In this document: in pieces, positions 1-64,000 of the stretch
Position numbering within the stretch: position 1 is the first letter of the stretch
Layout: each line of letters starts with the position of its first letter
Origin: Candidatus Corynebacterium faecigallinarum
GTDB lineage: Bacteria > Actinomycetota > Actinomycetes > Mycobacteriales > Mycobacteriaceae
Direction of reading: 5' to 3'
Assembly: GCA_019120175.1 (NCBI GenBank)
Contig: DWVP01000019.1
Span: 62,001-126,000 of the forward strand
DNA length: 64,000 nt
Translations under genes and position numbers: made by a program
Notes under the pieces: model-generated
Databases searched by the model: none
Told to the model about the DNA's origin: nothing
The model's input: the letters and a program-made list of their open reading frames with translations, nothing else

Positions 1-7
1 GGGGTAG

Positions 8-1129
8 TTACCGCTGGGCGAGCAGCGCGGCCTTGGTGAGGAACTTGTCCAGCACGATGGTCAGCTGACGGGTCTCGGTGAGGAAACCGTCGTGGCCGGT
101 GGGGGAGGTGATCTTCGACAGGCCGATGAAGTCGCCGAGATTGCGCGACAGGTGCTCCTGCTGGTGGTACGGGTACAGGATGTCGGTGTCCACACCGGCG
201 ACCATGGTCGGCACCTGGGAGGATCCGAGGACGGCGTTCATGCCGCCGCGGCCGCGTCCCACGTCGTGCCGGTTCAGGGCGTCGGTGAGGATCACGTAGC
301 TGCCGGCGTCGAACCTCGCCTGCAGCTTCTCCGCCTGACGGTCCAGGTAGCTCTCCACCGCGAAACGTTCGGTGGGGCTGGGGTAGGGGCCGTAGGGGTC
401 CTCGCCCGGCTGCGGCTCGGTGCTGAAGCGCTCGTCGAGCTCCAGCTCACCACGGTAGGTCAGGTGGGCGATACGTCGGGCCTGGCCGAGGCCGTGGGAG
501 GGGATGTGACCGGAACCGTGGTAGTCGCCGTCCTGCCAGCACGGGTCGGCGGTGATGAAGCGGATCTGGGCGGACTGGATGCCGATCTGCCAGGCGGCGG
601 CACGGGCAGACACCGCGATCGGCAGGGCGGCCTCGACCACCTCGGGGAACATGAACGTCCACTCCAGCACCCGGGCACCACCCATCGACGCGCCGATGAC
701 ACCGCGGATCCGGTCGACACCGAGCACGTCCACCAGCAACTGCTTCTCCGCGGTGACGAGGTCGCGGATCGACAGGGCGGGGAAGCGTGAGCCCCAGTAC
801 CCGCCGGCGGGGTGGGTGGAGGACGGCCCGGTGGATCCCTGGCAGCCGCCCAGGCAGTTCGCGCAGAGCACCAGGTAGCGTGTCGTGTCCAGGGCGAGTC
901 CGGGCCCGATCATCCCGGCCCACCATTCGGCGGCGTTGCCGTCGGCGGTCAGGGCATGCTCGACGAGGATGACCGGACGCAGGACCGTCTCCTCGACGGG
1001 CCCTTCGTACCAGGCGAACAGGCGCAGTTCGGCACCGGGAACCGGCACCCCTGCCTCGGTGGTGAAGTCACCGATGGGCAGGATCACCGAGTCGGCGGAC
1101 GCGGGGAGCTTGGCGGGGTCGATGGCCAC
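8..1129 (-). CDS. metX: Homoserine O-acetyltransferase MetX
   Basis: Transfers an acetyl group from acetyl-CoA to L-homoserine, giving O-acetylhomoserine, the substrate of the sulfhydrylase encoded just upstream. It is a cytoplasmic alpha/beta-hydrolase of 373 aa, normal for the family. The nucleophile elbow GASMGG places the catalytic Ser near residue 148. The likely acid and base are Asp about 316 (VDTDILYP) and His about 346 (GHDGF). The start is a GTG with AGGAGA five bases before it. It follows metY after 45 bp in the same direction, so the two are probably co-transcribed. The stop codon lies only 7 bases from the window edge, but the gene is complete. Confidence 0.95.
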   Translation of the reverse strand: MAIDPAKLPASADSVILPIGDFTTEAGVPVPGAELRLFAWYEGPVEETVLRPVILVEHALTADGNAAEWWAGMIGPGLALDTTRYLVLCANCLGGCQGSTGPSSTHPAGGYWGSRFPALSIRDLVTAEKQLLVDVLGVDRIRGVIGASMGGARVLEWTFMFPEVVEAALPIAVSARAAAWQIGIQSAQIRFITADPCWQDGDYHGSGHIPSHGLGQARRIAHLTYRGELELDERFSTEPQPGEDPYGPYPSPTERFAVESYLDRQAEKLQARFDAGSYVILTDALNRHDVGRGRGGMNAVLGSSQVPTMVAGVDTDILYPYHQQEHLSRNLGDFIGLSKITSPTGHDGFLTETRQLTIVLDKFLTKAALLAQR

Positions 1130-1174
1130 GGAGGTCTCCTGTGCTGTTCTGGGGTGGGGCGTGCTGCGGGTGGG

Positions 1175-2515
1175 TCAGCTGATGGCGTCGAAGCCGAGCT
1201 TGAGGTCGGCGAGGATGTCGGAGACGTCCTCGATACCGACCGACAGGCGCACCGTCGCCAGGTTCACTCCCGCACGCTCCAGGCCGTGCTGGTCGGACTG
1301 GGAGTGGGTGGTGGTCGCCGGGTGGACGACCAGGGAACGGACGTCACCAACGTTGGCGAGGTTGGAGTGCAGCTTCAGGGCGTCGATGAACGCCCAGGCC
1401 TTTTCGCGGGCCTCGTCCGACCAGGCGTCGTCGACGGCCAGGTCGAAGGAGAGCACGGAGCCGGTGTACTCGATGCCCAGCTTCTCCTTGACGGCGAACC
1501 AGGGGGAGTCCGGCAGGCCGGCGTAGTTGACCTTCGCCACGGCCGGGTTGGTGGCCAGGGACTCGGCGACGATATTGGCGTTCTCGTTGTGCTTCTGCAC
1601 GCGCAGCGCCAGGGTGTCCAGGCCCTGGATGGCGACCCAGGCGTTGAACGGGGACAGGGCGGCGCCGGTGTCGCGCAGCAGACCGGCGCGGGCCTTCAGG
1701 CCGAAGGCCGGGGCACCCAGGTCGGCGTACTTCAGGCCGTGGTAGGCGGGGTCCGGGGTGACGAAGCCGGGGAAGACCGGCTGGCCATCCTTCTCCACGG
1801 TCCAGTCGAAGGAGCCGCCGTCGATGAGGATGCCGCCGAGGCCGGAGCCGTTGCCGGTGTAGAACTTCGTCAGCGAGGCCACGACGATGTCGGCACCGAG
1901 ATCCAGGGGGCGCACGAGGGCGGCGGTGGCGATGGTGTTGTCGACGATCAGCGGGACGTTGTTCTTGTGTGCCAGCTCCGCGACGGCCGGAATGTCGAGG
2001 ACATCGGCCTGCGGGTTGGCGAAGGTCTCGCCGAAGAAGGCCTTGGTGTTCGGCTTCACCGCGTCCTGCCAGGCCTGGGGGTTGTCGGCGTCCTCGACGA
2101 AGGTCACGTCGATGCCGAGGCGGGGCAGGGTGACACCGAAGAGGGTCTCGGTGCCGCCGTAGAGACGGGCGGAGGTGACGATGTGGTCGCCGGCGCTGGC
2201 GAGGTTGAGGATCGCGGCGGTCTCGGCGGCCTGGCCGGAGGCGAAGGCGACGGCGTGGACGCCGCCCTCCAGGGCGAGCAGCCGGTTCTCCAGTGCCTCC
2301 TGGGTGGGGTTGGTCAGCCGGCCGTAGATCGGGCCGAGGTCTTCTAGGGCGAAGCGCTGCTTTGCGTGCTCGGCGGAGTCGAAGACGTAGGAGGTGGTGA
2401 GGTAGATCGGCTGGTTGCGGGCCCCGGTGTCGGAATCGACGGTCTGCCCGGCGTGGATCGCGCGGGAGGCGAAGCCCCAGTTGCCGGCGTCGGAGTTGTC
2501 GTACTTGGTTGCCAT
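1175..2515 (-). CDS. metY: O-acetylhomoserine sulfhydrylase MetY
   Basis: A PLP enzyme of the Cys/Met metabolism family (446 aa) that makes homocysteine from O-acetylhomoserine and sulfide. The PLP lysine is about residue 217 in SLTKFYTGNGSG, and the PLP-phosphate region FASGQAAETA is near residue 91. I chose the internal ATG (MATKYDNSD) over an upstream frame extension because GGAAGG lies 11 bases before it and the family begins there. It is the first gene of the probable metY-metX unit. In C. glutamicum this pair is repressed by McbR; the upstream region here holds a 12-bp inverted repeat with AGAC half-sites, listed separately. Confidence 0.95.
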   Translation of the reverse strand: MATKYDNSDAGNWGFASRAIHAGQTVDSDTGARNQPIYLTTSYVFDSAEHAKQRFALEDLGPIYGRLTNPTQEALENRLLALEGGVHAVAFASGQAAETAAILNLASAGDHIVTSARLYGGTETLFGVTLPRLGIDVTFVEDADNPQAWQDAVKPNTKAFFGETFANPQADVLDIPAVAELAHKNNVPLIVDNTIATAALVRPLDLGADIVVASLTKFYTGNGSGLGGILIDGGSFDWTVEKDGQPVFPGFVTPDPAYHGLKYADLGAPAFGLKARAGLLRDTGAALSPFNAWVAIQGLDTLALRVQKHNENANIVAESLATNPAVAKVNYAGLPDSPWFAVKEKLGIEYTGSVLSFDLAVDDAWSDEAREKAWAFIDALKLHSNLANVGDVRSLVVHPATTTHSQSDQHGLERAGVNLATVRLSVGIEDVSDILADLKLGFDAIS

Positions 2516-2599
2516 GTGGGTGGGTACCTTCCGTGTGTGGTGTGTTGTGCAGGCTAGTTGTGCTGTGGAACACGATAGCGCACCTGCCGGACATGACAA

Positions 2600-2663
2600 A
2601 CAGCTCGGTCTACTTTAAGCAAAATTCCCTGGTGGGGAACTCGATGGAAGAAGACCGAGCTGT
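2600..2663. repeat. 12-bp inverted repeat upstream of metY
   Basis: ACAGCTCGGTCT at the left and its exact reverse complement AGACCGAGCTGT at the right are separated by 40 bases. A smaller TTCCC/GGGAA stem sits inside the spacer. Each arm carries AGAC-N6-GT, which partly matches the C. glutamicum McbR operator TAGAC-N6-GTCTA; one arm has the full TAGAC half. It could be a methionine-regulator site or a transcript hairpin. The match is incomplete, so the function is uncertain. Confidence 0.45.
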
Positions 2664-2743
2664 TCAGTTGTTGTTGAAGGGGCTGGCGTCCTACATCTTC
2701 TCGGCGCCGCGGCGGTGACGTTGCGGTCGAGTGTGGCGGTCAT
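2615..2743 (-). pseudogene. 42-aa remnant reading frame behind the SufC-like gene
   Basis: A short frame beginning MTATLDRN has a good AAAGGA site 10 bases upstream and starts 39 bp after the SufC-like stop, as the next operon gene would. After about 14 codons its sequence becomes compositionally ordinary, and a different frame at that point reads ...GAEKM then stop, like the tail of another protein. The simplest reading is a gene (perhaps a SufB/SufD-like partner) reduced to its start and end by a large internal deletion. A genuine 42-aa peptide cannot be excluded. Confidence 0.3.
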
Positions 2744-2782
2744 TGTGATCGCGTCCTTTCTGCGCGGTAGTGGTGCGGGTGT

Positions 2783-3528
2783 CTAGCGGTATCCGCCGGC
2801 GCGGATGCGGGCGAACATGTCGTGGGGGTCGCCGGAGTCAGTGAGGCGGCCGTCGACCATGAGGTGGGCGGTGGTGGCGTCGAGGTGCTCCAGGATGAAG
2901 CCGGTGTGGGTGATGACCAGGCCGGCTCGGGCGCGGCCGTCGTCGGTGGGGGCGGAGAGCAGATCGCTGACAGCTTGTTCGACCACGCTGACCTGCTCCA
3001 GGTCCACGCCGGACTCCGGCTCGTCGAAGAGGCAGAGCGAGGGGCCTGCAGGGCGAGCTTCATGACCTCGAAGCGCTTGGCCTCGCCGCCGGAGAATCCG
3101 ACGTTGACGTCGCGTTCGCCGAGGTGGCCCAGGCCGAGGGCATCCTCGGCGGCGCCGAGCCGGTCGGACGCGCCGATGGCATGGGCGAGCTTGGCGACGG
3201 ACACCCCGGCGAGCGCGGGGGGACGCTGGAAAGCCAGACCGATACCGGCCTGGCCGCGTTCCTCGATCTCCATGTCGGTGATGTCCACACCCCGCAACGA
3301 GGCGGTTCCGGCGGTGATGCGGAACGGGTGCAGTCCCATGATTCCGGCGAGCAACGTGGATTTCCCGGAGCCGTTCGGGCCGAGCAGGATGTGGCGTTCG
3401 CCGTCATCGATGGTCAGGTTGATGGCCCGGCAGATGACGGTCTCGGTCCCGGTGGTCTCGTCCACGGCGGCGATGTCCACGCTGCGGAGTTCGAGGAGGG
3501 GGACGGCGGTGATGTCTGTGGCGTTCAT
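2783..3528 (-). pseudogene. SufC-like ABC ATPase, frameshifted
   Basis: The first part, starting MNATDITAV, holds Walker A (GPNGSGKST), a Q-loop region (AFQRPPAL) and an ABC signature GFSGGEAKRFE, the form typical of SufC-type ATPases. Near base 3043 the frame is lost. Walker B (LCLFDEPESGVD), the His switch (ITHTGF) and the end (IRAGGYR) continue in another frame. Adding one base at LALQAP restores a single protein of about 248 aa. No intact SufB or SufD gene lies beside it, only the short remnant downstream. It is either a decaying gene or carries a sequencing error. Confidence 0.75.
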
Positions 3529-3720
3529 GGTGACTGTCCCGAGCTTCGTTGGTCCGTGGGCCGGGACAGGTGGAGCGGGCCGCCGCCCCGGGGAGCTTCT
3601 GTGGTGGAGCTTCACCCCTGAACTTACTTTTGCTTGCTTCCGTTCTGAATGGTCCGGAGCGGTGAGGATGGGCAATCTACCCCTGAACTCTACCCACCCT
3701 AAGTCGGTCCTGCACAGACA

Positions 3721-3761
3721 CCACCGCCCCGTGTGCCGACTCAGCGGCGCACGGGGCGGTG
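3721..3761 (-). terminator. Strong hairpin after icd
   Basis: Two 18-base arms, CCACCGCCCCGTGTGCCG and its reverse complement with one mismatch, are separated by 5 bases. The hairpin lies about 20 bases past the icd stop codon and upstream of the SufC-like gene, so it should end icd transcripts. No long T run follows, which is common for terminators in GC-rich actinobacteria. Confidence 0.7.
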
Positions 3762-3782
3762 GTGGAGGTGGTGGAGCGGGGC

Positions 3783-6041
3783 CTACTTCTCGTGGCGGGA
3801 CGCCAGGCCGTCGATCACGGCGTTGAAGGTGGCGGACGGGCGCATGACCTTCGTGGTCTTCTCCTCGTCCAGCCAGTAGTAGCCGCCGAGGTCGGCGGAG
3901 GAGCCCTGACCGCCGCGCATCTCCTTCTTGACGGTCTCGTACTTCTCCTCCAGCTCCTGGGCGACCGGCGCGAAGATCTCGGCGAGCTCCGGATCGTCGG
4001 TCTGCTTGGAGAGGTTGAGGGCCCAGTAGCGGGCCAGCCAGTAGTGGCTGCCGCGGTTGTCGATCTCACCGACGACGCGGGCAGGGGAGAGGTCCTCGTT
4101 GAGGATCCGCTCGGTGGCGGCATCCAGTGCGTCGGCCAGGATCGGGGTCCGGGGGTTGTTGTCGGTCTCAGCGAGCTTGCGCAGCGACTCGGCCAGTGCG
4201 AGGAACTCACCCAGGGAATCCCAGCGCAGGTAGTCCTCCTCGATGAGCTGCTGGACGTGCTTCGGTGCGGATCCGCCGGCACCGGTCTCGAACAGCCCGC
4301 CGCCGGCGATCAGCGGCACGATGGAGAGCATCTTGGCGCTGGTGCCCAGTTCCATGATCGGGAAGAGGTCGGTGAGGTAGTCACGCAGGACGTTGCCGGA
4401 CACGGAGATGGTGTCCTCGCCGGCGCGGATGCGGTCGACCGAGAGCTGGCACGCCTCGACGGGGGAGAGGATGCGCAGGTCCAGGCCCTCGGTGTCACCG
4501 ACGAGCTCGGAGTCCTTGAGGTACTCCTCGACCTTCGCGGTCATGTTGCGGTCGTGGGCACGCTCCGGGTCGAGCCAGAAGACGGCCGGTGCCCCGGTGT
4601 CGCGGGCGCGGCTGACGGCCAGCTTCACCCAGTCACGGATCGCCACGTCCTTGGCCTGGCAGGCGCGCCAGATGTCGCCGGGGGCGACGGTGTGAGACAT
4701 CAGCACCTCGCCGGAGGAGTCGACGACCTCGACGGTGCCCTCGGACTCGATCTTGAAGGTCTTGTCGTGGGAGCCGTACTCCTCGGCCTTCTGGGCCATC
4801 AGACCGACGTTCGGGACGGTGCCCAGGGTCGTCGGGTCGAAGGCGCCGTTCTTCCGGCAGTCCTCGATGACCGTCTGAAACACCCCGGCGTAGGAGGAGT
4901 CCGGGATGACCGCGAGGGCGTCCTGCTCCTGGTCGTTCTTGTTCCACATGTGTCCGCCGCTGCGGATCATGGCGGGCATGGAGGCGTCGACGATGATGTC
5001 GGAGGGGACGTGCAGGCCGGTGATGCCCTTGTGGGAGTTGACCATGGCCAGGTCGGGGCCGTCCTCCAGGCCCTTGTCGAAGGCCGCGCGGATCTCGGAC
5101 GCCAGGTCGGTGCCGATCTCGTCGGCGTAGTCCTCGAGCCCGGAGTAGATGGCGGCGAGGCCGTTCTCGCCGTTGAGTCCCTTGGAGAACAGCGTGTCGC
5201 CGTACTTCTCGAAGACGTCGGAGAAGTAGGAACGCACCACGTGGCCGAAGATGATCGGGTCGGAGACCTTCATCATCGTGGCCTTGAGGTGTGCGGAGAA
5301 CAGGACGCCCTCCTCCTTCGCGCGGGCGACCTGGTCCTTCAGGAAGGCGTCGAGGTCCCGGGCGCGCAGGACGGTGGCGTCGACGATCTCCTTGTCCAGG
5401 ACCTTCAGCCCGTCCTTCAGGACGGTGGTCTCCCCGTCTGCACCGACGAGTCGGATGGTGAGGGTGTCGTCGCCGTCGATGATGACGGACTGCTCATTGT
5501 GGCGGAAGTCGCCGTCGGACATCGTGGCGACGTTGGTCTTCGAGTCGGCGGCCCACTCACCCATGTGGTGCGGGTGCTTCCGGGCGAAGTTCTTGACGGC
5601 CTTCGGGGCACGACGGTCGGAGTTGCCTTCACGCAGGACCGGGTTCACGGCGGACCCCTTGACGGAGTCGTAACGGGCGCGGGCGTCCTTCTCCTCGTCC
5701 GTGGACGGCTCGTCCGGGTAGTCCGGCAGGTCGTAACCGTGCTCCTGGAGCTCGCGGACGGCAGCCTTGAGCTGGGGGACCGACGCGGAGATATTCGGGA
5801 GCTTGATGATGTTCGCGTCCGGCTTCTTGGTCAGCTCGCCGAGCTCCGCGAGCGCATCGTGGACACGCTGTCCCTCGGGCAGGACGTCGTTGAACGAGGA
5901 GAGGATACGCGCTGCCAGGGAGATGTCCCGGGTTTCGACGGCGACGCCGGTGGTGGAGGCGAACGCCTCGATAACGGGCTTCAACGAGTATGTCGCGAGT
6001 AGCGGGGCTTCGTCAGTGCGGGTGTAGATGATCTTGGCCAT
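3783..6041 (-). CDS. icd: Monomeric NADP-dependent isocitrate dehydrogenase
   Basis: Oxidatively decarboxylates isocitrate to 2-oxoglutarate in the TCA cycle, producing NADPH. The 752-aa length and the start [19 protein letters not shown] mark the large monomeric class found in corynebacteria and some gamma-proteobacteria, unrelated in length to the roughly 420-aa dimeric enzymes. The frame is intact from end to end. A GGGAGA site lies about 9 bases before the ATG. It is a single-gene unit: a divergent exporter lies upstream and a strong hairpin downstream. Confidence 0.97.
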
Positions 6042-6250
6042 GGGCCGGTGTCTCCCTCTTCAGTAGTCAGTGCAGCGTCGCGTCGAGCGTCCCCTCGTGA
6101 GGGCCGTAGACGGGCGCACCTGCGATTATTCGTCTCATTCTCTGGTGATGCCTTCGTGTGGAAGGGTGCCGCTCGGGCGTCTACTATCGCGATAATACGG
6201 CAATGCCGGTTGCTCTGACGGTCGCGGGGCGGCGGGTACCCTACACCCGG

Positions 6251-6266
6251 GGATAGACCGTTATCC
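6251..6266. promoter_or_regulatory. Candidate operator in the icd/exporter divergent region
   Basis: GGATA-N6-TATCC is a 16-bp palindrome lying about 110 bases before the exporter GTG start, inside the 335-bp region between the two divergent genes. That region is less GC-rich than its surroundings and also holds the palindrome TATCGCGATA near 6185-6194. I see no further gene in it. The palindrome could bind a TetR- or MarR-like repressor, but no regulator gene is adjacent. Confidence 0.3.
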
Positions 6267-6376
6267 GGATATCAGTGAAATCTTCCGGGGAAATTGTCGG
6301 TGGGACCGGGAATACATCTGAATCGATACCGGTTGGCCTTTCCTGTGGCACGTGCCGACCTGACGAGGAGTACACC

Positions 6377-7654
6377 GTGACCGAATCGACCATTGCAACC
6401 ACCACACGACTGCAACGCCTGGCGGACCTCCCCCGTCCGTCCCGCCGGCCCAGCCGTCGCCCGCTACCCCGGCAGACGGAGATGGGCCGTCGTCGGCGTC
6501 CGATCGCCATCCTCATGCTCGCCCTCGGTGGCTTCGGCATCGGGACGACCGAGTTCGTGGCGATGGGGTTGCTCAACTACATCGCCGACGACTTCTCTAT
6601 CAGTGAGGCCACCGCCGGCCACGTGATCACCGCCTACGCCCTCGGCGTGGTGGTTGGCGCTCCCGTGATCACGGCGTTCACCGGGGCGATGCCCCGGCGG
6701 CGGCTCGTCCTGATCCTCATGGGCGCCTTCACCGTGGGTAACGCCCTCAGTGTGCTGGCCGGCTCCTACGGACTGCTGATGTTGTCCCGGTTCATCGCCG
6801 GTATCCCCCACGGCGCCTACTTCGCCGCCGCCGCACTGATCGCCGCGTCCATGGCGGACGCCGGACAGCGGGGGCGTGCCGTCGCGCAGGTCTCCATGGG
6901 ACTGTCGGTGGCGACGGTGGCCGGCGTGCCCGCTGCCCAGTGGGTCGGCCAGACGCTGGGCTGGAATGCGGCTTTCGCCGTGGTCGCCCTGATCGGCCTG
7001 GTCACCCTGATCGGCCTGTGGTACTCGCTGCCGCACATGACCCAGATGCCTGCCACCCGTCCGATGACGGAACTCAGCGCACTGGTCAACCCCCAGGTAA
7101 TGCTCACGTTGCTGCTCGGCACCGTCGGCTTCGGCGGCATGTTCTGTGTCTACACCTACATCTCCTGGACGATGACCGAGCGCGCCGGTTTCCCGGAGGG
7201 CCTCATGTGGCTGGTCCTCATGGTCTACGGCATCGGCATGGTCGCCGGAACCTTCGTCGGCGGTCGGCTGGCCGACATCAACGTGGAGGGGTCCATCTTC
7301 GGCGCCCTGGTCGCCATGGTGGTGGTGCTCGGCGCGTTCTACTTCACCAGTACCAGTGCACCGCTGGCGATCGTGAACTTCGGTCTGGTCGCGATGTCCG
7401 GCTCGGTGATGACGATCAACCTGCAGACCCGGTTGATGGACGTCGCCGGGAAGGCGCAGAATCTCGCGGCGTCGATGAACCACTCGGCGTTGAACCTGGC
7501 GAACGCCGCCGGTGCTGCGGTCGGCGGTGCCGTGATCAGCGCGGGCTACTCGTACTCGGCACCGGCGCTGGCAGGCGTGGGCATGGCACTGTGCGGCATC
7601 GTGGTGTTCATCCCGACGTACCTGCTTCGGCGCAGGAGCGAGGCGCGCCGCTAG
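6377..7654 (+). CDS. MFS drug/metabolite exporter of the DHA1 (AraJ/YdhP-like) type
   Basis: A 425-aa, 12-helix major facilitator protein in the cytoplasmic membrane, likely a proton antiporter. After a basic N-terminal tail of about 45 residues, the first helix reads ALGGFGIGTTEFVAMGLL, a signature of the AraJ/YdhP exporter group. The A-motif loop follows helix 2 (TGAMPRRRLVL), and helix 4 begins SRFIAGIPHGAYF. The GTG start is set by GAGGAG six bases upstream; the longer frame has no ribosome site. The substrate cannot be read from sequence. Its stop codon overlaps the -10-like element of xthA. Confidence 0.88.
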   Translation: MTESTIATTTRLQRLADLPRPSRRPSRRPLPRQTEMGRRRRPIAILMLALGGFGIGTTEFVAMGLLNYIADDFSISEATAGHVITAYALGVVVGAPVITAFTGAMPRRRLVLILMGAFTVGNALSVLAGSYGLLMLSRFIAGIPHGAYFAAAALIAASMADAGQRGRAVAQVSMGLSVATVAGVPAAQWVGQTLGWNAAFAVVALIGLVTLIGLWYSLPHMTQMPATRPMTELSALVNPQVMLTLLLGTVGFGGMFCVYTYISWTMTERAGFPEGLMWLVLMVYGIGMVAGTFVGGRLADINVEGSIFGALVAMVVVLGAFYFTSTSAPLAIVNFGLVAMSGSVMTINLQTRLMDVAGKAQNLAASMNHSALNLANAAGAAVGGAVISAGYSYSAPALAGVGMALCGIVVFIPTYLLRRRSEARR

Positions 7655-7664
7655 TCTGGACCGC

Positions 7665-8633
7665 ATGACTGTCACTGTCGCCACCGTCAACGTCAACGGC
7701 ATCCGTGCCGCAGCCAAGGTCCGCAACGAGGACAACCACGGGATCCTGCCGTGGTTGGAGAGCACCCCGGCGGACGTGGTGCTGCTGCAGGAGGTGCGTG
7801 CCACCCCCGACCAGACCGAGAAGGCACTGGCTCCGGCCCTGGAAGCCGGGTGGAACCTGGTGCAGGCCGAGGCCGCGGCCAAGGGGCGCGCGGGTGTGGC
7901 GATCCTGTCGCGTCACGGCATCGAGGACGTCCAGGTCGGATTCGGGGAGGGATTCAGCACCGAGTTCGACGACGCCGGCCGTTACATCGAGGCGTCCACC
8001 GCCGGACTCCGGGTCGCGAGCGTCTACCTGCCGTCCGGGGCCGAGGGCACGGCCAAACAGGACGAGAAGTTCCGGTTCCTCGACATCTTCGGGCCGTACC
8101 TCGACCAGCAGGCCGGGGTGCACGAGCAGATGGTCGTCGGGGGAGACTGGAACATCTGCCACCGGCGCCAGGACCTGAAGAACTGGCGTCCGAACCGGAA
8201 GAAGTCGGGGTACCTGCCGGCGGAGCGGGCGTTCATGGATTCGGTGTTCGGTACCTTCCCCGACGAGTCCACGCAGATCGGCGACCCGACGGACGCCGGT
8301 CGTACCGGCAACCCCGGTGGGACGCCGTCGGATTTCTTCGGCGCGGTGGACTACACACCCGGTGACGTGGCTGCCCGGCGGTTGGACGACGGCGCGACGG
8401 GGGAGCCCCGGTGGTTCGACGCGCTGCGCCGGCTGCACCCGGACGAGGACGGTCCCTACTCCTGGTGGACGTGGCGCGGCAAGGCCTTCGACACCGGCGC
8501 CGGGTGGCGTATCGACTACCAGGCGGCGACATCGGCGTTGATGGAGCGTGTGGAGTCCGCGTGGGTGGACCGGGCCGAGCACTACGACCTGCGCTGGAGC
8601 GACCATTCGCCGGTGCTGGTCACGTACCGCTGA
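7665..8633 (+). CDS. xthA: Exodeoxyribonuclease III / AP endonuclease
   Basis: A 322-aa enzyme of the Mg-dependent exonuclease-endonuclease-phosphatase fold, acting in base-excision repair as 3'-5' exonuclease and abasic-site endonuclease. Visible motifs are the N-terminal VNVNGIRAA, the metal-binding LLQEVRA, GDWNICH, and the C-terminal WSDHSPV with the catalytic His. TAGTCT lies seven bases before the ATG with no ribosome site, so the transcript is probably leaderless. The 3' end overlaps the convergent transporter gene by 52 bp. Confidence 0.93.
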   Translation: MTVTVATVNVNGIRAAAKVRNEDNHGILPWLESTPADVVLLQEVRATPDQTEKALAPALEAGWNLVQAEAAAKGRAGVAILSRHGIEDVQVGFGEGFSTEFDDAGRYIEASTAGLRVASVYLPSGAEGTAKQDEKFRFLDIFGPYLDQQAGVHEQMVVGGDWNICHRRQDLKNWRPNRKKSGYLPAERAFMDSVFGTFPDESTQIGDPTDAGRTGNPGGTPSDFFGAVDYTPGDVAARRLDDGATGEPRWFDALRRLHPDEDGPYSWWTWRGKAFDTGAGWRIDYQAATSALMERVESAWVDRAEHYDLRWSDHSPVLVTYR

Positions 8634-9538
8634 CAGAGCGCCCCGACCAGTCCCGCAGTTGCCAGCGTGACGTGCAGGACCAGCAGGACGAGGAGTGCCA
8701 CGCTGACCCCGTCCAACCAGGCGGCACCGGTACTGACGGACAGTTGGTGGGTGCCCAGACTGCAGGTGCCGACGGGGAAGGTCGCGGACCACCATGCCGG
8801 GCTGTAGGTCGCCGCAGACACGGCGGGGGAGGTCCGTAGCAGAGTCCCCCAATGGTTCCAGAGGCCCCACAGTGCGGCGGGGACACCGACGGCGAGCATG
8901 ACGACGGCATACGTCCGGCCTGCGTCGGTGAGGGTGGTCCCGTCGGTGAGCAGCAGGGCCGCCGTGCTGCTCTGGCCGACGATGCCGAGGGGGATCCACG
9001 TCGTCGCCGCGGCAGGAGGTTCCGGGCGCCGTCCTGCGGTGAGGTAGATGAGGAGGAAGGCGGGGACACCGGTGACCAGGGAAGCAGCGAAGCAGAGCAC
9101 GCCGGGGAGCGGGTGTCCGAGCTGGGCGGCGTTGGTCGCCGCCACCATCGGGGTGACCAGGGGCAGAGTCGCGGGAAACGTACGTGGCAGCGTACCCCGG
9201 ACGAGTCTCGCAGCCTGAGGGGTGAAGACGACGACGGAGGCGACCGTCCCGACGACCCAGGTGACCTTGTGGACACCGACGAGGCCGAGGGTGCTGTCGG
9301 CCGCCGATCCGAGAGCGAGGACCCCCATGGTGACCATCGACCAGGGAGGGAGGTCCGTCGCCAGCCAACTCCGTCCACCGGTGACGAGGACCAGCAGGAT
9401 GATGCCGGCCAGGACGGTCACGACGCCACCGGCGGGCGTCCCCACGTGTGTCCCCGTCATCGACGCGGTGATGGAGGTGCCCATCAGCGCACCTGCCCAG
9501 GCGGGGCCGGGTGGCGGGAGTTCGGTGGTGGTGTCCAT
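8582..9538 (-). CDS. TDT-family (TehA/SLAC1-like) membrane transporter
   Basis: A protein of about 318 aa with roughly ten hydrophobic helices, resembling the tellurite-resistance/dicarboxylate transporter family, which includes C4-dicarboxylate exporters, sulfite pumps and anion channels. Helix-bearing stretches start near GVVTVLAGIILL and continue to the C-terminal LLVLLVLHVTLA. The ATG at MDTTTELPPP is preferred because TACGGT lies eight bases upstream, fitting a leaderless start. It is divergent from a LysR gene 72 bp away, which probably controls it. The substrate is not determinable; an organic acid or sulfite is plausible. Confidence 0.7.
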   Translation of the reverse strand: MDTTTELPPPGPAWAGALMGTSITASMTGTHVGTPAGGVVTVLAGIILLVLVTGGRSWLATDLPPWSMVTMGVLALGSAADSTLGLVGVHKVTWVVGTVASVVVFTPQAARLVRGTLPRTFPATLPLVTPMVAATNAAQLGHPLPGVLCFAASLVTGVPAFLLIYLTAGRRPEPPAAATTWIPLGIVGQSSTAALLLTDGTTLTDAGRTYAVVMLAVGVPAALWGLWNHWGTLLRTSPAVSAATYSPAWWSATFPVGTCSLGTHQLSVSTGAAWLDGVSVALLVLLVLHVTLATAGLVGALCQRYVTSTGEWSLQRRS

Positions 9539-9598
9539 GAGTCCTGACCGTAGACGGCTGTCGTCGTGGACCGGGATAACGGAGCAGGTGGAAAGGGG

Positions 9599-9611
9599 TA
9601 CAGTGACTGTA
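9599..9611. promoter_or_regulatory. LysR-type T-N11-A palindrome
   Basis: TACAGT-G-ACTGTA is a perfect 13-bp palindrome of the T-N11-A form used by LysR regulators. It ends on the first base of the LysR gene's own start codon, within the short region shared with the divergent transporter. It would suit autorepression and control of the transporter. Confidence 0.5.
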
Positions 9612-10507
9612 TGTATCCTCACGTTCCGCAGGTCGACCAACTCGCCACGCTCGTGGCCGTGGACGAGCGCCGCAGTATCGCCGCGGCGGCACGTGACCTG
9701 GGGCTGAGCCAGCAGACGGTGAGTGCGCGGGTGGCCGCGGCGGAGAAGATACTCGGGGTCGCGGTCTTCCGGCGGGGAGTGGGGGGATCAGAGCCGACCG
9801 AGCGGGGGCGGGTCGTGTTGACGGCGGCCCGGGACCTGCTCAGCGCCGCGGGAGAGTTCTCCCGCGCTGTCACGACGGCGACACAACCGGATGCGGTCCG
9901 TCCGCTGCCCGTCGCCGTCTCCAATACGATCGCGGAACTGTACTTCCCCTCCTGGGCGGCGCGGTTCCACCGGGAGAACCCGACGGTCCGTCTGCAGCTG
10001 CGCTCCCGCAACAGCACCGAGGTGTGCGACGCCGTGGCGGGCGGGGAGTGTGTGCTCGGATTCGTCGAAGGGGCCGAGGTGTCCCACGGCCTGGCGTCCG
10101 ACGTGGTGGGGGTCGACGACCTGATCCTGGTGGTTCCGCCGACGCACCCGTGGGCGGGCTCCGAGGTGGACGCCGGACAGCTGCGGCGAACCCCGCTGGT
10201 CACCCGCGAGCGGGGGTCCGGAAGCCGCGAGATCGTGGAGGCCACCCTGGGGACGATCGCCGAACCGGCGGGGGAGTTCGGGTCGTTGTCGGCCCAGCGG
10301 GCGGCAGTGACCGGGATGGGCGAGCCGACGGTCATCGCGGCGCGCGCGGTGGAGACGCAGGTGTCGTCCGGCGACCTCGTGCGTGTCCCCGTGAAGGGGG
10401 TGACGTTCCGCCGGCTGCTGCGCGCGGTGTATCCCCGGGGCCGTCCGCTGGGGGTGAGCGACCCGGATGCCGAGGCACTGCTCCGGATCGCCAAACTGCC
10501 CGGGTAA
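9611..10507 (+). CDS. LysR-type transcriptional regulator
   Basis: A 298-aa regulator. The N-terminal winged helix-turn-helix covers about residues 4-62 (VDQLATLVAVDERRS...SQQTVSARVAAAE). The rest is the two-lobed effector-binding domain, with a lobe start at RPLPVAVSNTIAELY. The ATG at MYPHVPQ is chosen over an upstream frame start because the domain begins there; GGAAAGGGG lies about 12 bases before it. Its divergent placement next to the TDT transporter suggests it regulates that gene in response to the transported acid or anion. The ligand is unknown. Confidence 0.88.
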   Translation: MYPHVPQVDQLATLVAVDERRSIAAAARDLGLSQQTVSARVAAAEKILGVAVFRRGVGGSEPTERGRVVLTAARDLLSAAGEFSRAVTTATQPDAVRPLPVAVSNTIAELYFPSWAARFHRENPTVRLQLRSRNSTEVCDAVAGGECVLGFVEGAEVSHGLASDVVGVDDLILVVPPTHPWAGSEVDAGQLRRTPLVTRERGSGSREIVEATLGTIAEPAGEFGSLSAQRAAVTGMGEPTVIAARAVETQVSSGDLVRVPVKGVTFRRLLRAVYPRGRPLGVSDPDAEALLRIAKLPG

Positions 10508-10512
10508 CATGA

Positions 10513-11535
<1,023 letters not shown>

Positions 11536-11558
11536 GCGAGAGCTGAGGTGGGAGAAAG

Positions 11559-12446
11559 ATGACCAGGAACCGAGTTACCCTTCCCGTCGCCGCGACGGCG
11601 TTGTTGGCTGCGGTCTCGGTGGCTGGCGCCGCCCAGGCCCAGGCGCAGTCACTTGATGCGCCGGGGCGCACGCAGATCTCCGTGGACCACGCCCATTCCA
11701 GTGCCCACCTCGGCACCGCGAACGAGAATGAGCCGCGCTACAGCCTGTCGCTGACCAAGTTGCTCATCGCCGACTATGTCTTCGCCCACGGCTCGGCCGC
11801 CGACAAGGCCAAGGCGTCCCAGATGATCCGCACCTCGGACGACGGGCTGGCCACCGAACTGGCAGGGAAATACCCCAACGCCATCCGCGCCACCGCGAAC
11901 CAGTACAACCTGAATTCCGCGGTCCCGGCAGACACCTGGGGGAACTGGAAGTTCTCCAGCAACGACTGGTCGCGCTACCTCTCAGCGAAGCTGCGCGAGG
12001 ACCCGACCGGTACCGGGCCGCTGCTGTCGGCGATGCGGCAGTCGACCACCGTCGCCGCCGACGGCTACAACCAGCGCTTCGGCGTGGCGCTGCTGCCGGG
12101 CGTGGACGGGTGGAAGTCGGGCTGGTCGGACGACCGGTCGACCTACCACGCCTCGGTCGGCTTCGGCGGCGGCTGGACGGTCGCGGTGCAGACCAGCGGC
12201 AACCGTGGGGCGTTGAACCAGGACCTCACGGGTGCCCTGGACCGGGTCGGACCGTCGACTCCCGACGCCGTGCCGGGGATGACCAATTGGCCGGCCCGGG
12301 CTGTCGCCCAGGGTGCGGTGGACGATGTCACCGCCTGGGTGAACCAGGTCGCGCCGGGCGTGCGCGTCCAGTCGCCGTCGATGGGTGCGGTTCCGCAGTA
12401 CATTCCGCTGCCGGACGTCGTCGCCAGTGCACTGCCGAGTTCCTAA
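11559..12446 (+). CDS. Secreted SxxK serine hydrolase (D,D-peptidase/beta-lactamase-like)
   Basis: A 295-aa exported protein. A signal peptide (basic MTRNR, hydrophobic core, AQA cleavage region near residue 28) is followed by a penicillin-binding-like fold. SLTK supplies the SxxK active-site Ser and Lys, and KSGW near the C-terminal third resembles the KTG box. This suggests a cell-wall carboxypeptidase or an inactive relative; the domain is shorter than a classical D-alanyl carboxypeptidase. It lies 23 bp after trpS. Confidence 0.6.
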   Translation: MTRNRVTLPVAATALLAAVSVAGAAQAQAQSLDAPGRTQISVDHAHSSAHLGTANENEPRYSLSLTKLLIADYVFAHGSAADKAKASQMIRTSDDGLATELAGKYPNAIRATANQYNLNSAVPADTWGNWKFSSNDWSRYLSAKLREDPTGTGPLLSAMRQSTTVAADGYNQRFGVALLPGVDGWKSGWSDDRSTYHASVGFGGGWTVAVQTSGNRGALNQDLTGALDRVGPSTPDAVPGMTNWPARAVAQGAVDDVTAWVNQVAPGVRVQSPSMGAVPQYIPLPDVVASALPSS

Positions 12447-12449
12447 GGG

Positions 12450-12479
12450 GCTGTCGAGCTCCCAGGTGCTGTCGAGCTC
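12450..12479. repeat. Direct repeat GCTGTCGAGCTC x2
   Basis: Two exact 12-bp copies lie 18 bases apart immediately after the stop of the SxxK protein. Downstream CTCCCC and GGGGAG can pair to a weak hairpin. The remaining 230 bases before the next gene show no convincing frame. Confidence 0.4.
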
Positions 12480-12708
12480 TCCCCGAGGAGGAGGCGGGGA
12501 GGAGACAGCGGGCGCGCAGAGGGGCCACGCAGGGGGAACGGTGGTACCTGTAGTGGGTGTTACGGGGGTAGCTGATACGGGGCGGGGTGTGGTTTCCTTC
12601 GGGTTCCCTACGGGGTCGGGCACCCGGATGGGGGTGATCGAAAGTTCGTTACCTGTTCGTTTTCATCGCATTCGGTCGTGCCACCTCCGGGGGTCTCGGT
12701 AGCGTGCT

Positions 12709-13386
12709 GTGAAGGCGGACGGGATCAGACCGATCCCGCCGATTTACGTCTGTCACCAGTCAAGACGTGATTCCATCGTCCTCTATGGACCTCCATCGAC
12801 CTTGGGAAAGAGAAACATTACCAAGCGCATCTACCGGACCGCCGCCGTCGGCCAGTCCAGTTTCACCCCCGGCAAGGACACCCTGCCCGGGAACTCCGTC
12901 GAGACGGAAAAGGCGGATGACACCGGCACCACCGACGAGTCGGACGTCTCCGCGGACCGCACCATCGACGTCCTCGTCCTGTGCACCGGTGAGGCTGAAG
13001 AAGGAGAAGGTAGCGAGGAAGACATCCTCGACGCCATCGACTCCGGGCTCGAGGGAATGAACAAGGCGCTGGAGCGCAGCGACATCGAGGGACAGGTCAC
13101 CCTGGCCCACGCCGAGAAGATCGACTTCCAGGAGACCGACGACCAGGGCGAGGCCATGACCTGGGCCCGCGAGAGCGACGAGGTCGCCGATCTGTGCGAG
13201 GAGCACAGTGCAGACCTGATCTCCGTGGTCGTCTCCGGTCAGGCCGGCATCGCCCAGTTCCCGATCCCCACCGAGGACACCGATGACATGGCCTTCAGCG
13301 TTGTCGGTGCCGACGACGGCGACCGTCCGTCCAACCTGAAGAAACTCTTCGACGAGACCATCCCGATCGTCGCCGCCTACCGCTAG
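12709..13386 (+). CDS. Reprolysin-like (M12-type) domain lacking the zinc site; probably a fragment
   Basis: A 225-aa frame from a GTG start. Residues about 85-190 look like the first half of secreted M12/peptidyl-Asp-type metalloproteases: IDVLVLCTGEAEE parallels the family's IDVLVVYTPxA start, then an ALERSDIEGQVTLAHAEKID stretch, then SADLISVVVSG and AFSVVGAD. In the family a zinc motif HExxHxxGxxH follows that last element; here the protein ends 30 residues later without any HExxH. No signal peptide is visible and the N-terminus is atypical. It may be a truncated gene or a non-catalytic derivative. Confidence 0.45.
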   Translation: MKADGIRPIPPIYVCHQSRRDSIVLYGPPSTLGKRNITKRIYRTAAVGQSSFTPGKDTLPGNSVETEKADDTGTTDESDVSADRTIDVLVLCTGEAEEGEGSEEDILDAIDSGLEGMNKALERSDIEGQVTLAHAEKIDFQETDDQGEAMTWARESDEVADLCEEHSADLISVVVSGQAGIAQFPIPTEDTDDMAFSVVGADDGDRPSNLKKLFDETIPIVAAYR

Positions 13387-13519
13387 GCGGTGAAGCGCAC
13401 CGCTCGTCGGAACAGCGGCAGGAGATCTGTGAGAGTGACGGTCACGCACCGGCGTCTTGCACTACGGTAGAACGGCACACCCTCATAGATTCTTGACGTT
13501 ACCCCGAGGAGTCCCTCCG

Positions 13520-14611
13520 ATGGCTCGCACAACGACCGCTGCCGATCCCGACAAGCTCGACGATCACGGCATCGAACGGTCCACAGACGATGCACCCGGC
13601 GCCATTGACGCCTACCGCGACAAATGGCCGTGGTTCGACCACGTCATGCGGATGAATGAACGCTACGGCGACCAGGGCGGCAACCACTTCGCCGCCGGCA
13701 TCACCTACTTCTCCGTGCTGTCCATCTTCCCGCTGGTGATGCTGATCTTCGCCACCGTGGCCATGGTGCTCGCCGGTAACGAGGAGTTGATGAACGACAT
13801 CGCCGACTCGGTCACCGAATCGGCCGGCGATGACCTCGGCGCCACCATCAACGACATCATCGACGGTGCCATCGACCAACGTGGCAGCGTGTTCGGTATC
13901 GGTCTTGTTCTGGCCCTGTGGACCGGTCTGGGCTGGATGGCCAACCTGCGACTCGGGGTCTCCGAGATGTGGAAGGTCGACGGCAAGGCGGCGAACTTCA
14001 TCACCGGCAAGATCAGCGACCTGATCGGCCTGATCGGCCTGCTGCTCGCCCTGGTCGTCGCCTTCGGTGTCACCGCCATCGGTGGTGGTGGATTCACCCG
14101 GGGCCTGCTCGACGCCATCGGACTGGGCGATATCCCGGGCATCCGCTTCCTCACCTGGCTCGTGGCCCTGGTGGTGGCGTTGGTGGCGAACTGGATCGTC
14201 TTCTTCTGGCTGATGATGTTCTTGCCACGCACCCACGTGCCGCGCGCCGCGGCCGCCCGGGCGGCGGTCATCGGTGCGATCGCCTTCGAGGTCATCAAGC
14301 AGTTCGCCACCCTGCTGTTCTCCAACGCCCTGTCCAGCCCGGCGGCGGCCGCCTTCGGTCCGATCATCGGAATCATGGTGATGCTGTACCTGATCTGGCG
14401 CATCGTGCTGTACGTCGCGGCCTGGACCGCCACCACCCCGGAGGCACTGGCGCAGATGGTGCCGGACGCTCCGCCGCCCGCGGTCATCCGCGTGCGCCAG
14501 GAGGTGCGCCCGGGTTCCCGCCAAGTCAGCCGCGCCGGACTGGTGGGTGTCGGTACCGCCGCCGGTGCCGCGGCCGTCGGCCTCATCGGCCGGGCGTTCC
14601 GCCGCAAGTAG
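13520..14611 (+). CDS. YihY/BrkB-family inner-membrane protein
   Basis: A 363-aa multi-helix membrane protein of the YihY/virulence factor BrkB family. After a hydrophilic N-terminal segment of about 60 residues, the family hallmark AAGITYFSVLSIFPLVML opens the first helix. Further helices include LIGLIGLLLALVVAFGV and WLVALVVALVANWIVFFWLMM. The C-terminal tail is basic. The molecular function of the family is not established. The ATG at MARTTTAADP is chosen because CGAGGAG lies eight bases upstream. It converges with the carboxypeptidase gene 20 bp downstream. Confidence 0.85.
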   Translation: MARTTTAADPDKLDDHGIERSTDDAPGAIDAYRDKWPWFDHVMRMNERYGDQGGNHFAAGITYFSVLSIFPLVMLIFATVAMVLAGNEELMNDIADSVTESAGDDLGATINDIIDGAIDQRGSVFGIGLVLALWTGLGWMANLRLGVSEMWKVDGKAANFITGKISDLIGLIGLLLALVVAFGVTAIGGGGFTRGLLDAIGLGDIPGIRFLTWLVALVVALVANWIVFFWLMMFLPRTHVPRAAAARAAVIGAIAFEVIKQFATLLFSNALSSPAAAAFGPIIGIMVMLYLIWRIVLYVAAWTATTPEALAQMVPDAPPPAVIRVRQEVRPGSRQVSRAGLVGVGTAAGAAAVGLIGRAFRRK

Positions 14612-14631
14612 GAACGGGAGGGCTCCGGGGA

Positions 14632-15942
14632 TCAGCCGCGGCGCCGGAACTTGGCCCCGGCGAACGCGGCCGCGCCCAGCAGGACCGCGATCAGGACCAC
14701 CGCCACGACCACCCGGACGTCCACCCCGTCGGGGGACGCTGTGGAGTCGGGGTCCGCAGCACCGTCGACTGTGTCTGCGCTGTCTGCGCTCTCTGCCTGG
14801 GCGGCTGCGTCGGGGTCAGCGGCATCGTCCTGCGATACAGCGACGAGTTCGCCGACGCTGGCATCGTCGGGGGTGTCGAAGCCGGCGTCCAACAACTTCT
14901 CGGCCTGCTCGTACGGGCGACCGCCGGCGATGGTGGAGTTCAACAACACCACGCCGAGACGTCGACCGTCCCGCTCCGCGCCCACCGCGAAGGTGTGCCG
15001 GGCATTGTCGGTGAACCCGGTCTTGCCGCCGACCGTGCCCGGGTAGGAGAACAACAGCGGATTGTCGCTGGAGAGCTCGAAACCCTCGAAGTCGTCGAAC
15101 CCGGGGAAGTCCATCGACTCGGTGCCCAGCAGGTCCAGGGCCGTCTCGTTCTGGAACACCGCCTGGTAGATCAACGACATGTCATAGGCGGTGGTCTGCA
15201 CCCCGGGACCGTCCAACCCGTGCACCGTCATCACCCGGGTGGACGTGGCCCCGAGCGAGTCGGCGAGGTCCTGCATCTTGATGACCGTCTCGTCCTGCCC
15301 GCCCATGGCTTCGGCGAGGGCGATCGCCGCATCATTGCCCGAGCGCATCACCAGGCCCAACAGCAACTGCTTCGCGGTGTACCGGCCGCCGGTGCCGATG
15401 CCCACCCGCGAACCGTCGACATTCGCCGCCTCGTCACTCACCGGGATGTTCTGCTGCAGATCCAGCTCATCGATGGCGGTGAGCAGCAGCAGAGCCTTGA
15501 TGATCGACGCCGGACGGTACAGCCCGTAAGGGTCCTTCGCCGCGAGCACCTCACCGGAGTCGATGTCGAAGACGCTGAAAGCGCCCAGGCTAAGATCCTC
15601 CGGAATCGTCATCCCCGAGGCGGCGACCTCCCCGCAGGTGTCGAGGTCCGCGCCGCCGGGACCGGGCAACTCCACCGGCACCGGGGTGGGGGCGTCCTGG
15701 CCTCGGGCGGGCAGGGCGTCCGCATCGAAAGCCGGTGGGAGCTCCTGGGCAAAGGGGCAGTCGTCGGTGTCGAGGAAGGGATCGTCCGGCATGGGCGCGC
15801 CGATGTCGGGGGTCAGCGGCAGCCAGTCGTCCTTGTCGACGCCGTTGCGTCCCACCTCGGCAGAGGCCGGGGCGGCGAGCATCAACGACGCGGCGAGAAG
15901 TAGCGAGCCGACGCGGCGGCGGGGGTGTGAGGAGAGAAACAT
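14632..15942 (-). CDS. D-alanyl-D-alanine carboxypeptidase (PBP5 family), membrane anchored
   Basis: Trims the terminal D-Ala from peptidoglycan pentapeptides outside the membrane. The protein is about 436 aa, with a signal peptide ending near ASAEVG. The active-site triad of motifs is complete: SIIK (Ser about 146, Lys about 149), SGN about 201 and KTG about 307. A Ser/Asp/Ala-rich linker precedes a C-terminal membrane helix (VVVAVVLIAVLLGAAAF) and the basic end KFRRRG, so it is anchored at the C-terminus. I favour the ATG at MFLSSHP, because TAGAGT lies just upstream and overlaps the alternative GTG. Confidence 0.9.
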   Translation of the reverse strand: MFLSSHPRRRVGSLLLAASLMLAAPASAEVGRNGVDKDDWLPLTPDIGAPMPDDPFLDTDDCPFAQELPPAFDADALPARGQDAPTPVPVELPGPGGADLDTCGEVAASGMTIPEDLSLGAFSVFDIDSGEVLAAKDPYGLYRPASIIKALLLLTAIDELDLQQNIPVSDEAANVDGSRVGIGTGGRYTAKQLLLGLVMRSGNDAAIALAEAMGGQDETVIKMQDLADSLGATSTRVMTVHGLDGPGVQTTAYDMSLIYQAVFQNETALDLLGTESMDFPGFDDFEGFELSSDNPLLFSYPGTVGGKTGFTDNARHTFAVGAERDGRRLGVVLLNSTIAGGRPYEQAEKLLDAGFDTPDDASVGELVAVSQDDAADPDAAAQAESADSADTVDGAADPDSTASPDGVDVRVVVAVVLIAVLLGAAAFAGAKFRRRG

Positions 15943-16008
15943 CAGGAAAACCACTCTAGTCGCGGGCCGTGCAACATTCGGTAACGTGGCTCGCTATCCT
16001 GGATCACC

Positions 16009-17367
16009 ATGAGCGACAGCGACTTCGAGACCACCTCAACCGTCGACCCTGCGGTGGTGAAGCGCCTGCCCAAGGTGGCGCTCCACGACCACCTGGACGG
16101 CGGACTGCGTCCCCAGACCATCATCGACATCGCCGCCGAGACCGGCTACGACGGCCTGCCCACCACCGACGCCGCCGAACTGGAGAAGTGGTTCTTCGAC
16201 TCGGCCAACTCCGGTGACCTGCCGACCTACCTCACCACCTTCGACCACACCACCGCCGTGATGCAGACCGTCGACTCCCTGGTCCGCGTCACCCGCGAGG
16301 CCGTCGAGGATCTCGCCGCCGACGGCGTCTGCTACGCCGAACTGCGCTATGCCCCCGAGCAGCACCAGGCCAAGGGCCTGACCCTGCAGCAGGTCGTCGA
16401 CGCCACCGTGCAGGGCGTCAAGGAAGGCGAGCATGCCGTCGCCGCGTCAGGCGGACGCATCCACGCCCGCCTGCTGCTCTGCGCCATGCGCCACGCCGAC
16501 CGGGCCACCGAGATCGCCCAGCTCACCGTCGACAACTACGGGGCACATAGCCCGGGTGAGGGCTACGTGGTCGGCTTCGACATCGCCGGGGCCGAGGACG
16601 GTTTCCCGCCGTCGAACCACGTCGAGGCCTTCCGTATCCTGCGGGAGAACCTGGTGCCGGTGACCGTGCACGCCGGTGAAGCCGCCGGGGTGGAGTCCAT
16701 CGCCGACGGGCTGCGGCAGGGTGCGGTGCGCATCGGCCACGGCGTGCGCATCTACGAGGACTTCGAGGCCACCATGAACGGCATCGAGCTGGGCCCGGTC
16801 GCCACGTTCGTCCGCGACCGACAGATCCCGCTGGAGATCTGCCCGACCTCCAACACCCAGACCGGTGTGTGCGAGACGGTCGCCGAGCACCCCTTCAACC
16901 TGCTCTACGAACTGGGCTTCGCCTGCACCGTCAACACCGACAACCGGCTGGTGTCCGGCTGCACCATGAGCAGCGAGTTCGAGGCGCTGGCCGAGGCCTT
17001 CGGTATGGAGTACTGGCAGTTCCTGGAGATGACCACCAACGCCCTGGACAACGCCTTCTGCGATCAGCCGCTGCGCGAGACGCTGGAGCGCGAGGTCATT
17101 TACCCGGCCTACGCCGAGCTCGGCGATACCCTGGGCGCGGCTGCTGGCGACGGCGAGGGGGCCGCTGGTGGGCTGGGGCAGCTCCACGGTGAGGGGGAGC
17201 ACGGTCACGAGCACGGGCAGGGCTTCGGCACTGAAGAGGTCGAGCTGTCCATGGAGAACCTGCGTGCCGAGCTGGAGGCACTGGGGCTGAGCCTCGACGA
17301 GGGCGAGGATGAGGAAGGCGCTGACGGTACTGATGGTGCTGATGGCGAGGACGGCACCGAGAAGTAG
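16009..17367 (+). CDS. add: Adenosine deaminase with an unusual acidic/His-rich tail
   Basis: Deaminates adenosine or deoxyadenosine to inosine in purine salvage. The zinc amidohydrolase fold carries ALHDHLDGG near residue 24 (first two metal His), the catalytic HAGEAAG, and NTDN near the last metal Asp. The catalytic domain ends around residue 375. A tail of some 75 residues follows, first His-rich (GEGEHGHEHGQG), then a short predicted helix and a run of Asp, Glu and Gly. TATCCT lies eight bases before the ATG with no ribosome site, indicating a leaderless transcript. Confidence 0.95.
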   Translation: MSDSDFETTSTVDPAVVKRLPKVALHDHLDGGLRPQTIIDIAAETGYDGLPTTDAAELEKWFFDSANSGDLPTYLTTFDHTTAVMQTVDSLVRVTREAVEDLAADGVCYAELRYAPEQHQAKGLTLQQVVDATVQGVKEGEHAVAASGGRIHARLLLCAMRHADRATEIAQLTVDNYGAHSPGEGYVVGFDIAGAEDGFPPSNHVEAFRILRENLVPVTVHAGEAAGVESIADGLRQGAVRIGHGVRIYEDFEATMNGIELGPVATFVRDRQIPLEICPTSNTQTGVCETVAEHPFNLLYELGFACTVNTDNRLVSGCTMSSEFEALAEAFGMEYWQFLEMTTNALDNAFCDQPLRETLEREVIYPAYAELGDTLGAAAGDGEGAAGGLGQLHGEGEHGHEHGQGFGTEEVELSMENLRAELEALGLSLDEGEDEEGADGTDGADGEDGTEK

Positions 17368-17427
17368 TTCCTCCCCGTTATCGCCCTCTGGTCGGTTCCA
17401 TGACCGGCCGCCGTCGAAGGGCGTTCT

Positions 17428-17490
17428 GAAATAAGGCTACGGAGAGGTCACTTTTAGCCCCTGTCCGTGACCTCTCCGTAGCCTTATTTC
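17428..17490. terminator. 24-bp perfect inverted repeat after add
   Basis: Two perfect 24-base arms beginning GAAATAAGGCTACGG are separated by 15 bases that include TTTTAG. The A/T-rich arm ends give a U-rich tail in both directions, so it can act as a bidirectional terminator. It is longer and more perfect than usual. A small element with a repeat elsewhere in the genome is the alternative. Confidence 0.75.
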
Positions 17491-17705
17491 TCGTCGGCAC
17501 TGTCAACGGCACTGTTAACCGCTCCGCCAGACGCACCGTCAACCGCTCTGCCAGCCGTACTGTCGACGCGGAGAACGGCCTCGGCCCGGGAGACAGCGTC
17601 CTGCATGTCCTCCATCATCCGGCCGACCGTGGCCATCAGCGCCGCATCCACCCGCACGGCCTCCCACCCCAGGGCACGCAGTCGCTGGTATACCGGGAGC
17701 GGCAT
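17484..17705 (-). pseudogene. C-terminal gene fragment, unidentified
   Basis: The frame contains a convincing amphipathic stretch (YQRLRALGWEAVRVDAAL, then helices rich in Met, Glu and Ala) and a low-complexity Val/Asp/Ser tail. LxxLGWxxxRV resembles the end of nuclease-like domains in large helicase proteins, but this is weak. The frame is cut where the decayed beta-galactosidase begins on the other strand, so the two appear joined at a deletion. The tail overlaps the right arm of the long hairpin. Confidence 0.3.
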
Positions 17706-19516
17706 CTACCGGGAGGTTCACCTGCTCACCGGACCGGCGGTCCACATCGAGCCGACATGGCCGCGCGTCACGACCGATGGTGACGTGGTCACCGTCAGGA
17801 CGAAGGTCACGAACACGACCGATGCCGACACCACCGCCGAGGTGGCGGGAGTGGTCACTGGCCCGCAGAGTGACGAGCACCCGTTGGCGGCGCAGACCGT
17901 CGACATTCCGAGGTGTGGTGAAGCGATCATCGACCACGAGCTGCGCATCGACGGGGCACAGCACTGGTCACCGGCACACCCGCACTTCCATGAGGCCCGG
18001 GTCGTGGTCGGTCCTGCCGACACAGGTCACGGTGAGGCTGACAAGACGGACGAAGCCACAGCACGCTTCGGCATCCGCGACCTCAGCGTGACGGTCGACG
18101 GGCTGTCCATCGACGGTGAAGACCACATGTTGCGCGGAGCCTGCATCCGCCCCGACAACGGCATGCTGGGTGCGGCGACGTTCCGGGACGCCGGGACCCG
18201 CCGGGTGCGCATCCTCAAGGAGGCGGGCTTCAACGCCATCCGCAGCGCGCACAACCCGGCCTCGCGGGCGTTGCTCGACGCCTGTCGAGGCCGGGCTGAG
18301 GTGGAACAAGACCGTCGCCGACAAGGTCCGGGCGCTGGACCCCACCCGGCCGGTCACCAACTGCATCAACGGCCTTCTGAACCTGGCGGCTGACGCTGAC
18401 GAAGACAAGGTCCAGGCGAAGGCGGCGAAGACCAGGGAGAGCGGGAAGCAGGCATCCAACCGCGGTGTGATTCTGCTGATGAACATGGTCATGGGTGCGA
18501 TGTCGCGTCTGATGACCTGGATCGTCCCGAAACCGATCATCGACCGGAAGACGAGGGACGCCTACGCCCAGCTTGAGGTGGCCGGCTACAACCACACGGG
18601 CGTCCGTATGGTCGCCGACCATGAGCTCCATCCCGGGCGTGTGATGGTCTGCAGTGAGGAAACCCCGAAACTGTTCATGCAGACCTGGCGCGATACCCAG
18701 GATGCGCCGTGGGCGCTGGGGAACGTCGTGTGGACCGGCTGGGACTATCTCGGTGAAGGCGCTGTCGCCGCCGCGCGGTACAACGACCATCCCCGCATGT
18801 TCGCCCCGTTCCCGGCGCTCACCGCGGGAACCCCGGTCATCGACATCACCGGGCACCGTCAGCCACAGTCCTACGCCTACGAGATCGGGTGGGGTCTGCG
18901 CGACGACCCCTATATCGCGGTGCGTCCCCTCACCCATGTGGGCGAGAAGATGGTCGCCTCGAACTGGCGGATGAGTGATTCAGTGCGCAGCTGGACCTGG
19001 CCGGGGCATGAGGGTGTGGGCGCGACGGTCGAGGTCTACGCACAGGTGGGGGCCACCGTTGAGTTGAGTCTGGACGGGGCGGTCGTCGGACGTGCCACCG
19101 CCGGTGACGATCTCTGCGCCCGTTTCACGCTGCCTTATGCACCCGGGGTCCTGGAGGCCCGTACGGAGACAGGTGTGGACCGGCTCGCCACCGAGCCTGA
19201 CCAGACTCTGGGCCTCGACTCTGACCGGGACGTCCTGCGTCCCAATGGTCAGGACCTCGCCTTCGTCGAGGTCAGCAGCCCCGGAGTCGACCGTGACATC
19301 CGGGTCACCGTCGACGGTGCGGGCAGCCTGCAGGGATTCGGCTCCGGCAACCCGATCACCACCCAGGGTTATACGACGGGTGTCCGCTCGACGTTCCACG
19401 GACGTGCCGTCGCCGTGGTCCGGGCAGGTGTCGTTCCCGGAGAGATCCGGGTCACCGCGACAGCAACCGGGGGAGAGGTGGCCACGACGGTGATCACCGT
19501 GGAGGAGAGTCAGTAG
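17680..19516 (+). pseudogene. GH2 beta-galactosidase, truncated and internally deleted
   Basis: Family 2 glycoside hydrolase remnant in two frames. The first starts abruptly at SRWYTGSGIYREVHLL, normally some 150 residues into the protein, and runs through the beta-sandwich to FNAIRSAHNPASRALLDAC. A deletion of roughly 100 residues follows at about 18285, removing the conserved NE acid/base Glu, and the frame changes to LRWNKTVADKVRALDPTRPV. The second part keeps the likely nucleophile region (CSEETPK), NVVWTGWDYLGE, and the C-terminal domains to the stop. Both the missing 5' end and the lost acid/base make it inactive. Confidence 0.85.
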
Positions 19517-19833
19517 TCCGGCTCGTCGATCTGCTTGGTGGGTCGGAACTGGAACTCGACGTCACTGCCGTCCACCTCGGTTGCGACGACCTCGATCTCC
19601 ACCCATTCGTCCTCGACGCGCATGGCGCAGGTCTGTTCGGCGTCCTCCTCGGCCTCCAGGTCACCCTCGCAGCGCACCTCGTCCGGCTCTTCCCCTGCCT
19701 CCGCAGAGATCTCTTCATGGATCTTGTCCTCCAGGTCGCCCTTGCTCACGCTGCCGCCGAAGAGTGAACAGCCGGACACGAGCAGGGTTCCGGCGAGAGC
19801 GGCGGAGGCGGCGGGGAGTAGACGGCGTCGCAT
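19510..19833 (-). CDS. DUF4333-type lipoprotein
   Basis: A 107-aa exported lipoprotein: signal peptide with lipobox LVSGC near residue 22, then a compact acidic domain with two Cys (EVRCEGD and QTCAM) as in actinobacterial DUF4333 proteins. The function of the family is unknown. A strong AGGAAAGGA site precedes the ATG, and TACAGT/TAGAGT -10-like elements lie further upstream. Its 3' end overlaps the convergent GH2 remnant by 7 bp. Confidence 0.75.
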   Translation of the reverse strand: MRRRLLPAASAALAGTLLVSGCSLFGGSVSKGDLEDKIHEEISAEAGEEPDEVRCEGDLEAEEDAEQTCAMRVEDEWVEIEVVATEVDGSDVEFQFRPTKQIDEPDY

Positions 19834-19904
19834 GGTGACGTTCCTTTCCTAGGGTAACTCTACTGTAAAACACAGGTTCGGGGCTGTGCAGGAAATCTCC
19901 CCGC

Positions 19905-20713
19905 TCACTCCGTGCCGGTCACTCCCGGCCAGTAGTGGGAGTCCGGCACCGCGCGGGCGCCGAAGATCGCCTGGCCCACCCGCACGCAGGTCGAGCCCTC
20001 CTCCACGGCGATCTCGTAGTCGCCGGACATGCCCATCGACAGCTTGCCGCCGCCTGTGCCGACTGTGCCGCCCAGCAGTTCCGGGGTGGACACCATGATC
20101 CGGTCGCGCAACTCCCGCAACCGCACGAAACAGGCCCGCACCAACTCAGTGTCGTCACTGAATACCGCCAGGGTCATCAGTCCGCGGACGTGCAGCCGGG
20201 GGAACTCGGTGAGCTGGGTGAGGAAGTCGGCGACGTCGTCGGGTGACAGCCCGTACTTCTGTGGTTCGTCGGACGTGTGACCTGGACGTAGACGTCCAGC
20301 TCGCGGTCGGCGGTCTCCAGGCGTCGCTGCAGGGCGGACGCGGCGCGCAGGTTGTCCAGCGCCTGGAATTCGGCGGCGTGGGCGGCGACGTCGCGGGCCT
20401 TGTTCGTCTGCAGGTGCCCGATGACCACCCAGTCGACATCCAGGTCCGCGAGGTTCGTGGACTTCCGGGTGGCCTCCTGCACCTTGTTCTCGCCGAGGCG
20501 GGTGCAGCCAGCCTCGGCGGCGAGACGGATCCGGTCCTCCGGGACGGTCTTGCTCACCGGAAGCAGCTCGATCTCGGCCGGGTCCCGACCGGCGCGGACT
20601 GCGGCGGCGTCGATGCGTGTGCGGACCGTGGAAAGGTTCTTCCGGAACTCCTCGACTGTGCCGGCGGTGAGGTAGGTGGAGGCGGTGGCGGTGGTCTGCT
20701 GTTCTGGAGCCAT
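19905..20713 (-). pseudogene. YggS/PROSC-type PLP-binding protein, frameshifted
   Basis: Homologue of the PLP-homeostasis protein YggS (PLPBP), single-domain alanine-racemase fold. The N-terminal part has LLPVSKTV with the PLP Lys, FGENKV-like LGENKVQE, and WVVIGHLQTNK. After ELDVYVQV the frame is lost, and the expected TSDEPQKYGLSPDDVADF continues in another frame to MTLAVFSDD, the phosphate-binding LSMGMSGDYEIAVEEG and IFGAR. One missing base near 20280 (an A in a run resembling GTCAACACG) explains it. TAGACT lies seven bases before the ATG, suggesting a leaderless start. Real decay or a sequencing error are both possible. Confidence 0.85.
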
Positions 20714-20815
20714 GATCTGGAGTCTAACGGGTTTCTCCCTGCTGACGACGTGATCCGTGACCTGTCCTGGGGAAGTTTGGTCCGGTACATGGGCCTGTCG
20801 GCACAGGCTCGATGA

Positions 20816-21298
20816 CTACCCGATGAGCCAGGACCACCAGGAGCTGCGGCTGCGTTCGCCTGGTTCGCGGACGCGGATGGTGATGTCCCCGCCGTAGCTG
20901 CGTCCTTGCAGGACGACGGTGGGGGAGGACGGTCCGATGTTTCGTCCTGGGGCCTCGGTGACGTCCGAGAGGATCCCGGTCATCCGGTTGTCGACCCGTA
21001 TGCCGGGCGGCACCGTGAGGTTGATGGTGCCCAGGTAGGAGGTGACGATGATGGTGGTGACCGGGGCGGAGAGGGTGGCCTGCCTCAGGTCGAGGTTGAT
21101 GTCGGAGGCGACCAGCGTATGTGTCTCACGCTCGGCCAAATGGTAGCCGCCGGCCCGGGTGATCTCGTTGAACCAGATGACGTCGACCAGGTCGGAGAAC
21201 TCGGCCAGGTCGATGCGTCCCTGGCCGACGGCGAGGGTGAGGTCGTCGTTGAGTTGCTGACGGCGGGAGTCGTCGATCCGGTCGGGGAGTTCTGTCAT
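20816..21298 (-). CDS. DUF1707 / LiaF-C-like protein (short paralogue)
   Basis: A 160-aa cytoplasmic protein. Residues 4-50 match the DUF1707 SHOCT-like module (RRQQLNDDLTLAVGQGRIDLAEFSDLVD, quoted in part), followed by a beta-rich C-terminal domain with TINLTVPPGIRV and GGDITIRV, as in the LiaF C-terminal or adhesin-like fold. The internal ATG at MTELPDR is preferred: TGGAG precedes it and the domain starts there. It is the second gene of a tandem pair with the longer paralogue 40 bp upstream. Confidence 0.7.
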   Translation of the reverse strand: MTELPDRIDDSRRQQLNDDLTLAVGQGRIDLAEFSDLVDVIWFNEITRAGGYHLAERETHTLVASDINLDLRQATLSAPVTTIIVTSYLGTINLTVPPGIRVDNRMTGILSDVTEAPGRNIGPSSPTVVLQGRSYGGDITIRVREPGERSRSSWWSWLIG

Positions 21299-21338
21299 GA
21301 CTCCAGGTTTCGTCGGTGGGACGGTGGCCGGTACTGGT

Positions 21339-22127
21339 TCAGCCCTCGGTGAGCCAGCTCCAGAAACTCTGCTTCTCGCCAGGTTCGGCGACCCGGACCC
21401 GCAGGTCACCGAAGGTCGAGCGTCCGGTGAGTACCACCGTCGGAGCGTCCGGGTAGTTCGGGGCCGGCCCGCCCTCACGCTGCGTCACCTTGACGTCCCC
21501 GAACGGAAGTGTCATCTGGTTGACCACCTGCACACCCGGAGGAACGGTGAGCTTCACACTGCCGAAGACCAGACTGACCTGCAGCACGGTGGTGGATGCG
21601 GTCAGCGAGGCCTCCCGCAGATCCAGTGTCAGGTCGCCGAAGACCAGGCTGTAGCCCTGCCGTTCGCCGAGCTGCATGGTGCTCGTGAGTTCGATGTCGC
21701 CGAACCAGGATGACTGGGTCGGCACATGATCATGCGGGACGACGGTGGTGGCCTCGAAGTTGCTGATGGCCGCGGAGAAGGAGCTGATACTGCCCTTGGG
21801 CTTCTTCGCTGGAGGGTTGTCCGTTCCGGATTCTGGTGACGGGCCGGCCTTCTCGGCGAGACGGTCGATCTCGGCGTCATCGGGGGTGGCCGATTTTCCG
21901 GCGATGAGCTGCTCGAGGCGGGCGAAGCGGTCGACATCGGTGACCGACCACACGGCGTCGGTGATCGTGGAGAACTCGCTGAGGTCGATCCGACCCTGAC
22001 CGACGGCGAGGGTGAGTTTCTCGTTGAGGTCCTGGCGGCGGGCATCGTCGATGCGGGCGGGCAGCGGGTTGCCGGGGTCGCTGGCGTTACTGGGGTCGGA
22101 CGGGCCTGTCGGTTCCGGGGTGGTCAT
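21339..22127 (-). CDS. DUF1707 / LiaF-C-like protein (long paralogue)
   Basis: A 262-aa paralogue of the following gene: RIDDARRQDLNEKLTLAVG near residue 25, a central linker of about 60 residues rich in Ser, Pro and Lys, then FGDIELTSTMQLGERQ, GSVKLTVPPGVQV and FGDLRVRVAEPGE. The beta-rich part resembles the C-terminal domain of LiaF-type cell-envelope stress proteins. No membrane helix is seen. TATCCT lies seven bases before the ATG, fitting a leaderless promoter. Confidence 0.7.
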   Translation of the reverse strand: MTTPEPTGPSDPSNASDPGNPLPARIDDARRQDLNEKLTLAVGQGRIDLSEFSTITDAVWSVTDVDRFARLEQLIAGKSATPDDAEIDRLAEKAGPSPESGTDNPPAKKPKGSISSFSAAISNFEATTVVPHDHVPTQSSWFGDIELTSTMQLGERQGYSLVFGDLTLDLREASLTASTTVLQVSLVFGSVKLTVPPGVQVVNQMTLPFGDVKVTQREGGPAPNYPDAPTVVLTGRSTFGDLRVRVAEPGEKQSFWSWLTEG

Positions 22128-22201
22128 ATCGTCGAGGATACTGTGTGGTCCGGACAGGACGTGGCGTCAGGTGTCGGTGTCCTACCGCAGGTGGCGAATG
22201 C

Positions 22202-22226
22202 TGTACCGATCAACTTGATCGGTACA
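22202..22226. promoter_or_regulatory. 25-bp perfect palindrome upstream of the ABC importer
   Basis: Half-site TGTACCGATCAA and its exact reverse complement flank a central C. It lies about 70 bases before the binding-protein start, where a repressor operator would be expected. Perfect symmetry and the TTGATC core suit a LacI-, ROK- or GntR-type regulator. No regulator gene is adjacent. Confidence 0.65.
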
Positions 22227-22294
22227 CAAACGATGAATATGCAGGTCAGATGGCTTGACTTAATCGCTTCAGAGGCCTTGACTGGCACCTTGTG

Positions 22295-23293
22295 ATGTTC
22301 AAGAAGACGCTCAAGACTGTTGCCGCCACGGTGACGGCAGCCCTCGCGGTATCCCTCGCCGCCTGCTCGTCCACCGGTGGTGCGCCACGCGGAAACGGTG
22401 ACGGGGAAGGCGGCGGCACCGTCGACACCCCCCGCTACACCGTCTCCATGGTCAGCCACGGAGCCCCCGGCGACACCTTCTGGGACCTGGTGCGCAAGGG
22501 TGCGGAGGACGCCGCGCAGAAGAACAACATCGAACTTCGCTACGCCTCCGACCCGCAGGCCCCGAACCAGGCGTCCCTGGTGCAGTCCGCCATCGACTCC
22601 GACGTCGACGGCATCGCGGTGACCATGCCCAACGCCAGTGCGATCGGCCCGGTCGCCCAGAAAGCCGTCGACGCCGGCATCCCCGTCGTCGGCCTCAACG
22701 CCGGTATGGACGAGTACCAGGACTACGGTCTCACCGGTTTCTTCGGCCAGGAGGAGGGCGTGGCCGGTGAGCGCGCCGGGGAACGTCTCGAGGACGAGGG
22801 TGCAGACAAGGTGCTCTGCGTCATCCACGAGCAGGGCAACTCCTCCCAGGAGGCCCGGTGCGACGGCATCCGTAAGGGACTGGGCAGCGGCAGCGTCGAG
22901 ATCCTCTACGTCAACGGCCAGGACCTCACCTCGGTGAGCTCCACGGTGCAGTCCAAGCTCACCCAGGACCGGGACATCGACTGGGTCATGGGCCTGGTCA
23001 CCCCGGTGTCCCTCGTCGCCGCCGACGCGGCCGACTCCGCCGGTGTCGACATCCAGGTCGGCACCTTCGACACCAACTCCGAGCTGGTGCCCGCCATCCG
23101 GGACGGCCGGGTCAGCTTCGCCGTCGACCAGCAGCCCTACCTGCAGGGCTACATGGCGGTCGACTCGCTGTGGCTGGCCAAGCGCAACGGCACCACTGTC
23201 GGCGGCGGACGTCCTGTCTACAGTGGGCCCAGCTTCGTCGACGCCGACAACATCGACACCATCGCCGATGCCACGAAGGAGGGACTGCGATGA
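22295..23293 (+). CDS. Sugar-type ABC substrate-binding lipoprotein (CUT2-like)
   Basis: A 332-aa extracytoplasmic binding protein of the ribose/galactose class. Signal peptide with lipobox LAAC near residue 27, a Gly-rich spacer, then YTVSMVSHGAPGDTFWDLV opening the first lobe, GIAVTMPNA, and QPYLQGYMAV in the second. The ligand is likely a monosaccharide or polyol but not readable. ATG (MFKKTLKT) directly follows an alternative GTG; no good ribosome site is seen for either. It is the first gene of a tightly packed run of six, overlapping the permease by ATGA. Confidence 0.85.
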   Translation: MFKKTLKTVAATVTAALAVSLAACSSTGGAPRGNGDGEGGGTVDTPRYTVSMVSHGAPGDTFWDLVRKGAEDAAQKNNIELRYASDPQAPNQASLVQSAIDSDVDGIAVTMPNASAIGPVAQKAVDAGIPVVGLNAGMDEYQDYGLTGFFGQEEGVAGERAGERLEDEGADKVLCVIHEQGNSSQEARCDGIRKGLGSGSVEILYVNGQDLTSVSSTVQSKLTQDRDIDWVMGLVTPVSLVAADAADSAGVDIQVGTFDTNSELVPAIRDGRVSFAVDQQPYLQGYMAVDSLWLAKRNGTTVGGGRPVYSGPSFVDADNIDTIADATKEGLR

Positions 23294-24336
23294 GTAGCCC
23301 GGCCACCGTCCCCGCCGCGGACACCGAGCCGCCACGGACCCGCCAGGGACTCGACAAGCTGCTGCACCGTCCGGAGCTCGCCAGCCTGATCGGCACCATC
23401 GGCGTGTTCGTACTGTTCATGATCGTCGCCCCGAGCTTCCGTTCCATGGACGCTTTCGCCACGGTGCTCTACACGTCCTCCACCTTGGGGATCATCGCCC
23501 TGGCCGTCGGCCTGCTGATGATCGGCGACGAGTTCGACCTGTCCACCGGTGTGGCGGTGACGACCACCGCGCTGGCGGCCACCATGCTGGCCTACAACTT
23601 CCACCTGCAGACCTGGGTCGGCTCCCTGCTCGCCCTGGCGATCGCGCTGGCCATCGGCTTCTTCAACGGGTTCATGGTCACCCGTACCGGCATACCCAGT
23701 TTCCTCATCACCCTGGCGACCTTCCTCATGCTGCAGGGGCTGAACCTGGCGATCACCAAACTGGTCAACGACCAGGTCGCCACCCCGGTCATCTCCGACA
23801 TGCAGGGCTACGAGTTCTGCCGGATGATCTTCGCCGGCTCGGTCGACATCTTCGGGGTCACCGTGAAGGTCACCGTCTTCTGGTGGATCCTCTTCGTCGC
23901 CGTGGCCACCTGGGTGCTGTTCAAGACACGCTTCGGCAACTGGATCTTCGCCGTCGGCGGGGACAAGGAGGCCGCCCGCGCCGTCGGTGTCCCGGTCGAC
24001 CGGGTGAAGATCATCCTGTTCATGACCGTCGCAGCGTCCTGCTGGTTCGTCGGTCAGCACAACCTCTACGAGTTCGACTCCATCCAGGCCGGGCAGGGTG
24101 TGGGCAATGAGTTCCTCTACATCATCGCCGCAGTCGTCGGCGGCTGCGCGATGACCGGTGGTAAGGGCACCGCGATCGGCACGGCACTCGGCGCGCTGAT
24201 CTACGGCATGACCAACCAGGGCATCGTCTACGCCGGCTGGAACCCGGACTGGCTCAAGTTCTTCCTCGGTGCCGTCCTGCTGATGGCTGTGCTGGCGAAC
24301 AACTCCTTCTCGAAGTTCTCGGAGGCCAAGAAATGA
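23290..24336 (+). CDS. ABC permease, RbsC/CUT2 type
   Basis: A 348-aa inner-membrane permease with about eight to ten helices, forming the channel of the importer. Typical RbsC-like features are ALAVGLLMIGDEFDLSTG after the second helix and IGFFNGFMVTRTGIPSFLITL, the conserved loop of the family. The start overlaps the binding-protein stop (ATGA) and its stop overlaps the ATPase start, so the three are translationally coupled. Confidence 0.88.
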   Translation: MSSPATVPAADTEPPRTRQGLDKLLHRPELASLIGTIGVFVLFMIVAPSFRSMDAFATVLYTSSTLGIIALAVGLLMIGDEFDLSTGVAVTTTALAATMLAYNFHLQTWVGSLLALAIALAIGFFNGFMVTRTGIPSFLITLATFLMLQGLNLAITKLVNDQVATPVISDMQGYEFCRMIFAGSVDIFGVTVKVTVFWWILFVAVATWVLFKTRFGNWIFAVGGDKEAARAVGVPVDRVKIILFMTVAASCWFVGQHNLYEFDSIQAGQGVGNEFLYIIAAVVGGCAMTGGKGTAIGTALGALIYGMTNQGIVYAGWNPDWLKFFLGAVLLMAVLANNSFSKFSEAKK

Positions 24337-25136
24337 GCGCCGACATGAGTGCCGACATGAGCGGAGACACGACGGACGCACCGGTGATCGAGCTGCGCGG
24401 GGTGGGCAAGAGCTACGGGTCCTTCCGCGCCCTCGACGACATCTCCCTGTCGGTGCGGCAGGGCCATGTGACCTGCGTGCTCGGCGACAACGGCGCCGGC
24501 AAGTCCACGCTGATCAAGACCCTGGCCGGACTGCACAAACCCACCGACGGGGAGATCCTCGTCGACGGCGAACCGGTGGAGTTCGCCAACCCGCGGGACG
24601 CCCTGGACCACGGCATCGCCACGGTCTACCAGGACCTTGCGGTGGTCGGGCAGATGCCGGTGTGGCGCAACTTCTTCCTCGGCCAGGAACTGACCGGACG
24701 CTTCGGTCGGATGAGGGAGACCGAGATGCGCGAGATCACCCGGGAGCGGCTCACCCGCATGGGCGTTGACCTGCCGGACGTCGGGGTACCCATCGCCTCG
24801 CTCTCCGGTGGGCAGCGTCAGGTCGTCGCCATCGCCCGCGCGGTGTACTTCGGGGCCCGGGTGCTGATCCTGGACGAGCCGACCGCCGCCCTGGGTGTGA
24901 AGCAGTCCGGGATGGTGCTGCGGTTCATCGCCGCCGCCCGGGACGACGGCATCGGTGTCATCCTCATCACCCACAATCCGCACCACGCCCACATGGTCGG
25001 GGACCACTTCATCCTGCTCAACATGGGCCGTGAGGTGCTCGACGCCACCCGGGAGGAGGTCACCCTGGAGGAGCTGACGATGCAGATGGCCGGGGGTGGC
25101 GAACTTGATTCTCTGGCGCATGAGCTCGAACGGTAG
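24333..25136 (+). CDS. ABC ATPase, single-domain CUT2 type
   Basis: Powers the importer. It is 267 aa with one nucleotide-binding domain: Walker A GDNGAGKST, Q-loop YQDLAVV, signature LSGGQRQVVAIARA, Walker B VLILDEPTAALG, and the His switch ITHNPHHA. Most CUT2 ATPases are tandem-duplicated near 500 aa; this is the shorter FrcA-like form. The N-terminus carries a small repeat MSADMSADMSGD. Only 12 bases separate its stop from the next gene, an FHA-like protein. Confidence 0.9.
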   Translation: MSADMSADMSGDTTDAPVIELRGVGKSYGSFRALDDISLSVRQGHVTCVLGDNGAGKSTLIKTLAGLHKPTDGEILVDGEPVEFANPRDALDHGIATVYQDLAVVGQMPVWRNFFLGQELTGRFGRMRETEMREITRERLTRMGVDLPDVGVPIASLSGGQRQVVAIARAVYFGARVLILDEPTAALGVKQSGMVLRFIAAARDDGIGVILITHNPHHAHMVGDHFILLNMGREVLDATREEVTLEELTMQMAGGGELDSLAHELER

Positions 25137-25148
25137 GAGTATGAGCCC

Positions 25149-25823
25149 ATGACGTTTCCTGGCCAGATCCTGATCGACGACCTCATCGGCAACCGTGTCG
25201 CGCTGAATCCGGGGCAGCGGATCACCCTGGGGCGTGCCGCGCAGTTCCCGCTGGCCGCCGACGATGAGTTCATGCACCGGATGTTCCTGCAGTTCTGGGA
25301 CGCCGATGGCACCTGGATGGTCACCAACCTGGGCACCCGGATCACCGCCAGCATCGAGCCCCGGGCGGAGAACTCCTTCAGCCAGCTGCGTCTGGGACCC
25401 GGGGCGACCCTGCCGCTGCCGTTGGGTGAGTCCTCGATGGTCTTCGCCACCTCGTTGACCACCTATGAGCTGGCGTTGACCGTCGCGGCGACGCTGCGTC
25501 CCCCCAGCGGAGGCAGCGCCCCCGTCGGTTCCACCATGACCACAGGTGACTTCATCCCCAACGCCGAGCAGTCGGCACTGCTGCGTGCGCTGGCGTGGCC
25601 GCTGGTGAAGCGTCCGGGCAGTGATCTGTCGGACGTCCCCTCGGTCAAGGAGCTGGAGGAGTCCCTCGGCTGGACACAGAAGAAGGTCAACACCAAGATC
25701 GACTACATCTGTAAGTCGCTGGAGGCCAGCGGTGTGCCGGGGTTCTCCGCGAAAAACGGCAATGCGCCGACCCGGCGCCTGGCACTGGCCAGGTATGCTC
25801 AGGAAAACTACTGGTCTCTGTAG
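25149..25823 (+). CDS. FHA-like plus winged-helix protein next to the kinase
   Basis: A 224-aa cytoplasmic protein not assigned to a named family. Residues about 10-115 look like a forkhead-associated beta-sandwich (ITLGRAAQFPLAADD, then FMHRMFLQFWD and NLGTRITAS). The FHA Gly-Arg and His are kept, but the Ser that binds phosphothreonine is replaced by Phe-Met. Residues about 150-224 look like a small helix-turn-helix (VKELEESLGWTQKKVNTKID). AGGAG lies nine bases before the ATG. It sits between the ABC ATPase and the kinase operon, suggesting a phospho-signalling adaptor or regulator. Confidence 0.55.
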   Translation: MTFPGQILIDDLIGNRVALNPGQRITLGRAAQFPLAADDEFMHRMFLQFWDADGTWMVTNLGTRITASIEPRAENSFSQLRLGPGATLPLPLGESSMVFATSLTTYELALTVAATLRPPSGGSAPVGSTMTTGDFIPNAEQSALLRALAWPLVKRPGSDLSDVPSVKELEESLGWTQKKVNTKIDYICKSLEASGVPGFSAKNGNAPTRRLALARYAQENYWSL

Positions 25824-25838
25824 TCGGAAGGTCCGCAC

Positions 25839-26627
25839 GTGGGCAATAATGAGTGGGGGTCGCCTACCCCGCGCAATAATCCGTGGCTGCCGGACGAGAC
25901 GGCCGTGCAGCCCGTCCCGGACGCTGCTGCGGCCGCTGGAACCCCTGGCGGGGCACCGCAGCGTTCCGGCGGTGGCCGCGGCCCGATCATCACCGTCGCC
26001 CTCATCGCCGTGGTGGTTCTGGTCATTGTGGCCGTGGTCATCTGGGGGATGTTCGGACGCGACGGTGACTCGGACTCCAGCAGCTCCGACGGGGCCGGCG
26101 ACGTCACCTTCGTCCCGGTGCCCGAGTCCGGTGCCGCCGACACGGATGACGAGGACGACACAGATGAGTCGTCGACCTCCTCGGCGTCGCCCTCGGAGCG
26201 TCCTGACGACGACAACGACGATGACGACAATGACGACAACGACGAGGACCGGTTCGGCGGCAGCGGCGACCTCAACGGCGACCGGGTGACCGCCCAGGGG
26301 TTCCCGAACACCCCACGTGCCGCCAACGGCGTCCCCGCCGCCCAGTGTAACGGCGACGACACCTGGATCTTCGCCGGCACCAACGGCGACGACCGGGCGG
26401 TGATCTGCCAGGTCGGTGAGCGGGGTGACTACTACTACCGCGGCTACTACAACGAGGGTGCCGCCGAGCACGACATCGACATGGACCGCGTCGGCAGCGG
26501 GTACTGGGTGACCGAGAAGGTCGGGTCGCTGCGCATCGAGATCACCTCCGACGGCGTCCAGGTGCTGCGGGAGGACGGCAGTGAGCGCTCCGGGCGCGAC
26601 TTCACCTGGAGCGCGGACAACTCATGA
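25839..26627 (+). CDS. Single-pass membrane protein with an exported Cys-pair domain
   Basis: A 262-aa protein: cytoplasmic Pro/Ala-rich N-terminus of about 50 residues, one membrane helix (IITVALIAVVVLVIVAVVIW), a long Ser/Asp-rich linker with Asp runs, then a domain of about 100 residues with QCNGDDTWIFAG and VICQVGERGDYYYR, where two Cys may pair. A homologous domain ends the protein at 29711-30529. The GTG start has GGAAGG six bases upstream. It overlaps the kinase gene by ATGA, so it probably acts with it. No named family recognised. Confidence 0.6.
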   Translation: MGNNEWGSPTPRNNPWLPDETAVQPVPDAAAAAGTPGGAPQRSGGGRGPIITVALIAVVVLVIVAVVIWGMFGRDGDSDSSSSDGAGDVTFVPVPESGAADTDDEDDTDESSTSSASPSERPDDDNDDDDNDDNDEDRFGGSGDLNGDRVTAQGFPNTPRAANGVPAAQCNGDDTWIFAGTNGDDRAVICQVGERGDYYYRGYYNEGAAEHDIDMDRVGSGYWVTEKVGSLRIEITSDGVQVLREDGSERSGRDFTWSADNS

Positions 26628-28153
26628 CGGTTCCCGACGGACAAGCCCAGCTCGCCGAGCTTCTCGAGGAGAAGCACAACCTCTCCCAGCTCAGCCTCAT
26701 CGGCCATGGCGGGATGGGGCACGTCTACCGGGCTTTCGACAATGCGCTGCACCGGTGGGTCGCGGTGAAGGTGATCCGTCCGGAAGCGGTCTCCACCGAC
26801 GACGCCTTCAAGCGGTTCGCCGCCGAGATGCGCACCCTGGCCGGCATCCGGCATTCCGCGGTGATGAACATCCACTATTCCGGACGCAGCAGCGACGCCG
26901 ACGGCTCGTCGACCTACTTCGTCATGGACTACGTGCCCGGCGGTGACCTGGAGAAGGCGATCACCGACCGACGGGCCAGCGAAAACCGCTTCACCGTCGC
27001 CGAGGTGGACTCTGTCCTGCGGCCGGTGGCGCAGGCACTGGACTACCTGCACCACCGGCAGTCCCCGGTGATCCACCGCGATCTCAAGCCGGCGAATATC
27101 CTGCTGCCGGAGGACCCGGGGACCACCTCGGTGCTCACCGACTTCGGTATCAGCATCGCCGGTGAGGACACCCGGATGACCTCCACCGGACTGGTGATCG
27201 GCACCGAGAAGTACATGGCGCCGGAGATTTTCTCGGTGGCCAGCACCTGGGGTGCGCACAAGGTCGACTACAGTCCGGCGACCGACCGTTACGCCCTGGC
27301 GCTGATCGCCGTGGAGATGCTCACCCTCACAGCCTTCCGCGACACGATGAGCCAGCGGGCCTGGCGGGGTGAGCGGACCCTGCCGGCGTTGACCGTCGGC
27401 AACCTGGCGACGCAGGACGCACAGGTCCCCGGTGTGGCCGAGCGGGTCACCGAGGTCTTCGGCGTCGCCCTGAACAATGATCCGGGCAGCCGGTACACCA
27501 GCGCGGTCGCCTTCCTGGATGCCCTGGTTGCAGCGGTGTCCCCGGCGGGCCCGCCGGCGCAGCACACCGCGGCGGCCCCGCGTCCGACAGTGCAGCAGAC
27601 CAGGGTGGCGCCGGTGTCACCGCCGCAGCGTCCGACACCACAGGCGCCACCGGCACAGTCGCGGCGTCGTACCGGACGCAGCGTCGGCATCCTGGTCACC
27701 ATCGTCCTGCTGATCGCCGGTACCGGGCTGCTGGGCGTGCTCGGTTACCAGCAGGTGCTGTACCCGGGGTGGGACTCCCGGGACGCCAGGATGGTCGAGG
27801 CGTTCCCCGATCTCCTGCCGGAGCGACAGAAGCAGGACGGCTGGCGGTCGATGAGCTGTTCGGGGCGCGAACCGTCCGGCGACGAGACTGCCCGGGTGGT
27901 CTGCGCGGATTCCTCGCTGACGATGGTGGTCGTGGACTTCGGCGACAGTGACACGCGGGCCCGTTACGTCTCAGGTGAGGGCACGCCGATGGACTACAAC
28001 GGTTGTGTCATCGATGTCGAGACCGACGGCGACAACATCATGGTCTTTCCCTGGGACAGCGACAAGACCCGCTACGCGATGATCCTGGCCGGCCTTGACG
28101 TTGATACGGCGGACGAGCCCACTGATGTGGTGCAGAACATGCCGGTCTGCTGA
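26624..28153 (+). CDS. Transmembrane Ser/Thr protein kinase (PknB-type)
   Basis: A 509-aa Hanks-type kinase. The catalytic domain spans about residues 24-300: glycine loop IGHGGMGHVY, Lys 49 in VAVKVIRP, HRDLKPAN with Asp 153, DFG at 173, and an activation loop with several Thr (TRMTSTGLVIGT) open to autophosphorylation. A Pro/Gln-rich juxtamembrane segment leads to one membrane helix near 352-375. The exported C-terminal part of about 130 residues has three Cys pairs and no PASTA repeats. Its own overlap with the preceding membrane protein and the near-contiguous ABC genes suggest a sensor kinase linked to solute uptake. Confidence 0.9.
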   Translation: MTVPDGQAQLAELLEEKHNLSQLSLIGHGGMGHVYRAFDNALHRWVAVKVIRPEAVSTDDAFKRFAAEMRTLAGIRHSAVMNIHYSGRSSDADGSSTYFVMDYVPGGDLEKAITDRRASENRFTVAEVDSVLRPVAQALDYLHHRQSPVIHRDLKPANILLPEDPGTTSVLTDFGISIAGEDTRMTSTGLVIGTEKYMAPEIFSVASTWGAHKVDYSPATDRYALALIAVEMLTLTAFRDTMSQRAWRGERTLPALTVGNLATQDAQVPGVAERVTEVFGVALNNDPGSRYTSAVAFLDALVAAVSPAGPPAQHTAAAPRPTVQQTRVAPVSPPQRPTPQAPPAQSRRRTGRSVGILVTIVLLIAGTGLLGVLGYQQVLYPGWDSRDARMVEAFPDLLPERQKQDGWRSMSCSGREPSGDETARVVCADSSLTMVVVDFGDSDTRARYVSGEGTPMDYNGCVIDVETDGDNIMVFPWDSDKTRYAMILAGLDVDTADEPTDVVQNMPVC

Positions 28154-28159
28154 TACACC

Positions 28160-28189
28160 GGCATTCCCCGGTTTGGCATTCTCCGGTTT
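28160..28189. repeat. 15-bp tandem repeat x2
   Basis: GGCATTCYCCGGTTT occurs twice head to tail just after the kinase stop, with one mismatch. It lies in the 144-bp gap before the J-like gene; its role is unknown. Confidence 0.35.
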
Positions 28190-28297
28190 GTCCCCATGTG
28201 CAGCGGCCCTCGAATGTATTAAGGTGCCGGTGAGTCCATCTCACACAAAACCACACCGATTCACCAATACGAGCCACCAACTACGAGGGATGCACCA

Positions 28298-29533
28298 ATG
28301 GCCAACTACGACCTGTACACCGAACTCCACCTCGACAAGGACATGCCGCCGAGCGGCATCTCCGAGATCCTGGCGGGACGCATCGCCGATCTGAGGACTC
28401 AGGGGTACAGGCCGGAGTCACCGGAGATGGACCAGTTGGAGACCGCCCAGGCCATCCTCGGTGACCCGTACAAGCGCGACATCTACGAGGCCGCGCTCTA
28501 CAACGGGCCGGACGACGTGGTCAACATCCGCTGGCTCCATGACCTCGCCGACGCCAAGACCCCGGTGTCCACGGTGAGCGAGCAGGTGTCTGCGGAGCCC
28601 GTGGAACCAGAGGGACGGGTGGACTCCGGGGCAGCGGACAGCGTAGGACGCCACGGTGCCGGCTACGGTGCTGGTTACGGGGTCGGCCCCGACACTGGTT
28701 ATGAGGCGACGCCGGTCGCGTCGGAGACTCCCTCCGCCGCTCCGACACGTCAGCAGGCTTACCCGGGGTACGAACCGCTGACCTCGGAAGGCCCCTCTGC
28801 TCCGGACACGGACGCGGATGCTGACGCTGATGAGCCGTCGTCGAGCACGACCTCGATCATCTCCCCGGTGCCGGACGATGCCGATGGTTCTGCTGACTCT
28901 GCGGATTCTGCGGGGTCCTATGACCCCGCTTTCTCGGCCGCCCCGATCCCCGACAATGGGACGCCTGAGGCTGAGGGTGGGGCAGTGGCGGCAGACAGCG
29001 ATAACGCTGCTGACGCCACTGACGCCACGGACTCTGCTGCCGAGGCAGGCGAGGCAGAGCAATCCGATGCGGCTGAGGCAGTGGTTCCCGCTGGTGGCCG
29101 TGGTTCCACCTCGAGCGCCTGGTTGGCCGCGGCTCCGGCGGCAGCTCCGAACTACTCCGCACCACACCAGGAGTCGGCCGGAGGTTTCGGCCAGTCGTCG
29201 CAGAAGTCCGGCGGAGCAGGACTCGACACCAGCAAGTGGGCGCTCAACGGCCGCCGACGCAGTGAATCCAAGGTCTACGTCGCGATCCTCGCGGTGCTTG
29301 CCCTGAGCATGCTCTACCCGCTGATCGCCACCATGGCCGCCTCCGACACCTCGATGGCACTGTTCCGGGCGACGCTGTTCACCCTCGCCTTCACCGTTGC
29401 AGTGGTCAGTGTCAACGAGGTCATCTGGGGCGTCCGGAAGATCGTCGCCCCCGATGCGCCGGCCCCGGTCGACGCTGCCGGTGCATCGGCTACTCCGGCC
29501 GCCGACGAGGAGGTCAGGGATTCGACGGTGTAG
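28298..29533 (+). CDS. Degenerate J-domain-like membrane protein
   Basis: A 411-aa protein. Residues 1-70 (YDLYTELHLDKDMPPSGI, then QLETAQAILGDPYKRDIYEAAL) follow the helix pattern of a DnaJ domain, but the diagnostic HPD loop is absent, so it should not stimulate Hsp70. A long Ser/Ala/Asp-rich disordered section covers about residues 95-300. Two helices near the C-terminus (AILAVLALSMLYPLIATMA and FRATLFTLAFTVAVVSV) anchor it to the membrane. Function unknown; its place between two kinase-associated genes is suggestive. A clear terminator follows. Confidence 0.6.
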   Translation: MANYDLYTELHLDKDMPPSGISEILAGRIADLRTQGYRPESPEMDQLETAQAILGDPYKRDIYEAALYNGPDDVVNIRWLHDLADAKTPVSTVSEQVSAEPVEPEGRVDSGAADSVGRHGAGYGAGYGVGPDTGYEATPVASETPSAAPTRQQAYPGYEPLTSEGPSAPDTDADADADEPSSSTTSIISPVPDDADGSADSADSAGSYDPAFSAAPIPDNGTPEAEGGAVAADSDNAADATDATDSAAEAGEAEQSDAAEAVVPAGGRGSTSSAWLAAAPAAAPNYSAPHQESAGGFGQSSQKSGGAGLDTSKWALNGRRRSESKVYVAILAVLALSMLYPLIATMAASDTSMALFRATLFTLAFTVAVVSVNEVIWGVRKIVAPDAPAPVDAAGASATPAADEEVRDSTV

Positions 29534-29554
29534 CTGCTCGAGTGAACAGAATTA

Positions 29555-29583
29555 ACGGCCGGGAACCAGGGGTTCCCGGCCGT
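29555..29583 (+). terminator. Rho-independent terminator
   Basis: ACGGCCGGGAACC and its exact reverse complement form a 13-bp stem with the loop AGG, followed by TTTG, about 20 bases after the stop of the J-like gene. Confidence 0.9.
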
Positions 29584-29710
29584 TTGTGCTGGCCACGGGG
29601 TTGATCGGCAATGTCGCCGCGCGGGGCGGTTGCTGCGAGATACTTCAGTGGAAGATAGGATTATGCGCAACTGACGTTTGCGAGAGAGACACCGGAAGGT
29701 CGTTGAGGCA

Positions 29711-30529
29711 ATGAACAACAGCTCCTGGGGTAACGGGAACAACTGGGGTGGGGATCCTGACAGGCAGGGTCGGCCGCAGGGTCAGGAGCCGTGGCAGGGC
29801 GGGGCGTACCCGCCCGGTCAACCCGGATACCAGCAGCAGGGTTACCCGGGGCAGCAGGGCTACCCGTACCCGCAGGGCTACCCCGGGCAGCCAAATGAGC
29901 AGGACCAGAAGAAGTCGAACACCGGTGTCATCGTCAGTGTGATCGCCGCACTGGTGGTCCTGATCGGTGCTGGTGGTGCCGGACTGTGGTTCCTCACCAA
30001 GGACGACTCCGATGCCGACGACTCCTCCGATTCCGTCGCCTTCGTCCCCAGCGAGTCGGAGGACCGGGACACCGGCGATGACGACACCGATGTAGGCCGC
30101 AGTGGTCTGGAGGACCGTCTGCTCGACGAGGACACCTCGTCGGATGATACGGGCGAATCCTCCGGTCTACCGTCGAACCTGAAGTACCCGGGCTTCGAGA
30201 ACAGTGACGCCCTGTGCGATGGCGATGACACGTGGGTGTACGCCGGGACTGGCGGCGGATCGGACGCAGTGGTCTGCCTCGACGAGGCGGACGACAGCTA
30301 CTACATGCGGGCAGATTTTGAGAGTGGAACGGCCCAGGGGCCGGTTGATGAAGATGCCTGGTTCGACATCGACGAGGGTGTCTATACCGTCGACGTCGAC
30401 GGCGGGACCATCGAGGTTCTCGGCGGCCTCATCTATTTTTCGGACTCCGACGGGGACACCGAGACCCTCGCCCACTTCGACACCTACTACGTGTCCGACG
30501 GGGATGACCGGTGGCGCGAGGGAAGCTAA
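29711..30529 (+). CDS. Membrane protein with PGYQ-rich N-terminus and the same exported domain
   Basis: A 272-aa protein. The N-terminal 70 residues are Gly/Pro/Gln/Tyr-rich with PGQQGY-type repeats, then one membrane helix (GVIVSVIAALVVLIGAGGAGLW), an acidic linker, and an exported domain of about 100 residues with LCDGDDTWVYAG and VVCLDEADDSYYMR. That domain is plainly homologous to the one in the kinase-operon protein at 25839-26627. TAGGAT at 29656-29661 is a possible -10. I chose ATG MNNSSWGN over the longer frame, which starts within untranslated sequence. It converges on the next gene with adjacent stop codons. Confidence 0.6.
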   Translation: MNNSSWGNGNNWGGDPDRQGRPQGQEPWQGGAYPPGQPGYQQQGYPGQQGYPYPQGYPGQPNEQDQKKSNTGVIVSVIAALVVLIGAGGAGLWFLTKDDSDADDSSDSVAFVPSESEDRDTGDDDTDVGRSGLEDRLLDEDTSSDDTGESSGLPSNLKYPGFENSDALCDGDDTWVYAGTGGGSDAVVCLDEADDSYYMRADFESGTAQGPVDEDAWFDIDEGVYTVDVDGGTIEVLGGLIYFSDSDGDTETLAHFDTYYVSDGDDRWREGS

Positions 30530-31834
30530 CTAGAACTTGGTGAAACGCTCGGTCAACTTGGTCTCCAGCTGACCCCAGCCCTCGGATTCCTCGTCGAAGG
30601 GGGCGCTCGGGGTGCCCTGCGACGGGGAGCCGAGGATGTAGGCGATGTAGTCCTGCAGACGCGGGTAGGCCAGCAGAACCTTGTTCACCCCGTCATCCTT
30701 CGCCCAGTCGGCGGCGTCGGCAAGCAACTCATAGGCCCGGGAGAGCTGGTCGGTGTCCACCGAATCGATACCGGTGGAGATGTCGTCGCGCAGTCCGGTG
30801 AAGCCGTAGACGTTGGACTGGTGCACGGTCACCTCCAGCTCACCGGCGTTGGCGAGGGTGACCAGGTCGCCCCAGGTCTCCATCTCCGCCAGGTCGTGGT
30901 CCTTCGCGTCGATCATCCAGCGGACCATGGACCGCGATGACGGGAAGGTGTGGATCTCGCCGAGCCGTCCGAGGAACACCGGCTGACGGTCACCGATGTA
31001 GCACCGCAGCGTGTAGACGGTGGTGCCGTCGATGGTGATGCGGATCGGGTCGATGCCGGCAGTTCCCCAGGGCGTGGAGTCGTAGGGGTCGGCATCGTCT
31101 GCATCGGCACCGGACGCAGCGTCTGAGTCTGAGTCGGAGCCGGAGTCCTTGCCGGCTTCCCTCCCGGAACCGTTGTCGTCGGTGTTCTTCGACGCCTCTG
31201 CCGCAGCTTCCGCAGCGTCCTGCTCAGCCTTCGCGACTGCGTCGATGCGTTCCTGGGCGGCGGCCACCGCATCGGCGTCCACCTCCGGGGTGACGATGTT
31301 CTCGTCGACAGCATCGACCAGGTCAGCCCAGTTGTCCACCACGGTGTAGCCGATGCTGGACCACTCGTTCAGCCCGTTCTCCCCCGCGTAGTGGTCGGGT
31401 CCACGGGACACGTTCGCCAGCAGGGAGTAGGCATGGAACCACCGGTTGACACGCTGGATACCGCAGACGGTGCCGAAGGAGCGCAGCACCTTGAAGGCGT
31501 TGGAGACCGTCCGGGTGTTCTCGAAGGACGCCCGGCCGGCGAGGTTGTTCGGCAGCTCGACGAAACTGACCTTCCCCGCGGCCTTCGGGGTTACCTTGGA
31601 CTCGGCCCCCTCGAGGAAAGCCTGCCACCGCGGGTGGTCGACCAGGTCGTGGTTGCTGCTGGACTCGATATGGGCGAGGAGTTCAGCGGGGGAGGAGAAG
31701 CCGAAGACACCGGTGTCGTCACCGAGAAACGCCTGCCACTCCTCACCCCGGGAGACCCACCCTGGGGCCCACAGCGTGTAGAACGTGCCGGCGGTAGTCT
31801 CGAGTTCGAGGGTGACGATTCCGTTGTCTGCCAT
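30530..31834 (-). CDS. Conserved protein with a duplicated alpha/beta module
   Basis: A 434-aa cytoplasmic protein with no named domain that I recognise. It seems to contain two related halves: near residue 15, FYTLWAPGW, FLGDDTG, then a helix ending SNHDLVDHPRW; and near residue 285, VYTLRCYIG, FLGRLGE, then a helix ending KDHDLAEMETW. The halves are separated by a linker very rich in Ala, Asp and Ser. TAGAAT lies eight bases before the ATG, indicating a leaderless start and supporting MADNGIVTL over the much longer frame. Confidence 0.65.
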   Translation of the reverse strand: MADNGIVTLELETTAGTFYTLWAPGWVSRGEEWQAFLGDDTGVFGFSSPAELLAHIESSSNHDLVDHPRWQAFLEGAESKVTPKAAGKVSFVELPNNLAGRASFENTRTVSNAFKVLRSFGTVCGIQRVNRWFHAYSLLANVSRGPDHYAGENGLNEWSSIGYTVVDNWADLVDAVDENIVTPEVDADAVAAAQERIDAVAKAEQDAAEAAAEASKNTDDNGSGREAGKDSGSDSDSDAASGADADDADPYDSTPWGTAGIDPIRITIDGTTVYTLRCYIGDRQPVFLGRLGEIHTFPSSRSMVRWMIDAKDHDLAEMETWGDLVTLANAGELEVTVHQSNVYGFTGLRDDISTGIDSVDTDQLSRAYELLADAADWAKDDGVNKVLLAYPRLQDYIAYILGSPSQGTPSAPFDEESEGWGQLETKLTERFTKF

Positions 31835-31892
31835 GACCGACGATTCTAGCCGTACGGTGCCCGTTGGTCGATGACCGGATCGCCGTTGTGTG

Positions 31893-32051
31893 TCACTGCT
31901 CACCAGCGGGCTCGTGGGTGAACAATTCGGCGGTGAGAACCGGCGGCACAGTGGGTGGCGGATCGCCGAGAAACTGCTGGACGTTGTACTCGGCGACTGG
32001 TGGGGCGGAGGTGATCCGGGCCAGGCCGGAGCGGCGGATGCCAGGGGACAT
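31893..32051 (-). CDS. 52-aa small protein
   Basis: A short complete frame starting MSPGIRRSGLARITS and ending THEPAGEQ. GAGGAG lies nine bases before the ATG, a better site than many larger genes here have. It follows the NlpC/P60 gene on the same strand after 76 bp. The product is Pro-rich in its second half with no membrane segment. I do not recognise the family. Confidence 0.5.
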   Translation of the reverse strand: MSPGIRRSGLARITSAPPVAEYNVQQFLGDPPPTVPPVLTAELFTHEPAGEQ

Positions 32052-32070
32052 GTCGAGGTTCTCCTCGTCG

Positions 32071-32120
32071 GATTCGGGGCCGGTATTCGGGGCCGGATTC
32101 GGGGTCGGTATTCGGCAGTG
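32071..32120. repeat. Direct repeats GATTCGGGGyCGGTATTCGG
   Basis: A 25-bp unit built from two near copies of ATTCGGGGCCGG is repeated once, just downstream of the NlpC/P60 stop. It looks like slippage-type duplication between that gene and the small protein. Confidence 0.4.
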
Positions 32121-32127
32121 CCCGGAG

Positions 32128-33120
32128 TCAGCCGGTGGGGCGGTAGAAGCCGAGGAAGTTCATGCCGATGTTGTCGGTACGGATCGAGCTGATCTGGACC
32201 GGATCTCCGGCCTCGATCATCTGTCCATCCCCGGTGACCATGGCGACATGGCCGTCCCACACGACCAGGTCCCCGGGGGCGAGCTGGTCGGCAGGTACCT
32301 GGGTGCCCACGGCCTGTTGGTCGGCGGTGCGGGGGATGTCCACCCCGGCCTGGCCGTAGGCCCACTGGGTGAGTCCGCTGCAGTCAAGGCCCACCCCGGG
32401 CGTGGTCCCGCCCCACGCATACGGCGTGCCCAGGGCACTGGTGGCAGCGGTGACCGCGGCGGCGGCCTCCGGGGTCGGGGCGCCGATGACCTCGGTGGCG
32501 CTGTCGCTGGCGGTGCCGGTGTCGCTGACCTGCTGTGCGATGGATCCCGACGCTGGCCCGGAGTCTGGCCCTGCGTCCGGTATCAGGGACAGTGCCGACG
32601 GTGAACCGGGGAGCGGCGGAGGGGCAGGAAGCGCCGCCCCGATTTGTTCGACCCGCCCGGTCAACCCACCGAGCTCGGCACCCAGGGCGTCCAGCCGGGC
32701 ATGTGCCCGGACCAGGTGGCCACCGGCGATCTGGACGGCCACCGCCGGAGTTGCCGGGGAGAACGGGGCGGCCGCCACGGCGGGCACCAGGTCACGTAGG
32801 CAGTCGGCGGCGATACCGGCGATGTCGGCCGCCGCCCGTTCCACCGCCACCGTCGCCTCGGCAGCCACCTCCTCCAGTTCACCGGACTGGGACAACAGGG
32901 CAGCAGCGTTGCGTCCGGCATCACCCAGCGCCCCGACGGCGGCGGTGCCGGCCGAGCCACGCAGGGCGGTGTCCACCAAGGTCGGGGCATTGTCGATGAG
33001 CAGTCCGGTCAGCTCCGCCTGATCGGCGGACAACAGCGCGGTCAGCGGATGGCTCCCCGGTGATGCGGCGGTGGGCGCCAGGGCACGGACCGGTTCAAGC
33101 AGTGCAAGGAGATCGGTCAT
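32128..33120 (-). CDS. NlpC/P60 cell-wall hydrolase
   Basis: A 330-aa protein. About 200 N-terminal residues are Ala-rich and helical, and the last 110 form an NlpC/P60 Cys peptidase: GLDCSGLTQWAY holds the catalytic Cys, GHVAMVTG the His. PYAWGGTTP precedes the Cys as in the family. Such enzymes cut peptidoglycan stem peptides. No signal peptide is evident, so export, if any, may use another route, such as a type VII-like path suggested by the EspC-like gene that it overlaps (TGATG). Confidence 0.85.
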   Translation of the reverse strand: MTDLLALLEPVRALAPTAASPGSHPLTALLSADQAELTGLLIDNAPTLVDTALRGSAGTAAVGALGDAGRNAAALLSQSGELEEVAAEATVAVERAAADIAGIAADCLRDLVPAVAAAPFSPATPAVAVQIAGGHLVRAHARLDALGAELGGLTGRVEQIGAALPAPPPLPGSPSALSLIPDAGPDSGPASGSIAQQVSDTGTASDSATEVIGAPTPEAAAAVTAATSALGTPYAWGGTTPGVGLDCSGLTQWAYGQAGVDIPRTADQQAVGTQVPADQLAPGDLVVWDGHVAMVTGDGQMIEAGDPVQISSIRTDNIGMNFLGFYRPTG

Positions 33121-33500
33121 CACAGGGCCCCGGTGCCCATGCCGGCGAAGCGTGCTGCCGCGGCGTCCTCACCACGACGCAGTGCGGTAGCGGTGCTGGA
33201 CAAGGACTCGGCGCTGGAGCGGTAGAAGCCACTGAACCCGGACATCACCGTGGCCTGTTCGCCACGAACCCGGGCCATGGCGGCGGTGAAAGCGGCCGCC
33301 TGCGGAACCGGGGCGAGAAGGGTGGCGGGTTCACCGGACGCACCGGGGCCACCGGAGCCACCAGGCCCACCGGGGCCGGTCGGGGCGCCGAGCCGGTCGG
33401 CGATTCCGGCGAGGTGGGTGGCGGCGGAGGCCAGGGACTCCGGGTCAGCAGTGAGCATGCCACACTGCTGTGGCTGGGGAGATGCAGTAGTCGGTGTCAT
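33120..33500 (-). CDS. EspC/WXG100-like small protein
   Basis: A 126-aa protein. The core [21 protein letters not shown] resembles the first helix of EspC-type ESX-associated proteins, followed by a Gly/Pro turn (PTGPGGPGG) and a second helical half with [20 protein letters not shown]. That helix-turn-helix hairpin is typical of type VII substrates, though no WXG is present. It overlaps the NlpC/P60 gene, so the two are co-expressed. The ATG at MTPTTASP is chosen; an internal ATG at MLTADPES is possible. Confidence 0.5.
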
Positions 33501-33530
33501 GCCCGGAGAGACGCCACGGCAGGCCCTGAA

Positions 33531-33560
33531 GGTTCCCCGAGGTTCCCTGAGGTTCCCCGA
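33531..33560. repeat. Three 10-bp iterons GGTTCCCyGA
   Basis: Three adjacent copies of GGTTCCC(C/T)GA, one helical turn each, lie in the 109-bp region between divergent upp and the EspC-like gene. They could be stacked protein-binding sites or simple slippage. Confidence 0.5.
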
Positions 33561-33609
33561 CAAGCGCGAACGTAGGGGATTGCCCCGGCGTCGACTACCG
33601 TGGAGAGCC

Positions 33610-34257
33610 ATGGAGATCATCGAAGTCGACCACCCGCTCGCAGCGTCCCGCCTGACCATCATGCGCGATGCCCGCACCGACAACGTCGCATTCCGGACAG
33701 CCCTGGCGGACCTGGGAGCCATGCTGGTCTACGAGGCCGCCAGGGACCTCCCGGTGGAGGAGTTTTCCGTGGAGACCCCCGTCGCCACGGCCACCGGCCA
33801 CCGGCTGACGAACCCGCCGATCATCGTGCCGATCATCCGTGCCGGGCTGGGGATGATCGACCCCGCCTTGTCGATGATCCCGGACGCACAGGTCGGCTTC
33901 CTGGGGATGGCCCGTGACGAGGAGACCCACGAGCCGGTCCCGTATCTTGAGGCGTTGCCGGAGGACCTGACCGGACGCACCGTCTTCCTCGTCGACCCGA
34001 TGCTCGCCACCGGCGGCTCGCTGCTGCACGCACTGCGCCTGCTGTCGGCCCGCGGGGCGACCGACATCATCGTGGTGTGCATGGTCTCGGCTGTGCCCGG
34101 CGTGGAGACGGTGCGTGACTCCGGTTACCCGGTGGCGCGCCTGGTCACCGCCACCATCGACCCCGAGTTGGACGAGGCGGCCTACATCGTCCCCGGCCTC
34201 GGCGACGCCGGCGACCGGCTGTACGGTCCGCGCAACATCGACCTCGACGGGCTCTGA
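33610..34257 (+). CDS. upp: Uracil phosphoribosyltransferase
   Basis: Makes UMP from uracil and PRPP in pyrimidine salvage. The 215-aa length and the motifs PIIRAGLGM, the PRPP loop [13 protein letters not shown], and GDAGDRLYG at the uracil-binding end are typical. GGAGAG lies just before the ATG, and TACCGT eight bases before it could support a leaderless transcript. It is divergent from the EspC-like/NlpC pair and near the nucleoside phosphorylase gene. Confidence 0.97.
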
Positions 34258-34277
34258 CGGGTTCTGATCCTGCCGCG

Positions 34278-34958
34278 TCAGCGGTAGTTGTTCGGGTTGC
34301 GCAGGGAGATGGTGGACTCACCTTCGTACGTGTCGTCGTCGGCCTCGATCTCGACGACGATGGTCAGATCGACCTCCTGGCCCTGGGCGGGCAGCGGACT
34401 GCGGTCGAACCATTCGTAGGCGTCGGAGCTTTCACCTTCGCTGATGGAGCTCTCGCAGTCCTGGGTACGGTACTGGGCGATCTCGGTGCCGTCCTCGCTG
34501 GTGTAGGTGACCTTGGTCGAGCAGTTACGCAGCTCCTCGGAGGGCGACCACCCCACGCTGGGCAGCTTGGTCAGGCTGTCGCGTTCCGAGTAGTCGGCGG
34601 TCATTTCGTAGGTGGTCTGGCCGGTCTTGATGATGGTGTTCGAGTAGCTGGACTTGTCCGGTGCGGTGACCGAGATCTCGACGTCCCCGGAGGAGGACGG
34701 TTCGACTGCCTTGTCGTCTGCATCGTTGTCATCGTCATCGGCGTCGTCATCTGCGTCGGCGGACTCAGACGCAGACTCAGCGGCCGATGCGGACGCTGAG
34801 GTGGTGTCGTCCTGCTCCACGGCGGTCTCCTGCTCGGTGAAGACGGGGTCGGTGCCGGTGTCGGTGGAGTCGTCACCGTCGTCACCGCAGGCGGTCAGTG
34901 CCAGGGCGGTGGACAGGGCGGCGGCGACGGCGAGGGAACGGGCGGCGGGACGAATCAT
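34278..34958 (-). CDS. Exported lipoprotein, acidic linker
   Basis: A 226-aa lipoprotein: signal peptide from MIRPAARS with lipobox LTAC near residue 24, a linker of about 70 residues rich in Ser, Ala and Asp, then a beta-rich domain with two Cys (ELRNCSTKV and QDCESS). No named family recognised; the layout resembles other lipoproteins and kinase-associated proteins in this window. GAGG precedes the ATG by about 8 bases. The TACAGT in an upstream palindrome could be its -10. Confidence 0.65.
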   Translation of the reverse strand: MIRPAARSLAVAAALSTALALTACGDDGDDSTDTGTDPVFTEQETAVEQDDTTSASASAAESASESADADDDADDDDNDADDKAVEPSSSGDVEISVTAPDKSSYSNTIIKTGQTTYEMTADYSERDSLTKLPSVGWSPSEELRNCSTKVTYTSEDGTEIAQYRTQDCESSISEGESSDAYEWFDRSPLPAQGQEVDLTIVVEIEADDDTYEGESTISLRNPNNYR

Positions 34959-34995
34959 GGTGGGAACCTCATGAAGGATGGTTTGGCTATGACGG

Positions 34996-35010
34996 GGGTT
35001 ACTGTAACCC
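34996..35010. promoter_or_regulatory. 15-bp palindrome at the lipoprotein promoter
   Basis: GGGTTAC-T-GTAACCC is perfect and contains TACAGT on the gene strand, a good -10 about 35 bases before the lipoprotein start. A regulator bound here would block the promoter. Confidence 0.4.
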
Positions 35011-35030
35011 ATGCCACGCACACCAAAGGC

Positions 35031-35076
35031 GGAGTTCGGGGAGAACTCCTCGTGAGAACTTCTCAGGAGAACTCCC
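35031..35076. repeat. Hairpin and three GAGAACTyCy direct repeats
   Basis: GGAGTTC and GAACTCC pair across five bases, forming a possible terminator for the mutase gene that ends 20 bases away. Overlapping it are three 10-bp copies of GAGAACTyCy at an exact 13-bp period. Confidence 0.5.
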
Positions 35077-35095
35077 GGATGCCCTGTGAACTCGC

Positions 35096-36649
35096 TCAGT
35101 CCGTCAGTGAGCGGACCTGCGCCACCAGTGACGACAGGGCGTCCTCCACCGTGGTGGCATCAGCACCGGCACCGGCGGCGACCTGCAGGTAGAACTTCGC
35201 CTTCGGCTCCGTGCCGGACGGCCTGGCGATCAGCCGGTGCTCCAACCCGTCGGTGGACCACCGCAGCCGGAGCCCGGAGGAGATGTCCTCGACCTCGGAA
35301 CCGGCGAACTCCGCCGGCGGCCGGGCAGCCCACCCCGCCACCAGGTCCGTCGCTGCGGCAGGGGAGTCACACCGCACCGACACCTGGGCGGTGCGCACGA
35401 CCCCGTAGGTGTCGTCGACGCGGTGCAGCTGCTCGAGCAGGCTGGTGCCCTGTGCCTTGAGTTCCGCGGCCCATGTCGCGGCGACCAGCGCGGTGGCGAT
35501 GCCGTCTTTGTCCGCCACGATCGAGGGGAAGGGACACGTCCCGATCGCCTCCTCGTAGGCGAAGGCCAGTTCACCAGGGGCATCGTCGGCGGCGCGGGCA
35601 AGGTTCTTGAAACCGGTCGCGGTCTCCCGGTAATCCCAGCCGCGCGCGTCGGCGATGCGGCCGAGCAGACTGGAGGACACCACCGTCGTCGCCACGACCG
35701 GGGCGGGGGACTCCGCGCCCGGGGCATGCTCATTGACGACGCGGGTGGCCAGGAGCGGGCCCGTCTCGTCGCCGCGCAGCATCCGGAAGCCCTGCGGGGC
35801 GCGCGGGTCCGGGATGCCGAGCATGCACCGGTCAGCGTCCGGATCCAGGGCGATCAGCAGGTCAGGACGCTCTGCTGCGTCCCCGGCCGCGGTAGCGGTG
35901 TCGATCAGCAGGTCCGTGGCACCGGGCTCCTCCGGATTCGGGAAGTCGACCGTGGGGAACTCCGGGTCCGGCCAGCGCTGCGCGACGACCGTCGACGGCC
36001 GACGGAAACCTGCCTTGCGGAAGGTCTCCTCCAGGGCGTAGCCGCCGACCCCGTGCAAGGCGGTGTAGACCACGTGCAGGTCACGACGGGCGGCGAGGAC
36101 GTGGCCGTCACCGGAGGCCAGCGGTGCGGTGACCGCCGAGACATAGCCCTCCACCGCGCCGAGGTCCAGGGACACCGTCGTGGACCGGGGCACCTCCGCG
36201 GCGGGCGGCTGGGCGGCGATGAGCGCCTCGATCTCCCGGTCGGCAGGACTGACCAGCTGGGAACCTCCGGCGAGGTAGAGCTTGTAGCCGTTGTCGGTGC
36301 GGGGGTTGTGGCTGGCGGTGATCTGCACCCCGGCGTCCAGGCCACGGTGGCGCACCACCCACGCCAGCACCGGCGTGGGGGCCGGGTGGGCGATGAGCGT
36401 GACGTCGAAGCCGGCACCGGCGAAGGTCTCCGCCGCAGCCCGGGCCATCGCGTGCGAACCGTAGCGGGAGTCGTAGCCGACGGCGACGCTCAACTGACCG
36501 TCATGATCACCCTCATGATCGCAGTTCTTCGTCAGCCAGTCGGCGATTCCACCGGTGGCGCGGGTGACCGTGGATACGTTCATCTTGTCCTCGCCCGGGC
36601 CGAAAGGGGCCCGCAGGCCGGCTGTCCCGAAACTCAACTGGATGCTCAT
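35096..36649 (-). CDS. pmmB: Phosphosugar mutase (phosphomannomutase/phosphopentomutase type)
   Basis: A 517-aa alpha-D-phosphohexomutase-family enzyme. The phosphoserine loop is [14 protein letters not shown] near residue 109, the metal loop [10 protein letters not shown] near 250, the sugar loop GDETGPL, and the phosphate loop [13 protein letters not shown] near the end. Its overlap (ATGA) with purine nucleoside phosphorylase and proximity to upp suggest it interconverts ribose-1-phosphate and ribose-5-phosphate, as in PGM2-like enzymes, but mannose or glucose phosphates cannot be excluded. The symbol follows the C. glutamicum orthologue position. Confidence 0.85.
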
Positions 36650-37545
36650 GCCTGCTCCTTGGTGGTGTCGGTGGTGGTGTCGCTGGTGGTGTCGGTGTTC
36701 ATCTCGGTGATCAGTTCACCGAGCAGGGTGCCCATGTCCGTTGCCGCCGCGGCTCCGGCGGCCAGGACCTCCTCGTGGTTCAACGGCTCACCGGTGATCC
36801 CGGCGGCCAGGTTCGTCACCAGGGAGATCCCGAGCACCTCGACGCCGGCGGCGCGGGCGGCGATCGTCTCGTAGACCGTTGACATGCCGACCAGCCCCGC
36901 CCCCATGGTGCGCAGCATGTGGATCTCCGCCGGGGTCTCGTACTGCGGTCCCGGCATCATCGCGTACACCGCCTCGCGCATCCCCGGACGCAGGCGTCCG
37001 ACCATGTGGCGCAACCTCGGCGAGTAGGCGTCCACCAGGTTCACGAAATCGGCGCCGACCAGCGGGGTGCGCGCGGTCATGTTCAGGTGGTCGCTGATCA
37101 GCACCGGCTCGCCGACGCTCATGCCCTCGGCCAGCCCGCCGGCGGCATTGGTCAGCACCACCGTGGATACCCCGGCGGCCGCGGCGGTGCGGACCGCATG
37201 CGCGGTCCGCCACAGGGCGTGGCCCTCGTAGGCGTGGGTGCGTCCCAACAGGACGAGGACATTCAGCCCACCGATCCGCAGACTCCGGACCGTCCCGCCG
37301 TGGCCCTCGGCGGTCGGGGGAAGGAAACCGGGCAGGTCCGACATGGGGAACTCAGTGAACTCCGTCAGGCCGTCCGGCCCGTCTGCCCCTTTCACCCCGT
37401 CCCTAGAACACAGGACATCGGCGGCAGGACGCCACCCCGAGCCCAGGACAACAGCCACGTCATGGTGGTCACGTCCGGTGCGTTCAGCCAGTTCGGCGGC
37501 AGCGCGGTCCGCCAGTTCCGCCACGGAAAAGTCAGCGTCAGTCAT
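36646..37545 (-). CDS. Purine nucleoside phosphorylase
   Basis: Cleaves inosine and guanosine with phosphate to free base and ribose-1-phosphate. About 299 aa, of the trimeric type: VVLGSGW phosphate loop, [25 protein letters not shown], and [12 protein letters not shown] with the base-binding residues. The tail is Thr/Asp-rich ([12 protein letters not shown]). TATGCT lies seven bases before ATG MTDADFS, which supports this start and a leaderless mRNA. It is upstream of and coupled to the mutase gene. Confidence 0.93.
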
Positions 37546-37647
37546 GGTTCCCAGCATAGGCCAGCGAGGGTGGCGGGCTGGCCGAACCCGTCAGGGTGGG
37601 AGCGGGACAGGCACCGGGGTAGGAGTCTGGGGCACAAGGTGGCTAGT

Positions 37648-37669
37648 ATGAACTGGCAATGAACTGCAT
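37648..37669. repeat. 11-bp tandem repeat ATGAACTGGCA/ATGAACTGCAT
   Basis: Two adjacent copies in the 153-bp region between divergent nucleoside phosphorylase and amidohydrolase genes. TAGTAT beside it is a possible -10 for the amidohydrolase. Confidence 0.35.
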
Positions 37670-37698
37670 GGTCTAGATGGTGAGGAGCACCGCCCACA

Positions 37699-38928
37699 GT
37701 GAGCACTCTCGGTTCCGCCGACACCGGCCCGGTGGCTGACGCCGTCGCGTCCTGGATCGTCGACAACCACGACCGGGTCATCGGCTGGCGGCGCTACCTG
37801 CATTCCCACCCCGAACTGTCCCACAAGGAGTTCGGGACCACCGAGTTCCTCGTCGAGACCCTCACCGAGGCCGGCCTGGAGCCGGTGCGGCTGCCGGGTA
37901 CCGGCGTGATCGTCGACATCGGTGAACCCGACCCGGCCACCCCCTTGATCGCCTTCCGCGCCGACATCGACGCCCTGCCGCTGACCGAGGTCACCGGACT
38001 GGACTTCGCCTCCACCACCCCCGGGGTGATGCACGCCTGCGGTCACGACATCCACACCACCGTGGTGCTCGGCCTGGCTTGCGCGCTGGCCGACCTGCAC
38101 CGTGACGGTGGGCTGGACCAGCGCGTCCGGTGTATCTTCCAGCCCGCCGAGGAGGTGCTCGACGGCGGTGCCACCGATGTCATCCGCGCCGGTGCCCTCG
38201 ACGGGGTCAGCCACATCTTCGCCGTGCACGCCGAGCCCAAGCTGCGGGCCGGCCAGATCGGTGTGAAGACCGGGGCGATCACCTCGGCCACCGATGTCGT
38301 GGAACTGGTGGTGCGCGGGCCCGGTGGTCACACCAGCCGTCCGCACCTCACCGCCGACGTGATCTTCGCGGTCGGCCAGCTGATCACCCAGCTGCCCGGT
38401 CTCCTGTCCCGCCGGGTCGATCCGCGTACCGGTACCGTGCTGACCTTCGGTGCGGTCAACGGCGGCTCCGCCTTCAACGCCATCCCGCAGCAGGCCACGC
38501 TGCTGGGTACCTTGCGTACCGGCAGCCCCACGGTATGGCGCACGCTGGACACGCTGTTCCCGGAGCTGGTGGAGCAGGTCCTCGCGCCTACCGGTGCCAC
38601 GGCCGAGATTCGCTACACCAAGGGTGTTCCGCCGGTGACCAACGACGACGCCTGTACCGCGCTCATGGCCCAGGCCGTCAAGGACGTGGACCCCTACGCA
38701 CTGCAGGAGGCCCCGCAGTCCTCCGGCGGCGAGGACTTCAGCTGGTACCTGGAGCACGTCCCCGGTGCCATGGCCCGGCTGGGTGCCTGGACCGGCGAGG
38801 GGGAGAAGCCAGACCTGCACCAGCCGAATATCGTGCTGGACGAGGCCTGCATCCCGGTGGGCGTGCGGCTGTTCGCCGGAGTGGTGGAGCAGTTCGGACG
38901 CGTCGAGGCCGACGCGTTGCAGATCTAG
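37699..38928 (+). CDS. M20-family amidohydrolase
   Basis: A 409-aa dinuclear metal hydrolase related to hippurate, N-acyl-amino-acid and indole-acetyl amidohydrolases. Metal ligands lie in RADIDALPL, MHACGHDIH near residue 112, FQPAEEVLDGG near 151, and a C-terminal SSGGEDFSWY. The dimerisation domain sits between about residues 195 and 310. The GTG start has GAGGAG about 11 bases upstream. The substrate is unknown; N-acyl amino acids or amino-acid conjugates are likely. Confidence 0.88.
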   Translation: MSTLGSADTGPVADAVASWIVDNHDRVIGWRRYLHSHPELSHKEFGTTEFLVETLTEAGLEPVRLPGTGVIVDIGEPDPATPLIAFRADIDALPLTEVTGLDFASTTPGVMHACGHDIHTTVVLGLACALADLHRDGGLDQRVRCIFQPAEEVLDGGATDVIRAGALDGVSHIFAVHAEPKLRAGQIGVKTGAITSATDVVELVVRGPGGHTSRPHLTADVIFAVGQLITQLPGLLSRRVDPRTGTVLTFGAVNGGSAFNAIPQQATLLGTLRTGSPTVWRTLDTLFPELVEQVLAPTGATAEIRYTKGVPPVTNDDACTALMAQAVKDVDPYALQEAPQSSGGEDFSWYLEHVPGAMARLGAWTGEGEKPDLHQPNIVLDEACIPVGVRLFAGVVEQFGRVEADALQI

Positions 38929-38964
38929 TAACGCGGCGCTGGTTCTACGGCGCTGCCGCTCGAC

Positions 38965-39777
38965 TCAGTCGTCGTCGGACTTACTGTGCTTGCCACTGCC
39001 GCCGCGGCCACCGCGGTTGGTGAACATGTTGCCGGCGCCCTTCACCGCACGCTGTGCCAGGTCCCAGGCCTCCGTGCCCATCTCCGACTGTTTCTGCCGA
39101 CGTTGTGCCTTACGCTCCTCGTTCGCGATCTGCTCGGCATGCGCCTTCTCCTCCAGCTCCAGCTGATGCTCACGGCGTAGTTGCTTGACCCGCGCACGCT
39201 CCAAGGCCTCGGGGGAGGGGGCGTGCCAGGACTCGGGGCCGATCTTGACCACGTACAACAGGATCGCCACCGCCGGGATGATGAGCAGCAACAGCGGGCC
39301 CGCCACCGAGGAGCTGAATATCCCGGCCCCGGCGATCGCCGCGATGGTGGTCAGCCCCATGATTCCGGCCCGCGGGCGGGCACCTCGGCGGTGCTGCTCG
39401 GCCAGTTCCTGGGCGGAGTAGACCGCCAGCTCCGTGCTGGTCCCACCGGTGTTGCCGGACAGTCGCGCCTGTTGGTCGGGCAGGGTGGGCAGATCGATGA
39501 ACAGGACGTCCAACTGGTCGCGGGTGGTTGCCGCCGCGGCGTCCCGGCAGCGGTCGTCGTATTCGGTCAGCGTGATCCTGCCGTCGGCGAAGTGCACGGC
39601 CAACAGAGACAGCGCGCCCTCGCGCTCGGCGTCGCCGACCCGGACGCCCGGGGTGGACGCCGCGGAGGACGACGCGGAGGACGACGGGGTGGACGAGGCG
39701 GCGGAGCTACGGGACGACTCGGGGTGCGACGTAGAGAAGTCCCTGTGCTTGGAGGGATCGTAGGGGACGCGTGCCAT
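38965..39777 (-). CDS. DUF1707 membrane protein
   Basis: A 270-aa protein: Ser-rich N-terminus, a DUF1707 module near residues 45-97 (RVGDAEREGALSLLAVHF, DGRITLTEYDDR), then a hydrophobic double segment (GLTTIAAIAGAGIF and AGPLLLLIIPAVAILLYVV) and a charged coiled-coil of about 50 residues. The function of the family is unknown. TAGACT lies six bases before the ATG, consistent with a leaderless start. It is a third DUF1707 protein in the window, with a different partner domain from the other two. Confidence 0.75.
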   Translation of the reverse strand: MARVPYDPSKHRDFSTSHPESSRSSAASSTPSSSASSSAASTPGVRVGDAEREGALSLLAVHFADGRITLTEYDDRCRDAAAATTRDQLDVLFIDLPTLPDQQARLSGNTGGTSTELAVYSAQELAEQHRRGARPRAGIMGLTTIAAIAGAGIFSSSVAGPLLLLIIPAVAILLYVVKIGPESWHAPSPEALERARVKQLRREHQLELEEKAHAEQIANEERKAQRRQKQSEMGTEAWDLAQRAVKGAGNMFTNRGGRGGSGKHSKSDDD

Positions 39778-39827
39778 GCCCCCAGTCTAGAGCACGGCTC
39801 GGACAGCACTGCGCTCCAAGCGGCTTC

Positions 39828-41417
39828 TCAGGCCCAGTCGAGCGTCCGACCGACCGCCTTGTTCCACAGGGCGAAGGCGGTGTCACGGTCGGCGGCGGCG
39901 ACATCCGGCAGGTAGCTGTGCTCCTCCTGCCACAGGGCGCGGATCTCCTCGACCCCGGAGAAGAACCCCACCGCCAGTCCGGCGGCGTAGGCCGCACCCA
40001 ACGCCGTGGTCTCGGTGACCTTCGGCACGGTGACCGGCACACCCAGCTGGTCGGACTGGAACTGCATCAGCAGCGAGTTGACCACCATGCCACCGTCGGC
40101 GCGCAGTCGGGTCAGCGGCACCCCGGTGTCGGCGTTCATCGCCTCGACGACCTCCCGGGTCTGGAAGGCGGTCGCCTCCAGCGCAGCACGCGCGATATGC
40201 GCCTTGGTGACGTAGCGGGTCAGCCCGGCGATCACGCCACGGGCCTCCGGCTCCCACCGGGGTGCGAGCAGACCGGAGAACGCCGGGACGACCACGCATC
40301 CACCGTTGTCCTCCACACTGCGGGCCAGGGCTTCGATCTGTGAGGAGTCGTCGATCAGCCCGAGGTTGTCGCGCAGCCACTGCACCAGCGAGCCGGTGAC
40401 CGCCACCGAGCCCTCGACGGCGTACACCGCCGGCTCATCGCCCAACCGGTAGGCGATGGTGGTGATCAGTCCGTGCTCCGAAGGCTTGGGTTCGGTGCCG
40501 GTGTTCATCAGCAGGAAGTTCCCGGTGCCGTAGGTGCACTTCGCCTCGCCGGGTTCGGTACAGGCCTGGCCGAAGGTGGCGGCCTGTTGGTCGCCGAGGA
40601 TGCCGGCGATCGGCACCCCGTGCACCGGCCCGGACCGCTCCACCTTGCCGAGAACCTCCGAGGAACTGACGATCTCGGGCAGCAGCGACATCGGCACACC
40701 CATCGCCTCGCACAGCTCCGGGTCCCACTGCTGGGTCCGCAGGTCCATCAGCATCGTGCGGGAGGCATTGGTGACGTCGGTGACGTGCCGGGCCTGGCCC
40801 CGCCGACCACCCGACGGTCCCCGTCCCCGACGGGAACTACGGGTCAGTTCCCACACCACCCAGGTGTCCATGGTGCCGAAGGCCAGTTCACCGCGCTCGG
40901 CGCGCTCGCGCACCCCCTCGACGTTGTCGAGGATCCAGCGGATCTTCGGCCCGGCGAAGTAGGTCGACACAGGCAGTCCGGTGCGCTTACGGAACATGTC
41001 GCCGTGCTCGGCGTCGAGCTGCTCACAGAACTCACCGGTGCGGGTGTCCTGCCAGACGATGGCGTTGTACACCGGCTCGCCGGTGTCCCGGTCCCAGATC
41101 ACCGTGGTCTCGCGCTGGTTGGTGATCCCAAGTGCGGCGATGTCCTCGGTACCGATGTCCGCCCGGGCGACACAGTCTCCGATGACCCGTCGGGTGTTGC
41201 GACGGATCTCCTCGGGGTCATGCTCCACCCACCCCGGCTGGGTGAAGATCTGCCGGTGCTCCAGCTGACTGGACTCGGTGATCGCCCCGGACGCGTCGAA
41301 GACGATCGCTCGGGAAGACGTGGTGCCCTGGTCGACGGCCAGGACGTAGCCCTGGTCGCGGCGCCGGTGCCAGGGCTGTCCGGTGGGGCGGAAGAGGTGG
41401 CTCAGGCGGTCGACCAT
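39828..41417 (-). CDS. glpK: Glycerol kinase
   Basis: Phosphorylates glycerol to sn-glycerol-3-phosphate. The FGGY-kinase fold is complete over 529 aa: [46 protein letters not shown], and RADGGMVVN. Two oddities: an N-terminal extension of about 20 residues before the usual start, and a basic insertion of about 18 residues ([16 protein letters not shown], near 193-210) before [11 protein letters not shown]. The AAAGGGAG site about 10 bases before the ATG supports the long N-terminus. No other glycerol gene is adjacent. Confidence 0.95.
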
Positions 41418-41451
41418 GGTGGGGGACTCCCTTTGACTCTGCTAGCTAGGG

Positions 41452-43233
41452 TCAGACGATCTTCAGCATCGGCTGGGACTTGGTGACACCGTCGCCGGCG
41501 GCAACGGCCAGGTCGGCCACGGTACCGGCCTTGTGAGCCTTCACTGAGTTCTCCATCTTCATCGCCTCGATGACCAGCAGCGGGTCACCCTCGGCGACCT
41601 CGGCTCCCTCGGTGACCAACACGGTCACCACGGTGCCCTGCATCGGTGCCACGGCCGTGTCACCGGAGACCTTGACCTCGCGGCGTCCCGACGAACGCCG
41701 ACCGCTGCGGCTGCGCCCTGCCCCGGTGCCGACCAGGTCACCCGGGACGGTGACCTCCACCCGGCGACCGTCGACCTCCACCGCGATACGCCGCGGCGGC
41801 ACTGCAGCACCAGCGGCGTCGGCACCGGCACCGGCGACACCGTCGGACGGGTCCGTCCACGGCTCCAACTGGTTGTCCCACTCCTCCTCGATCCACCGGG
41901 TGTAGACCTCCAGCGAGTCACCGGTGAAGGCCGGCTCATCGAGGACGGCACGGTGGAAGGGGATCACGGTGGGCAGGCCCTCGACGACGTACTCGTCCAG
42001 GGCGCGACGGGCGCGGGCCAACACCTGGTCCCGGTCTTCGCCGGTGACGATGAGCTTGGCGAGCATCGAGTCGAACTGACCGCCGATCACGGTGCCGGCC
42101 TCTGTACCGGAATCCACGCGCACACCCGGGCCGGCCGGCTCGCGGTAGGCGGTGACGGTGCCGGGGTGGGGCATGAAGTTCGCCGCGGCGTCCTCCCCGT
42201 TGATCCGGAACTCGATGGAGTGGCCGCGGATCTCCGGGTCGGTGGTGCGGGAGAGCTCGAGACCCTCGGCGATGCGGAACTGCTCACGCACCAGGTCCCA
42301 GCCGCTGACCTCCTCGGTCACCGGATGCTCGACCTGCAGGCGGGTGTTGACCTCGAGGAAGGAGATCAGGCCGTCCGACCCGACGAGGTACTCCACGGTA
42401 CCGGCACCGTGGTAGCCGGCCTCCCGCATGATCGCCTTGGCCGACTCGCGCAGGCGGGCGTCCTGATCTTCGGTGAGGAACGGCGCGGGGGCCTCCTCGA
42501 CCAGCTTCTGGAAACGACGCTGTAGCGAGCAGTCCCGGGTGGAGGGGACCACGTAATTGCCGTGGGTGTCTGCGAGTACCTGGCACTCCACGTGGCGGGC
42601 CCGGTCGAGGTACCGCTCCACGAAGCACTCGCCACGACCGAAAGCTTTCTCGGCCTCACGGGTCGCGGAGGCGAAGAGCTCGGGGATCTCCTCGATGGTG
42701 TGGGCGACCTTCATACCGCGTCCGCCACCGCCGAAGGCGGCCTTCACCGCGACGGGCAGGCCGTGCTCTTCGGCGAAGGCGATGATCTCCTCGGCGTCGG
42801 CGACCGGCTCAGGGGTGCCCGGCACCATCGGGGCGTCGACCTTCTCCGCGTAGTGGCGTGCGGTGACCTTGTCACCCAGCTCACGGATCGCCGAGGGCGG
42901 TGGGCCGATCCAGGTCAGTCCGGCGTCGATGACGGCCTGGGCGAAGTCGGCGTTCTCGGAGAGGAATCCGTAGCCCGGGTGCACCGCATCGGCCCCGGAG
43001 CGCGTCGCGGCGTCGATGACCTTGGCGATGTCGAGGTAGGAGTCGGCGGAGGTGGTGCCGCCGAGGGCGAAGGCCTCGTCCGCCATCCGCACGAAGGGGG
43101 CGGTGGCGTCCGGCTCGGCGTAGACGGCCACCGAGGCGATACCCTCGTCGCGGGCAGCCCGGATGACCCGGACGGCGATCTCGCCACGGTTCGCGACGAG
43201 CACCTTCGACAATTTCCGGACCTCTACCGGCAC
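41452..43233 (-). CDS. accBC: Acyl-CoA carboxylase alpha subunit (biotin carboxylase + BCCP)
   Basis: Carboxylates its own biotin and presents it to the beta subunit, for acetyl- and long-chain acyl-CoA carboxylation in fatty and mycolic acid synthesis. The 593-aa chain has a biotin carboxylase domain ([16 protein letters not shown]-grasp loop [25 protein letters not shown]) and a C-terminal biotinyl domain with the acceptor Lys in EAMKMENS. The start is a GTG with GAGGAG five bases before it; an earlier GTG overlaps that site. Subunits AccE and AccD are encoded a little upstream on the same strand. Confidence 0.96.
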
Positions 43234-43326
43234 ATCCACTCCTCGTTATCTTTCATCTGCAGTCAGAAGCAAAACACTGACGTTACTATTCCACAGCGAC
43301 TGTTCCAACACAGGTGTTGCGTGGTG

Positions 43327-44193
43327 TCAGGCACCGGTGTCGATCGGCATACGGACCATGTTTCCCCACTCCAGCCAGGAACCGTCGTAGGCGCGCACAT
43401 TCCCCCACCCCAGAAGGTGGTGCAGAACGAACCACAGGTGGGACGCCCGGGCACCCGAGTGGCAGTAGGGCACCGTGGTGACCGCCGGATCCAGGGAGGA
43501 GAAGGTCTCCTCCAGTTGGGGCCGGGACTGGAACCGGTGGTTGGGCAGCAGCGCCGCCCGCGGCGGGAAGTTCACCGCACCGGGAATATGACCGGTGCGG
43601 CTGGTGGCCTCCGCCGGGGCGACGCCGATGAAGTCCTCGGCGTCCCGCATGTCGACCAGCTGGAGCCGGTCGGAGAGGTTGGCGCGGATCTCGTCGACGA
43701 AGATGCGGTGGTTGGTGTCGTCCCGCTCGACGACCGGGTAGCCGGTGGTGGGGGACGGCGGGGCATCGTAGGACGTCTCGCGTTCGTCCTGCATCCAGGC
43801 GTCACGGCCACCGTCGAGCAGCCGGACGTCCGGATGCCCGAAAAGCTCGAACACCCACAGGGTGTAGGTGGCCCACAGGTTCGAGTCGTTGCCGTACACC
43901 ACCACGGTGTCGTCCCGGGTGATGCCCTTGCTGTCCATCAGTGCGGCGAAGGCCTCACCGTCGAGGAAGTCGCGGGTCACCGGATCGCCGAGGTCCTCGT
44001 GCAGGTCGATTCGGATGGCGGTGGGCAGGTGGCCGATGTTGTAGAGGATCGGATCGGAGTCCGACTCCACCACCTTCAGCCCTGGGCCTCCCAGCTTCGC
44101 GCCGAGCCAGGAGCTGGTGACCAGCTTCTCCGGGTGGGCGTACTGGTGCAGCTGCGGGTTGGGGTCACGTTCGATTCCCACGGGTGAGGGCAC
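43327..44193 (-). CDS. sseA: Rhodanese-type thiosulfate sulfurtransferase
   Basis: A 288-aa tandem-rhodanese enzyme moving sulfane sulfur from thiosulfate or 3-mercaptopyruvate. The inactive first domain ends near LDGGRDAWM, and the second carries the catalytic Cys in PYCHSGARASH. In corynebacteria and mycobacteria this gene often neighbours acyl-CoA carboxylase genes, as here. The start is uncertain: a GTG just after AAAGG, with a second GTG four codons on. TACACT lies upstream as a probable -10. Confidence 0.9.
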   Translation of the reverse strand: MPSPVGIERDPNPQLHQYAHPEKLVTSSWLGAKLGGPGLKVVESDSDPILYNIGHLPTAIRIDLHEDLGDPVTRDFLDGEAFAALMDSKGITRDDTVVVYGNDSNLWATYTLWVFELFGHPDVRLLDGGRDAWMQDERETSYDAPPSPTTGYPVVERDDTNHRIFVDEIRANLSDRLQLVDMRDAEDFIGVAPAEATSRTGHIPGAVNFPPRAALLPNHRFQSRPQLEETFSSLDPAVTTVPYCHSGARASHLWFVLHHLLGWGNVRAYDGSWLEWGNMVRMPIDTGA

Positions 44194-44309
44194 CGCCTTT
44201 CATGTCGATACCTTGTAGTGTAACCGCCCCGGCGGTGTGGCTCATGCTCGTTCGGGGTTTTTGGGGACGCCCAGGGGGATGCCCGGTCCAGCCCCCGGTC
44301 AGGCTCGAA

Positions 44310-45002
44310 TTAGCCTGCGGCGTTCCAGAAGTCGGAGACATTCCGTCCGGCACCGGTGATCGCCTGGCGTACCAGGGGCAGTGACAGTCCGATCACGCTG
44401 GAAGGGTCCCCCTCGATCCGGTCGATGAACCAGCCGCCCAGGGCTTCCAGGGTGAATGCGCCGGCGCAGGCCAGCGGCTCCCCGGTCTCGGCGTAGGCGC
44501 GGATGTCGGTGTCGGTGGCCTCGGCGAAGTGGACGACCGTCTCGCTGACCGCGGTCTCCACCGGGGTGAACCCGGTCGTGCCGGTGTCTGGATCGACCAT
44601 GACGTTCGTGAAGGCGTGTCCGGTGATCAGGCTCGCCGTGCGGCCCCGCTGCTGCTGCCACCGGGCCACGGTCTTCTCCACGGTGTGTGGCTTTCCCTGC
44701 AGCTGGCCGTCGAGCAGCAGCATCGAGTCACCGGCGACGACCAGGGAACCGGACGGGATATCCCCGGCGAACTGCTCGCTCACCGCCGCACACTTCGCCG
44801 CGGCCAGGTGGGCGACGACCTGGGCAGGGGAGGGGTCGGGGTGCCGGGCGTGCAGCTCGGCGGTGGCGGCGTCTTCGTCGACCCCGGGGACCAGCACCAG
44901 CGGTTCGATGCCGCCGGAACGCAGTACCGACAGTCGGGACGGGGAGGAGGACGCCAGGACGATGCGGGGTGCCGACTCAGCCGACCCAGCTGACTCAGCC
45001 AC
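44310..45002 (-). CDS. maf: Maf-family nucleotide pyrophosphatase
   Basis: A 230-aa Maf/HAM1-related protein hydrolysing non-canonical or selected NTPs to monophosphates. The N-terminal LASSSPSRLSVL is the family signature, with PGVDEDA, VVAGDSMLLLDG and the C-terminal GGWFIDRIEGD also conserved. It overlaps accE by 8 bp at its start and is thus coupled to the carboxylase genes. The N-terminus carries a short extra Ala/Ser segment (MAESAGSAESAP). Confidence 0.92.
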   Translation of the reverse strand: MAESAGSAESAPRIVLASSSPSRLSVLRSGGIEPLVLVPGVDEDAATAELHARHPDPSPAQVVAHLAAAKCAAVSEQFAGDIPSGSLVVAGDSMLLLDGQLQGKPHTVEKTVARWQQQRGRTASLITGHAFTNVMVDPDTGTTGFTPVETAVSETVVHFAEATDTDIRAYAETGEPLACAGAFTLEALGGWFIDRIEGDPSSVIGLSLPLVRQAITGAGRNVSDFWNAAG

Positions 45003-45270
45003 GGAAGCCCGTCGGGTTGAAGTTGCTCACTCCACGCAGGGACTCCGCCGGGGTGCCCCACAGACCTTTGGCGTGGGTGCGGGCGGACCGGCGGGCGGTC
45101 TCCCGGGCCTCGGTGGTGTTGGCGGTGGCGGCCGCTGCGGCGGCAGCGGACTCGGCGACGATGGTCGACAGTGCCTGGCTGATCGCCTCGGTCTCGACCT
45201 CGTCGACGGTGCCCTTGACGACCGTGATCGCTGTGACGGGCACGGTGGGCGACTGCTGGGGCTGGGTCAT
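44995..45270 (-). CDS. accE: Acyl-CoA carboxylase epsilon subunit
   Basis: A 91-aa small subunit found in actinobacterial acyl-CoA carboxylases, which stabilises the AccD-AccBC complex. The beta strand VTAITVVKGTVDEVE, the Ala-rich central helix and the end LWGTPAESLRGVSNFNPTGFRG (in part) are typical. It lies 25 bp after accD and overlaps maf, so accD-accE-maf form one unit. Confidence 0.92.
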   Translation of the reverse strand: MTQPQQSPTVPVTAITVVKGTVDEVETEAISQALSTIVAESAAAAAAATANTTEARETARRSARTHAKGLWGTPAESLRGVSNFNPTGFRG

Positions 45271-45295
45271 GGTGTGCTCCTTCTCCCGGGTCCGG

Positions 45296-46900
45296 TTACA
45301 GCGCCGGGTTGCCGTGCTTGCGGGCCGGGCTGTCGACGACCTTGCGCTCCAGTAGCCCCAGTCCGTCGGCGACCTGACGGCGGGTGTCGTTCGGGGCGAT
45401 GACCGCGTCGACGTAACCCCGCTCGGCGGCGGCGTAGGGGTTGACCTGGGTGCGCTCGATCTCCTCGGTGAACTCGGCGGTCAGCGCGGCGACGTCCTTC
45501 TTCCGGCGCTTGGCCTTCGCCAGGGCGTCGGCGTGGACCAGTGCGACGGTGTTCTCCGCGTCGGCGTGGGAGATCTGCGCGCTCGGCCAGGCGAAGACCA
45601 GGTCAGCGCCGATGTTCTTGGAGCCCAGCGCGATGTAGGACGTCCCGAAGGCCTTGCGCGTCACCACGGTGATCATTCCCACCGTTGCCTCGGCGACGGC
45701 GTACAGCAACACCGAGGAGCGACGCAGCAGCCCGTTGTGCTCCTCCGCCGTGCCGGGGAGGAAACCGGGGGAGTCGACGAGGAACAGCAGCGGGATATTG
45801 AAGGCGTCGCAGGTACGGACGAACCGGGCAGCCTTCTCGGACGCTGCGGTGTCCAGCGCACCGGCCAGCACCAGCGGCTGGGTGGCGATGACACCGACGG
45901 CGCGTCCCTCGACCCGGGCGAAGGCGGTGATGACGTTGCCGGCGAACTCCGGCTGCAGCTCCAGCAGGCTGCCCGGGTCGACGATCCTGGTGATGGCCTC
46001 GGTCATGTCGTAGCCGGCCAGCGGGGAGTCGGGGACCAGGGTGTCCAGGGCAGTGGCGGCGGTGGCGGCAGAATCGGCGGACTCGGCAGGCACCTCCGGC
46101 ACCACCGAGCGGTTGTTCGACGGCAGGTGGGCCAGGGCGTCCCGTACGAAACCGAGGGCCTGGGTGTCGTCGGCAGCGGTGTGGTGCGAGGTGCCGGTGC
46201 GTCCGGCGTGCACGGCGGCGGAACCCAGCTCCTCGGCGCTGACAGCCTCGCCGACGACGCGCTCGGTCGTCGCCGCGTCAGTGAGGTACAGCGAGGCGCC
46301 TTCGACCATGACCACGATATCGGCCAGGACCGGCTGGTGGGCCTCGGTGCCCGCCGTCGGACCGGCGATCACGGAGATCTGCGGCACCACACCGGAGAGC
46401 TCGGCGCGCAGCTTGTACAGCCGGGCGGCCATGCCGAGGGAGACGACCCCCTCGCCGACGCGGGCACCGGTGGAGTCATGGATGCCGACCAGCGGGACGC
46501 CCGAGCGTCCGGCCAGCTCCATGACCTTGGTCAGCTTCTCGGCGTGCACCTCGCCGACGGTGCCGTCGAAGACCGTGCCGTCCTGCGAGAACACGCAGAC
46601 CTGGCGACCGTCGACGGTGCCGTACCCGGTGACCACGCCGTCGGAGACAGGGCGGGACCGGTCCAGATTGTAGAAGGTGGAGCGGTGCCGGGCCAGGGCG
46701 TCGATCTCGACGAAGGAACCCGGGTCCAGCAGCTGCTCGACACGCTCCCGGGCGGTGAGCCGGCCGGCCTCGTGCACGGCGGCGACGGCACCCTCCCCGG
46801 CCGGGGCAGCGGTCTCCGCCAGACGCTGACGGAGATCCTCGAGCTTGCCTGCGGTCGTCGCTGTGTCGGCCGGGTTGGGCACGGAGGTCGGTGAAGTCAT
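45296..46900 (-). CDS. accD: Acyl-CoA carboxylase beta subunit (carboxyltransferase)
   Basis: Transfers carboxyl from biotin of AccBC to acetyl-, propionyl- or long-chain acyl-CoA. The 534-aa chain has two crotonase-like halves: the first with SQDGTVFDGTVGEVHAEK, GIHDSTGARVGEG and IAGPTAGTEAHQP, the second with VDPGSLLELQPEFAGN and LVDSPGFLPGTAEEH. It resembles DtsR-type subunits; which of the paralogues it is cannot be told. The ATG at MTSPTSV is set by TACACT seven bases upstream, a leaderless arrangement, although the frame stays open for 157 more codons. Confidence 0.93.
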   Translation of the reverse strand: MTSPTSVPNPADTATTAGKLEDLRQRLAETAAPAGEGAVAAVHEAGRLTARERVEQLLDPGSFVEIDALARHRSTFYNLDRSRPVSDGVVTGYGTVDGRQVCVFSQDGTVFDGTVGEVHAEKLTKVMELAGRSGVPLVGIHDSTGARVGEGVVSLGMAARLYKLRAELSGVVPQISVIAGPTAGTEAHQPVLADIVVMVEGASLYLTDAATTERVVGEAVSAEELGSAAVHAGRTGTSHHTAADDTQALGFVRDALAHLPSNNRSVVPEVPAESADSAATAATALDTLVPDSPLAGYDMTEAITRIVDPGSLLELQPEFAGNVITAFARVEGRAVGVIATQPLVLAGALDTAASEKAARFVRTCDAFNIPLLFLVDSPGFLPGTAEEHNGLLRRSSVLLYAVAEATVGMITVVTRKAFGTSYIALGSKNIGADLVFAWPSAQISHADAENTVALVHADALAKAKRRKKDVAALTAEFTEEIERTQVNPYAAAERGYVDAVIAPNDTRRQVADGLGLLERKVVDSPARKHGNPAL

Positions 46901-46907
46901 ACACAAC

Positions 46908-46942
46908 AGTGTAGAAGCATTGGTGCCGAAGGGCGTTACTCT
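46908..46942. promoter_or_regulatory. Bidirectional accD/birA promoter
   Basis: In a 49-bp gap, TACACT on the minus strand lies seven bases before the accD ATG and TACTCT on the plus strand lies seven bases before the birA ATG. The two -10 elements are about 23 bases apart and face away from each other, so polymerases would compete for the same DNA. Neither gene has a ribosome site. No good -35 is seen for either. Confidence 0.6.
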
Positions 46943-46949
46943 GGTCAAC

Positions 46950-47864
46950 ATGAATGCAGCAACACCCGCGCACCCGTCCCGCCACCCGCTGGACGCCGAC
47001 GCCGTACTCGAGCGGATCCAGGACCGGGTCCACCTCCGGGGAGCTGCCGGTACCGGCGTCGCGCCGGGGTCCCTGGAGTGGGTGGCGAGCACCGGATCGA
47101 CCAACACCGACCTCGCCGACGCGTGGCGCTCGGGCGCGTCTCCGGTCGACCGGACGGTGCGTCTCGCCGATGAACAGGTCACCGCCCGCGGTCGGCTGGG
47201 ACGCGCCTGGTCCGCCCCGGCGGGCGCCCAGGTCATCTTCAGCGTGCTGCTGCGTCCCGACCCCGGCCAGATCACCCCGGAGGCGTTCGGGGAACTACCG
47301 CTGCTGGTCGGCGTGGCCATCGCCGAGGCTGCCCGCGAGTTCGGGGTGCCTGCGGTGCTGAAGTGGCCCAATGACGTCGTCGTGCTCGACGACGACTCCC
47401 GTTTCGGTTACCGCAAGCTCGCCGGCATCCTCGTCGAGGCGGCCAGTGTCGAGCCCGCGGTGATCATCGCCGGCATCGGCCTGAACGTCTCGCTGACCGA
47501 TGAGGACTTCGCGGACGCCGGGATCCCGGACCGCAGCGCCACCTCGATGATCACCGCCGGGGCCACGCTCCCCGACACCGGTGCCCGGGCCGACGTCGCC
47601 GCCGCCGAGATCACCCACCTGCTCGCCGCCGACGCGGCCTGGCGTGGACAGGGGGCGGACCTGGAGGCACTGCGGCGACGCTACCGGGAGCTCTCCGCGA
47701 CCCTGGGTACCCGGGTGCGTGCCGAACTGCCCGACGGCACCCAGCTCACCGGTACCGCCGTGGATCTCGGCGAGCACGGGGAGCTGGTGATCGACACCGG
47801 TGCCGGACAGCGCCGCACCGTCACCGCCGGTGACGTCGTCCACCTGCGACCCACCGGAGAATGA
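46950..47864 (+). CDS. birA: Biotin-protein ligase
   Basis: Attaches biotin to the Lys of AccBC (and pyruvate carboxylase) through biotinyl-AMP. About 304 aa with the ligase domain STNTDLADAW, ARGRLGRAWSAP in place of GRGRRGR, VLKWPNDVV, and the C-terminal SH3-like part. There is no N-terminal helix-turn-helix, so it cannot act as the E. coli-type repressor. It is divergent from accD and followed closely by the PH-domain gene. Confidence 0.93.
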   Translation: MNAATPAHPSRHPLDADAVLERIQDRVHLRGAAGTGVAPGSLEWVASTGSTNTDLADAWRSGASPVDRTVRLADEQVTARGRLGRAWSAPAGAQVIFSVLLRPDPGQITPEAFGELPLLVGVAIAEAAREFGVPAVLKWPNDVVVLDDDSRFGYRKLAGILVEAASVEPAVIIAGIGLNVSLTDEDFADAGIPDRSATSMITAGATLPDTGARADVAAAEITHLLAADAAWRGQGADLEALRRRYRELSATLGTRVRAELPDGTQLTGTAVDLGEHGELVIDTGAGQRRTVTAGDVVHLRPTGE

Positions 47865-47871
47865 CCTGACG

Positions 47872-48435
47872 ATGCCGAAGATCCGATTCGACCCCGACGA
47901 GGAGGTCCTCGCCGAGCTCAGTCCGTCCCGGAAATCCACCGTGTTCCCGGTGCTGGAGTTCGTCGTGATCACCGGAGTGGTGTGGCTGGGAGTCGGCCTG
48001 GTGGACTCCTACCTCGCCGACCTGGCACGACAGTGGTTGGGGTATGTGCCCGAGTCGATCGCCAGCGTGCCGGACCTGGTTGGTGAACAGGACGCCGGGG
48101 CGGCGACAGCCGCACTGTGGGGGCGACGGGCACTGCTGGTGGCCTGGGTGTGGCTGAGCTGGCGCCGGTGCCTGCGCCACCTGCTGTTCCGCTCCCGGTC
48201 CCGGATGATCCTCACCGACCGACGGCTGGTCACCGCCACCGGGCACATGCGCAGCCAGATCGGCGAGGTGCCGTTATCGCATATCGTCGACGTCCGCCAC
48301 CAGGGGTCGGACGTCGAGGTCTACCTGCGCGGCGGCGGTCGTCCGCTGGTGCTGCGCGACGTTCCGTCCACCCGGAAGTTCGTGAAACTGCTGCGATCCC
48401 GCATCCCGGTCCACCTGCCCAGAACGCTGTACTGA
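47872..48435 (+). CDS. PH-domain membrane protein
   Basis: A 187-aa protein with two hydrophobic helices (FPVLEFVVITGVVWLGVGLV and the segment near ALLVAWVWLSW) followed by a bacterial PH-like domain: RSRMILTDRRLVTATG, IPLSHI-like VPLSHIVDVRHQG, and a C-terminal helix RKFVKLLRSRIP. It lies 7 bp after birA. The function is unknown; similar proteins are found beside purK in other actinobacteria. Confidence 0.75.
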   Translation: MPKIRFDPDEEVLAELSPSRKSTVFPVLEFVVITGVVWLGVGLVDSYLADLARQWLGYVPESIASVPDLVGEQDAGAATAALWGRRALLVAWVWLSWRRCLRHLLFRSRSRMILTDRRLVTATGHMRSQIGEVPLSHIVDVRHQGSDVEVYLRGGGRPLVLRDVPSTRKFVKLLRSRIPVHLPRTLY

Positions 48436-48454
48436 ACCGCTATACTGGGCAGTC

Positions 48455-49762
48455 GTGACTGACGAGAAGAACAGCCCAGAGAACAGCAGCCGACCGGACC
48501 GTTCGCTGGCCCGACCGGAGGCACACGCCCCGGACATGCCACTGGTCACCGTGATCGGCGACGGTCAGCTGGCACGGATGATGCAGCAGGCCGGTATCGA
48601 GTTGGGCCTGACCGTCCGGCTCCTGGCCGGCTCCGGGGGGTCCTCGGCCGCTCAGGCCACCGCCGACGTCTGGTTGGGTCAGTACACCGAGGAGCAGGTC
48701 GTCCGGGAGATCTCGACAGGTGCCGACGCCGTCACCTTCGATCACGAGCATGTGCCGAACGCCTACCTCGAGGCGCTGATCGACGAAGGCGTCAACGTCC
48801 AGCCGCAGCCCTCGGCGCTGATCAACGCGCAGGACAAGCTGGTGATGCGCAAGAAGATGCGCGAGATCGGCGCCCCGGTGCCGCCCTTCGCCGCCATAGA
48901 GGCCGTCGACGATGCCACAGGGTTCTTCGACGCCACCGACGGAGCCATCTGCCTCAAGGCCCGCCGCGGTGGCTACGACGGCAAGGGCGTGTGGTTCCCG
49001 GCCACCCGTGAAGAGACCGTAACCCTGGTCGCCGACCTGCTGGAGCAGGGTGTGCCGCTGATGGCGGAGCAGAAGGTCCGCCTGGTCCGCGAACTCTCCG
49101 CCATGGTCGCCCGCACCCCCTCCGGACAGGTCGAGGCATGGCCCGTGGTGGAGTCGGTGCAGGCCGACGGCATCTGCTACCTCGCTGTGGCACCGGCACC
49201 GGTCGCCACCGAAGGCCAGCGACGTATCGTCGAGCAGGCCGGGCTGCTGGCCCGCCAGGTCGCCACCGATCTGGGGGTCACCGGTGTGCTGGCCGTGGAA
49301 CTCTTCGAGACCGAGGACGAGGCCGGCCAGCCGGAGATCATCGTCAACGAGCTGGCGATGCGTCCGCACAACACCGGCCACTGGACCCAGGACGGCTGCG
49401 TGACCAGCCAGTTCGAGCAGCACCTGCGGGCTGTGCTGGACCGTCCGCTGGGATCCACCGCCCCCACCGCCTCGACGACGGTGATGGCCAACGTCCTGGG
49501 CGATGACACCGCCGACCCTGAGATGCCGATGCCGCAGCGCATGGACGAGGTCTGGCGACGGTTCCCGACCGCCAAGATCCACCTCTACGGCAAGGACTGG
49601 CGGCCGCGTCGCAAGATCGGTCACGTCAACATGTCGCTGCCGTTGGGCGCCCCGGCCGAGGGGCAGGCAGGCGCCGAGGCAGTCGAGGCCCTGCGCCGCG
49701 ACGCCCGGCTCGCATCCGATTTCCTGGTCAGTGCCCGCTGGACCGACGGCTGGCCTGCGTAA
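48455..49762 (+). CDS. purK: 5-(carboxyamino)imidazole ribonucleotide synthase
   Basis: Converts AIR, ATP and bicarbonate to N5-CAIR in purine synthesis, the substrate of PurE encoded next. It is an ATP-grasp enzyme of 435 aa: VIGDGQLARMM, TFDHEHVPN, KARRGGYDGKGVW, ELAMRPHNTGHWT. The N-terminus has about 25 extra polar residues. The start is GTG with the near-perfect TATACT eight bases upstream and no ribosome site, a clear leaderless promoter. Confidence 0.96.
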   Translation: MTDEKNSPENSSRPDRSLARPEAHAPDMPLVTVIGDGQLARMMQQAGIELGLTVRLLAGSGGSSAAQATADVWLGQYTEEQVVREISTGADAVTFDHEHVPNAYLEALIDEGVNVQPQPSALINAQDKLVMRKKMREIGAPVPPFAAIEAVDDATGFFDATDGAICLKARRGGYDGKGVWFPATREETVTLVADLLEQGVPLMAEQKVRLVRELSAMVARTPSGQVEAWPVVESVQADGICYLAVAPAPVATEGQRRIVEQAGLLARQVATDLGVTGVLAVELFETEDEAGQPEIIVNELAMRPHNTGHWTQDGCVTSQFEQHLRAVLDRPLGSTAPTASTTVMANVLGDDTADPEMPMPQRMDEVWRRFPTAKIHLYGKDWRPRRKIGHVNMSLPLGAPAEGQAGAEAVEALRRDARLASDFLVSARWTDGWPA

Positions 49763-49837
49763 CTCTCTGGCGGTCAGCAGGTAAGGTCTTCCGGGACACG
49801 TACTGACGCAACACGACGCAACACAAGGGACACCACC

Positions 49838-50362
49838 GTGACTTCCACACCTGACCAGCAGCCCACCCCGCTCGTGGGGATCGTGATGGGATCGGACTCC
49901 GACTGGCCCACCGTCGAGCCCGCCGCCCAGGTGCTCGCCGAGTTCAGCGTGCCGATGGAGATCGGTGTGGTGTCCGCCCACCGCACGCCCGAGCGGATGC
50001 TGGACTACGCCCGCGAGGCCCACACCCGGGGCGTGAAGGTCATCATCGCCTGCGCCGGTGGCGCCGCCCACCTGCCGGGCATGGTCGCCGCGGCCACCCC
50101 GCTGCCGGTCATCGGCATCCCGCGGGCACTGAAGAACCTCGACGGCCTCGACTCGCTGCTCTCCATCGTCCAGATGCCTGCCGGGGTACCGACGGCGACG
50201 GTGTCCATCGATGGTGCGAAAAACGCCGGCCTGCTGGCCGTGCGTACCCTGGCCGTCGCCGACGACCGACTCATGGAGGCCATGGTCGCCTACCAGGAGA
50301 ACATGAAGAACGAGGTGCTGGAGAAGGACCGTCGTCTCCAGGCCAACCTCATGGGTGAGTAG
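49838..50362 (+). CDS. purE: N5-CAIR mutase
   Basis: Moves the carboxyl group of N5-CAIR to give CAIR. The class I PurE is 174 aa, with [32 protein letters not shown] and [14 protein letters not shown]. The GTG start has AAGGGA 7 bases upstream. It follows purK after 75 bp and is followed by the YdcF-like gene after 15 bp. Confidence 0.97.
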
Positions 50363-50377
50363 CGGGACCACACGCGC

Positions 50378-51412
50378 ATGACCGGCCTGCTCCTCGTCGC
50401 ACTGCTGCTCCTGGTGACCCTCGGCGTCACCGCCTGGAGCGTGAAGACCCGTCCCCGGTGGACGGGCAACGGTCTCCTGGTGATGGCCGTGGCCGAACTG
50501 CTGTGGATCTGGCTGCTGGTCGCCGCCCACGGTGGCGAGTACCCGGGGCCGATGTGGCTGACCTGGGGGATCTGCCATGTATTGGTTGTCGGTGCCGGTG
50601 TTCTCACCGCGCGGTGGATGGGTGACTCCCTGCCCGGCGCCGACGGACGCGGCTGGTTCCATCTGAGTACCGTCATCGCCGCCGCGCTGGCACTCTCCAT
50701 CGGCGCGGGATGGGTGGTGACGGTCTTCCAGGCCCGCAGCAGGTGGGGTGCCGGGGTGGACGACACCCTCATCGTGCTGACCTTCCTGGGAACGCTCGGG
50801 GTGCTGGTGTGGGCCATGGCGCTGGTCGGCATGCTGTGGTTCCTGCGCCATATCCGCCGTGGTCGGCTGCGGCTCCCCAGTGACCCAGGCTCGGTCGATG
50901 CGGTGGTGGTGCTCGGCGCCGGACTGGTCGGTGAGGAGGTCAGTGATCTACTTGCCGCCCGGTGTGACCGGGGAGCAGCGGCCTGGCGGGACGTGGAGAA
51001 AGCCCGTGGTGCCGGTGCCGCGAGGCAGGTGCCGCTGATCGTCAGCGGGGGACAGGGGCCGGACGAGGCCTGCCCGGAGGCGTACGCCATGCGTCGTTAC
51101 TACGCTCGCCGCGGATTTCCCCGGGACATGGTGGTGACCGAGGCGGAGTCCATCGACACCATCGAGAACCTGCACTTCAGCCTGTATATCCTGGCCGAAC
51201 GCAATGTGGAACACCCCAGGATCCTGGTGTGTACCTCCGACTTCCACGTGACGCGGACCGAGCGGGTCGTGAGGATGATGCAGCAGAGCGGCAGCGTGCA
51301 TTCCTTCGACGCGGAGGTACTCGGTGCACCGACACCGAAAAAGGTACTCCTGGCGTCCTATCTGCGCGAGTTCGTCGCCCTGACGATCTACCGGCTGTTC
51401 GGCCGGGCCTGA
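50378..51412 (+). CDS. YdcF/DUF218-family membrane protein
   Basis: A 344-aa protein with five or so N-terminal membrane helices, then a DUF218 domain: DAVVVLGAGL, LIVSGGQGPDE, EAYAMRRYYARRGFPRDMVV and DFHVTRTERV. The family includes SanA and ElyC, linked to the cell envelope. The DUF218 domain is cytoplasmic or external depending on helix number, which I cannot fix. It lies right after purE. Confidence 0.85.
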   Translation: MTGLLLVALLLLVTLGVTAWSVKTRPRWTGNGLLVMAVAELLWIWLLVAAHGGEYPGPMWLTWGICHVLVVGAGVLTARWMGDSLPGADGRGWFHLSTVIAAALALSIGAGWVVTVFQARSRWGAGVDDTLIVLTFLGTLGVLVWAMALVGMLWFLRHIRRGRLRLPSDPGSVDAVVVLGAGLVGEEVSDLLAARCDRGAAAWRDVEKARGAGAARQVPLIVSGGQGPDEACPEAYAMRRYYARRGFPRDMVVTEAESIDTIENLHFSLYILAERNVEHPRILVCTSDFHVTRTERVVRMMQQSGSVHSFDAEVLGAPTPKKVLLASYLREFVALTIYRLFGRA

Positions 51413-51429
51413 CAGGGTCCCAGAAGCGT

Positions 51430-52050
51430 CCCAGAAGCGTCCGGACCCGCCGCCGCCGGAGAAACCGCAGCTGAAGGACACATTCGTCGAGGACGAGGAC
51501 GAGGACGACGCGGCACTCTGTCCGGCTTTCACGTCGGCGGTGTGCCGGGAGTTCACGATGACGAACGGGATGTAGTTCCCGTGGCCGTAGGAGCGCACCG
51601 TATCGGCGAACCGGTCCATGAAGTCCGGGCCTCCAGGTCCTGCTTCGGCTCGTTGACCGTGGCCTCGACCTCGACAAGACTATTCTGCAGGGCCTCGTAC
51701 TTCGTCTTCACCTCCGCCTCGGCGAGATCCTCGGCCAGCTCGGTGAGCTCCTCACGTCGTACGGTGGAGTCACCGTGCTCCATGGTGAACAGCCGGTCGA
51801 TGTTGTCCTCCGCGGCGTCCATCTGCTCGACCGCTTCGTAGGCGTCGGCGACGGTGCCGGCGTGGGTGCGGGACTCCTTGTCCTCCGAGGAGGTGGTCAA
51901 CCCGGTGTCGGAGACCTTGAAGTCGACGCTGAGGAAGTTCTTCTTGCACTTTTCCCCCTGGCGGCGCCGTTCGGCGTCGGCGATGGGGGAGGTCAGGGAG
52001 TTGGCGCGGACGTCGACGCGAGGCGCGATGGGAGCCGAAGCGTTACGGAT
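51430..52050 (-). pseudogene. Broken exported/coiled-coil protein gene
   Basis: One frame carries a plausible protein (RANSLTSPIADAERRRQG, then an acidic helical stretch with EELTELAEDLAEAEVKTKYE) up to NEPKQDLEA. There the frame is lost near 51640, and a second frame continues with DFMDRFADTVRSYGHGNYIP, VIVNSRHTADVKAG, a Ser run and CGFSGGGGSGRF. Neither end is normal: no clear start is found, and the second frame runs past the ydcF end without a stop. The Ser/Gly-rich tail resembles exported corynebacterial proteins. Family not recognised. Confidence 0.5.
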
Positions 52051-52245
52051 GTCAGATTCGTGGGATGGATCGTAGTGATCTCGTGGGAAAACCAGCAGAT
52101 GATCCCACCTTTCTGACGACAGCCCGTGCACCACCCCTCCGGAAGCCGGCTGCGAGCCCACTGAGGTACGGACCGGACGAACCATGGCGGATGCGCCGGT
52201 TCGCTGTCAGCGGAACGTCCAGATGTCGCGCTCGGGTTCGCGTGC

Positions 52246-52479
52246 TCAGTCGTAGGTGCGCCAGCGCCGCCACACCAGCCACGTGGCGATGAGGAGGCCG
52301 GCGAGCAGCAGGGACGGCCACACGTCCGGATCGTCCTTCAGGACATTCCACACCGCCTGGACCAGCGCCAGCACGGTGAAGAACCCCAGGAACCCGAGGA
52401 TCGATTCGAGCACTGTCTTGCGGCGCCGGGTCTCGGAGTGGTCCGGGGTCGGGCCCGCCTGGTGGTTCAGGCCACTCAC
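52246..52479 (-). CDS. musI: Small membrane protein MusI of the maltose importer
   Basis: A 77-aa protein with two membrane helices (SILGFLGFFTVLALVQAVW and WPSLLLAGLLIATWLVW) ending WRRWRTYD. In C. glutamicum a small membrane protein MusI is needed for maltose uptake by MusEFGK2, and this gene has the matching size, topology and place. It overlaps musG by ATGA and is the last gene of the run. Confidence 0.75.
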   Translation of the reverse strand: MSGLNHQAGPTPDHSETRRRKTVLESILGFLGFFTVLALVQAVWNVLKDDPDVWPSLLLAGLLIATWLVWRRWRTYD

Positions 52480-53309
52480 TTCACGCCACCTGCCGTCAGA
52501 CCGGAGACGATACGACGTTGGAAGACCAGCACCATGATCACCAGCGGGATGGTCACCAGCGCACCGGCGGCCATCGTCGCGGCATAGGGGTACTGGAAGG
52601 CGCTGGCGCCGGTGAAGCGGGCGATCGCCACCGTCACCGGCTCCGTCGACGTGGTGGAGAGCTGCTTGGCCAGCATGAACTCATTCCAGGTGGCGATGAA
52701 CGCCAGGATGGCGGTGGTGAACAGGGCCGGGGCGGCCAGCGGCAGGATGACCTTGCGGAACGCCAGACCGCGGGACGCACCGTCCACCCGGGCGGCCTCC
52801 TCGAGTTTCCACGGCAGTTCCCGGAAGAAGGACGTCAGCGTGTAGACCGTCAGGGGCAGGACGAAGGAGATGTTCGGGATGATCATCGCCTGGTAGGTGC
52901 CGATCCAGCCGATGTTGCTGAACAGCTGAAACAGTGGGGTGACCAGGGCGATGCCCGGGAACATCGAGGCGGCCAGGATGATGCCGGTGACGAATCCCTT
53001 GCCGCGGAAGTCCACCCGGGCCAGGGCGTAGGCGGTGAACACGCCGACGAGCAGGGCGATGGCGGTGGTGGCGAAGCCGATGATCAGGCTGTTGCCGATC
53101 GCGCGCAGGAAGTTGTTGCCCGCGTCGGTGGCCATCGCCTCCCGGAAGTTCTCCAGCGTGAGGTGACTGGGGAAGGGGTTGGTGGAGAAGGTGTGCGCTT
53201 TGTCGCGGAAGGCGGTGACGACCATCCAGTAGAACGGGGCCAGGGCCCACACCAGGATGATGATCACGGCGGCGTAGTTGCTGATGTAACTGCGGATGCT
53301 GGTCTTCAT
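52476..53309 (-). CDS. musG: Maltose-type ABC permease MusG
   Basis: A 277-aa MalG-type permease with six helices. The cytoplasmic EAA loop reads EEAARVDGASRGLAFRKVIL, the contact for the ATPase. It pairs with MusF, whose gene it overlaps by four bases. Confidence 0.9.
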   Translation of the reverse strand: MKTSIRSYISNYAAVIIILVWALAPFYWMVVTAFRDKAHTFSTNPFPSHLTLENFREAMATDAGNNFLRAIGNSLIIGFATTAIALLVGVFTAYALARVDFRGKGFVTGIILAASMFPGIALVTPLFQLFSNIGWIGTYQAMIIPNISFVLPLTVYTLTSFFRELPWKLEEAARVDGASRGLAFRKVILPLAAPALFTTAILAFIATWNEFMLAKQLSTTSTEPVTVAIARFTGASAFQYPYAATMAAGALVTIPLVIMVLVFQRRIVSGLTAGGVK

Positions 53310-54478
53310 CGCCGGTCCCTTTCAGTCTCGCCGATCGCTCCGTTGCTGCCGGACGCTCCGGTCGACGCACCCGTCGCGGCGGGTGCATCCGGTACGTCCG
53401 GTGGTGCGTCCTGTCCCGACGGGTGTTTCGGCGACCGTAGTGACGGCAGCCGGTCGCGCAGACTGCTACGTTGCGCCTTCGGCATGTTCTGGTTCCCCGC
53501 GACGTCCGCACCCAGGTATTTCACCATAATGAAGGCGATGACGAAGACCATCAGGAAGATCAGGGTGGACACCGCCGAGGCGGAGTTGAAGTTGCCCGAG
53601 CGGGTGTCGGTGATGACCAGCTGGCTGATGACCGCCGTCGGGGAGTTGGTGGACTCGCTGATCATGATGACCGGGAGGTCGTACATGCGCAGCGCGTCGA
53701 GGGTGCGGAACAGGATCGCCACCATCAGTGCCGGCTTGATCAGCGGCAGGGTGATGCGGGTGAACTGCTGCCACTTCGATGCCCCGTCGACCCGGGCGGC
53801 CTCGTACACGCCGCCGGGGACCATCTGTAGACCGGCGAGGATCAGCAGCGCCATGAACGGAGCGGTCTTCCACACGTCGGCGATGATCACGGCGAAGCGG
53901 GCGGCCCACGGGTCGGTCGTCCAGGCAATGTCCAGGCCGAGCGTGGAGTTGATGATGCCGTTGGGGGCGAAGATGAACTGCCACAGCTTCGCGGTCACCG
54001 CCGTGGGGATCGCCCACGGGATCAGGACGGCGGCACGCAGCAGGCTGCGACCCCAGAAGGACTTCGACATGGTGATCGCCATCCACAGGCCCAGGACGGT
54101 CTCCAGGGCCACGGTGATGACTACGAAGAACATGGTGACGCCCACCGCCGGCCAGAAGTCCGTCGCCAGGTTGCCGGGCGCACAGGTGGTGGCCTCCCCG
54201 GTGGCGGACATGCACCGGTTGGTCAGCCAGTAGAGGTAGTGGTCCAGTCCGGCGAAGCCACCGTCGACGAACATGCCGGTGTCCGGGTCGAGGTGCCGGT
54301 CGGCCTGGAACGACAGGTAGAGGGCGCGTACCACCGGGTAGCCGATGACCACCGCCAGCAGGGCGAGACTGGGTCCTACCAGCCAGAGGGCACGCAGGTC
54401 ACGCTTCTTCTTCGGCGGCCAGGCGCGCGCGGAGCTGTCCGTGGCGGCACTGCCGGGGTGGGGTGAGGTGTCAGTCAC
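53306..54478 (-). CDS. musF: Maltose-type ABC permease MusF
   Basis: A 390-aa MalF-type permease. A basic N-terminus precedes ALWLVGPSLALLAVVIGYPVV, and the EAA loop is YEAARVDGASKWQQFTRITL. The C-terminal tail of about 60 residues is Pro/Ala/Asp-rich and disordered, longer than in usual MalF homologues. It is separated from musE by a stem-loop, which may reduce its expression. Confidence 0.9.
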   Translation of the reverse strand: MTDTSPHPGSAATDSSARAWPPKKKRDLRALWLVGPSLALLAVVIGYPVVRALYLSFQADRHLDPDTGMFVDGGFAGLDHYLYWLTNRCMSATGEATTCAPGNLATDFWPAVGVTMFFVVITVALETVLGLWMAITMSKSFWGRSLLRAAVLIPWAIPTAVTAKLWQFIFAPNGIINSTLGLDIAWTTDPWAARFAVIIADVWKTAPFMALLILAGLQMVPGGVYEAARVDGASKWQQFTRITLPLIKPALMVAILFRTLDALRMYDLPVIMISESTNSPTAVISQLVITDTRSGNFNSASAVSTLIFLMVFVIAFIMVKYLGADVAGNQNMPKAQRSSLRDRLPSLRSPKHPSGQDAPPDVPDAPAATGASTGASGSNGAIGETERDRR

Positions 54479-54504
54479 AAGGAAGACCTTATCGGTAATG
54501 CACT

Positions 54505-54537
54505 ACGCCCGACAGCCTGGAGCAGGCTGACGGGCGT
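54505..54537 (-). terminator. Stem-loop between musE and musF
   Basis: ACGCCCGACAGCCTG and CAGGCTGACGGGCGT pair over 15 positions with one mismatch and a three-base loop. It lies right after the musE stop and before musF. Such hairpins often act as partial terminators or 3' stabilisers, giving more binding protein than permease. No T run follows, so readthrough is expected. Confidence 0.7.
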
Positions 54538-54556
54538 GAGGGCGTGGAGAGCGGGA

Positions 54557-55816
54557 CTAACTGACGTTGCCGATCGCGGACGCCATGTCGTCGGTCGCTG
54601 ACTCGACGCTCTTACCGCCGGTGATGGCGGCGTAGGCGTTGTCCTGGATGGCCTTGGACAGCTCGTCGTAGTTCGGGGACGCCGGGCGCGGCACGGCGTT
54701 CTCCAGCGACTCCTGCAGGGCCGGCAGGTACGGGAACTCCTCGATGAGGTCCTCGTCCTCGTAGATGGAGGACAGCACCGGCGGGAAGGACGCCTCAGCG
54801 AAGGAACGCTGGTTGTCCTCGTTGATGATGAACTCCATGAAGTCCAGGGCGGTCGCCTTGTTCTCCGAGTTGGTGTTGATGGCGTTGTTGTAGCCACCCA
54901 GGGTGGAGACACCCACCCCGTCCTTGCCGACCAGCGGCTGGACCTCGACCTTGCCGGCGATGGCGGAACCCTCGGCCTCGGCCTCGGTGTACATGTACGG
55001 CCAGTTGATCGCCATGGCGTTCTGGCCCTGGGTGAAGGCCAGGTTGGTCTCCTCCTCGGTCGCGCCGGTGGAGGAGCGGGAGATGGTGCCGTCCTCGTAG
55101 GCGTCGACCAAGGCCTGCAGGCCCTCGCGGGACTCGTCGGAGGTCACGTTGACCTCGCCCTCGTCGTCGACGATGCCGCCGCCCCATCCGGACATGAAGC
55201 CGGCGGTGGACACGGTCAGGCCCTCGTACTGCTTGAGCTGGGTGATCAGGCAGTCGTTGTTGTCGGCGGTGACGTCCTCACAGGTCGAGATGACGTCGTC
55301 CCAGGTCTCCGCCTCGTCCGGCGCCATGTCCGTGTTGCGGTAGAGCAGCTGGCCGTTGGTGTTCTGCGGCAGCGCGTAGAGGGTGTCGTTGTAGGTTGCG
55401 GATTCCACGGTGGGTTCCAGCAGGTCGGAGGTGTCGACCTCCAGGTCGTCGGTGAGCGGGTCGATCCAACCGTTGGCGGCGAACTCACCGGTCCAGACCA
55501 CGTCGAGTGCCATGACGTCGATGTCGGACTGACCGGCCTGCAGGGACTGCACGAGGGTCTCACGCTGGGCGTCCGCCTCACCGGCGAGCTCCTGCAGGGT
55601 CACCTCCTCGTCCGGGTTCTCCTCGTTCCACTTGTCGATGATCGGACGCAGCTTGTCCGTGTCGTTCTTGCCCATGGCGAACGTGATCGGGCCGCGGCCC
55701 TCGGTGTTCGTGGGGGTGGCGTCGCCACCGTCGTCGTCGGAGGAACAGGACGCCAGCCCGGCGCCCAGGCCGACAGCGGCGAGCGTCGCCAGGATCTTCT
55801 TTGAGAGGTGGGCCAT
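54557..55816 (-). CDS. musE: Maltose-type ABC substrate-binding lipoprotein MusE
   Basis: A 419-aa MalE-class lipoprotein that captures maltose-type sugars outside the membrane. Signal peptide from MAHLSKKIL with lipobox LASC near residue 23, then an acidic spacer and FAMGKNDTDKLRPIIDKWNEEN opening the first lobe (quoted in parts elsewhere). NAMAINWPYMYTEAE lies in the second lobe. I chose the ATG at MAHLSKK because AAAGG lies upstream and the signal peptide begins there. Confidence 0.9.
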   Translation of the reverse strand: MAHLSKKILATLAAVGLGAGLASCSSDDDGGDATPTNTEGRGPITFAMGKNDTDKLRPIIDKWNEENPDEEVTLQELAGEADAQRETLVQSLQAGQSDIDVMALDVVWTGEFAANGWIDPLTDDLEVDTSDLLEPTVESATYNDTLYALPQNTNGQLLYRNTDMAPDEAETWDDVISTCEDVTADNNDCLITQLKQYEGLTVSTAGFMSGWGGGIVDDEGEVNVTSDESREGLQALVDAYEDGTISRSSTGATEEETNLAFTQGQNAMAINWPYMYTEAEAEGSAIAGKVEVQPLVGKDGVGVSTLGGYNNAINTNSENKATALDFMEFIINEDNQRSFAEASFPPVLSSIYEDEDLIEEFPYLPALQESLENAVPRPASPNYDELSKAIQDNAYAAITGGKSVESATDDMASAIGNVS

Positions 55817-55953
55817 GGCCGGACCTTTCTGATTCGGTACACCAGGTACGTGGACAGGTGGGACGCGCACCGGGTGAACCGGGTGTGCGTGATCCTTGCG
55901 TCGAGTGTAGTAACTCAGCGGCCCCCGTGTCCCACTTTCGGGGGCAACCGGGG

Positions 55954-57021
55954 TCATCCCACGCGCTGACCGGACTCCTGGTCGAAGAAGTGCACCCGGG
56001 CGGAGGGGGAGAGGGTGAACTCCACCCCACCCCCGATGCCGGGGAGGGAGTCCGGGTCATCGTGGGTGCGGGCGGTGACCTGGCCGACGGCGGTCTGGGC
56101 GTAGATGTTGGCGTCCGCGCCGAGTTCCTCGACCAGGGTCACCTCGCCGTGCAGGCCGCTTCCGGCATTGACGTCGGTCGCAGCGGCCAGCAGGTGTTCC
56201 GGACGCACGCCCACCAGCAGCGTGCCGGCCACCCCCGCCGGACGCTCCACCCCCAGTCCGGGGACCTCGGACGCGTCGGCCGGCAGTTCCATCAGGTTCA
56301 TCGCCGGGGACCCGATGAACCCGGCGACGAAGGAGTTCACCGGATTGTTGTAGAGCTCCGACGGGCTGTCGACCTGTTGCAGCTCGCCGTCCTTCAGCAC
56401 CGCCACCCGGTCACCCATGGTCATCGCCTCGACCTGGTCGTGGGTGACGTACACGGTGGTGACGCCCAGGTCGTGCTGCAGTTTCACGATCTGCGCACGG
56501 GTCTGCACGCGGAGTTTCGCGTCCAGGTTCGACAGCGGCTCGTCCATGAGGAACACCTGCGGTTCCCGCACGATCGCCCGGCCCATCGCCACACGCTGAC
56601 GCTGGCCACCGGAGAGGTCCTTCGGCTTTCGGTCCAGGTAGTCGCCCAGGTCCAGCAGGTCGGCGGCGTGGTTGACGCGCTCCTCGATCTCGGCCTTGGG
56701 GCGCTTGGCGATGGTCAGGGCGAAGCCCATGTTCTCCCGCACCGACATGTGCGGGTACAGCGCGTAGTCCTGGAAGACCATCGCGATGTCCCGGTCGCCC
56801 GGCTCGACACCGGTGACGTTGCGGCCACCGATGGAGATCGACCCGGCGCTGGTGGGCTCCAGTCCTGCCAGGGAGCGCAGGATGGTGGACTTACCGCAGC
56901 CCGACGGACCGACCAGCACGAGGAACTCGCCGTCACCGATGGTGAGGTTGAGGTTTGGGACGGTGGGGGAGGAGGCACCCGGGTAGCGGATGTCCACGTT
57001 CTCGAAGACGACGTCAGCCAT
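55954..57021 (-). CDS. musK: Maltose-type ABC ATPase (MsiK/MusK)
   Basis: A 355-aa MalK-type ATPase: Walker A GPSGCGKST, signature LSGGQRQRVAMGRAI, Walker B VFLMDEPLSNLD, His switch VYVTHDQVEAM, and a C-terminal OB-fold regulatory domain. In C. glutamicum such an ATPase can serve several sugar importers. TATGAT lies eight bases before the ATG, the best -10 in this region, so the operon transcript is probably leaderless. It is divergent from the histidine kinase gene across 62 bp. Confidence 0.93.
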   Translation of the reverse strand: MADVVFENVDIRYPGASSPTVPNLNLTIGDGEFLVLVGPSGCGKSTILRSLAGLEPTSAGSISIGGRNVTGVEPGDRDIAMVFQDYALYPHMSVRENMGFALTIAKRPKAEIEERVNHAADLLDLGDYLDRKPKDLSGGQRQRVAMGRAIVREPQVFLMDEPLSNLDAKLRVQTRAQIVKLQHDLGVTTVYVTHDQVEAMTMGDRVAVLKDGELQQVDSPSELYNNPVNSFVAGFIGSPAMNLMELPADASEVPGLGVERPAGVAGTLLVGVRPEHLLAAATDVNAGSGLHGEVTLVEELGADANIYAQTAVGQVTARTHDDPDSLPGIGGGVEFTLSPSARVHFFDQESGQRVG

Positions 57022-57083
57022 GGTGGGGAATCATACCGCAGGACGATGGGGCGCAGGCGGCGACTTCCGTAGGATGAACGTCC

Positions 57084-58334
57084 GTGAGTACCCGATCCGT
57101 GTCTCCCCGGACCTCGCCGGCGACAAGTGCGACGTCCACCCGGTTCTGGCGCGACCGTGGTTTCTGGCTGCAGCTGGTGATCCAGTGCGCCGTGTTCCTC
57201 TTCTTCGGGATCACCGACGTGTCCAATGCCTTCTACGTCAGTGAAACCCTTCCTGCGGTGATCCTGACGGTCGGCTACACCCTGGTGTTCGTCGGTCTGC
57301 TGGTGCAGCGCTGGCGTCCCGAAGTCGGGTTGGCGGTCGTGGCGGTGGGGATGGTCCTCGCAGCAGCGGGGAGGTCCGGGATCTACTTCCTGGCCTACCT
57401 GGTGGTCTGTTACGAATCGTGGTTCATTTCCGCGTTCATCCGGCAGCGACGTGGCATGTGGCTGGCCCTGCTGTTGACCGGATCCGTGGTGTCCGTGGTG
57501 GTCTTCGTGCTGACGGAGGTCTACGGGGTGCAGCCGGCGGACGCGCTGGAGTCCGCCGGAATGGGGGAGACGGGGTTCATTCTGGTCGTCCTGGTTCTCG
57601 TCGCGGTGCTGTCGATCGGACTGTTCTGGCAGCTGGGCATGACCACCCGTCGCCAGCAGGAACGCATGGAGAACCTGGCGACCCGGGTGGAACTCGCCGC
57701 GGCCGCCGAGCGCACCCGGATCGCCCGGGAGATGCACGATATCGTCGCCCATTCGCTGACCGCTGTGATCGCCCAGGCTGATGGCGGACGCTACGCCGGA
57801 CGCAAAGACCCGCCGAAGGCCATCGAGGCCCTCGACACGATCAGCAGCACCGGGCGGGACGCCCTGACGCAGATGCGCCAACTGCTCAGCGTCCTGCGGG
57901 ACGACTCCGGAACCCCCGCACGCGGTACCGATACCCCACCCGGCCTTGCCGGTGTGCCTGCCCTGGTGCAGGATGCCGAGCGCGCCGGGCTGCGTGTGGA
58001 CTACCGGGTGCTGGGCAACCCGGTGGAGGTGGATGTGGCGGTGGGCCTCAGTGTGTTCCGCACGGTCCAGGAGTCGCTGACCAACGTGCTGAAGCATGCC
58101 GGGCCGACCACCTGCCGGTTGCAGTTGGACTGGAACGTCCCCGGAAAGCTGCGGATCACCGTGGACAATGCCCCGGGCAGCAGCCTGGTCGGCGAAGATC
58201 TGTCCACGGACGGACGAGGTCAGGGACTGGTGGGGCTGCGGGAACGCGCCGGGATCCACGGTGGTACGGCAGACTGGGGAGGATCGGACATCTACGTCGG
58301 CGGTTGGCGCGTCGATGTGACAGTGGAGGTGTGA
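57084..58334 (+). CDS. NarL-type two-component histidine kinase
   Basis: A 416-aa sensor kinase with about five membrane helices in the first 190 residues and no large exported loop, so it likely senses within or near the membrane. The HisKA_3 site is REMHDIVAHSL with His about 218. The ATP-binding domain has VGLSVFRTVQESLTNVLKHA and GQGLVGLRERAG. GTG start with TAGGAT eight bases upstream, indicating a leaderless mRNA. It is followed directly by its response regulator. Confidence 0.93.
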   Translation: MSTRSVSPRTSPATSATSTRFWRDRGFWLQLVIQCAVFLFFGITDVSNAFYVSETLPAVILTVGYTLVFVGLLVQRWRPEVGLAVVAVGMVLAAAGRSGIYFLAYLVVCYESWFISAFIRQRRGMWLALLLTGSVVSVVVFVLTEVYGVQPADALESAGMGETGFILVVLVLVAVLSIGLFWQLGMTTRRQQERMENLATRVELAAAAERTRIAREMHDIVAHSLTAVIAQADGGRYAGRKDPPKAIEALDTISSTGRDALTQMRQLLSVLRDDSGTPARGTDTPPGLAGVPALVQDAERAGLRVDYRVLGNPVEVDVAVGLSVFRTVQESLTNVLKHAGPTTCRLQLDWNVPGKLRITVDNAPGSSLVGEDLSTDGRGQGLVGLRERAGIHGGTADWGGSDIYVGGWRVDVTVEV

Positions 58335-58339
58335 GTGCA

Positions 58340-59101
58340 GTGGGCGCTGTAGGCGAGCCCCGGAGTGGGACGGTCACGGTCGGACTGGCCGATGACCAGC
58401 AACTGGTCCGGGCAGGGTTCGCGATGGTGCTGGACTCCCAGGACGATGTCGAGGTGGTCTGGCAGGCTGCTGACGGGGTGGAGGCGGTGGAACTGGCTGG
58501 TTCGCAGCCGGTGGACGTCATCTTCATGGACGTGCAGATGCCGAACCTGGACGGTATCGCCGCGACCCGGGAGGTTCTCGAATCCGGTGTGGCCGGACCC
58601 GGTGGCGAACCGACCCGGGTGGTGGTGCTCACCACCTTCGACAACGATGAGTACGTGATGAACTCCATCGCCGCCGGGGCCAGCGGTTTCCTGCTCAAGG
58701 ACACCGACCCGGAGGATCTCATCGACGCGGTGCGCACGGTGGGGGAGGCCTCTGCGGTGATCTCGCCGAAGGCGACGGCGCGGCTGCTGCGGCAGGTGCG
58801 GGGCGGCGCGTCCCACCTTGGTGTGGAGGCCAGCGGCGGATCTGGTGCAGACACCCCGGACGAGGACGACGACCTCGGGCTGGTCGACCCGCTGACTCCG
58901 CGGGAGCGGGAGATTCTGGTGCTGGTCGCCCGTGGTTACTCCAACCCGGAGATCGCCCGGCAGCTTTTCGTCTCGCTGCCGACGGTGAAGACGCATGTTG
59001 GACGGATCCTGGCGAAGACCGGCTCGCGGGACCGGGTGCACGCTGTGCTCTTCGCCGTCCGCCACGGGTTGGTGGACGCCTCCCGCGCCCTCGAGGACTA
59101 A
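58340..59101 (+). CDS. NarL/FixJ response regulator
   Basis: The partner of the adjacent kinase. The receiver domain has the phosphorylation Asp about residue 64 in VIFMDVQMPNLDG and Lys in FLLKDTDPEDL. The LuxR-type helix-turn-helix is LTPREREILVLVARGYSNPE, then SLPTVKTHVGRILAK. GTG start chosen with GGAGG 11 bases upstream; another GTG nine bases earlier overlaps the kinase stop. A perfect palindrome lies right after its stop codon. Confidence 0.92.
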   Translation: MGAVGEPRSGTVTVGLADDQQLVRAGFAMVLDSQDDVEVVWQAADGVEAVELAGSQPVDVIFMDVQMPNLDGIAATREVLESGVAGPGGEPTRVVVLTTFDNDEYVMNSIAAGASGFLLKDTDPEDLIDAVRTVGEASAVISPKATARLLRQVRGGASHLGVEASGGSGADTPDEDDDLGLVDPLTPREREILVLVARGYSNPEIARQLFVSLPTVKTHVGRILAKTGSRDRVHAVLFAVRHGLVDASRALED

Positions 59102-59103
59102 CG

Positions 59104-59123
59104 GGTCATACCGCGGTATGACC
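59104..59123. promoter_or_regulatory. 20-bp perfect palindrome, likely response-regulator site
   Basis: GGTCATACCGCGGTATGACC is exactly self-complementary with no loop, so it suits protein binding more than a hairpin. It lies two bases after the response-regulator stop and about 50 bases before the ABC exporter start, as expected of a NarL-type operator for that exporter. Confidence 0.65.
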
Positions 59124-59146
59124 GTGGGCAATCAACCCGCGGGCCG

Positions 59147-59175
59147 ATGATCGTGGCGTCCTGACCGACGATCAT
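59147..59175. promoter_or_regulatory. 8-bp inverted repeat reaching the exporter start codon
   Basis: ATGATCGT and ACGATCAT are separated by 13 bases; the right arm includes the first two bases of the start codon. It might be a second binding site or a structure limiting translation. Confidence 0.4.
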
Positions 59176-60163
59176 GGACACCATGATCACAGTTGAGTCC
59201 CTCTCGAAGAACTACGGCAAACACCAAGCCGTCTCCGACCTCTCCTTCCACGTCCCTGATGCCGCAGTCACCGGCTTCCTCGGGCCGAACGGTTCAGGCA
59301 AGTCCACCACGATGCGTTGCATCCTCGGCCTCGACAGCCCTACCGCAGGCCAGGCACTGTTCGACGGTGAGCCGTTCGCCACCGCCCACGACAAGCCCTC
59401 CCTTGCCGGCGCACTGCTGGAAGCCACCTGGTTCACCCCGGGACGAAGCGGCCGTTCCCACCTGCGGGTGCTCGCCCGTGGTGCCGGCATCCCCGACTCC
59501 CGGGTGGAGAAGTGCCTGGAGATCGTCGGACTGACCGCAGCCGGTGACAAGCGCGTCGGCGGCTACTCCCTCGGCATGAAGCAGCGGCTGGGCCTTGCCG
59601 GGGCACTGCTCGGCGACCCGAAGCACCTCATCCTCGATGAACCGGTCAACGGGCTGGACCCCGAGGGTGTCAGCTGGATGCGCCGGACGATCCGTGCCCT
59701 CGCCGCCGAGGGCCGTTCGGTTCTGGTCTCCTCGCACCTGCTCTCCGAGATGCAGCTGACCGCCGACCGTCTGGTCGTCATCGGCAAGGGCCGGATGATC
59801 GGCGAGCATTCCATGGCGGAGTTCCTCGCCGGCGGATCCCGGGTGCTTGTCGAGACCGCGGACCAGGCGTCCGGGGGAACCCTCGGTGCCGCACTGCGCG
59901 GAGCCGGCTTCGAGGTCGCAGACGGTACTGCGGACGCTGCGGCAGCGCAGCGTCCTGAACTCGTCGTCGCCATCCCGGACGGTTCCGGGGAAGCCGACGT
60001 CCGCCGCGCAGTCGCCGAGATCGCCCTGACCGCCGGAGTGCCCGTGACCGGGCTCAAGACCCAGGCAGATGACCTGGAGTCCCGCTTCCTCGCGGCCACC
60101 TCGTCCGCCCAGGAGTACCGCACCGACGATGTGTCCGCCGATCTCACCGCCGAAAGGAACTAG
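59174..60163 (+). CDS. ABC exporter ATPase (DrrA-like)
   Basis: A 329-aa ATPase of the drug-exporter type: Walker A GPNGSGKST, signature YSLGMKQRLGLAGAL, Walker B LILDEPVNGLDPEG, His switch VSSHLLSEM. The C-terminal 100 residues form the extra domain of this class. A second ATG three codons on is possible. With the following permease and the upstream two-component system it forms a regulated export module, perhaps for a cell-envelope drug or peptide. Confidence 0.9.
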   Translation: MDTMITVESLSKNYGKHQAVSDLSFHVPDAAVTGFLGPNGSGKSTTMRCILGLDSPTAGQALFDGEPFATAHDKPSLAGALLEATWFTPGRSGRSHLRVLARGAGIPDSRVEKCLEIVGLTAAGDKRVGGYSLGMKQRLGLAGALLGDPKHLILDEPVNGLDPEGVSWMRRTIRALAAEGRSVLVSSHLLSEMQLTADRLVVIGKGRMIGEHSMAEFLAGGSRVLVETADQASGGTLGAALRGAGFEVADGTADAAAAQRPELVVAIPDGSGEADVRRAVAEIALTAGVPVTGLKTQADDLESRFLAATSSAQEYRTDDVSADLTAERN

Positions 60164-60167
60164 GACG

Positions 60168-60920
60168 ATGACCGCTTTCCTCAACTCCCTGCGCTCGGAG
60201 ACCACCAAGGTCCTGTCGGTGCGCTCCACCCTGATCTACGCGATCCTGCTCACCGGCTCCCTCTTCGGCCCGGTGACGCTGGTGATGTGGTTCTCCGCCG
60301 AGTCGGACCCGGTCGCCTCGTGGTCGAGCCTCAACAGCGGGGCGATGATCTTCCAGCTGATCGCCATCGTCTTCGCCGCGGCAACCACCGCCGGCGACAT
60401 CCGCAACCACATGCACGCCCAGGCATTCCTCACCCAGCGTTCCCGGTCACTGTGGTTGCTCTCGAAGGTCATCGTGACCACGGTGTTCACCACCGTGCTG
60501 TACCTGCTCGGCGTCGGGCTGGCCATGCTGTCGGCGATCCTCTTCGGCGGTGGGCTGGACCTCGTGGGAAGCGAGGTCGCCAACCTCACCGCGAACCTGT
60601 TCGCCTCCGTGGCCTTCGCGGCGATGACCGTGGGCTTGGCGTGTGTCGTGCGCAGCCAGGTCGGTGCGGTGGCACTGCCCATCGCCTGGCTGATGGTCAT
60701 TGATGGCATGATCGGCTCGTTTGCACAGACCTACGACTGGCTGCGGCCCATCGCCGCCGTCAGCCCTGGCCAGCGACAGATGCAGCTGGTCTACGGTGAG
60801 GACGTCTACGGCCTGGACCTCAACATCAGTGCCGTGATGTGCGTGGTGATCATCCTCGGCTGGTTCGTGGCACTGACCGCCGGAGGCCTGTGGCGTGACC
60901 GTCGCGCCGATGTCCGGTAG
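60168..60920 (+). CDS. ABC-2 type exporter permease
   Basis: A 250-aa membrane protein with six helices, the partner of the ATPase 4 bp upstream. It opens with the charged FLNSLRSETTKVLSVRST typical of ABC-2 permeases; helices include FQLIAIVFAAATTAGD and VVIILGWFVALTAGGLW. GAAAGGA lies about nine bases before the ATG. The substrate is unknown. Confidence 0.85.
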   Translation: MTAFLNSLRSETTKVLSVRSTLIYAILLTGSLFGPVTLVMWFSAESDPVASWSSLNSGAMIFQLIAIVFAAATTAGDIRNHMHAQAFLTQRSRSLWLLSKVIVTTVFTTVLYLLGVGLAMLSAILFGGGLDLVGSEVANLTANLFASVAFAAMTVGLACVVRSQVGAVALPIAWLMVIDGMIGSFAQTYDWLRPIAAVSPGQRQMQLVYGEDVYGLDLNISAVMCVVIILGWFVALTAGGLWRDRRADVR

Positions 60921-60939
60921 CTCAGGTAGGTTGGCTGTC

Positions 60940-61503
60940 ATGGGCGAGAATCTGACGTTTTCCATCGGGGACTCCGGGCGCTCCCTCGAGCTCCCCTCAC
61001 ACTGGCAGTCCCTGGAGACACTTCCGGAGGACACACCAGGCACCGTCGCCTTCGGTTACCGTTCGGCCGGTAGCTACGCGGTGGTGACCCTGGGGCCGCT
61101 GGACGGGCAGATGATGCCGGTGGACCGCGACGAGGTGGTCGAGGGGGTCCAGCCGGCGTTGGACGAGGCCGGTGCCACCCTCGTCGAAGCTGATGCGGGG
61201 GAGACCCCCGGCGGTGATCTGGCGGTCTACACCATCGTGGAGTCGGATGCTGAGGACGCTCAAGACACCGAGGACACGGAGGACACCGAGGACACGGAGG
61301 CCACCGAGGACACCGGAGATTCGGAGGACACCGAGGCTGGTGCCGAGGACGGCGTCCAGTTCAGCCTGACGCTCAACCTCGCGATCGACAACGGGGAGTA
61401 CCTGCAACCCTTCCTGGTGCAGGGTTACTTCACCAGCACCGGGGACGACGAGCAGGCGCTTGACCAGGCCCGCGACATTGCCGGGCGGGTCATCACCGCC
61501 TGA
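60940..61503 (+). CDS. Conserved protein with an Asp/Thr/Glu repeat
   Basis: A 187-aa protein beginning MGENLTFSIGDSG, with an N-terminal beta-rich domain and a C-terminal VQFSLTLNLAIDNGEY part similar in style to LpqN/DUF1795-type folds, but no signal peptide. Between them about 27 residues are built from repeats of EDT, probably a slippage expansion. TAGGTT lies seven bases before the ATG, fitting a leaderless start. No named family recognised. Confidence 0.6.
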   Translation: MGENLTFSIGDSGRSLELPSHWQSLETLPEDTPGTVAFGYRSAGSYAVVTLGPLDGQMMPVDRDEVVEGVQPALDEAGATLVEADAGETPGGDLAVYTIVESDAEDAQDTEDTEDTEDTEATEDTGDSEDTEAGAEDGVQFSLTLNLAIDNGEYLQPFLVQGYFTSTGDDEQALDQARDIAGRVITA

Positions 61504-61527
61504 GACGCTGCGCCGGCCCAGCCCGGT

Positions 61528-62244
61528 TCAGACCACCGTGCCGCGTTCCGTGGCTGCGATCTCGGCGAGTCGTTCGGCGGTGTCATCGGTGCTGACCACC
61601 ACCGACCCGCCGGTGAACAGTGGCAGCAGGCAGTCGACCAGACCGTCGGTGTCCGACCAGGCGCCACCGACCGCCCGGACCGTGTCGCCCGAGCCGACGC
61701 TGCCACCGTGACGCTCCACGGCCCGCGCCCGCAGGTCAGTCCCGCTCACCGTCGCACCCGACGCATCGACCAGCAGGACGGCGTCCTCCCCGGTCTCCGG
61801 TCCGGCGTAGCGGTCACCCTGCACCCGCAGTTCCGGGGACAGGTCCATGATACCGAAGGGGACGTCCCCGCCGGCCTCGCCGACGCCGCGTCCGAAAGGA
61901 TCGGTGGACAGCAACAGCACCTCCCCGCCGAAGTCAGGGTGGGCGTCGGCATCGGTGGTCAGCAGTGTGGCTGCCGCGTCGAAAGCGGGCGAGTCCGGCG
62001 AACACACCGCCACCCCGGCCCGCCAACAGCCCAACACCAGTACCGCGGGCATCCAGTCCGCCGGGGCGTCCACGGCGACGACGTCCCCGGGGCCCAGCCC
62101 CAGTTCCCCGACCATGAGGTTGCCGCCCTTCGCCGCCCAGTTCGCCACCGTCTCGGCGGACAGCTCCATACGTCCAGCATCGGTGTAGGTGGTCAACCGG
62201 GGGGAGGCGGCGTCGGACGCCAGCAGCGGGGCCATGAGATCCAT
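61528..62244 (-). CDS. TIGR03089-type protein (truncated AMP-binding fold)
   Basis: A 238-aa actinobacterial protein related to the N-terminal part of acyl-CoA synthetases, as in the TIGR03089 family: MELSAETVANWAAKGGNLM, VAVDAPADWMPAVLVLGCWRAG and LFTGGSVVV. The ATP loop and C-terminal lid domain of true adenylating enzymes are lacking, so catalysis is doubtful. TAAACT lies seven bases before the ATG, supporting this start and a leaderless mRNA. Confidence 0.75.
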   Translation of the reverse strand: MDLMAPLLASDAASPRLTTYTDAGRMELSAETVANWAAKGGNLMVGELGLGPGDVVAVDAPADWMPAVLVLGCWRAGVAVCSPDSPAFDAAATLLTTDADAHPDFGGEVLLLSTDPFGRGVGEAGGDVPFGIMDLSPELRVQGDRYAGPETGEDAVLLVDASGATVSGTDLRARAVERHGGSVGSGDTVRAVGGAWSDTDGLVDCLLPLFTGGSVVVSTDDTAERLAEIAATERGTVV

Positions 62245-62281
62245 GCCCTGGAGTTTATCTGCTCGGTTCGTCCACCCGGCA

Positions 62282-62857
62282 CTAGGCGGGGACGACCGCG
62301 GTCGGATCGCCCAACGTCGGCCCCAGGATCACCAGGACCACGAACACCACCACCGTCACCGCAACCATGACCGTCAGCGCCCGGTGCCAGTGCCGGGACC
62401 ACCCGGGGCGGGAGGAGAACCAGGTGGCGATCCACGCGCCGACACCCGCACCGGCCACGTTGCAGATCACGTCGGTGGAATCACTGCGACCCAGGGAGAA
62501 GATGTACTGGGTGACCTCGATACCCAGGCTGAACAACAAAGCGACCCCCAGCACGACCGGCGCCCGTCGCACCACGATCATCAGCATGATGCCGAGGGGG
62601 ACGAACAGTGCCAGATTACCCAGGATGTCGAAGACCGCGCTGAAGGTCGAGTTCGCGTCCTGGATGATCTGGAACGGCACCAGACGCAGTTCCTGGTGGC
62701 GCTGATTCTCCGGCTTCCACAACAGTCCGATGGTGTAGAAGGACTTCAGCAGGGTCAGCGCGATGACCACCCCGGTGTAACCGACCAACGTCAGGTTCAC
62801 CCAGGACCTCCACGGTGCAGCGAGAGGGTGTGGGGTAGCGGTCAGGGGCTGCGTCAT
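62282..62857 (-). CDS. VanZ-family membrane protein
   Basis: A 191-aa protein with about five helices. NLALFVPLGIMLMIV and SLGIEVTQYIFSLGRSDSTDVICN are the VanZ signatures. VanZ of enterococci gives low-level teicoplanin resistance; the role in corynebacteria is unknown. ATG MTQPLTA is preferred, since TAAGCT lies eight bases upstream; the longer frame overlaps the divergent nnr gene. Confidence 0.8.
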   Translation of the reverse strand: MTQPLTATPHPLAAPWRSWVNLTLVGYTGVVIALTLLKSFYTIGLLWKPENQRHQELRLVPFQIIQDANSTFSAVFDILGNLALFVPLGIMLMIVVRRAPVVLGVALLFSLGIEVTQYIFSLGRSDSTDVICNVAGAGVGAWIATWFSSRPGWSRHWHRALTVMVAVTVVVFVVLVILGPTLGDPTAVVPA

Positions 62858-62890
62858 GCGTACAGAGCTTAGTGCCCGTAGCGTGGAAAC

Positions 62891-64000
62891 ATGACCACAC
62901 ACCATCACAATACGCTGGGAGAATACCAGCGTTCCCTGGCATTCACCGCCGACGAGATCCGTGCCGCCGAAGCCCCCTTGTTGGACGCGCAGACCCGCGA
63001 GGACGAGCTCATGCAGTCCGCCGCCAGTGCGGTCGCCGCGGCAGCACGGGTGATGCTCGCCCGCGAACCGTTCTTCACCGGAGCATCTCGGGTGCTGCTG
63101 GCCGTGGGCGCCGGGGGCAACGGTGGCGATGCACTGTACGCCGGTGAATCGCTGGCCGAGGACGGGTGGGACGTCGATGCGGTCCTGCTCGGCACCGACC
63201 GGGACACCGGGGAGCTCAGGGTGCACCAGCCGGCGTTGGATGCCTTCACCCGGGCCGGCGGTACCGTCATCGAACTGGACGAGGTGTGGCCGCAGGGGTC
63301 ACGATTCCGGCTGGTCGTCGACGGTGTAGTGGGGCTCGGCGGGGCCGGCGGGCTGGACCCGGTGGCGGCGACATTGTTCGCTTTTGCCGGAATGCGGTTC
63401 ATCCCGGTGCTTGCCGTGGACGTGCCGTCCGGCATCGAGGCCGACACCGGGGCGACACCGGAACCGGTCGTGGTGGACTCCCCGCGCGATCCGGCGGGGC
63501 AGTCGGTCCTGGACAACGACCGCGCACCCGGTCATGTCATCGCGGATATGACGGTGACCTTCGGCAGTCTGCGACGGGCACACGCGGTGAACGCCTACTG
63601 CGGGCAGGTCGTCCTCGCCGACCCGACGTTGGACGACGGCCGGAGCATAGCCCAGGAGCTCTGGAAACTCCGCGAGGAGACCACGCTCAAGGTGCGGGCG
63701 TCGATCGCCGCGCCGGCCAGTCCGTACCGTGACGGGACGCCCGCGGTCGGCACCCTGGACCTCGGCGGGCCGTGGGACCTGGGGGACAGCGGACTGGTCC
63801 CGGTGCCGACCACGCATGTGGGGGTGGCCCGGGAACCGGGCCCCTACGACGACAAGTACACCCAGGGTGTGGTGGGGGTGTGTGCGGGCTCGGAGACCTA
63901 TCCGGGGGCAGCGGTGCTGGCCGCCACGGGCGCGGTGCGGACCACCAGCGCGATGGTGCGCTACATCGGTGGTGGGGCCCCGGAAGTCCTGCGGGCCACC
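62891..64000 (+). CDS. nnr: Bifunctional NAD(P)HX epimerase/dehydratase, 3' end beyond the window
   Basis: Repairs hydrated NAD(P)H. The first 370 codons are present and remain open at the window end. The N-terminal epimerase (YjeF_N) domain has FTADEIRAAEAPLL, VGAGGNGGDALY and VDVPSGIEADTG. The ADP-dependent dehydratase (YjeF_C, ribokinase-like) domain begins near residue 310 with DKYTQGVVGVCAGSETYPGAA. A His-rich MTTHHHN start is used; TAGCGT lies six bases upstream. It is divergent from the VanZ-like gene across 33 bp. Confidence 0.93.
   Translation, partial: MTTHHHNTLGEYQRSLAFTADEIRAAEAPLLDAQTREDELMQSAASAVAAAARVMLAREPFFTGASRVLLAVGAGGNGGDALYAGESLAEDGWDVDAVLLGTDRDTGELRVHQPALDAFTRAGGTVIELDEVWPQGSRFRLVVDGVVGLGGAGGLDPVAATLFAFAGMRFIPVLAVDVPSGIEADTGATPEPVVVDSPRDPAGQSVLDNDRAPGHVIADMTVTFGSLRRAHAVNAYCGQVVLADPTLDDGRSIAQELWKLREETTLKVRASIAAPASPYRDGTPAVGTLDLGGPWDLGDSGLVPVPTTHVGVAREPGPYDDKYTQGVVGVCAGSETYPGAAVLAATGAVRTTSAMVRYIGGGAPEVLRAT

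Follow-up and report, generated by a model that had tools for sequence, protein, structure and literature searches.

What joins an ABC importer to a Ser/Thr kinase in Candidatus Corynebacterium faecigallinarum? The question arises in the window, the whole 64,000-nucleotide stretch that was analysed (contig DWVP01000019.1, positions 62,001 to 126,000), where three importer genes run directly into genes for an FHA-like protein, a Cys-pair membrane protein and a transmembrane kinase. As given in the preliminary description, all six ORFs lie on the + strand at the positions in Table 1, with gaps of -4, -4, 12, 15 and -4 bp from the binding protein through the kinase. That description had taken a promoter or terminator between the ATPase and FHA-like genes as a sign against joint expression. 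A scan lists no + strand promoter- or terminator-like site at this junction, which is weak evidence because the same scan also missed any promoter before the binding-protein gene. Two further + strand genes 3' of the kinase had gone without mention. The J-domain-like gene is followed by a hairpin at 29554-29584 that the scan classed as terminator-like on the - strand.

Table 1. Features of the importer and kinase locus (positions in the window)
Position	Strand	Feature	Remark
22202..22226		25-bp perfect palindrome TGTACCGATCAA-C-TTGATCGGTACA	68 bp before binding-protein start
22259..22272		third, weaker motif match CTTAATCGCTTCAG	score 14.2
22295..23293	+	substrate-binding lipoprotein, PF13407	likely inositol-type ligand
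23290..24336	+	permease, BPD_transp_2 (PF02653)	
24333..25136	+	ABC ATPase, PF00005	single-domain, 267 aa
25149..25823	+	FHA-like fold (about residues 1-115) and helical C-terminal domain, likely winged helix	altered phosphothreonine pocket
25839..26627	+	Cys-pair membrane protein	one TM; outer domain with two Cys (C170, C190)
26624..28153	+	transmembrane Ser/Thr kinase	four-Cys ectodomain of 136 aa
28298..29533	+	J-domain-like membrane protein (by eye; without Pfam hit)	same cluster in linked clade
29711..30529	+	second Cys-pair one-TM protein	clusters with the 25839 gene
30530..32365	-	core gene without Pfam family; borders slot 3' of importer	matched in 240/242 genomes

The importer is of the CUT2 type, having both a Peripla_BP_4 binding protein (138.5 bits, cut-off 35.1) and a BPD_transp_2 permease (170.9 bits, cut-off 26.8). 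CUT2 ATPases usually carry two fused nucleotide-binding domains; the ATPase of the window, which scores over the PF00005 cut-off, departs from this and matches only about the first half of the 500-residue models. The solved chain nearest to the binding protein is 4ru1 (E 7e-85, the next chain 2e-17), and the 4ru1 transporter is termed a verified myo-inositol transporter in PMC10747050. The substrate is likely inositol or a relative, although the score against the rhizopine-binding model NF052284, 187.3 bits, is far under its 420-bit cut-off. The importer is common in Corynebacterium, the binding protein being found in 157 of 242 genomes; in one of them (G076) it lies upstream of ppiA and PknA/B-like genes.

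The kinase is of the Hanks type. Its domain matches PF00069 with 131.7 bits (cut-off 31.7) and has the catalytic motifs VAVK at 46-49 (K49), HRD at 151-153 and DFG at 173-175, with one transmembrane segment near residue 354. PknG, by comparison, is not known to carry an ectodomain. The Cys-pair protein encoded just before the kinase gave no match over a cut-off in a Pfam and NCBIfam profile search.

The FHA fold of the fourth protein is backed by a structure model (pLDDT 88) and by fold searches, which include EmbR FHA matches. It has no Pfam hit and its NCBIfam match to FhaB is weak (20.9 bits, cut-off 125); the Pfam FHA model recognises none of 53 members of this FHA-like group at E 0.01. 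Pocket positions were assigned by alignment to 1uht, the canonical phosphothreonine-pocket residues being Arg, Ser and Asn. The Arg is retained in 51 of the 53 members, the Ser position is His in 52, and the Asn position is Ile, Leu, Val or Met in 52. Because the pocket Ser and Asn are lost, a role as a standard phosphothreonine reader appears doubtful. A DNA-binding domain is predicted from the helical part of the model, together with a winged-helix profile match in 1 of 53 members, and the protein likely binds DNA. The FHA-like gene occurs in 53 of 242 genomes, and at 42 of 48 loci a same-strand kinase gene lies within 3.1 kb of it. FHA-like gene and kinase form an accessory pair separate from the importer.

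How general, then, is the junction with the importer? Among 39 genomes that have both the importer and the FHA-like gene, the halves are linked in 12; in 26 they lie apart or sit on separate contigs, one genome being not assignable. The preliminary description had named halves standing apart in most relatives as an outcome that would count against its reading. At the scale of the genus they do, so that the data do not support a general pairing. The run of the importer into the FHA-like and kinase genes is nevertheless real, and members of the C. variabile/C. glyciniphilum clade share its order. The ATPase gene directly precedes the FHA-like gene in nine genomes, which argues for more than chance adjacency. 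The gap is 12-13 bp in seven of the nine, where the FHA-like protein shares 72-91% identity with that of the window, and 87-90 bp in the other two. A tree of 44 of the 48 FHA-like proteins (L079, L080, L068 and L074 omitted) indicates that the junction probably arose a second time, in G010.

These counts bear on the possibility that the two halves are chance neighbours, an accessory kinase module having settled in a permissive slot bounded by the importer and core gene 30530, with only the address in common. The contents of this slot differ between species, the halves mostly lie apart or on separate contigs as counted above, and other genes spanning about 5 kb separate the importer from the FHA-like gene in G149 and G059. 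Against it stand the gap of 12-13 bp shared by seven genomes and the probable second junction. Genes downstream of the importer were inspected in 111 of the 157 importer genomes: 31 chosen earlier (including the 12 kinase-linked loci and others selected for an FHA-like gene elsewhere in the genome) and the 80 best-scoring of the remainder. The 80 pieces extended as far as about 15.5 kb beyond the gene start; of the 19 others, most extended about 10 kb. At the upp address, parts of the module lie behind 19 of 29 importers and nothing of it behind 7, whereas of 6 loci with the same core gene but no importer, none had an FHA-like, kinase, Cys-pair or ectodomain match and one had a weak J-like match, in small and related samples. 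We regard chance neighbourhood as rather unlikely.

The gene order could also mean, as the preliminary description proposed, that the importer serves the kinase as sensor or target: the binding protein or transport would feed the kinase, or the kinase would phosphorylate the permease or ATPase. There are precedents in Rv1747-PknF, where the genes for an ABC transporter and for its kinase form an operon of two (PMC3908365), and in GlnH-GlnX-PknG (PMC9769921). However, most FHA-like genes are away from the importer and most importer genomes are without the FHA-like gene, the kinase has an ectodomain of its own, and the FHA-like protein is without the usual pocket Ser and Asn. This explanation seems improbable to us.

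A different link is suggested by the DNA upstream of the importer. The palindrome listed in Table 1, which was absent from the preliminary description, is single-copy in the genome in a search allowing 3 mismatches. It consists of two candidate IpsA-type sites, 22201-22214 and 22214-22227, each with a motif score of 18.1 and each resembling the sites of ino1 promoters; counterparts of the weaker third site are found in several clade relatives. The motif was trained on 20 distinct sites, chosen by eye, from 16 of 17 ino1 promoters (the single site of G257 was left out), rather than from the published IpsA logo. A loose consensus first noticed in importer promoters had served to find the ino1 sites, and the motif is thus not wholly independent. 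A score of at least 13 is reached upstream of 84 of 111 binding-protein genes and in 0 of 301 control upstream regions of the same loci, leaving 27 importer promoters without the motif at that level. All 12 kinase-linked importer promoters have IpsA-type sites. In the G113 group the motif is lost (score 5.2), and Cys-pair and mostly J-like genes lie behind the importer.

In C. glutamicum, according to PMC3899939, IpsA is a LacI-type regulator that activates ino1 and cg0044-cg0046 and is released by myo-inositol; the same paper assigns no function to the cg0044-cg0046 transporter. The genome studied here contains ino1 (L115) and, next to a gene judged by eye to be znuA-like, a LacI-type gene (L111) that is a candidate ipsA by its fit to the neighbourhood described in PMC3899939. 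The importer promoter carries candidate sites for IpsA.

The palindrome might instead be bound by the FHA-like winged-helix protein, which would drive the operon so that the module regulates the importer in place of IpsA. The protein is likely DNA-binding, and the overlapping double site occurs in 10 of the 12 linked promoters and, within the same clade, also in G234 and G024. But G234 has the paired sites without an FHA-like match, and a single motif precedes ino1 and the importers of module-free genomes. Upstream of unlinked modules the motif is absent at the 1% level (0 of 36 FHA-like genes, 0 of 31 kinase genes), though at the 5% level 6 of the 36 FHA-like upstream regions pass, more than the 2 expected. 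We consider binding by the FHA-like protein highly improbable.

The reading we prefer, and hold to be moderately probable, is a predicted operon in which a likely inositol importer is followed by the kinase module, the whole set under IpsA control. One transcript would extend from the binding protein through the kinase. Because two ino1-motif sites lie upstream, the whole set would be IpsA-activated: IpsA would bind there and switch on importer and module when inositol is scarce. The kinase would sense the envelope via its ectodomain, perhaps together with the membrane proteins of the Cys-pair and J-like kinds. It would retune envelope genes by acting on the FHA-like protein, which likely binds DNA, or by acting through it. 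For the importer, the role of a companion under shared regulation is more likely than that of sensor or substrate of the kinase, and a transcriptional link through IpsA-type sites appears better supported than either of those roles.

Inositol is required for phosphatidylinositol-based lipids and mycothiol. A more far-reaching version, which we put forward tentatively and think unlikely as a whole, is an inositol-gated Ser/Thr kinase cascade. IpsA would couple the supply of building blocks for phosphatidylinositol and mycothiol to a transmembrane kinase with a new class of FHA protein, its phosphothreonine pocket reorganised with an invariant Asn and a near-invariant His-Arg at the centre, which would read something other than plain phosphothreonine and retune the envelope. 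To our knowledge, the signals sensed by accessory actinobacterial kinases are mostly unknown. If this reading is true, the operon ties inositol supply to a Ser/Thr kinase whose partner likely binds DNA, provides testable substrate candidates for the cg0044-cg0046 transporter family, and shows an accessory kinase module gaining a metabolic regulator through genomic position alone.

Among the closest known systems is the C. glutamicum IpsA regulon (PMC3899939), with which the locus has in common a three-gene importer and an upstream candidate LacI-type site with a motif shared with ino1. It differs in the appended kinase module and the doubled site, and orthology to cg0044-cg0046 is presumed. 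In M. tuberculosis PknH-EmbR (PMC4601284), a Ser/Thr kinase with an ectodomain acts with a protein joining an FHA to a DNA-binding domain, and the kinase of the window may have a similar partner in the FHA-like protein with its predicted DNA-binding domain; here, however, the domain order is reversed, there is no BTA domain, the phosphothreonine pocket is altered and an importer is part of the gene run. The M. tuberculosis Rv1747-PknF operon likewise brings together an ABC transporter, an FHA fold and a Ser/Thr kinase (PMC3908365), but the FHA domains of Rv1747 sit within the transporter, which is thought to be an exporter (PMC5549992), whereas in the window the transporter is an importer and the FHA-like protein has a gene to itself. 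In the GlnH-GlnX-PknG-OdhI cascade, too, a solute-binding lipoprotein is connected with signalling by a Ser/Thr kinase and with an FHA protein (PMC9769921). There the four-TM GlnX relays to PknG, whereas here a transmembrane kinase adjoins a complete transporter, a pairing different from PknG-GlnX-GlnH, as the preliminary description had said.

The six genes of the run lie on one strand with spacings of -4, -4, 12, 15 and -4 bp, as the preliminary description had them. The Peripla_BP_4 binding protein, BPD_transp_2 permease, ABC ATPase and protein kinase all score above the Pfam cut-offs, and the FHA-like and Cys-pair proteins reach no family cut-off in the Pfam and curated-model searches. The moderately favored reading is a predicted, lineage-specific operon that puts a free-standing kinase module (FHA-like, kinase, Cys-pair and J-like genes) under the promoter of an importer that is of the IpsA type and likely takes up inositol. 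The features are located in the table. The nearer DUF1707/LiaF-like gene has a relative upstream in 10 of the 12 loci, window counted, where importer and FHA-like gene share a neighborhood (linked; otherwise unlinked).

Coordinates of the features discussed
Feature	Sequence	Position	Strand	Remark
Two tandem DUF1707/LiaF-like genes	window	20816-22127	-	divergent from importer
Palindrome	window	22202..22226		perfect, 25 bp, upstream of binding protein
Six-gene run	window	22295..28153	+	importer, FHA-like, Cys-pair and kinase genes
Core gene	window	30530..32365	-	bounds the slot behind the importer
FHA-like copy	L059 (G065)	2359-2979		
FHA-like copy	L059 (G065)	18147-18767		

No second copy of the palindrome, with up to three mismatches allowed, exists in the genome. 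According to PMC3899939, IpsA of C. glutamicum is a LacI-type activator that has two sites in front of ino1 and a single one in front of the ABC transporter operon cg0044-cg0046. These sites lie upstream of the -35 region, myo-inositol dissociates IpsA, and the paper assigns the transporter no function. ino1 was found in 17 of the 22 genomes examined, and 16 of the 17 promoters have a LacI-like site pair 21-22 bp apart. A matrix was built from 20 distinct ino1 sites and no importer sites; a score of 13 corresponds roughly to the 99% level in random windows of 250 bp. The palindrome comprises two candidate sites scoring 18.1 each. A site scoring at least 13 precedes 84 of 111 binding-protein genes (linked 12/12, others 72/99), though the motif is not wholly independent because the ino1 sites were located via a loose consensus that had been noticed earlier in importer promoters. 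Ten of the 12 linked promoters, and those of genomes G234 and G024, carry an overlapping double site. None of 301 control starts from the same loci (permease 111, ATPase 111, core gene 29, ppiA 26, upp 24) reaches 13; two upp starts reach 10. In the 500 bp upstream of unlinked modules, 0/36 FHA-like and 0/31 kinase genes have a site at the 1% level, and 6/36 and 0/31 at the 5% level. IpsA may bind at the importer promoter, from which transcription would continue from importer to kinase. Six fetched loci (L094, L182, L186, L189, L190, L193) keep the importer and Cys-pair genes, and the J-like gene too except L182; in their promoter motif the central CG is gone (CTGAATGCTTTAAG, score 5.2).

The importer substrate is likely inositol or a relative, because the closest solved chain to the binding protein, 4ru1 (E 7e-85; next chain 2e-17), is termed a verified myo-inositol transporter in PMC10747050. 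Among curated models, the nearest is that of a rhizopine-binding protein, which scores below its cut-off.

Across 242 Corynebacterium genomes the FHA-like protein occurs in 53 (E <= 0.001) and the binding protein in 157 (E <= 1e-40). All 20 named records with FHA-like relatives are Corynebacterium, the basis on which the window and the 242 genomes of its genus are assigned to Corynebacterium; a profile search across the order matches 36 of 397 genomes, many weakly. FHA-like gene and kinase form the more conserved unit, because 42 of 48 fetched loci have a same-strand kinase no more than 3.1 kb away and, in other genera, a kinase match falls inside the 1.5 kb flanks in 10 of 18 (at L140 on the opposite strand). 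By coordinates, 39 genomes have both halves: 12 within about 10 kb, 26 apart (10 on different contigs) and one, G024, cut by contig ends. In G102 no binding protein lies in the 20 kb around the FHA-like gene. The two halves have separate histories. Conserved co-occurrence of the six genes, raised in the preliminary description, thus holds in part: the order is kept within a clade, but the halves are apart in 26 of the 39 genomes.

That clade includes most of the linked set, among which are C. variabile, C. glyciniphilum, C. kalidii, Candidatus C. avicola and strains SN15 and CNJ-954. In nine of the 12 the FHA-like gene directly follows the ATPase, seven of them with a gap of 12-13 bp and two with one of 87-90 bp. 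G149 and G059 have other genes in between, spanning about 5 kb, and G010 has the order ATPase, J-like, kinase, FHA-like. The G184 FHA-like gene has an in-frame stop. A tree built from 44 FHA-like proteins groups the nine direct-junction rows with G149, G059 and G024 (support 84/91, branch not starred) and puts G010 with unlinked proteins in a group of 17 (92/89); the linked/unlinked label requires two changes. The junction is kept within its clade and probably had two origins. At L046 (G149) and L089 (G234) an ABC exporter pair judged FtsX-like by eye, an ATPase and a permease of about 860 aa, lies between importer and kinase module.

The separate histories would suit a rival account in which importer and module are chance neighbors sharing only the address, which is considered rather improbable. 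Downstream genes were compared in 111 importer loci. Twenty-nine sit at one address, before the core gene and mostly with upp in reach. Behind the ATPase, parts of the module (J-like, Cys-pair, ectodomain, kinase or FHA-like) are present in 19 of these, three have a tetraspan gene only and seven have no module parts. G234 is also at this address by coordinates, with kinase, ectodomain and J-like genes and no FHA-like match. Behind the G257 importer a J-like domain is fused to an ectodomain of the kinase type, and the G113 importer is followed by J-like, Cys-pair and tetraspan genes. The 81 other loci have no J-like, Cys-pair, ectodomain or FHA-like match within the fetched piece, which for G024 stops 3.1 kb past the binding-protein start; their kinase matches are reversed, beyond ppiA, and are taken here to be PknA/PknB-like genes. 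The core gene is matched in 240 of 242 genomes, and its protein has no Pfam family at E 1e-5. Where it stands without an importer, 0/6 genomes have an FHA-like, kinase, Cys-pair or ectodomain match within about 7 kb, and one has a weak J-like match. Because the species are related, none of these locus counts is independent.

The window kinase has K49, HRD and DFG; all 42 partner kinases have DFG, 40 have HRD and 33 have a VAVK-like motif. The window kinase's ectodomain (136 residues, four cysteines) models well, and a structure search gave no clear solved relative. This ectodomain is not universal, since seven of the 42 (L013, L067, L068, L070, L071, L073, L074) stop directly behind the TM segment. 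The importer as sensor or target of the kinase, proposed in the preliminary description, is improbable; the gene order speaks for it, and the separate histories of the two halves and the kinase's own ectodomain speak against it. Under the favored reading, the signal and output of the kinase module are putative. In nine loci (L013, L056, L059, L064, L067, L070, L071, L073, L074) the FHA-like/kinase pair lies near another kind of one-TM protein and a lipoprotein resembling a serine hydrolase (by eye), which suggests a second kind of module.

The FHA-like model (pLDDT 88) has an FHA sandwich, matching OdhI, Rv1747 FHA-1, GarA and EmbR in fold searches, and a helical C-terminal domain. The Pfam FHA model matches 0/53 members at E 0.01 and a winged-helix model one. 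Pocket positions were assigned by alignment through 1uht, Arg, Ser and Asn being the usual phosphothreonine-pocket residues. Gly is kept in 52/53 and Arg in 51/53; the Ser position is His in 52/53, the next His is Phe/Leu in 50/53, and the Asn position is Ile/Leu/Val/Met in 52/53. Because these pocket residues are altered, with Ser and Asn replaced in 52/53, an ordinary phosphothreonine reader is not supported. The two FHA-like copies of L059 score equally, about 15.8 kb apart, and two of their neighbor genes are also repeated, with identical proteins.

In the window genome a LacI-type gene adjoins a znuA-like gene (by eye). PMC3899939 places ipsA of C. glutamicum in such a neighborhood, which makes the LacI-type gene here a candidate ipsA.
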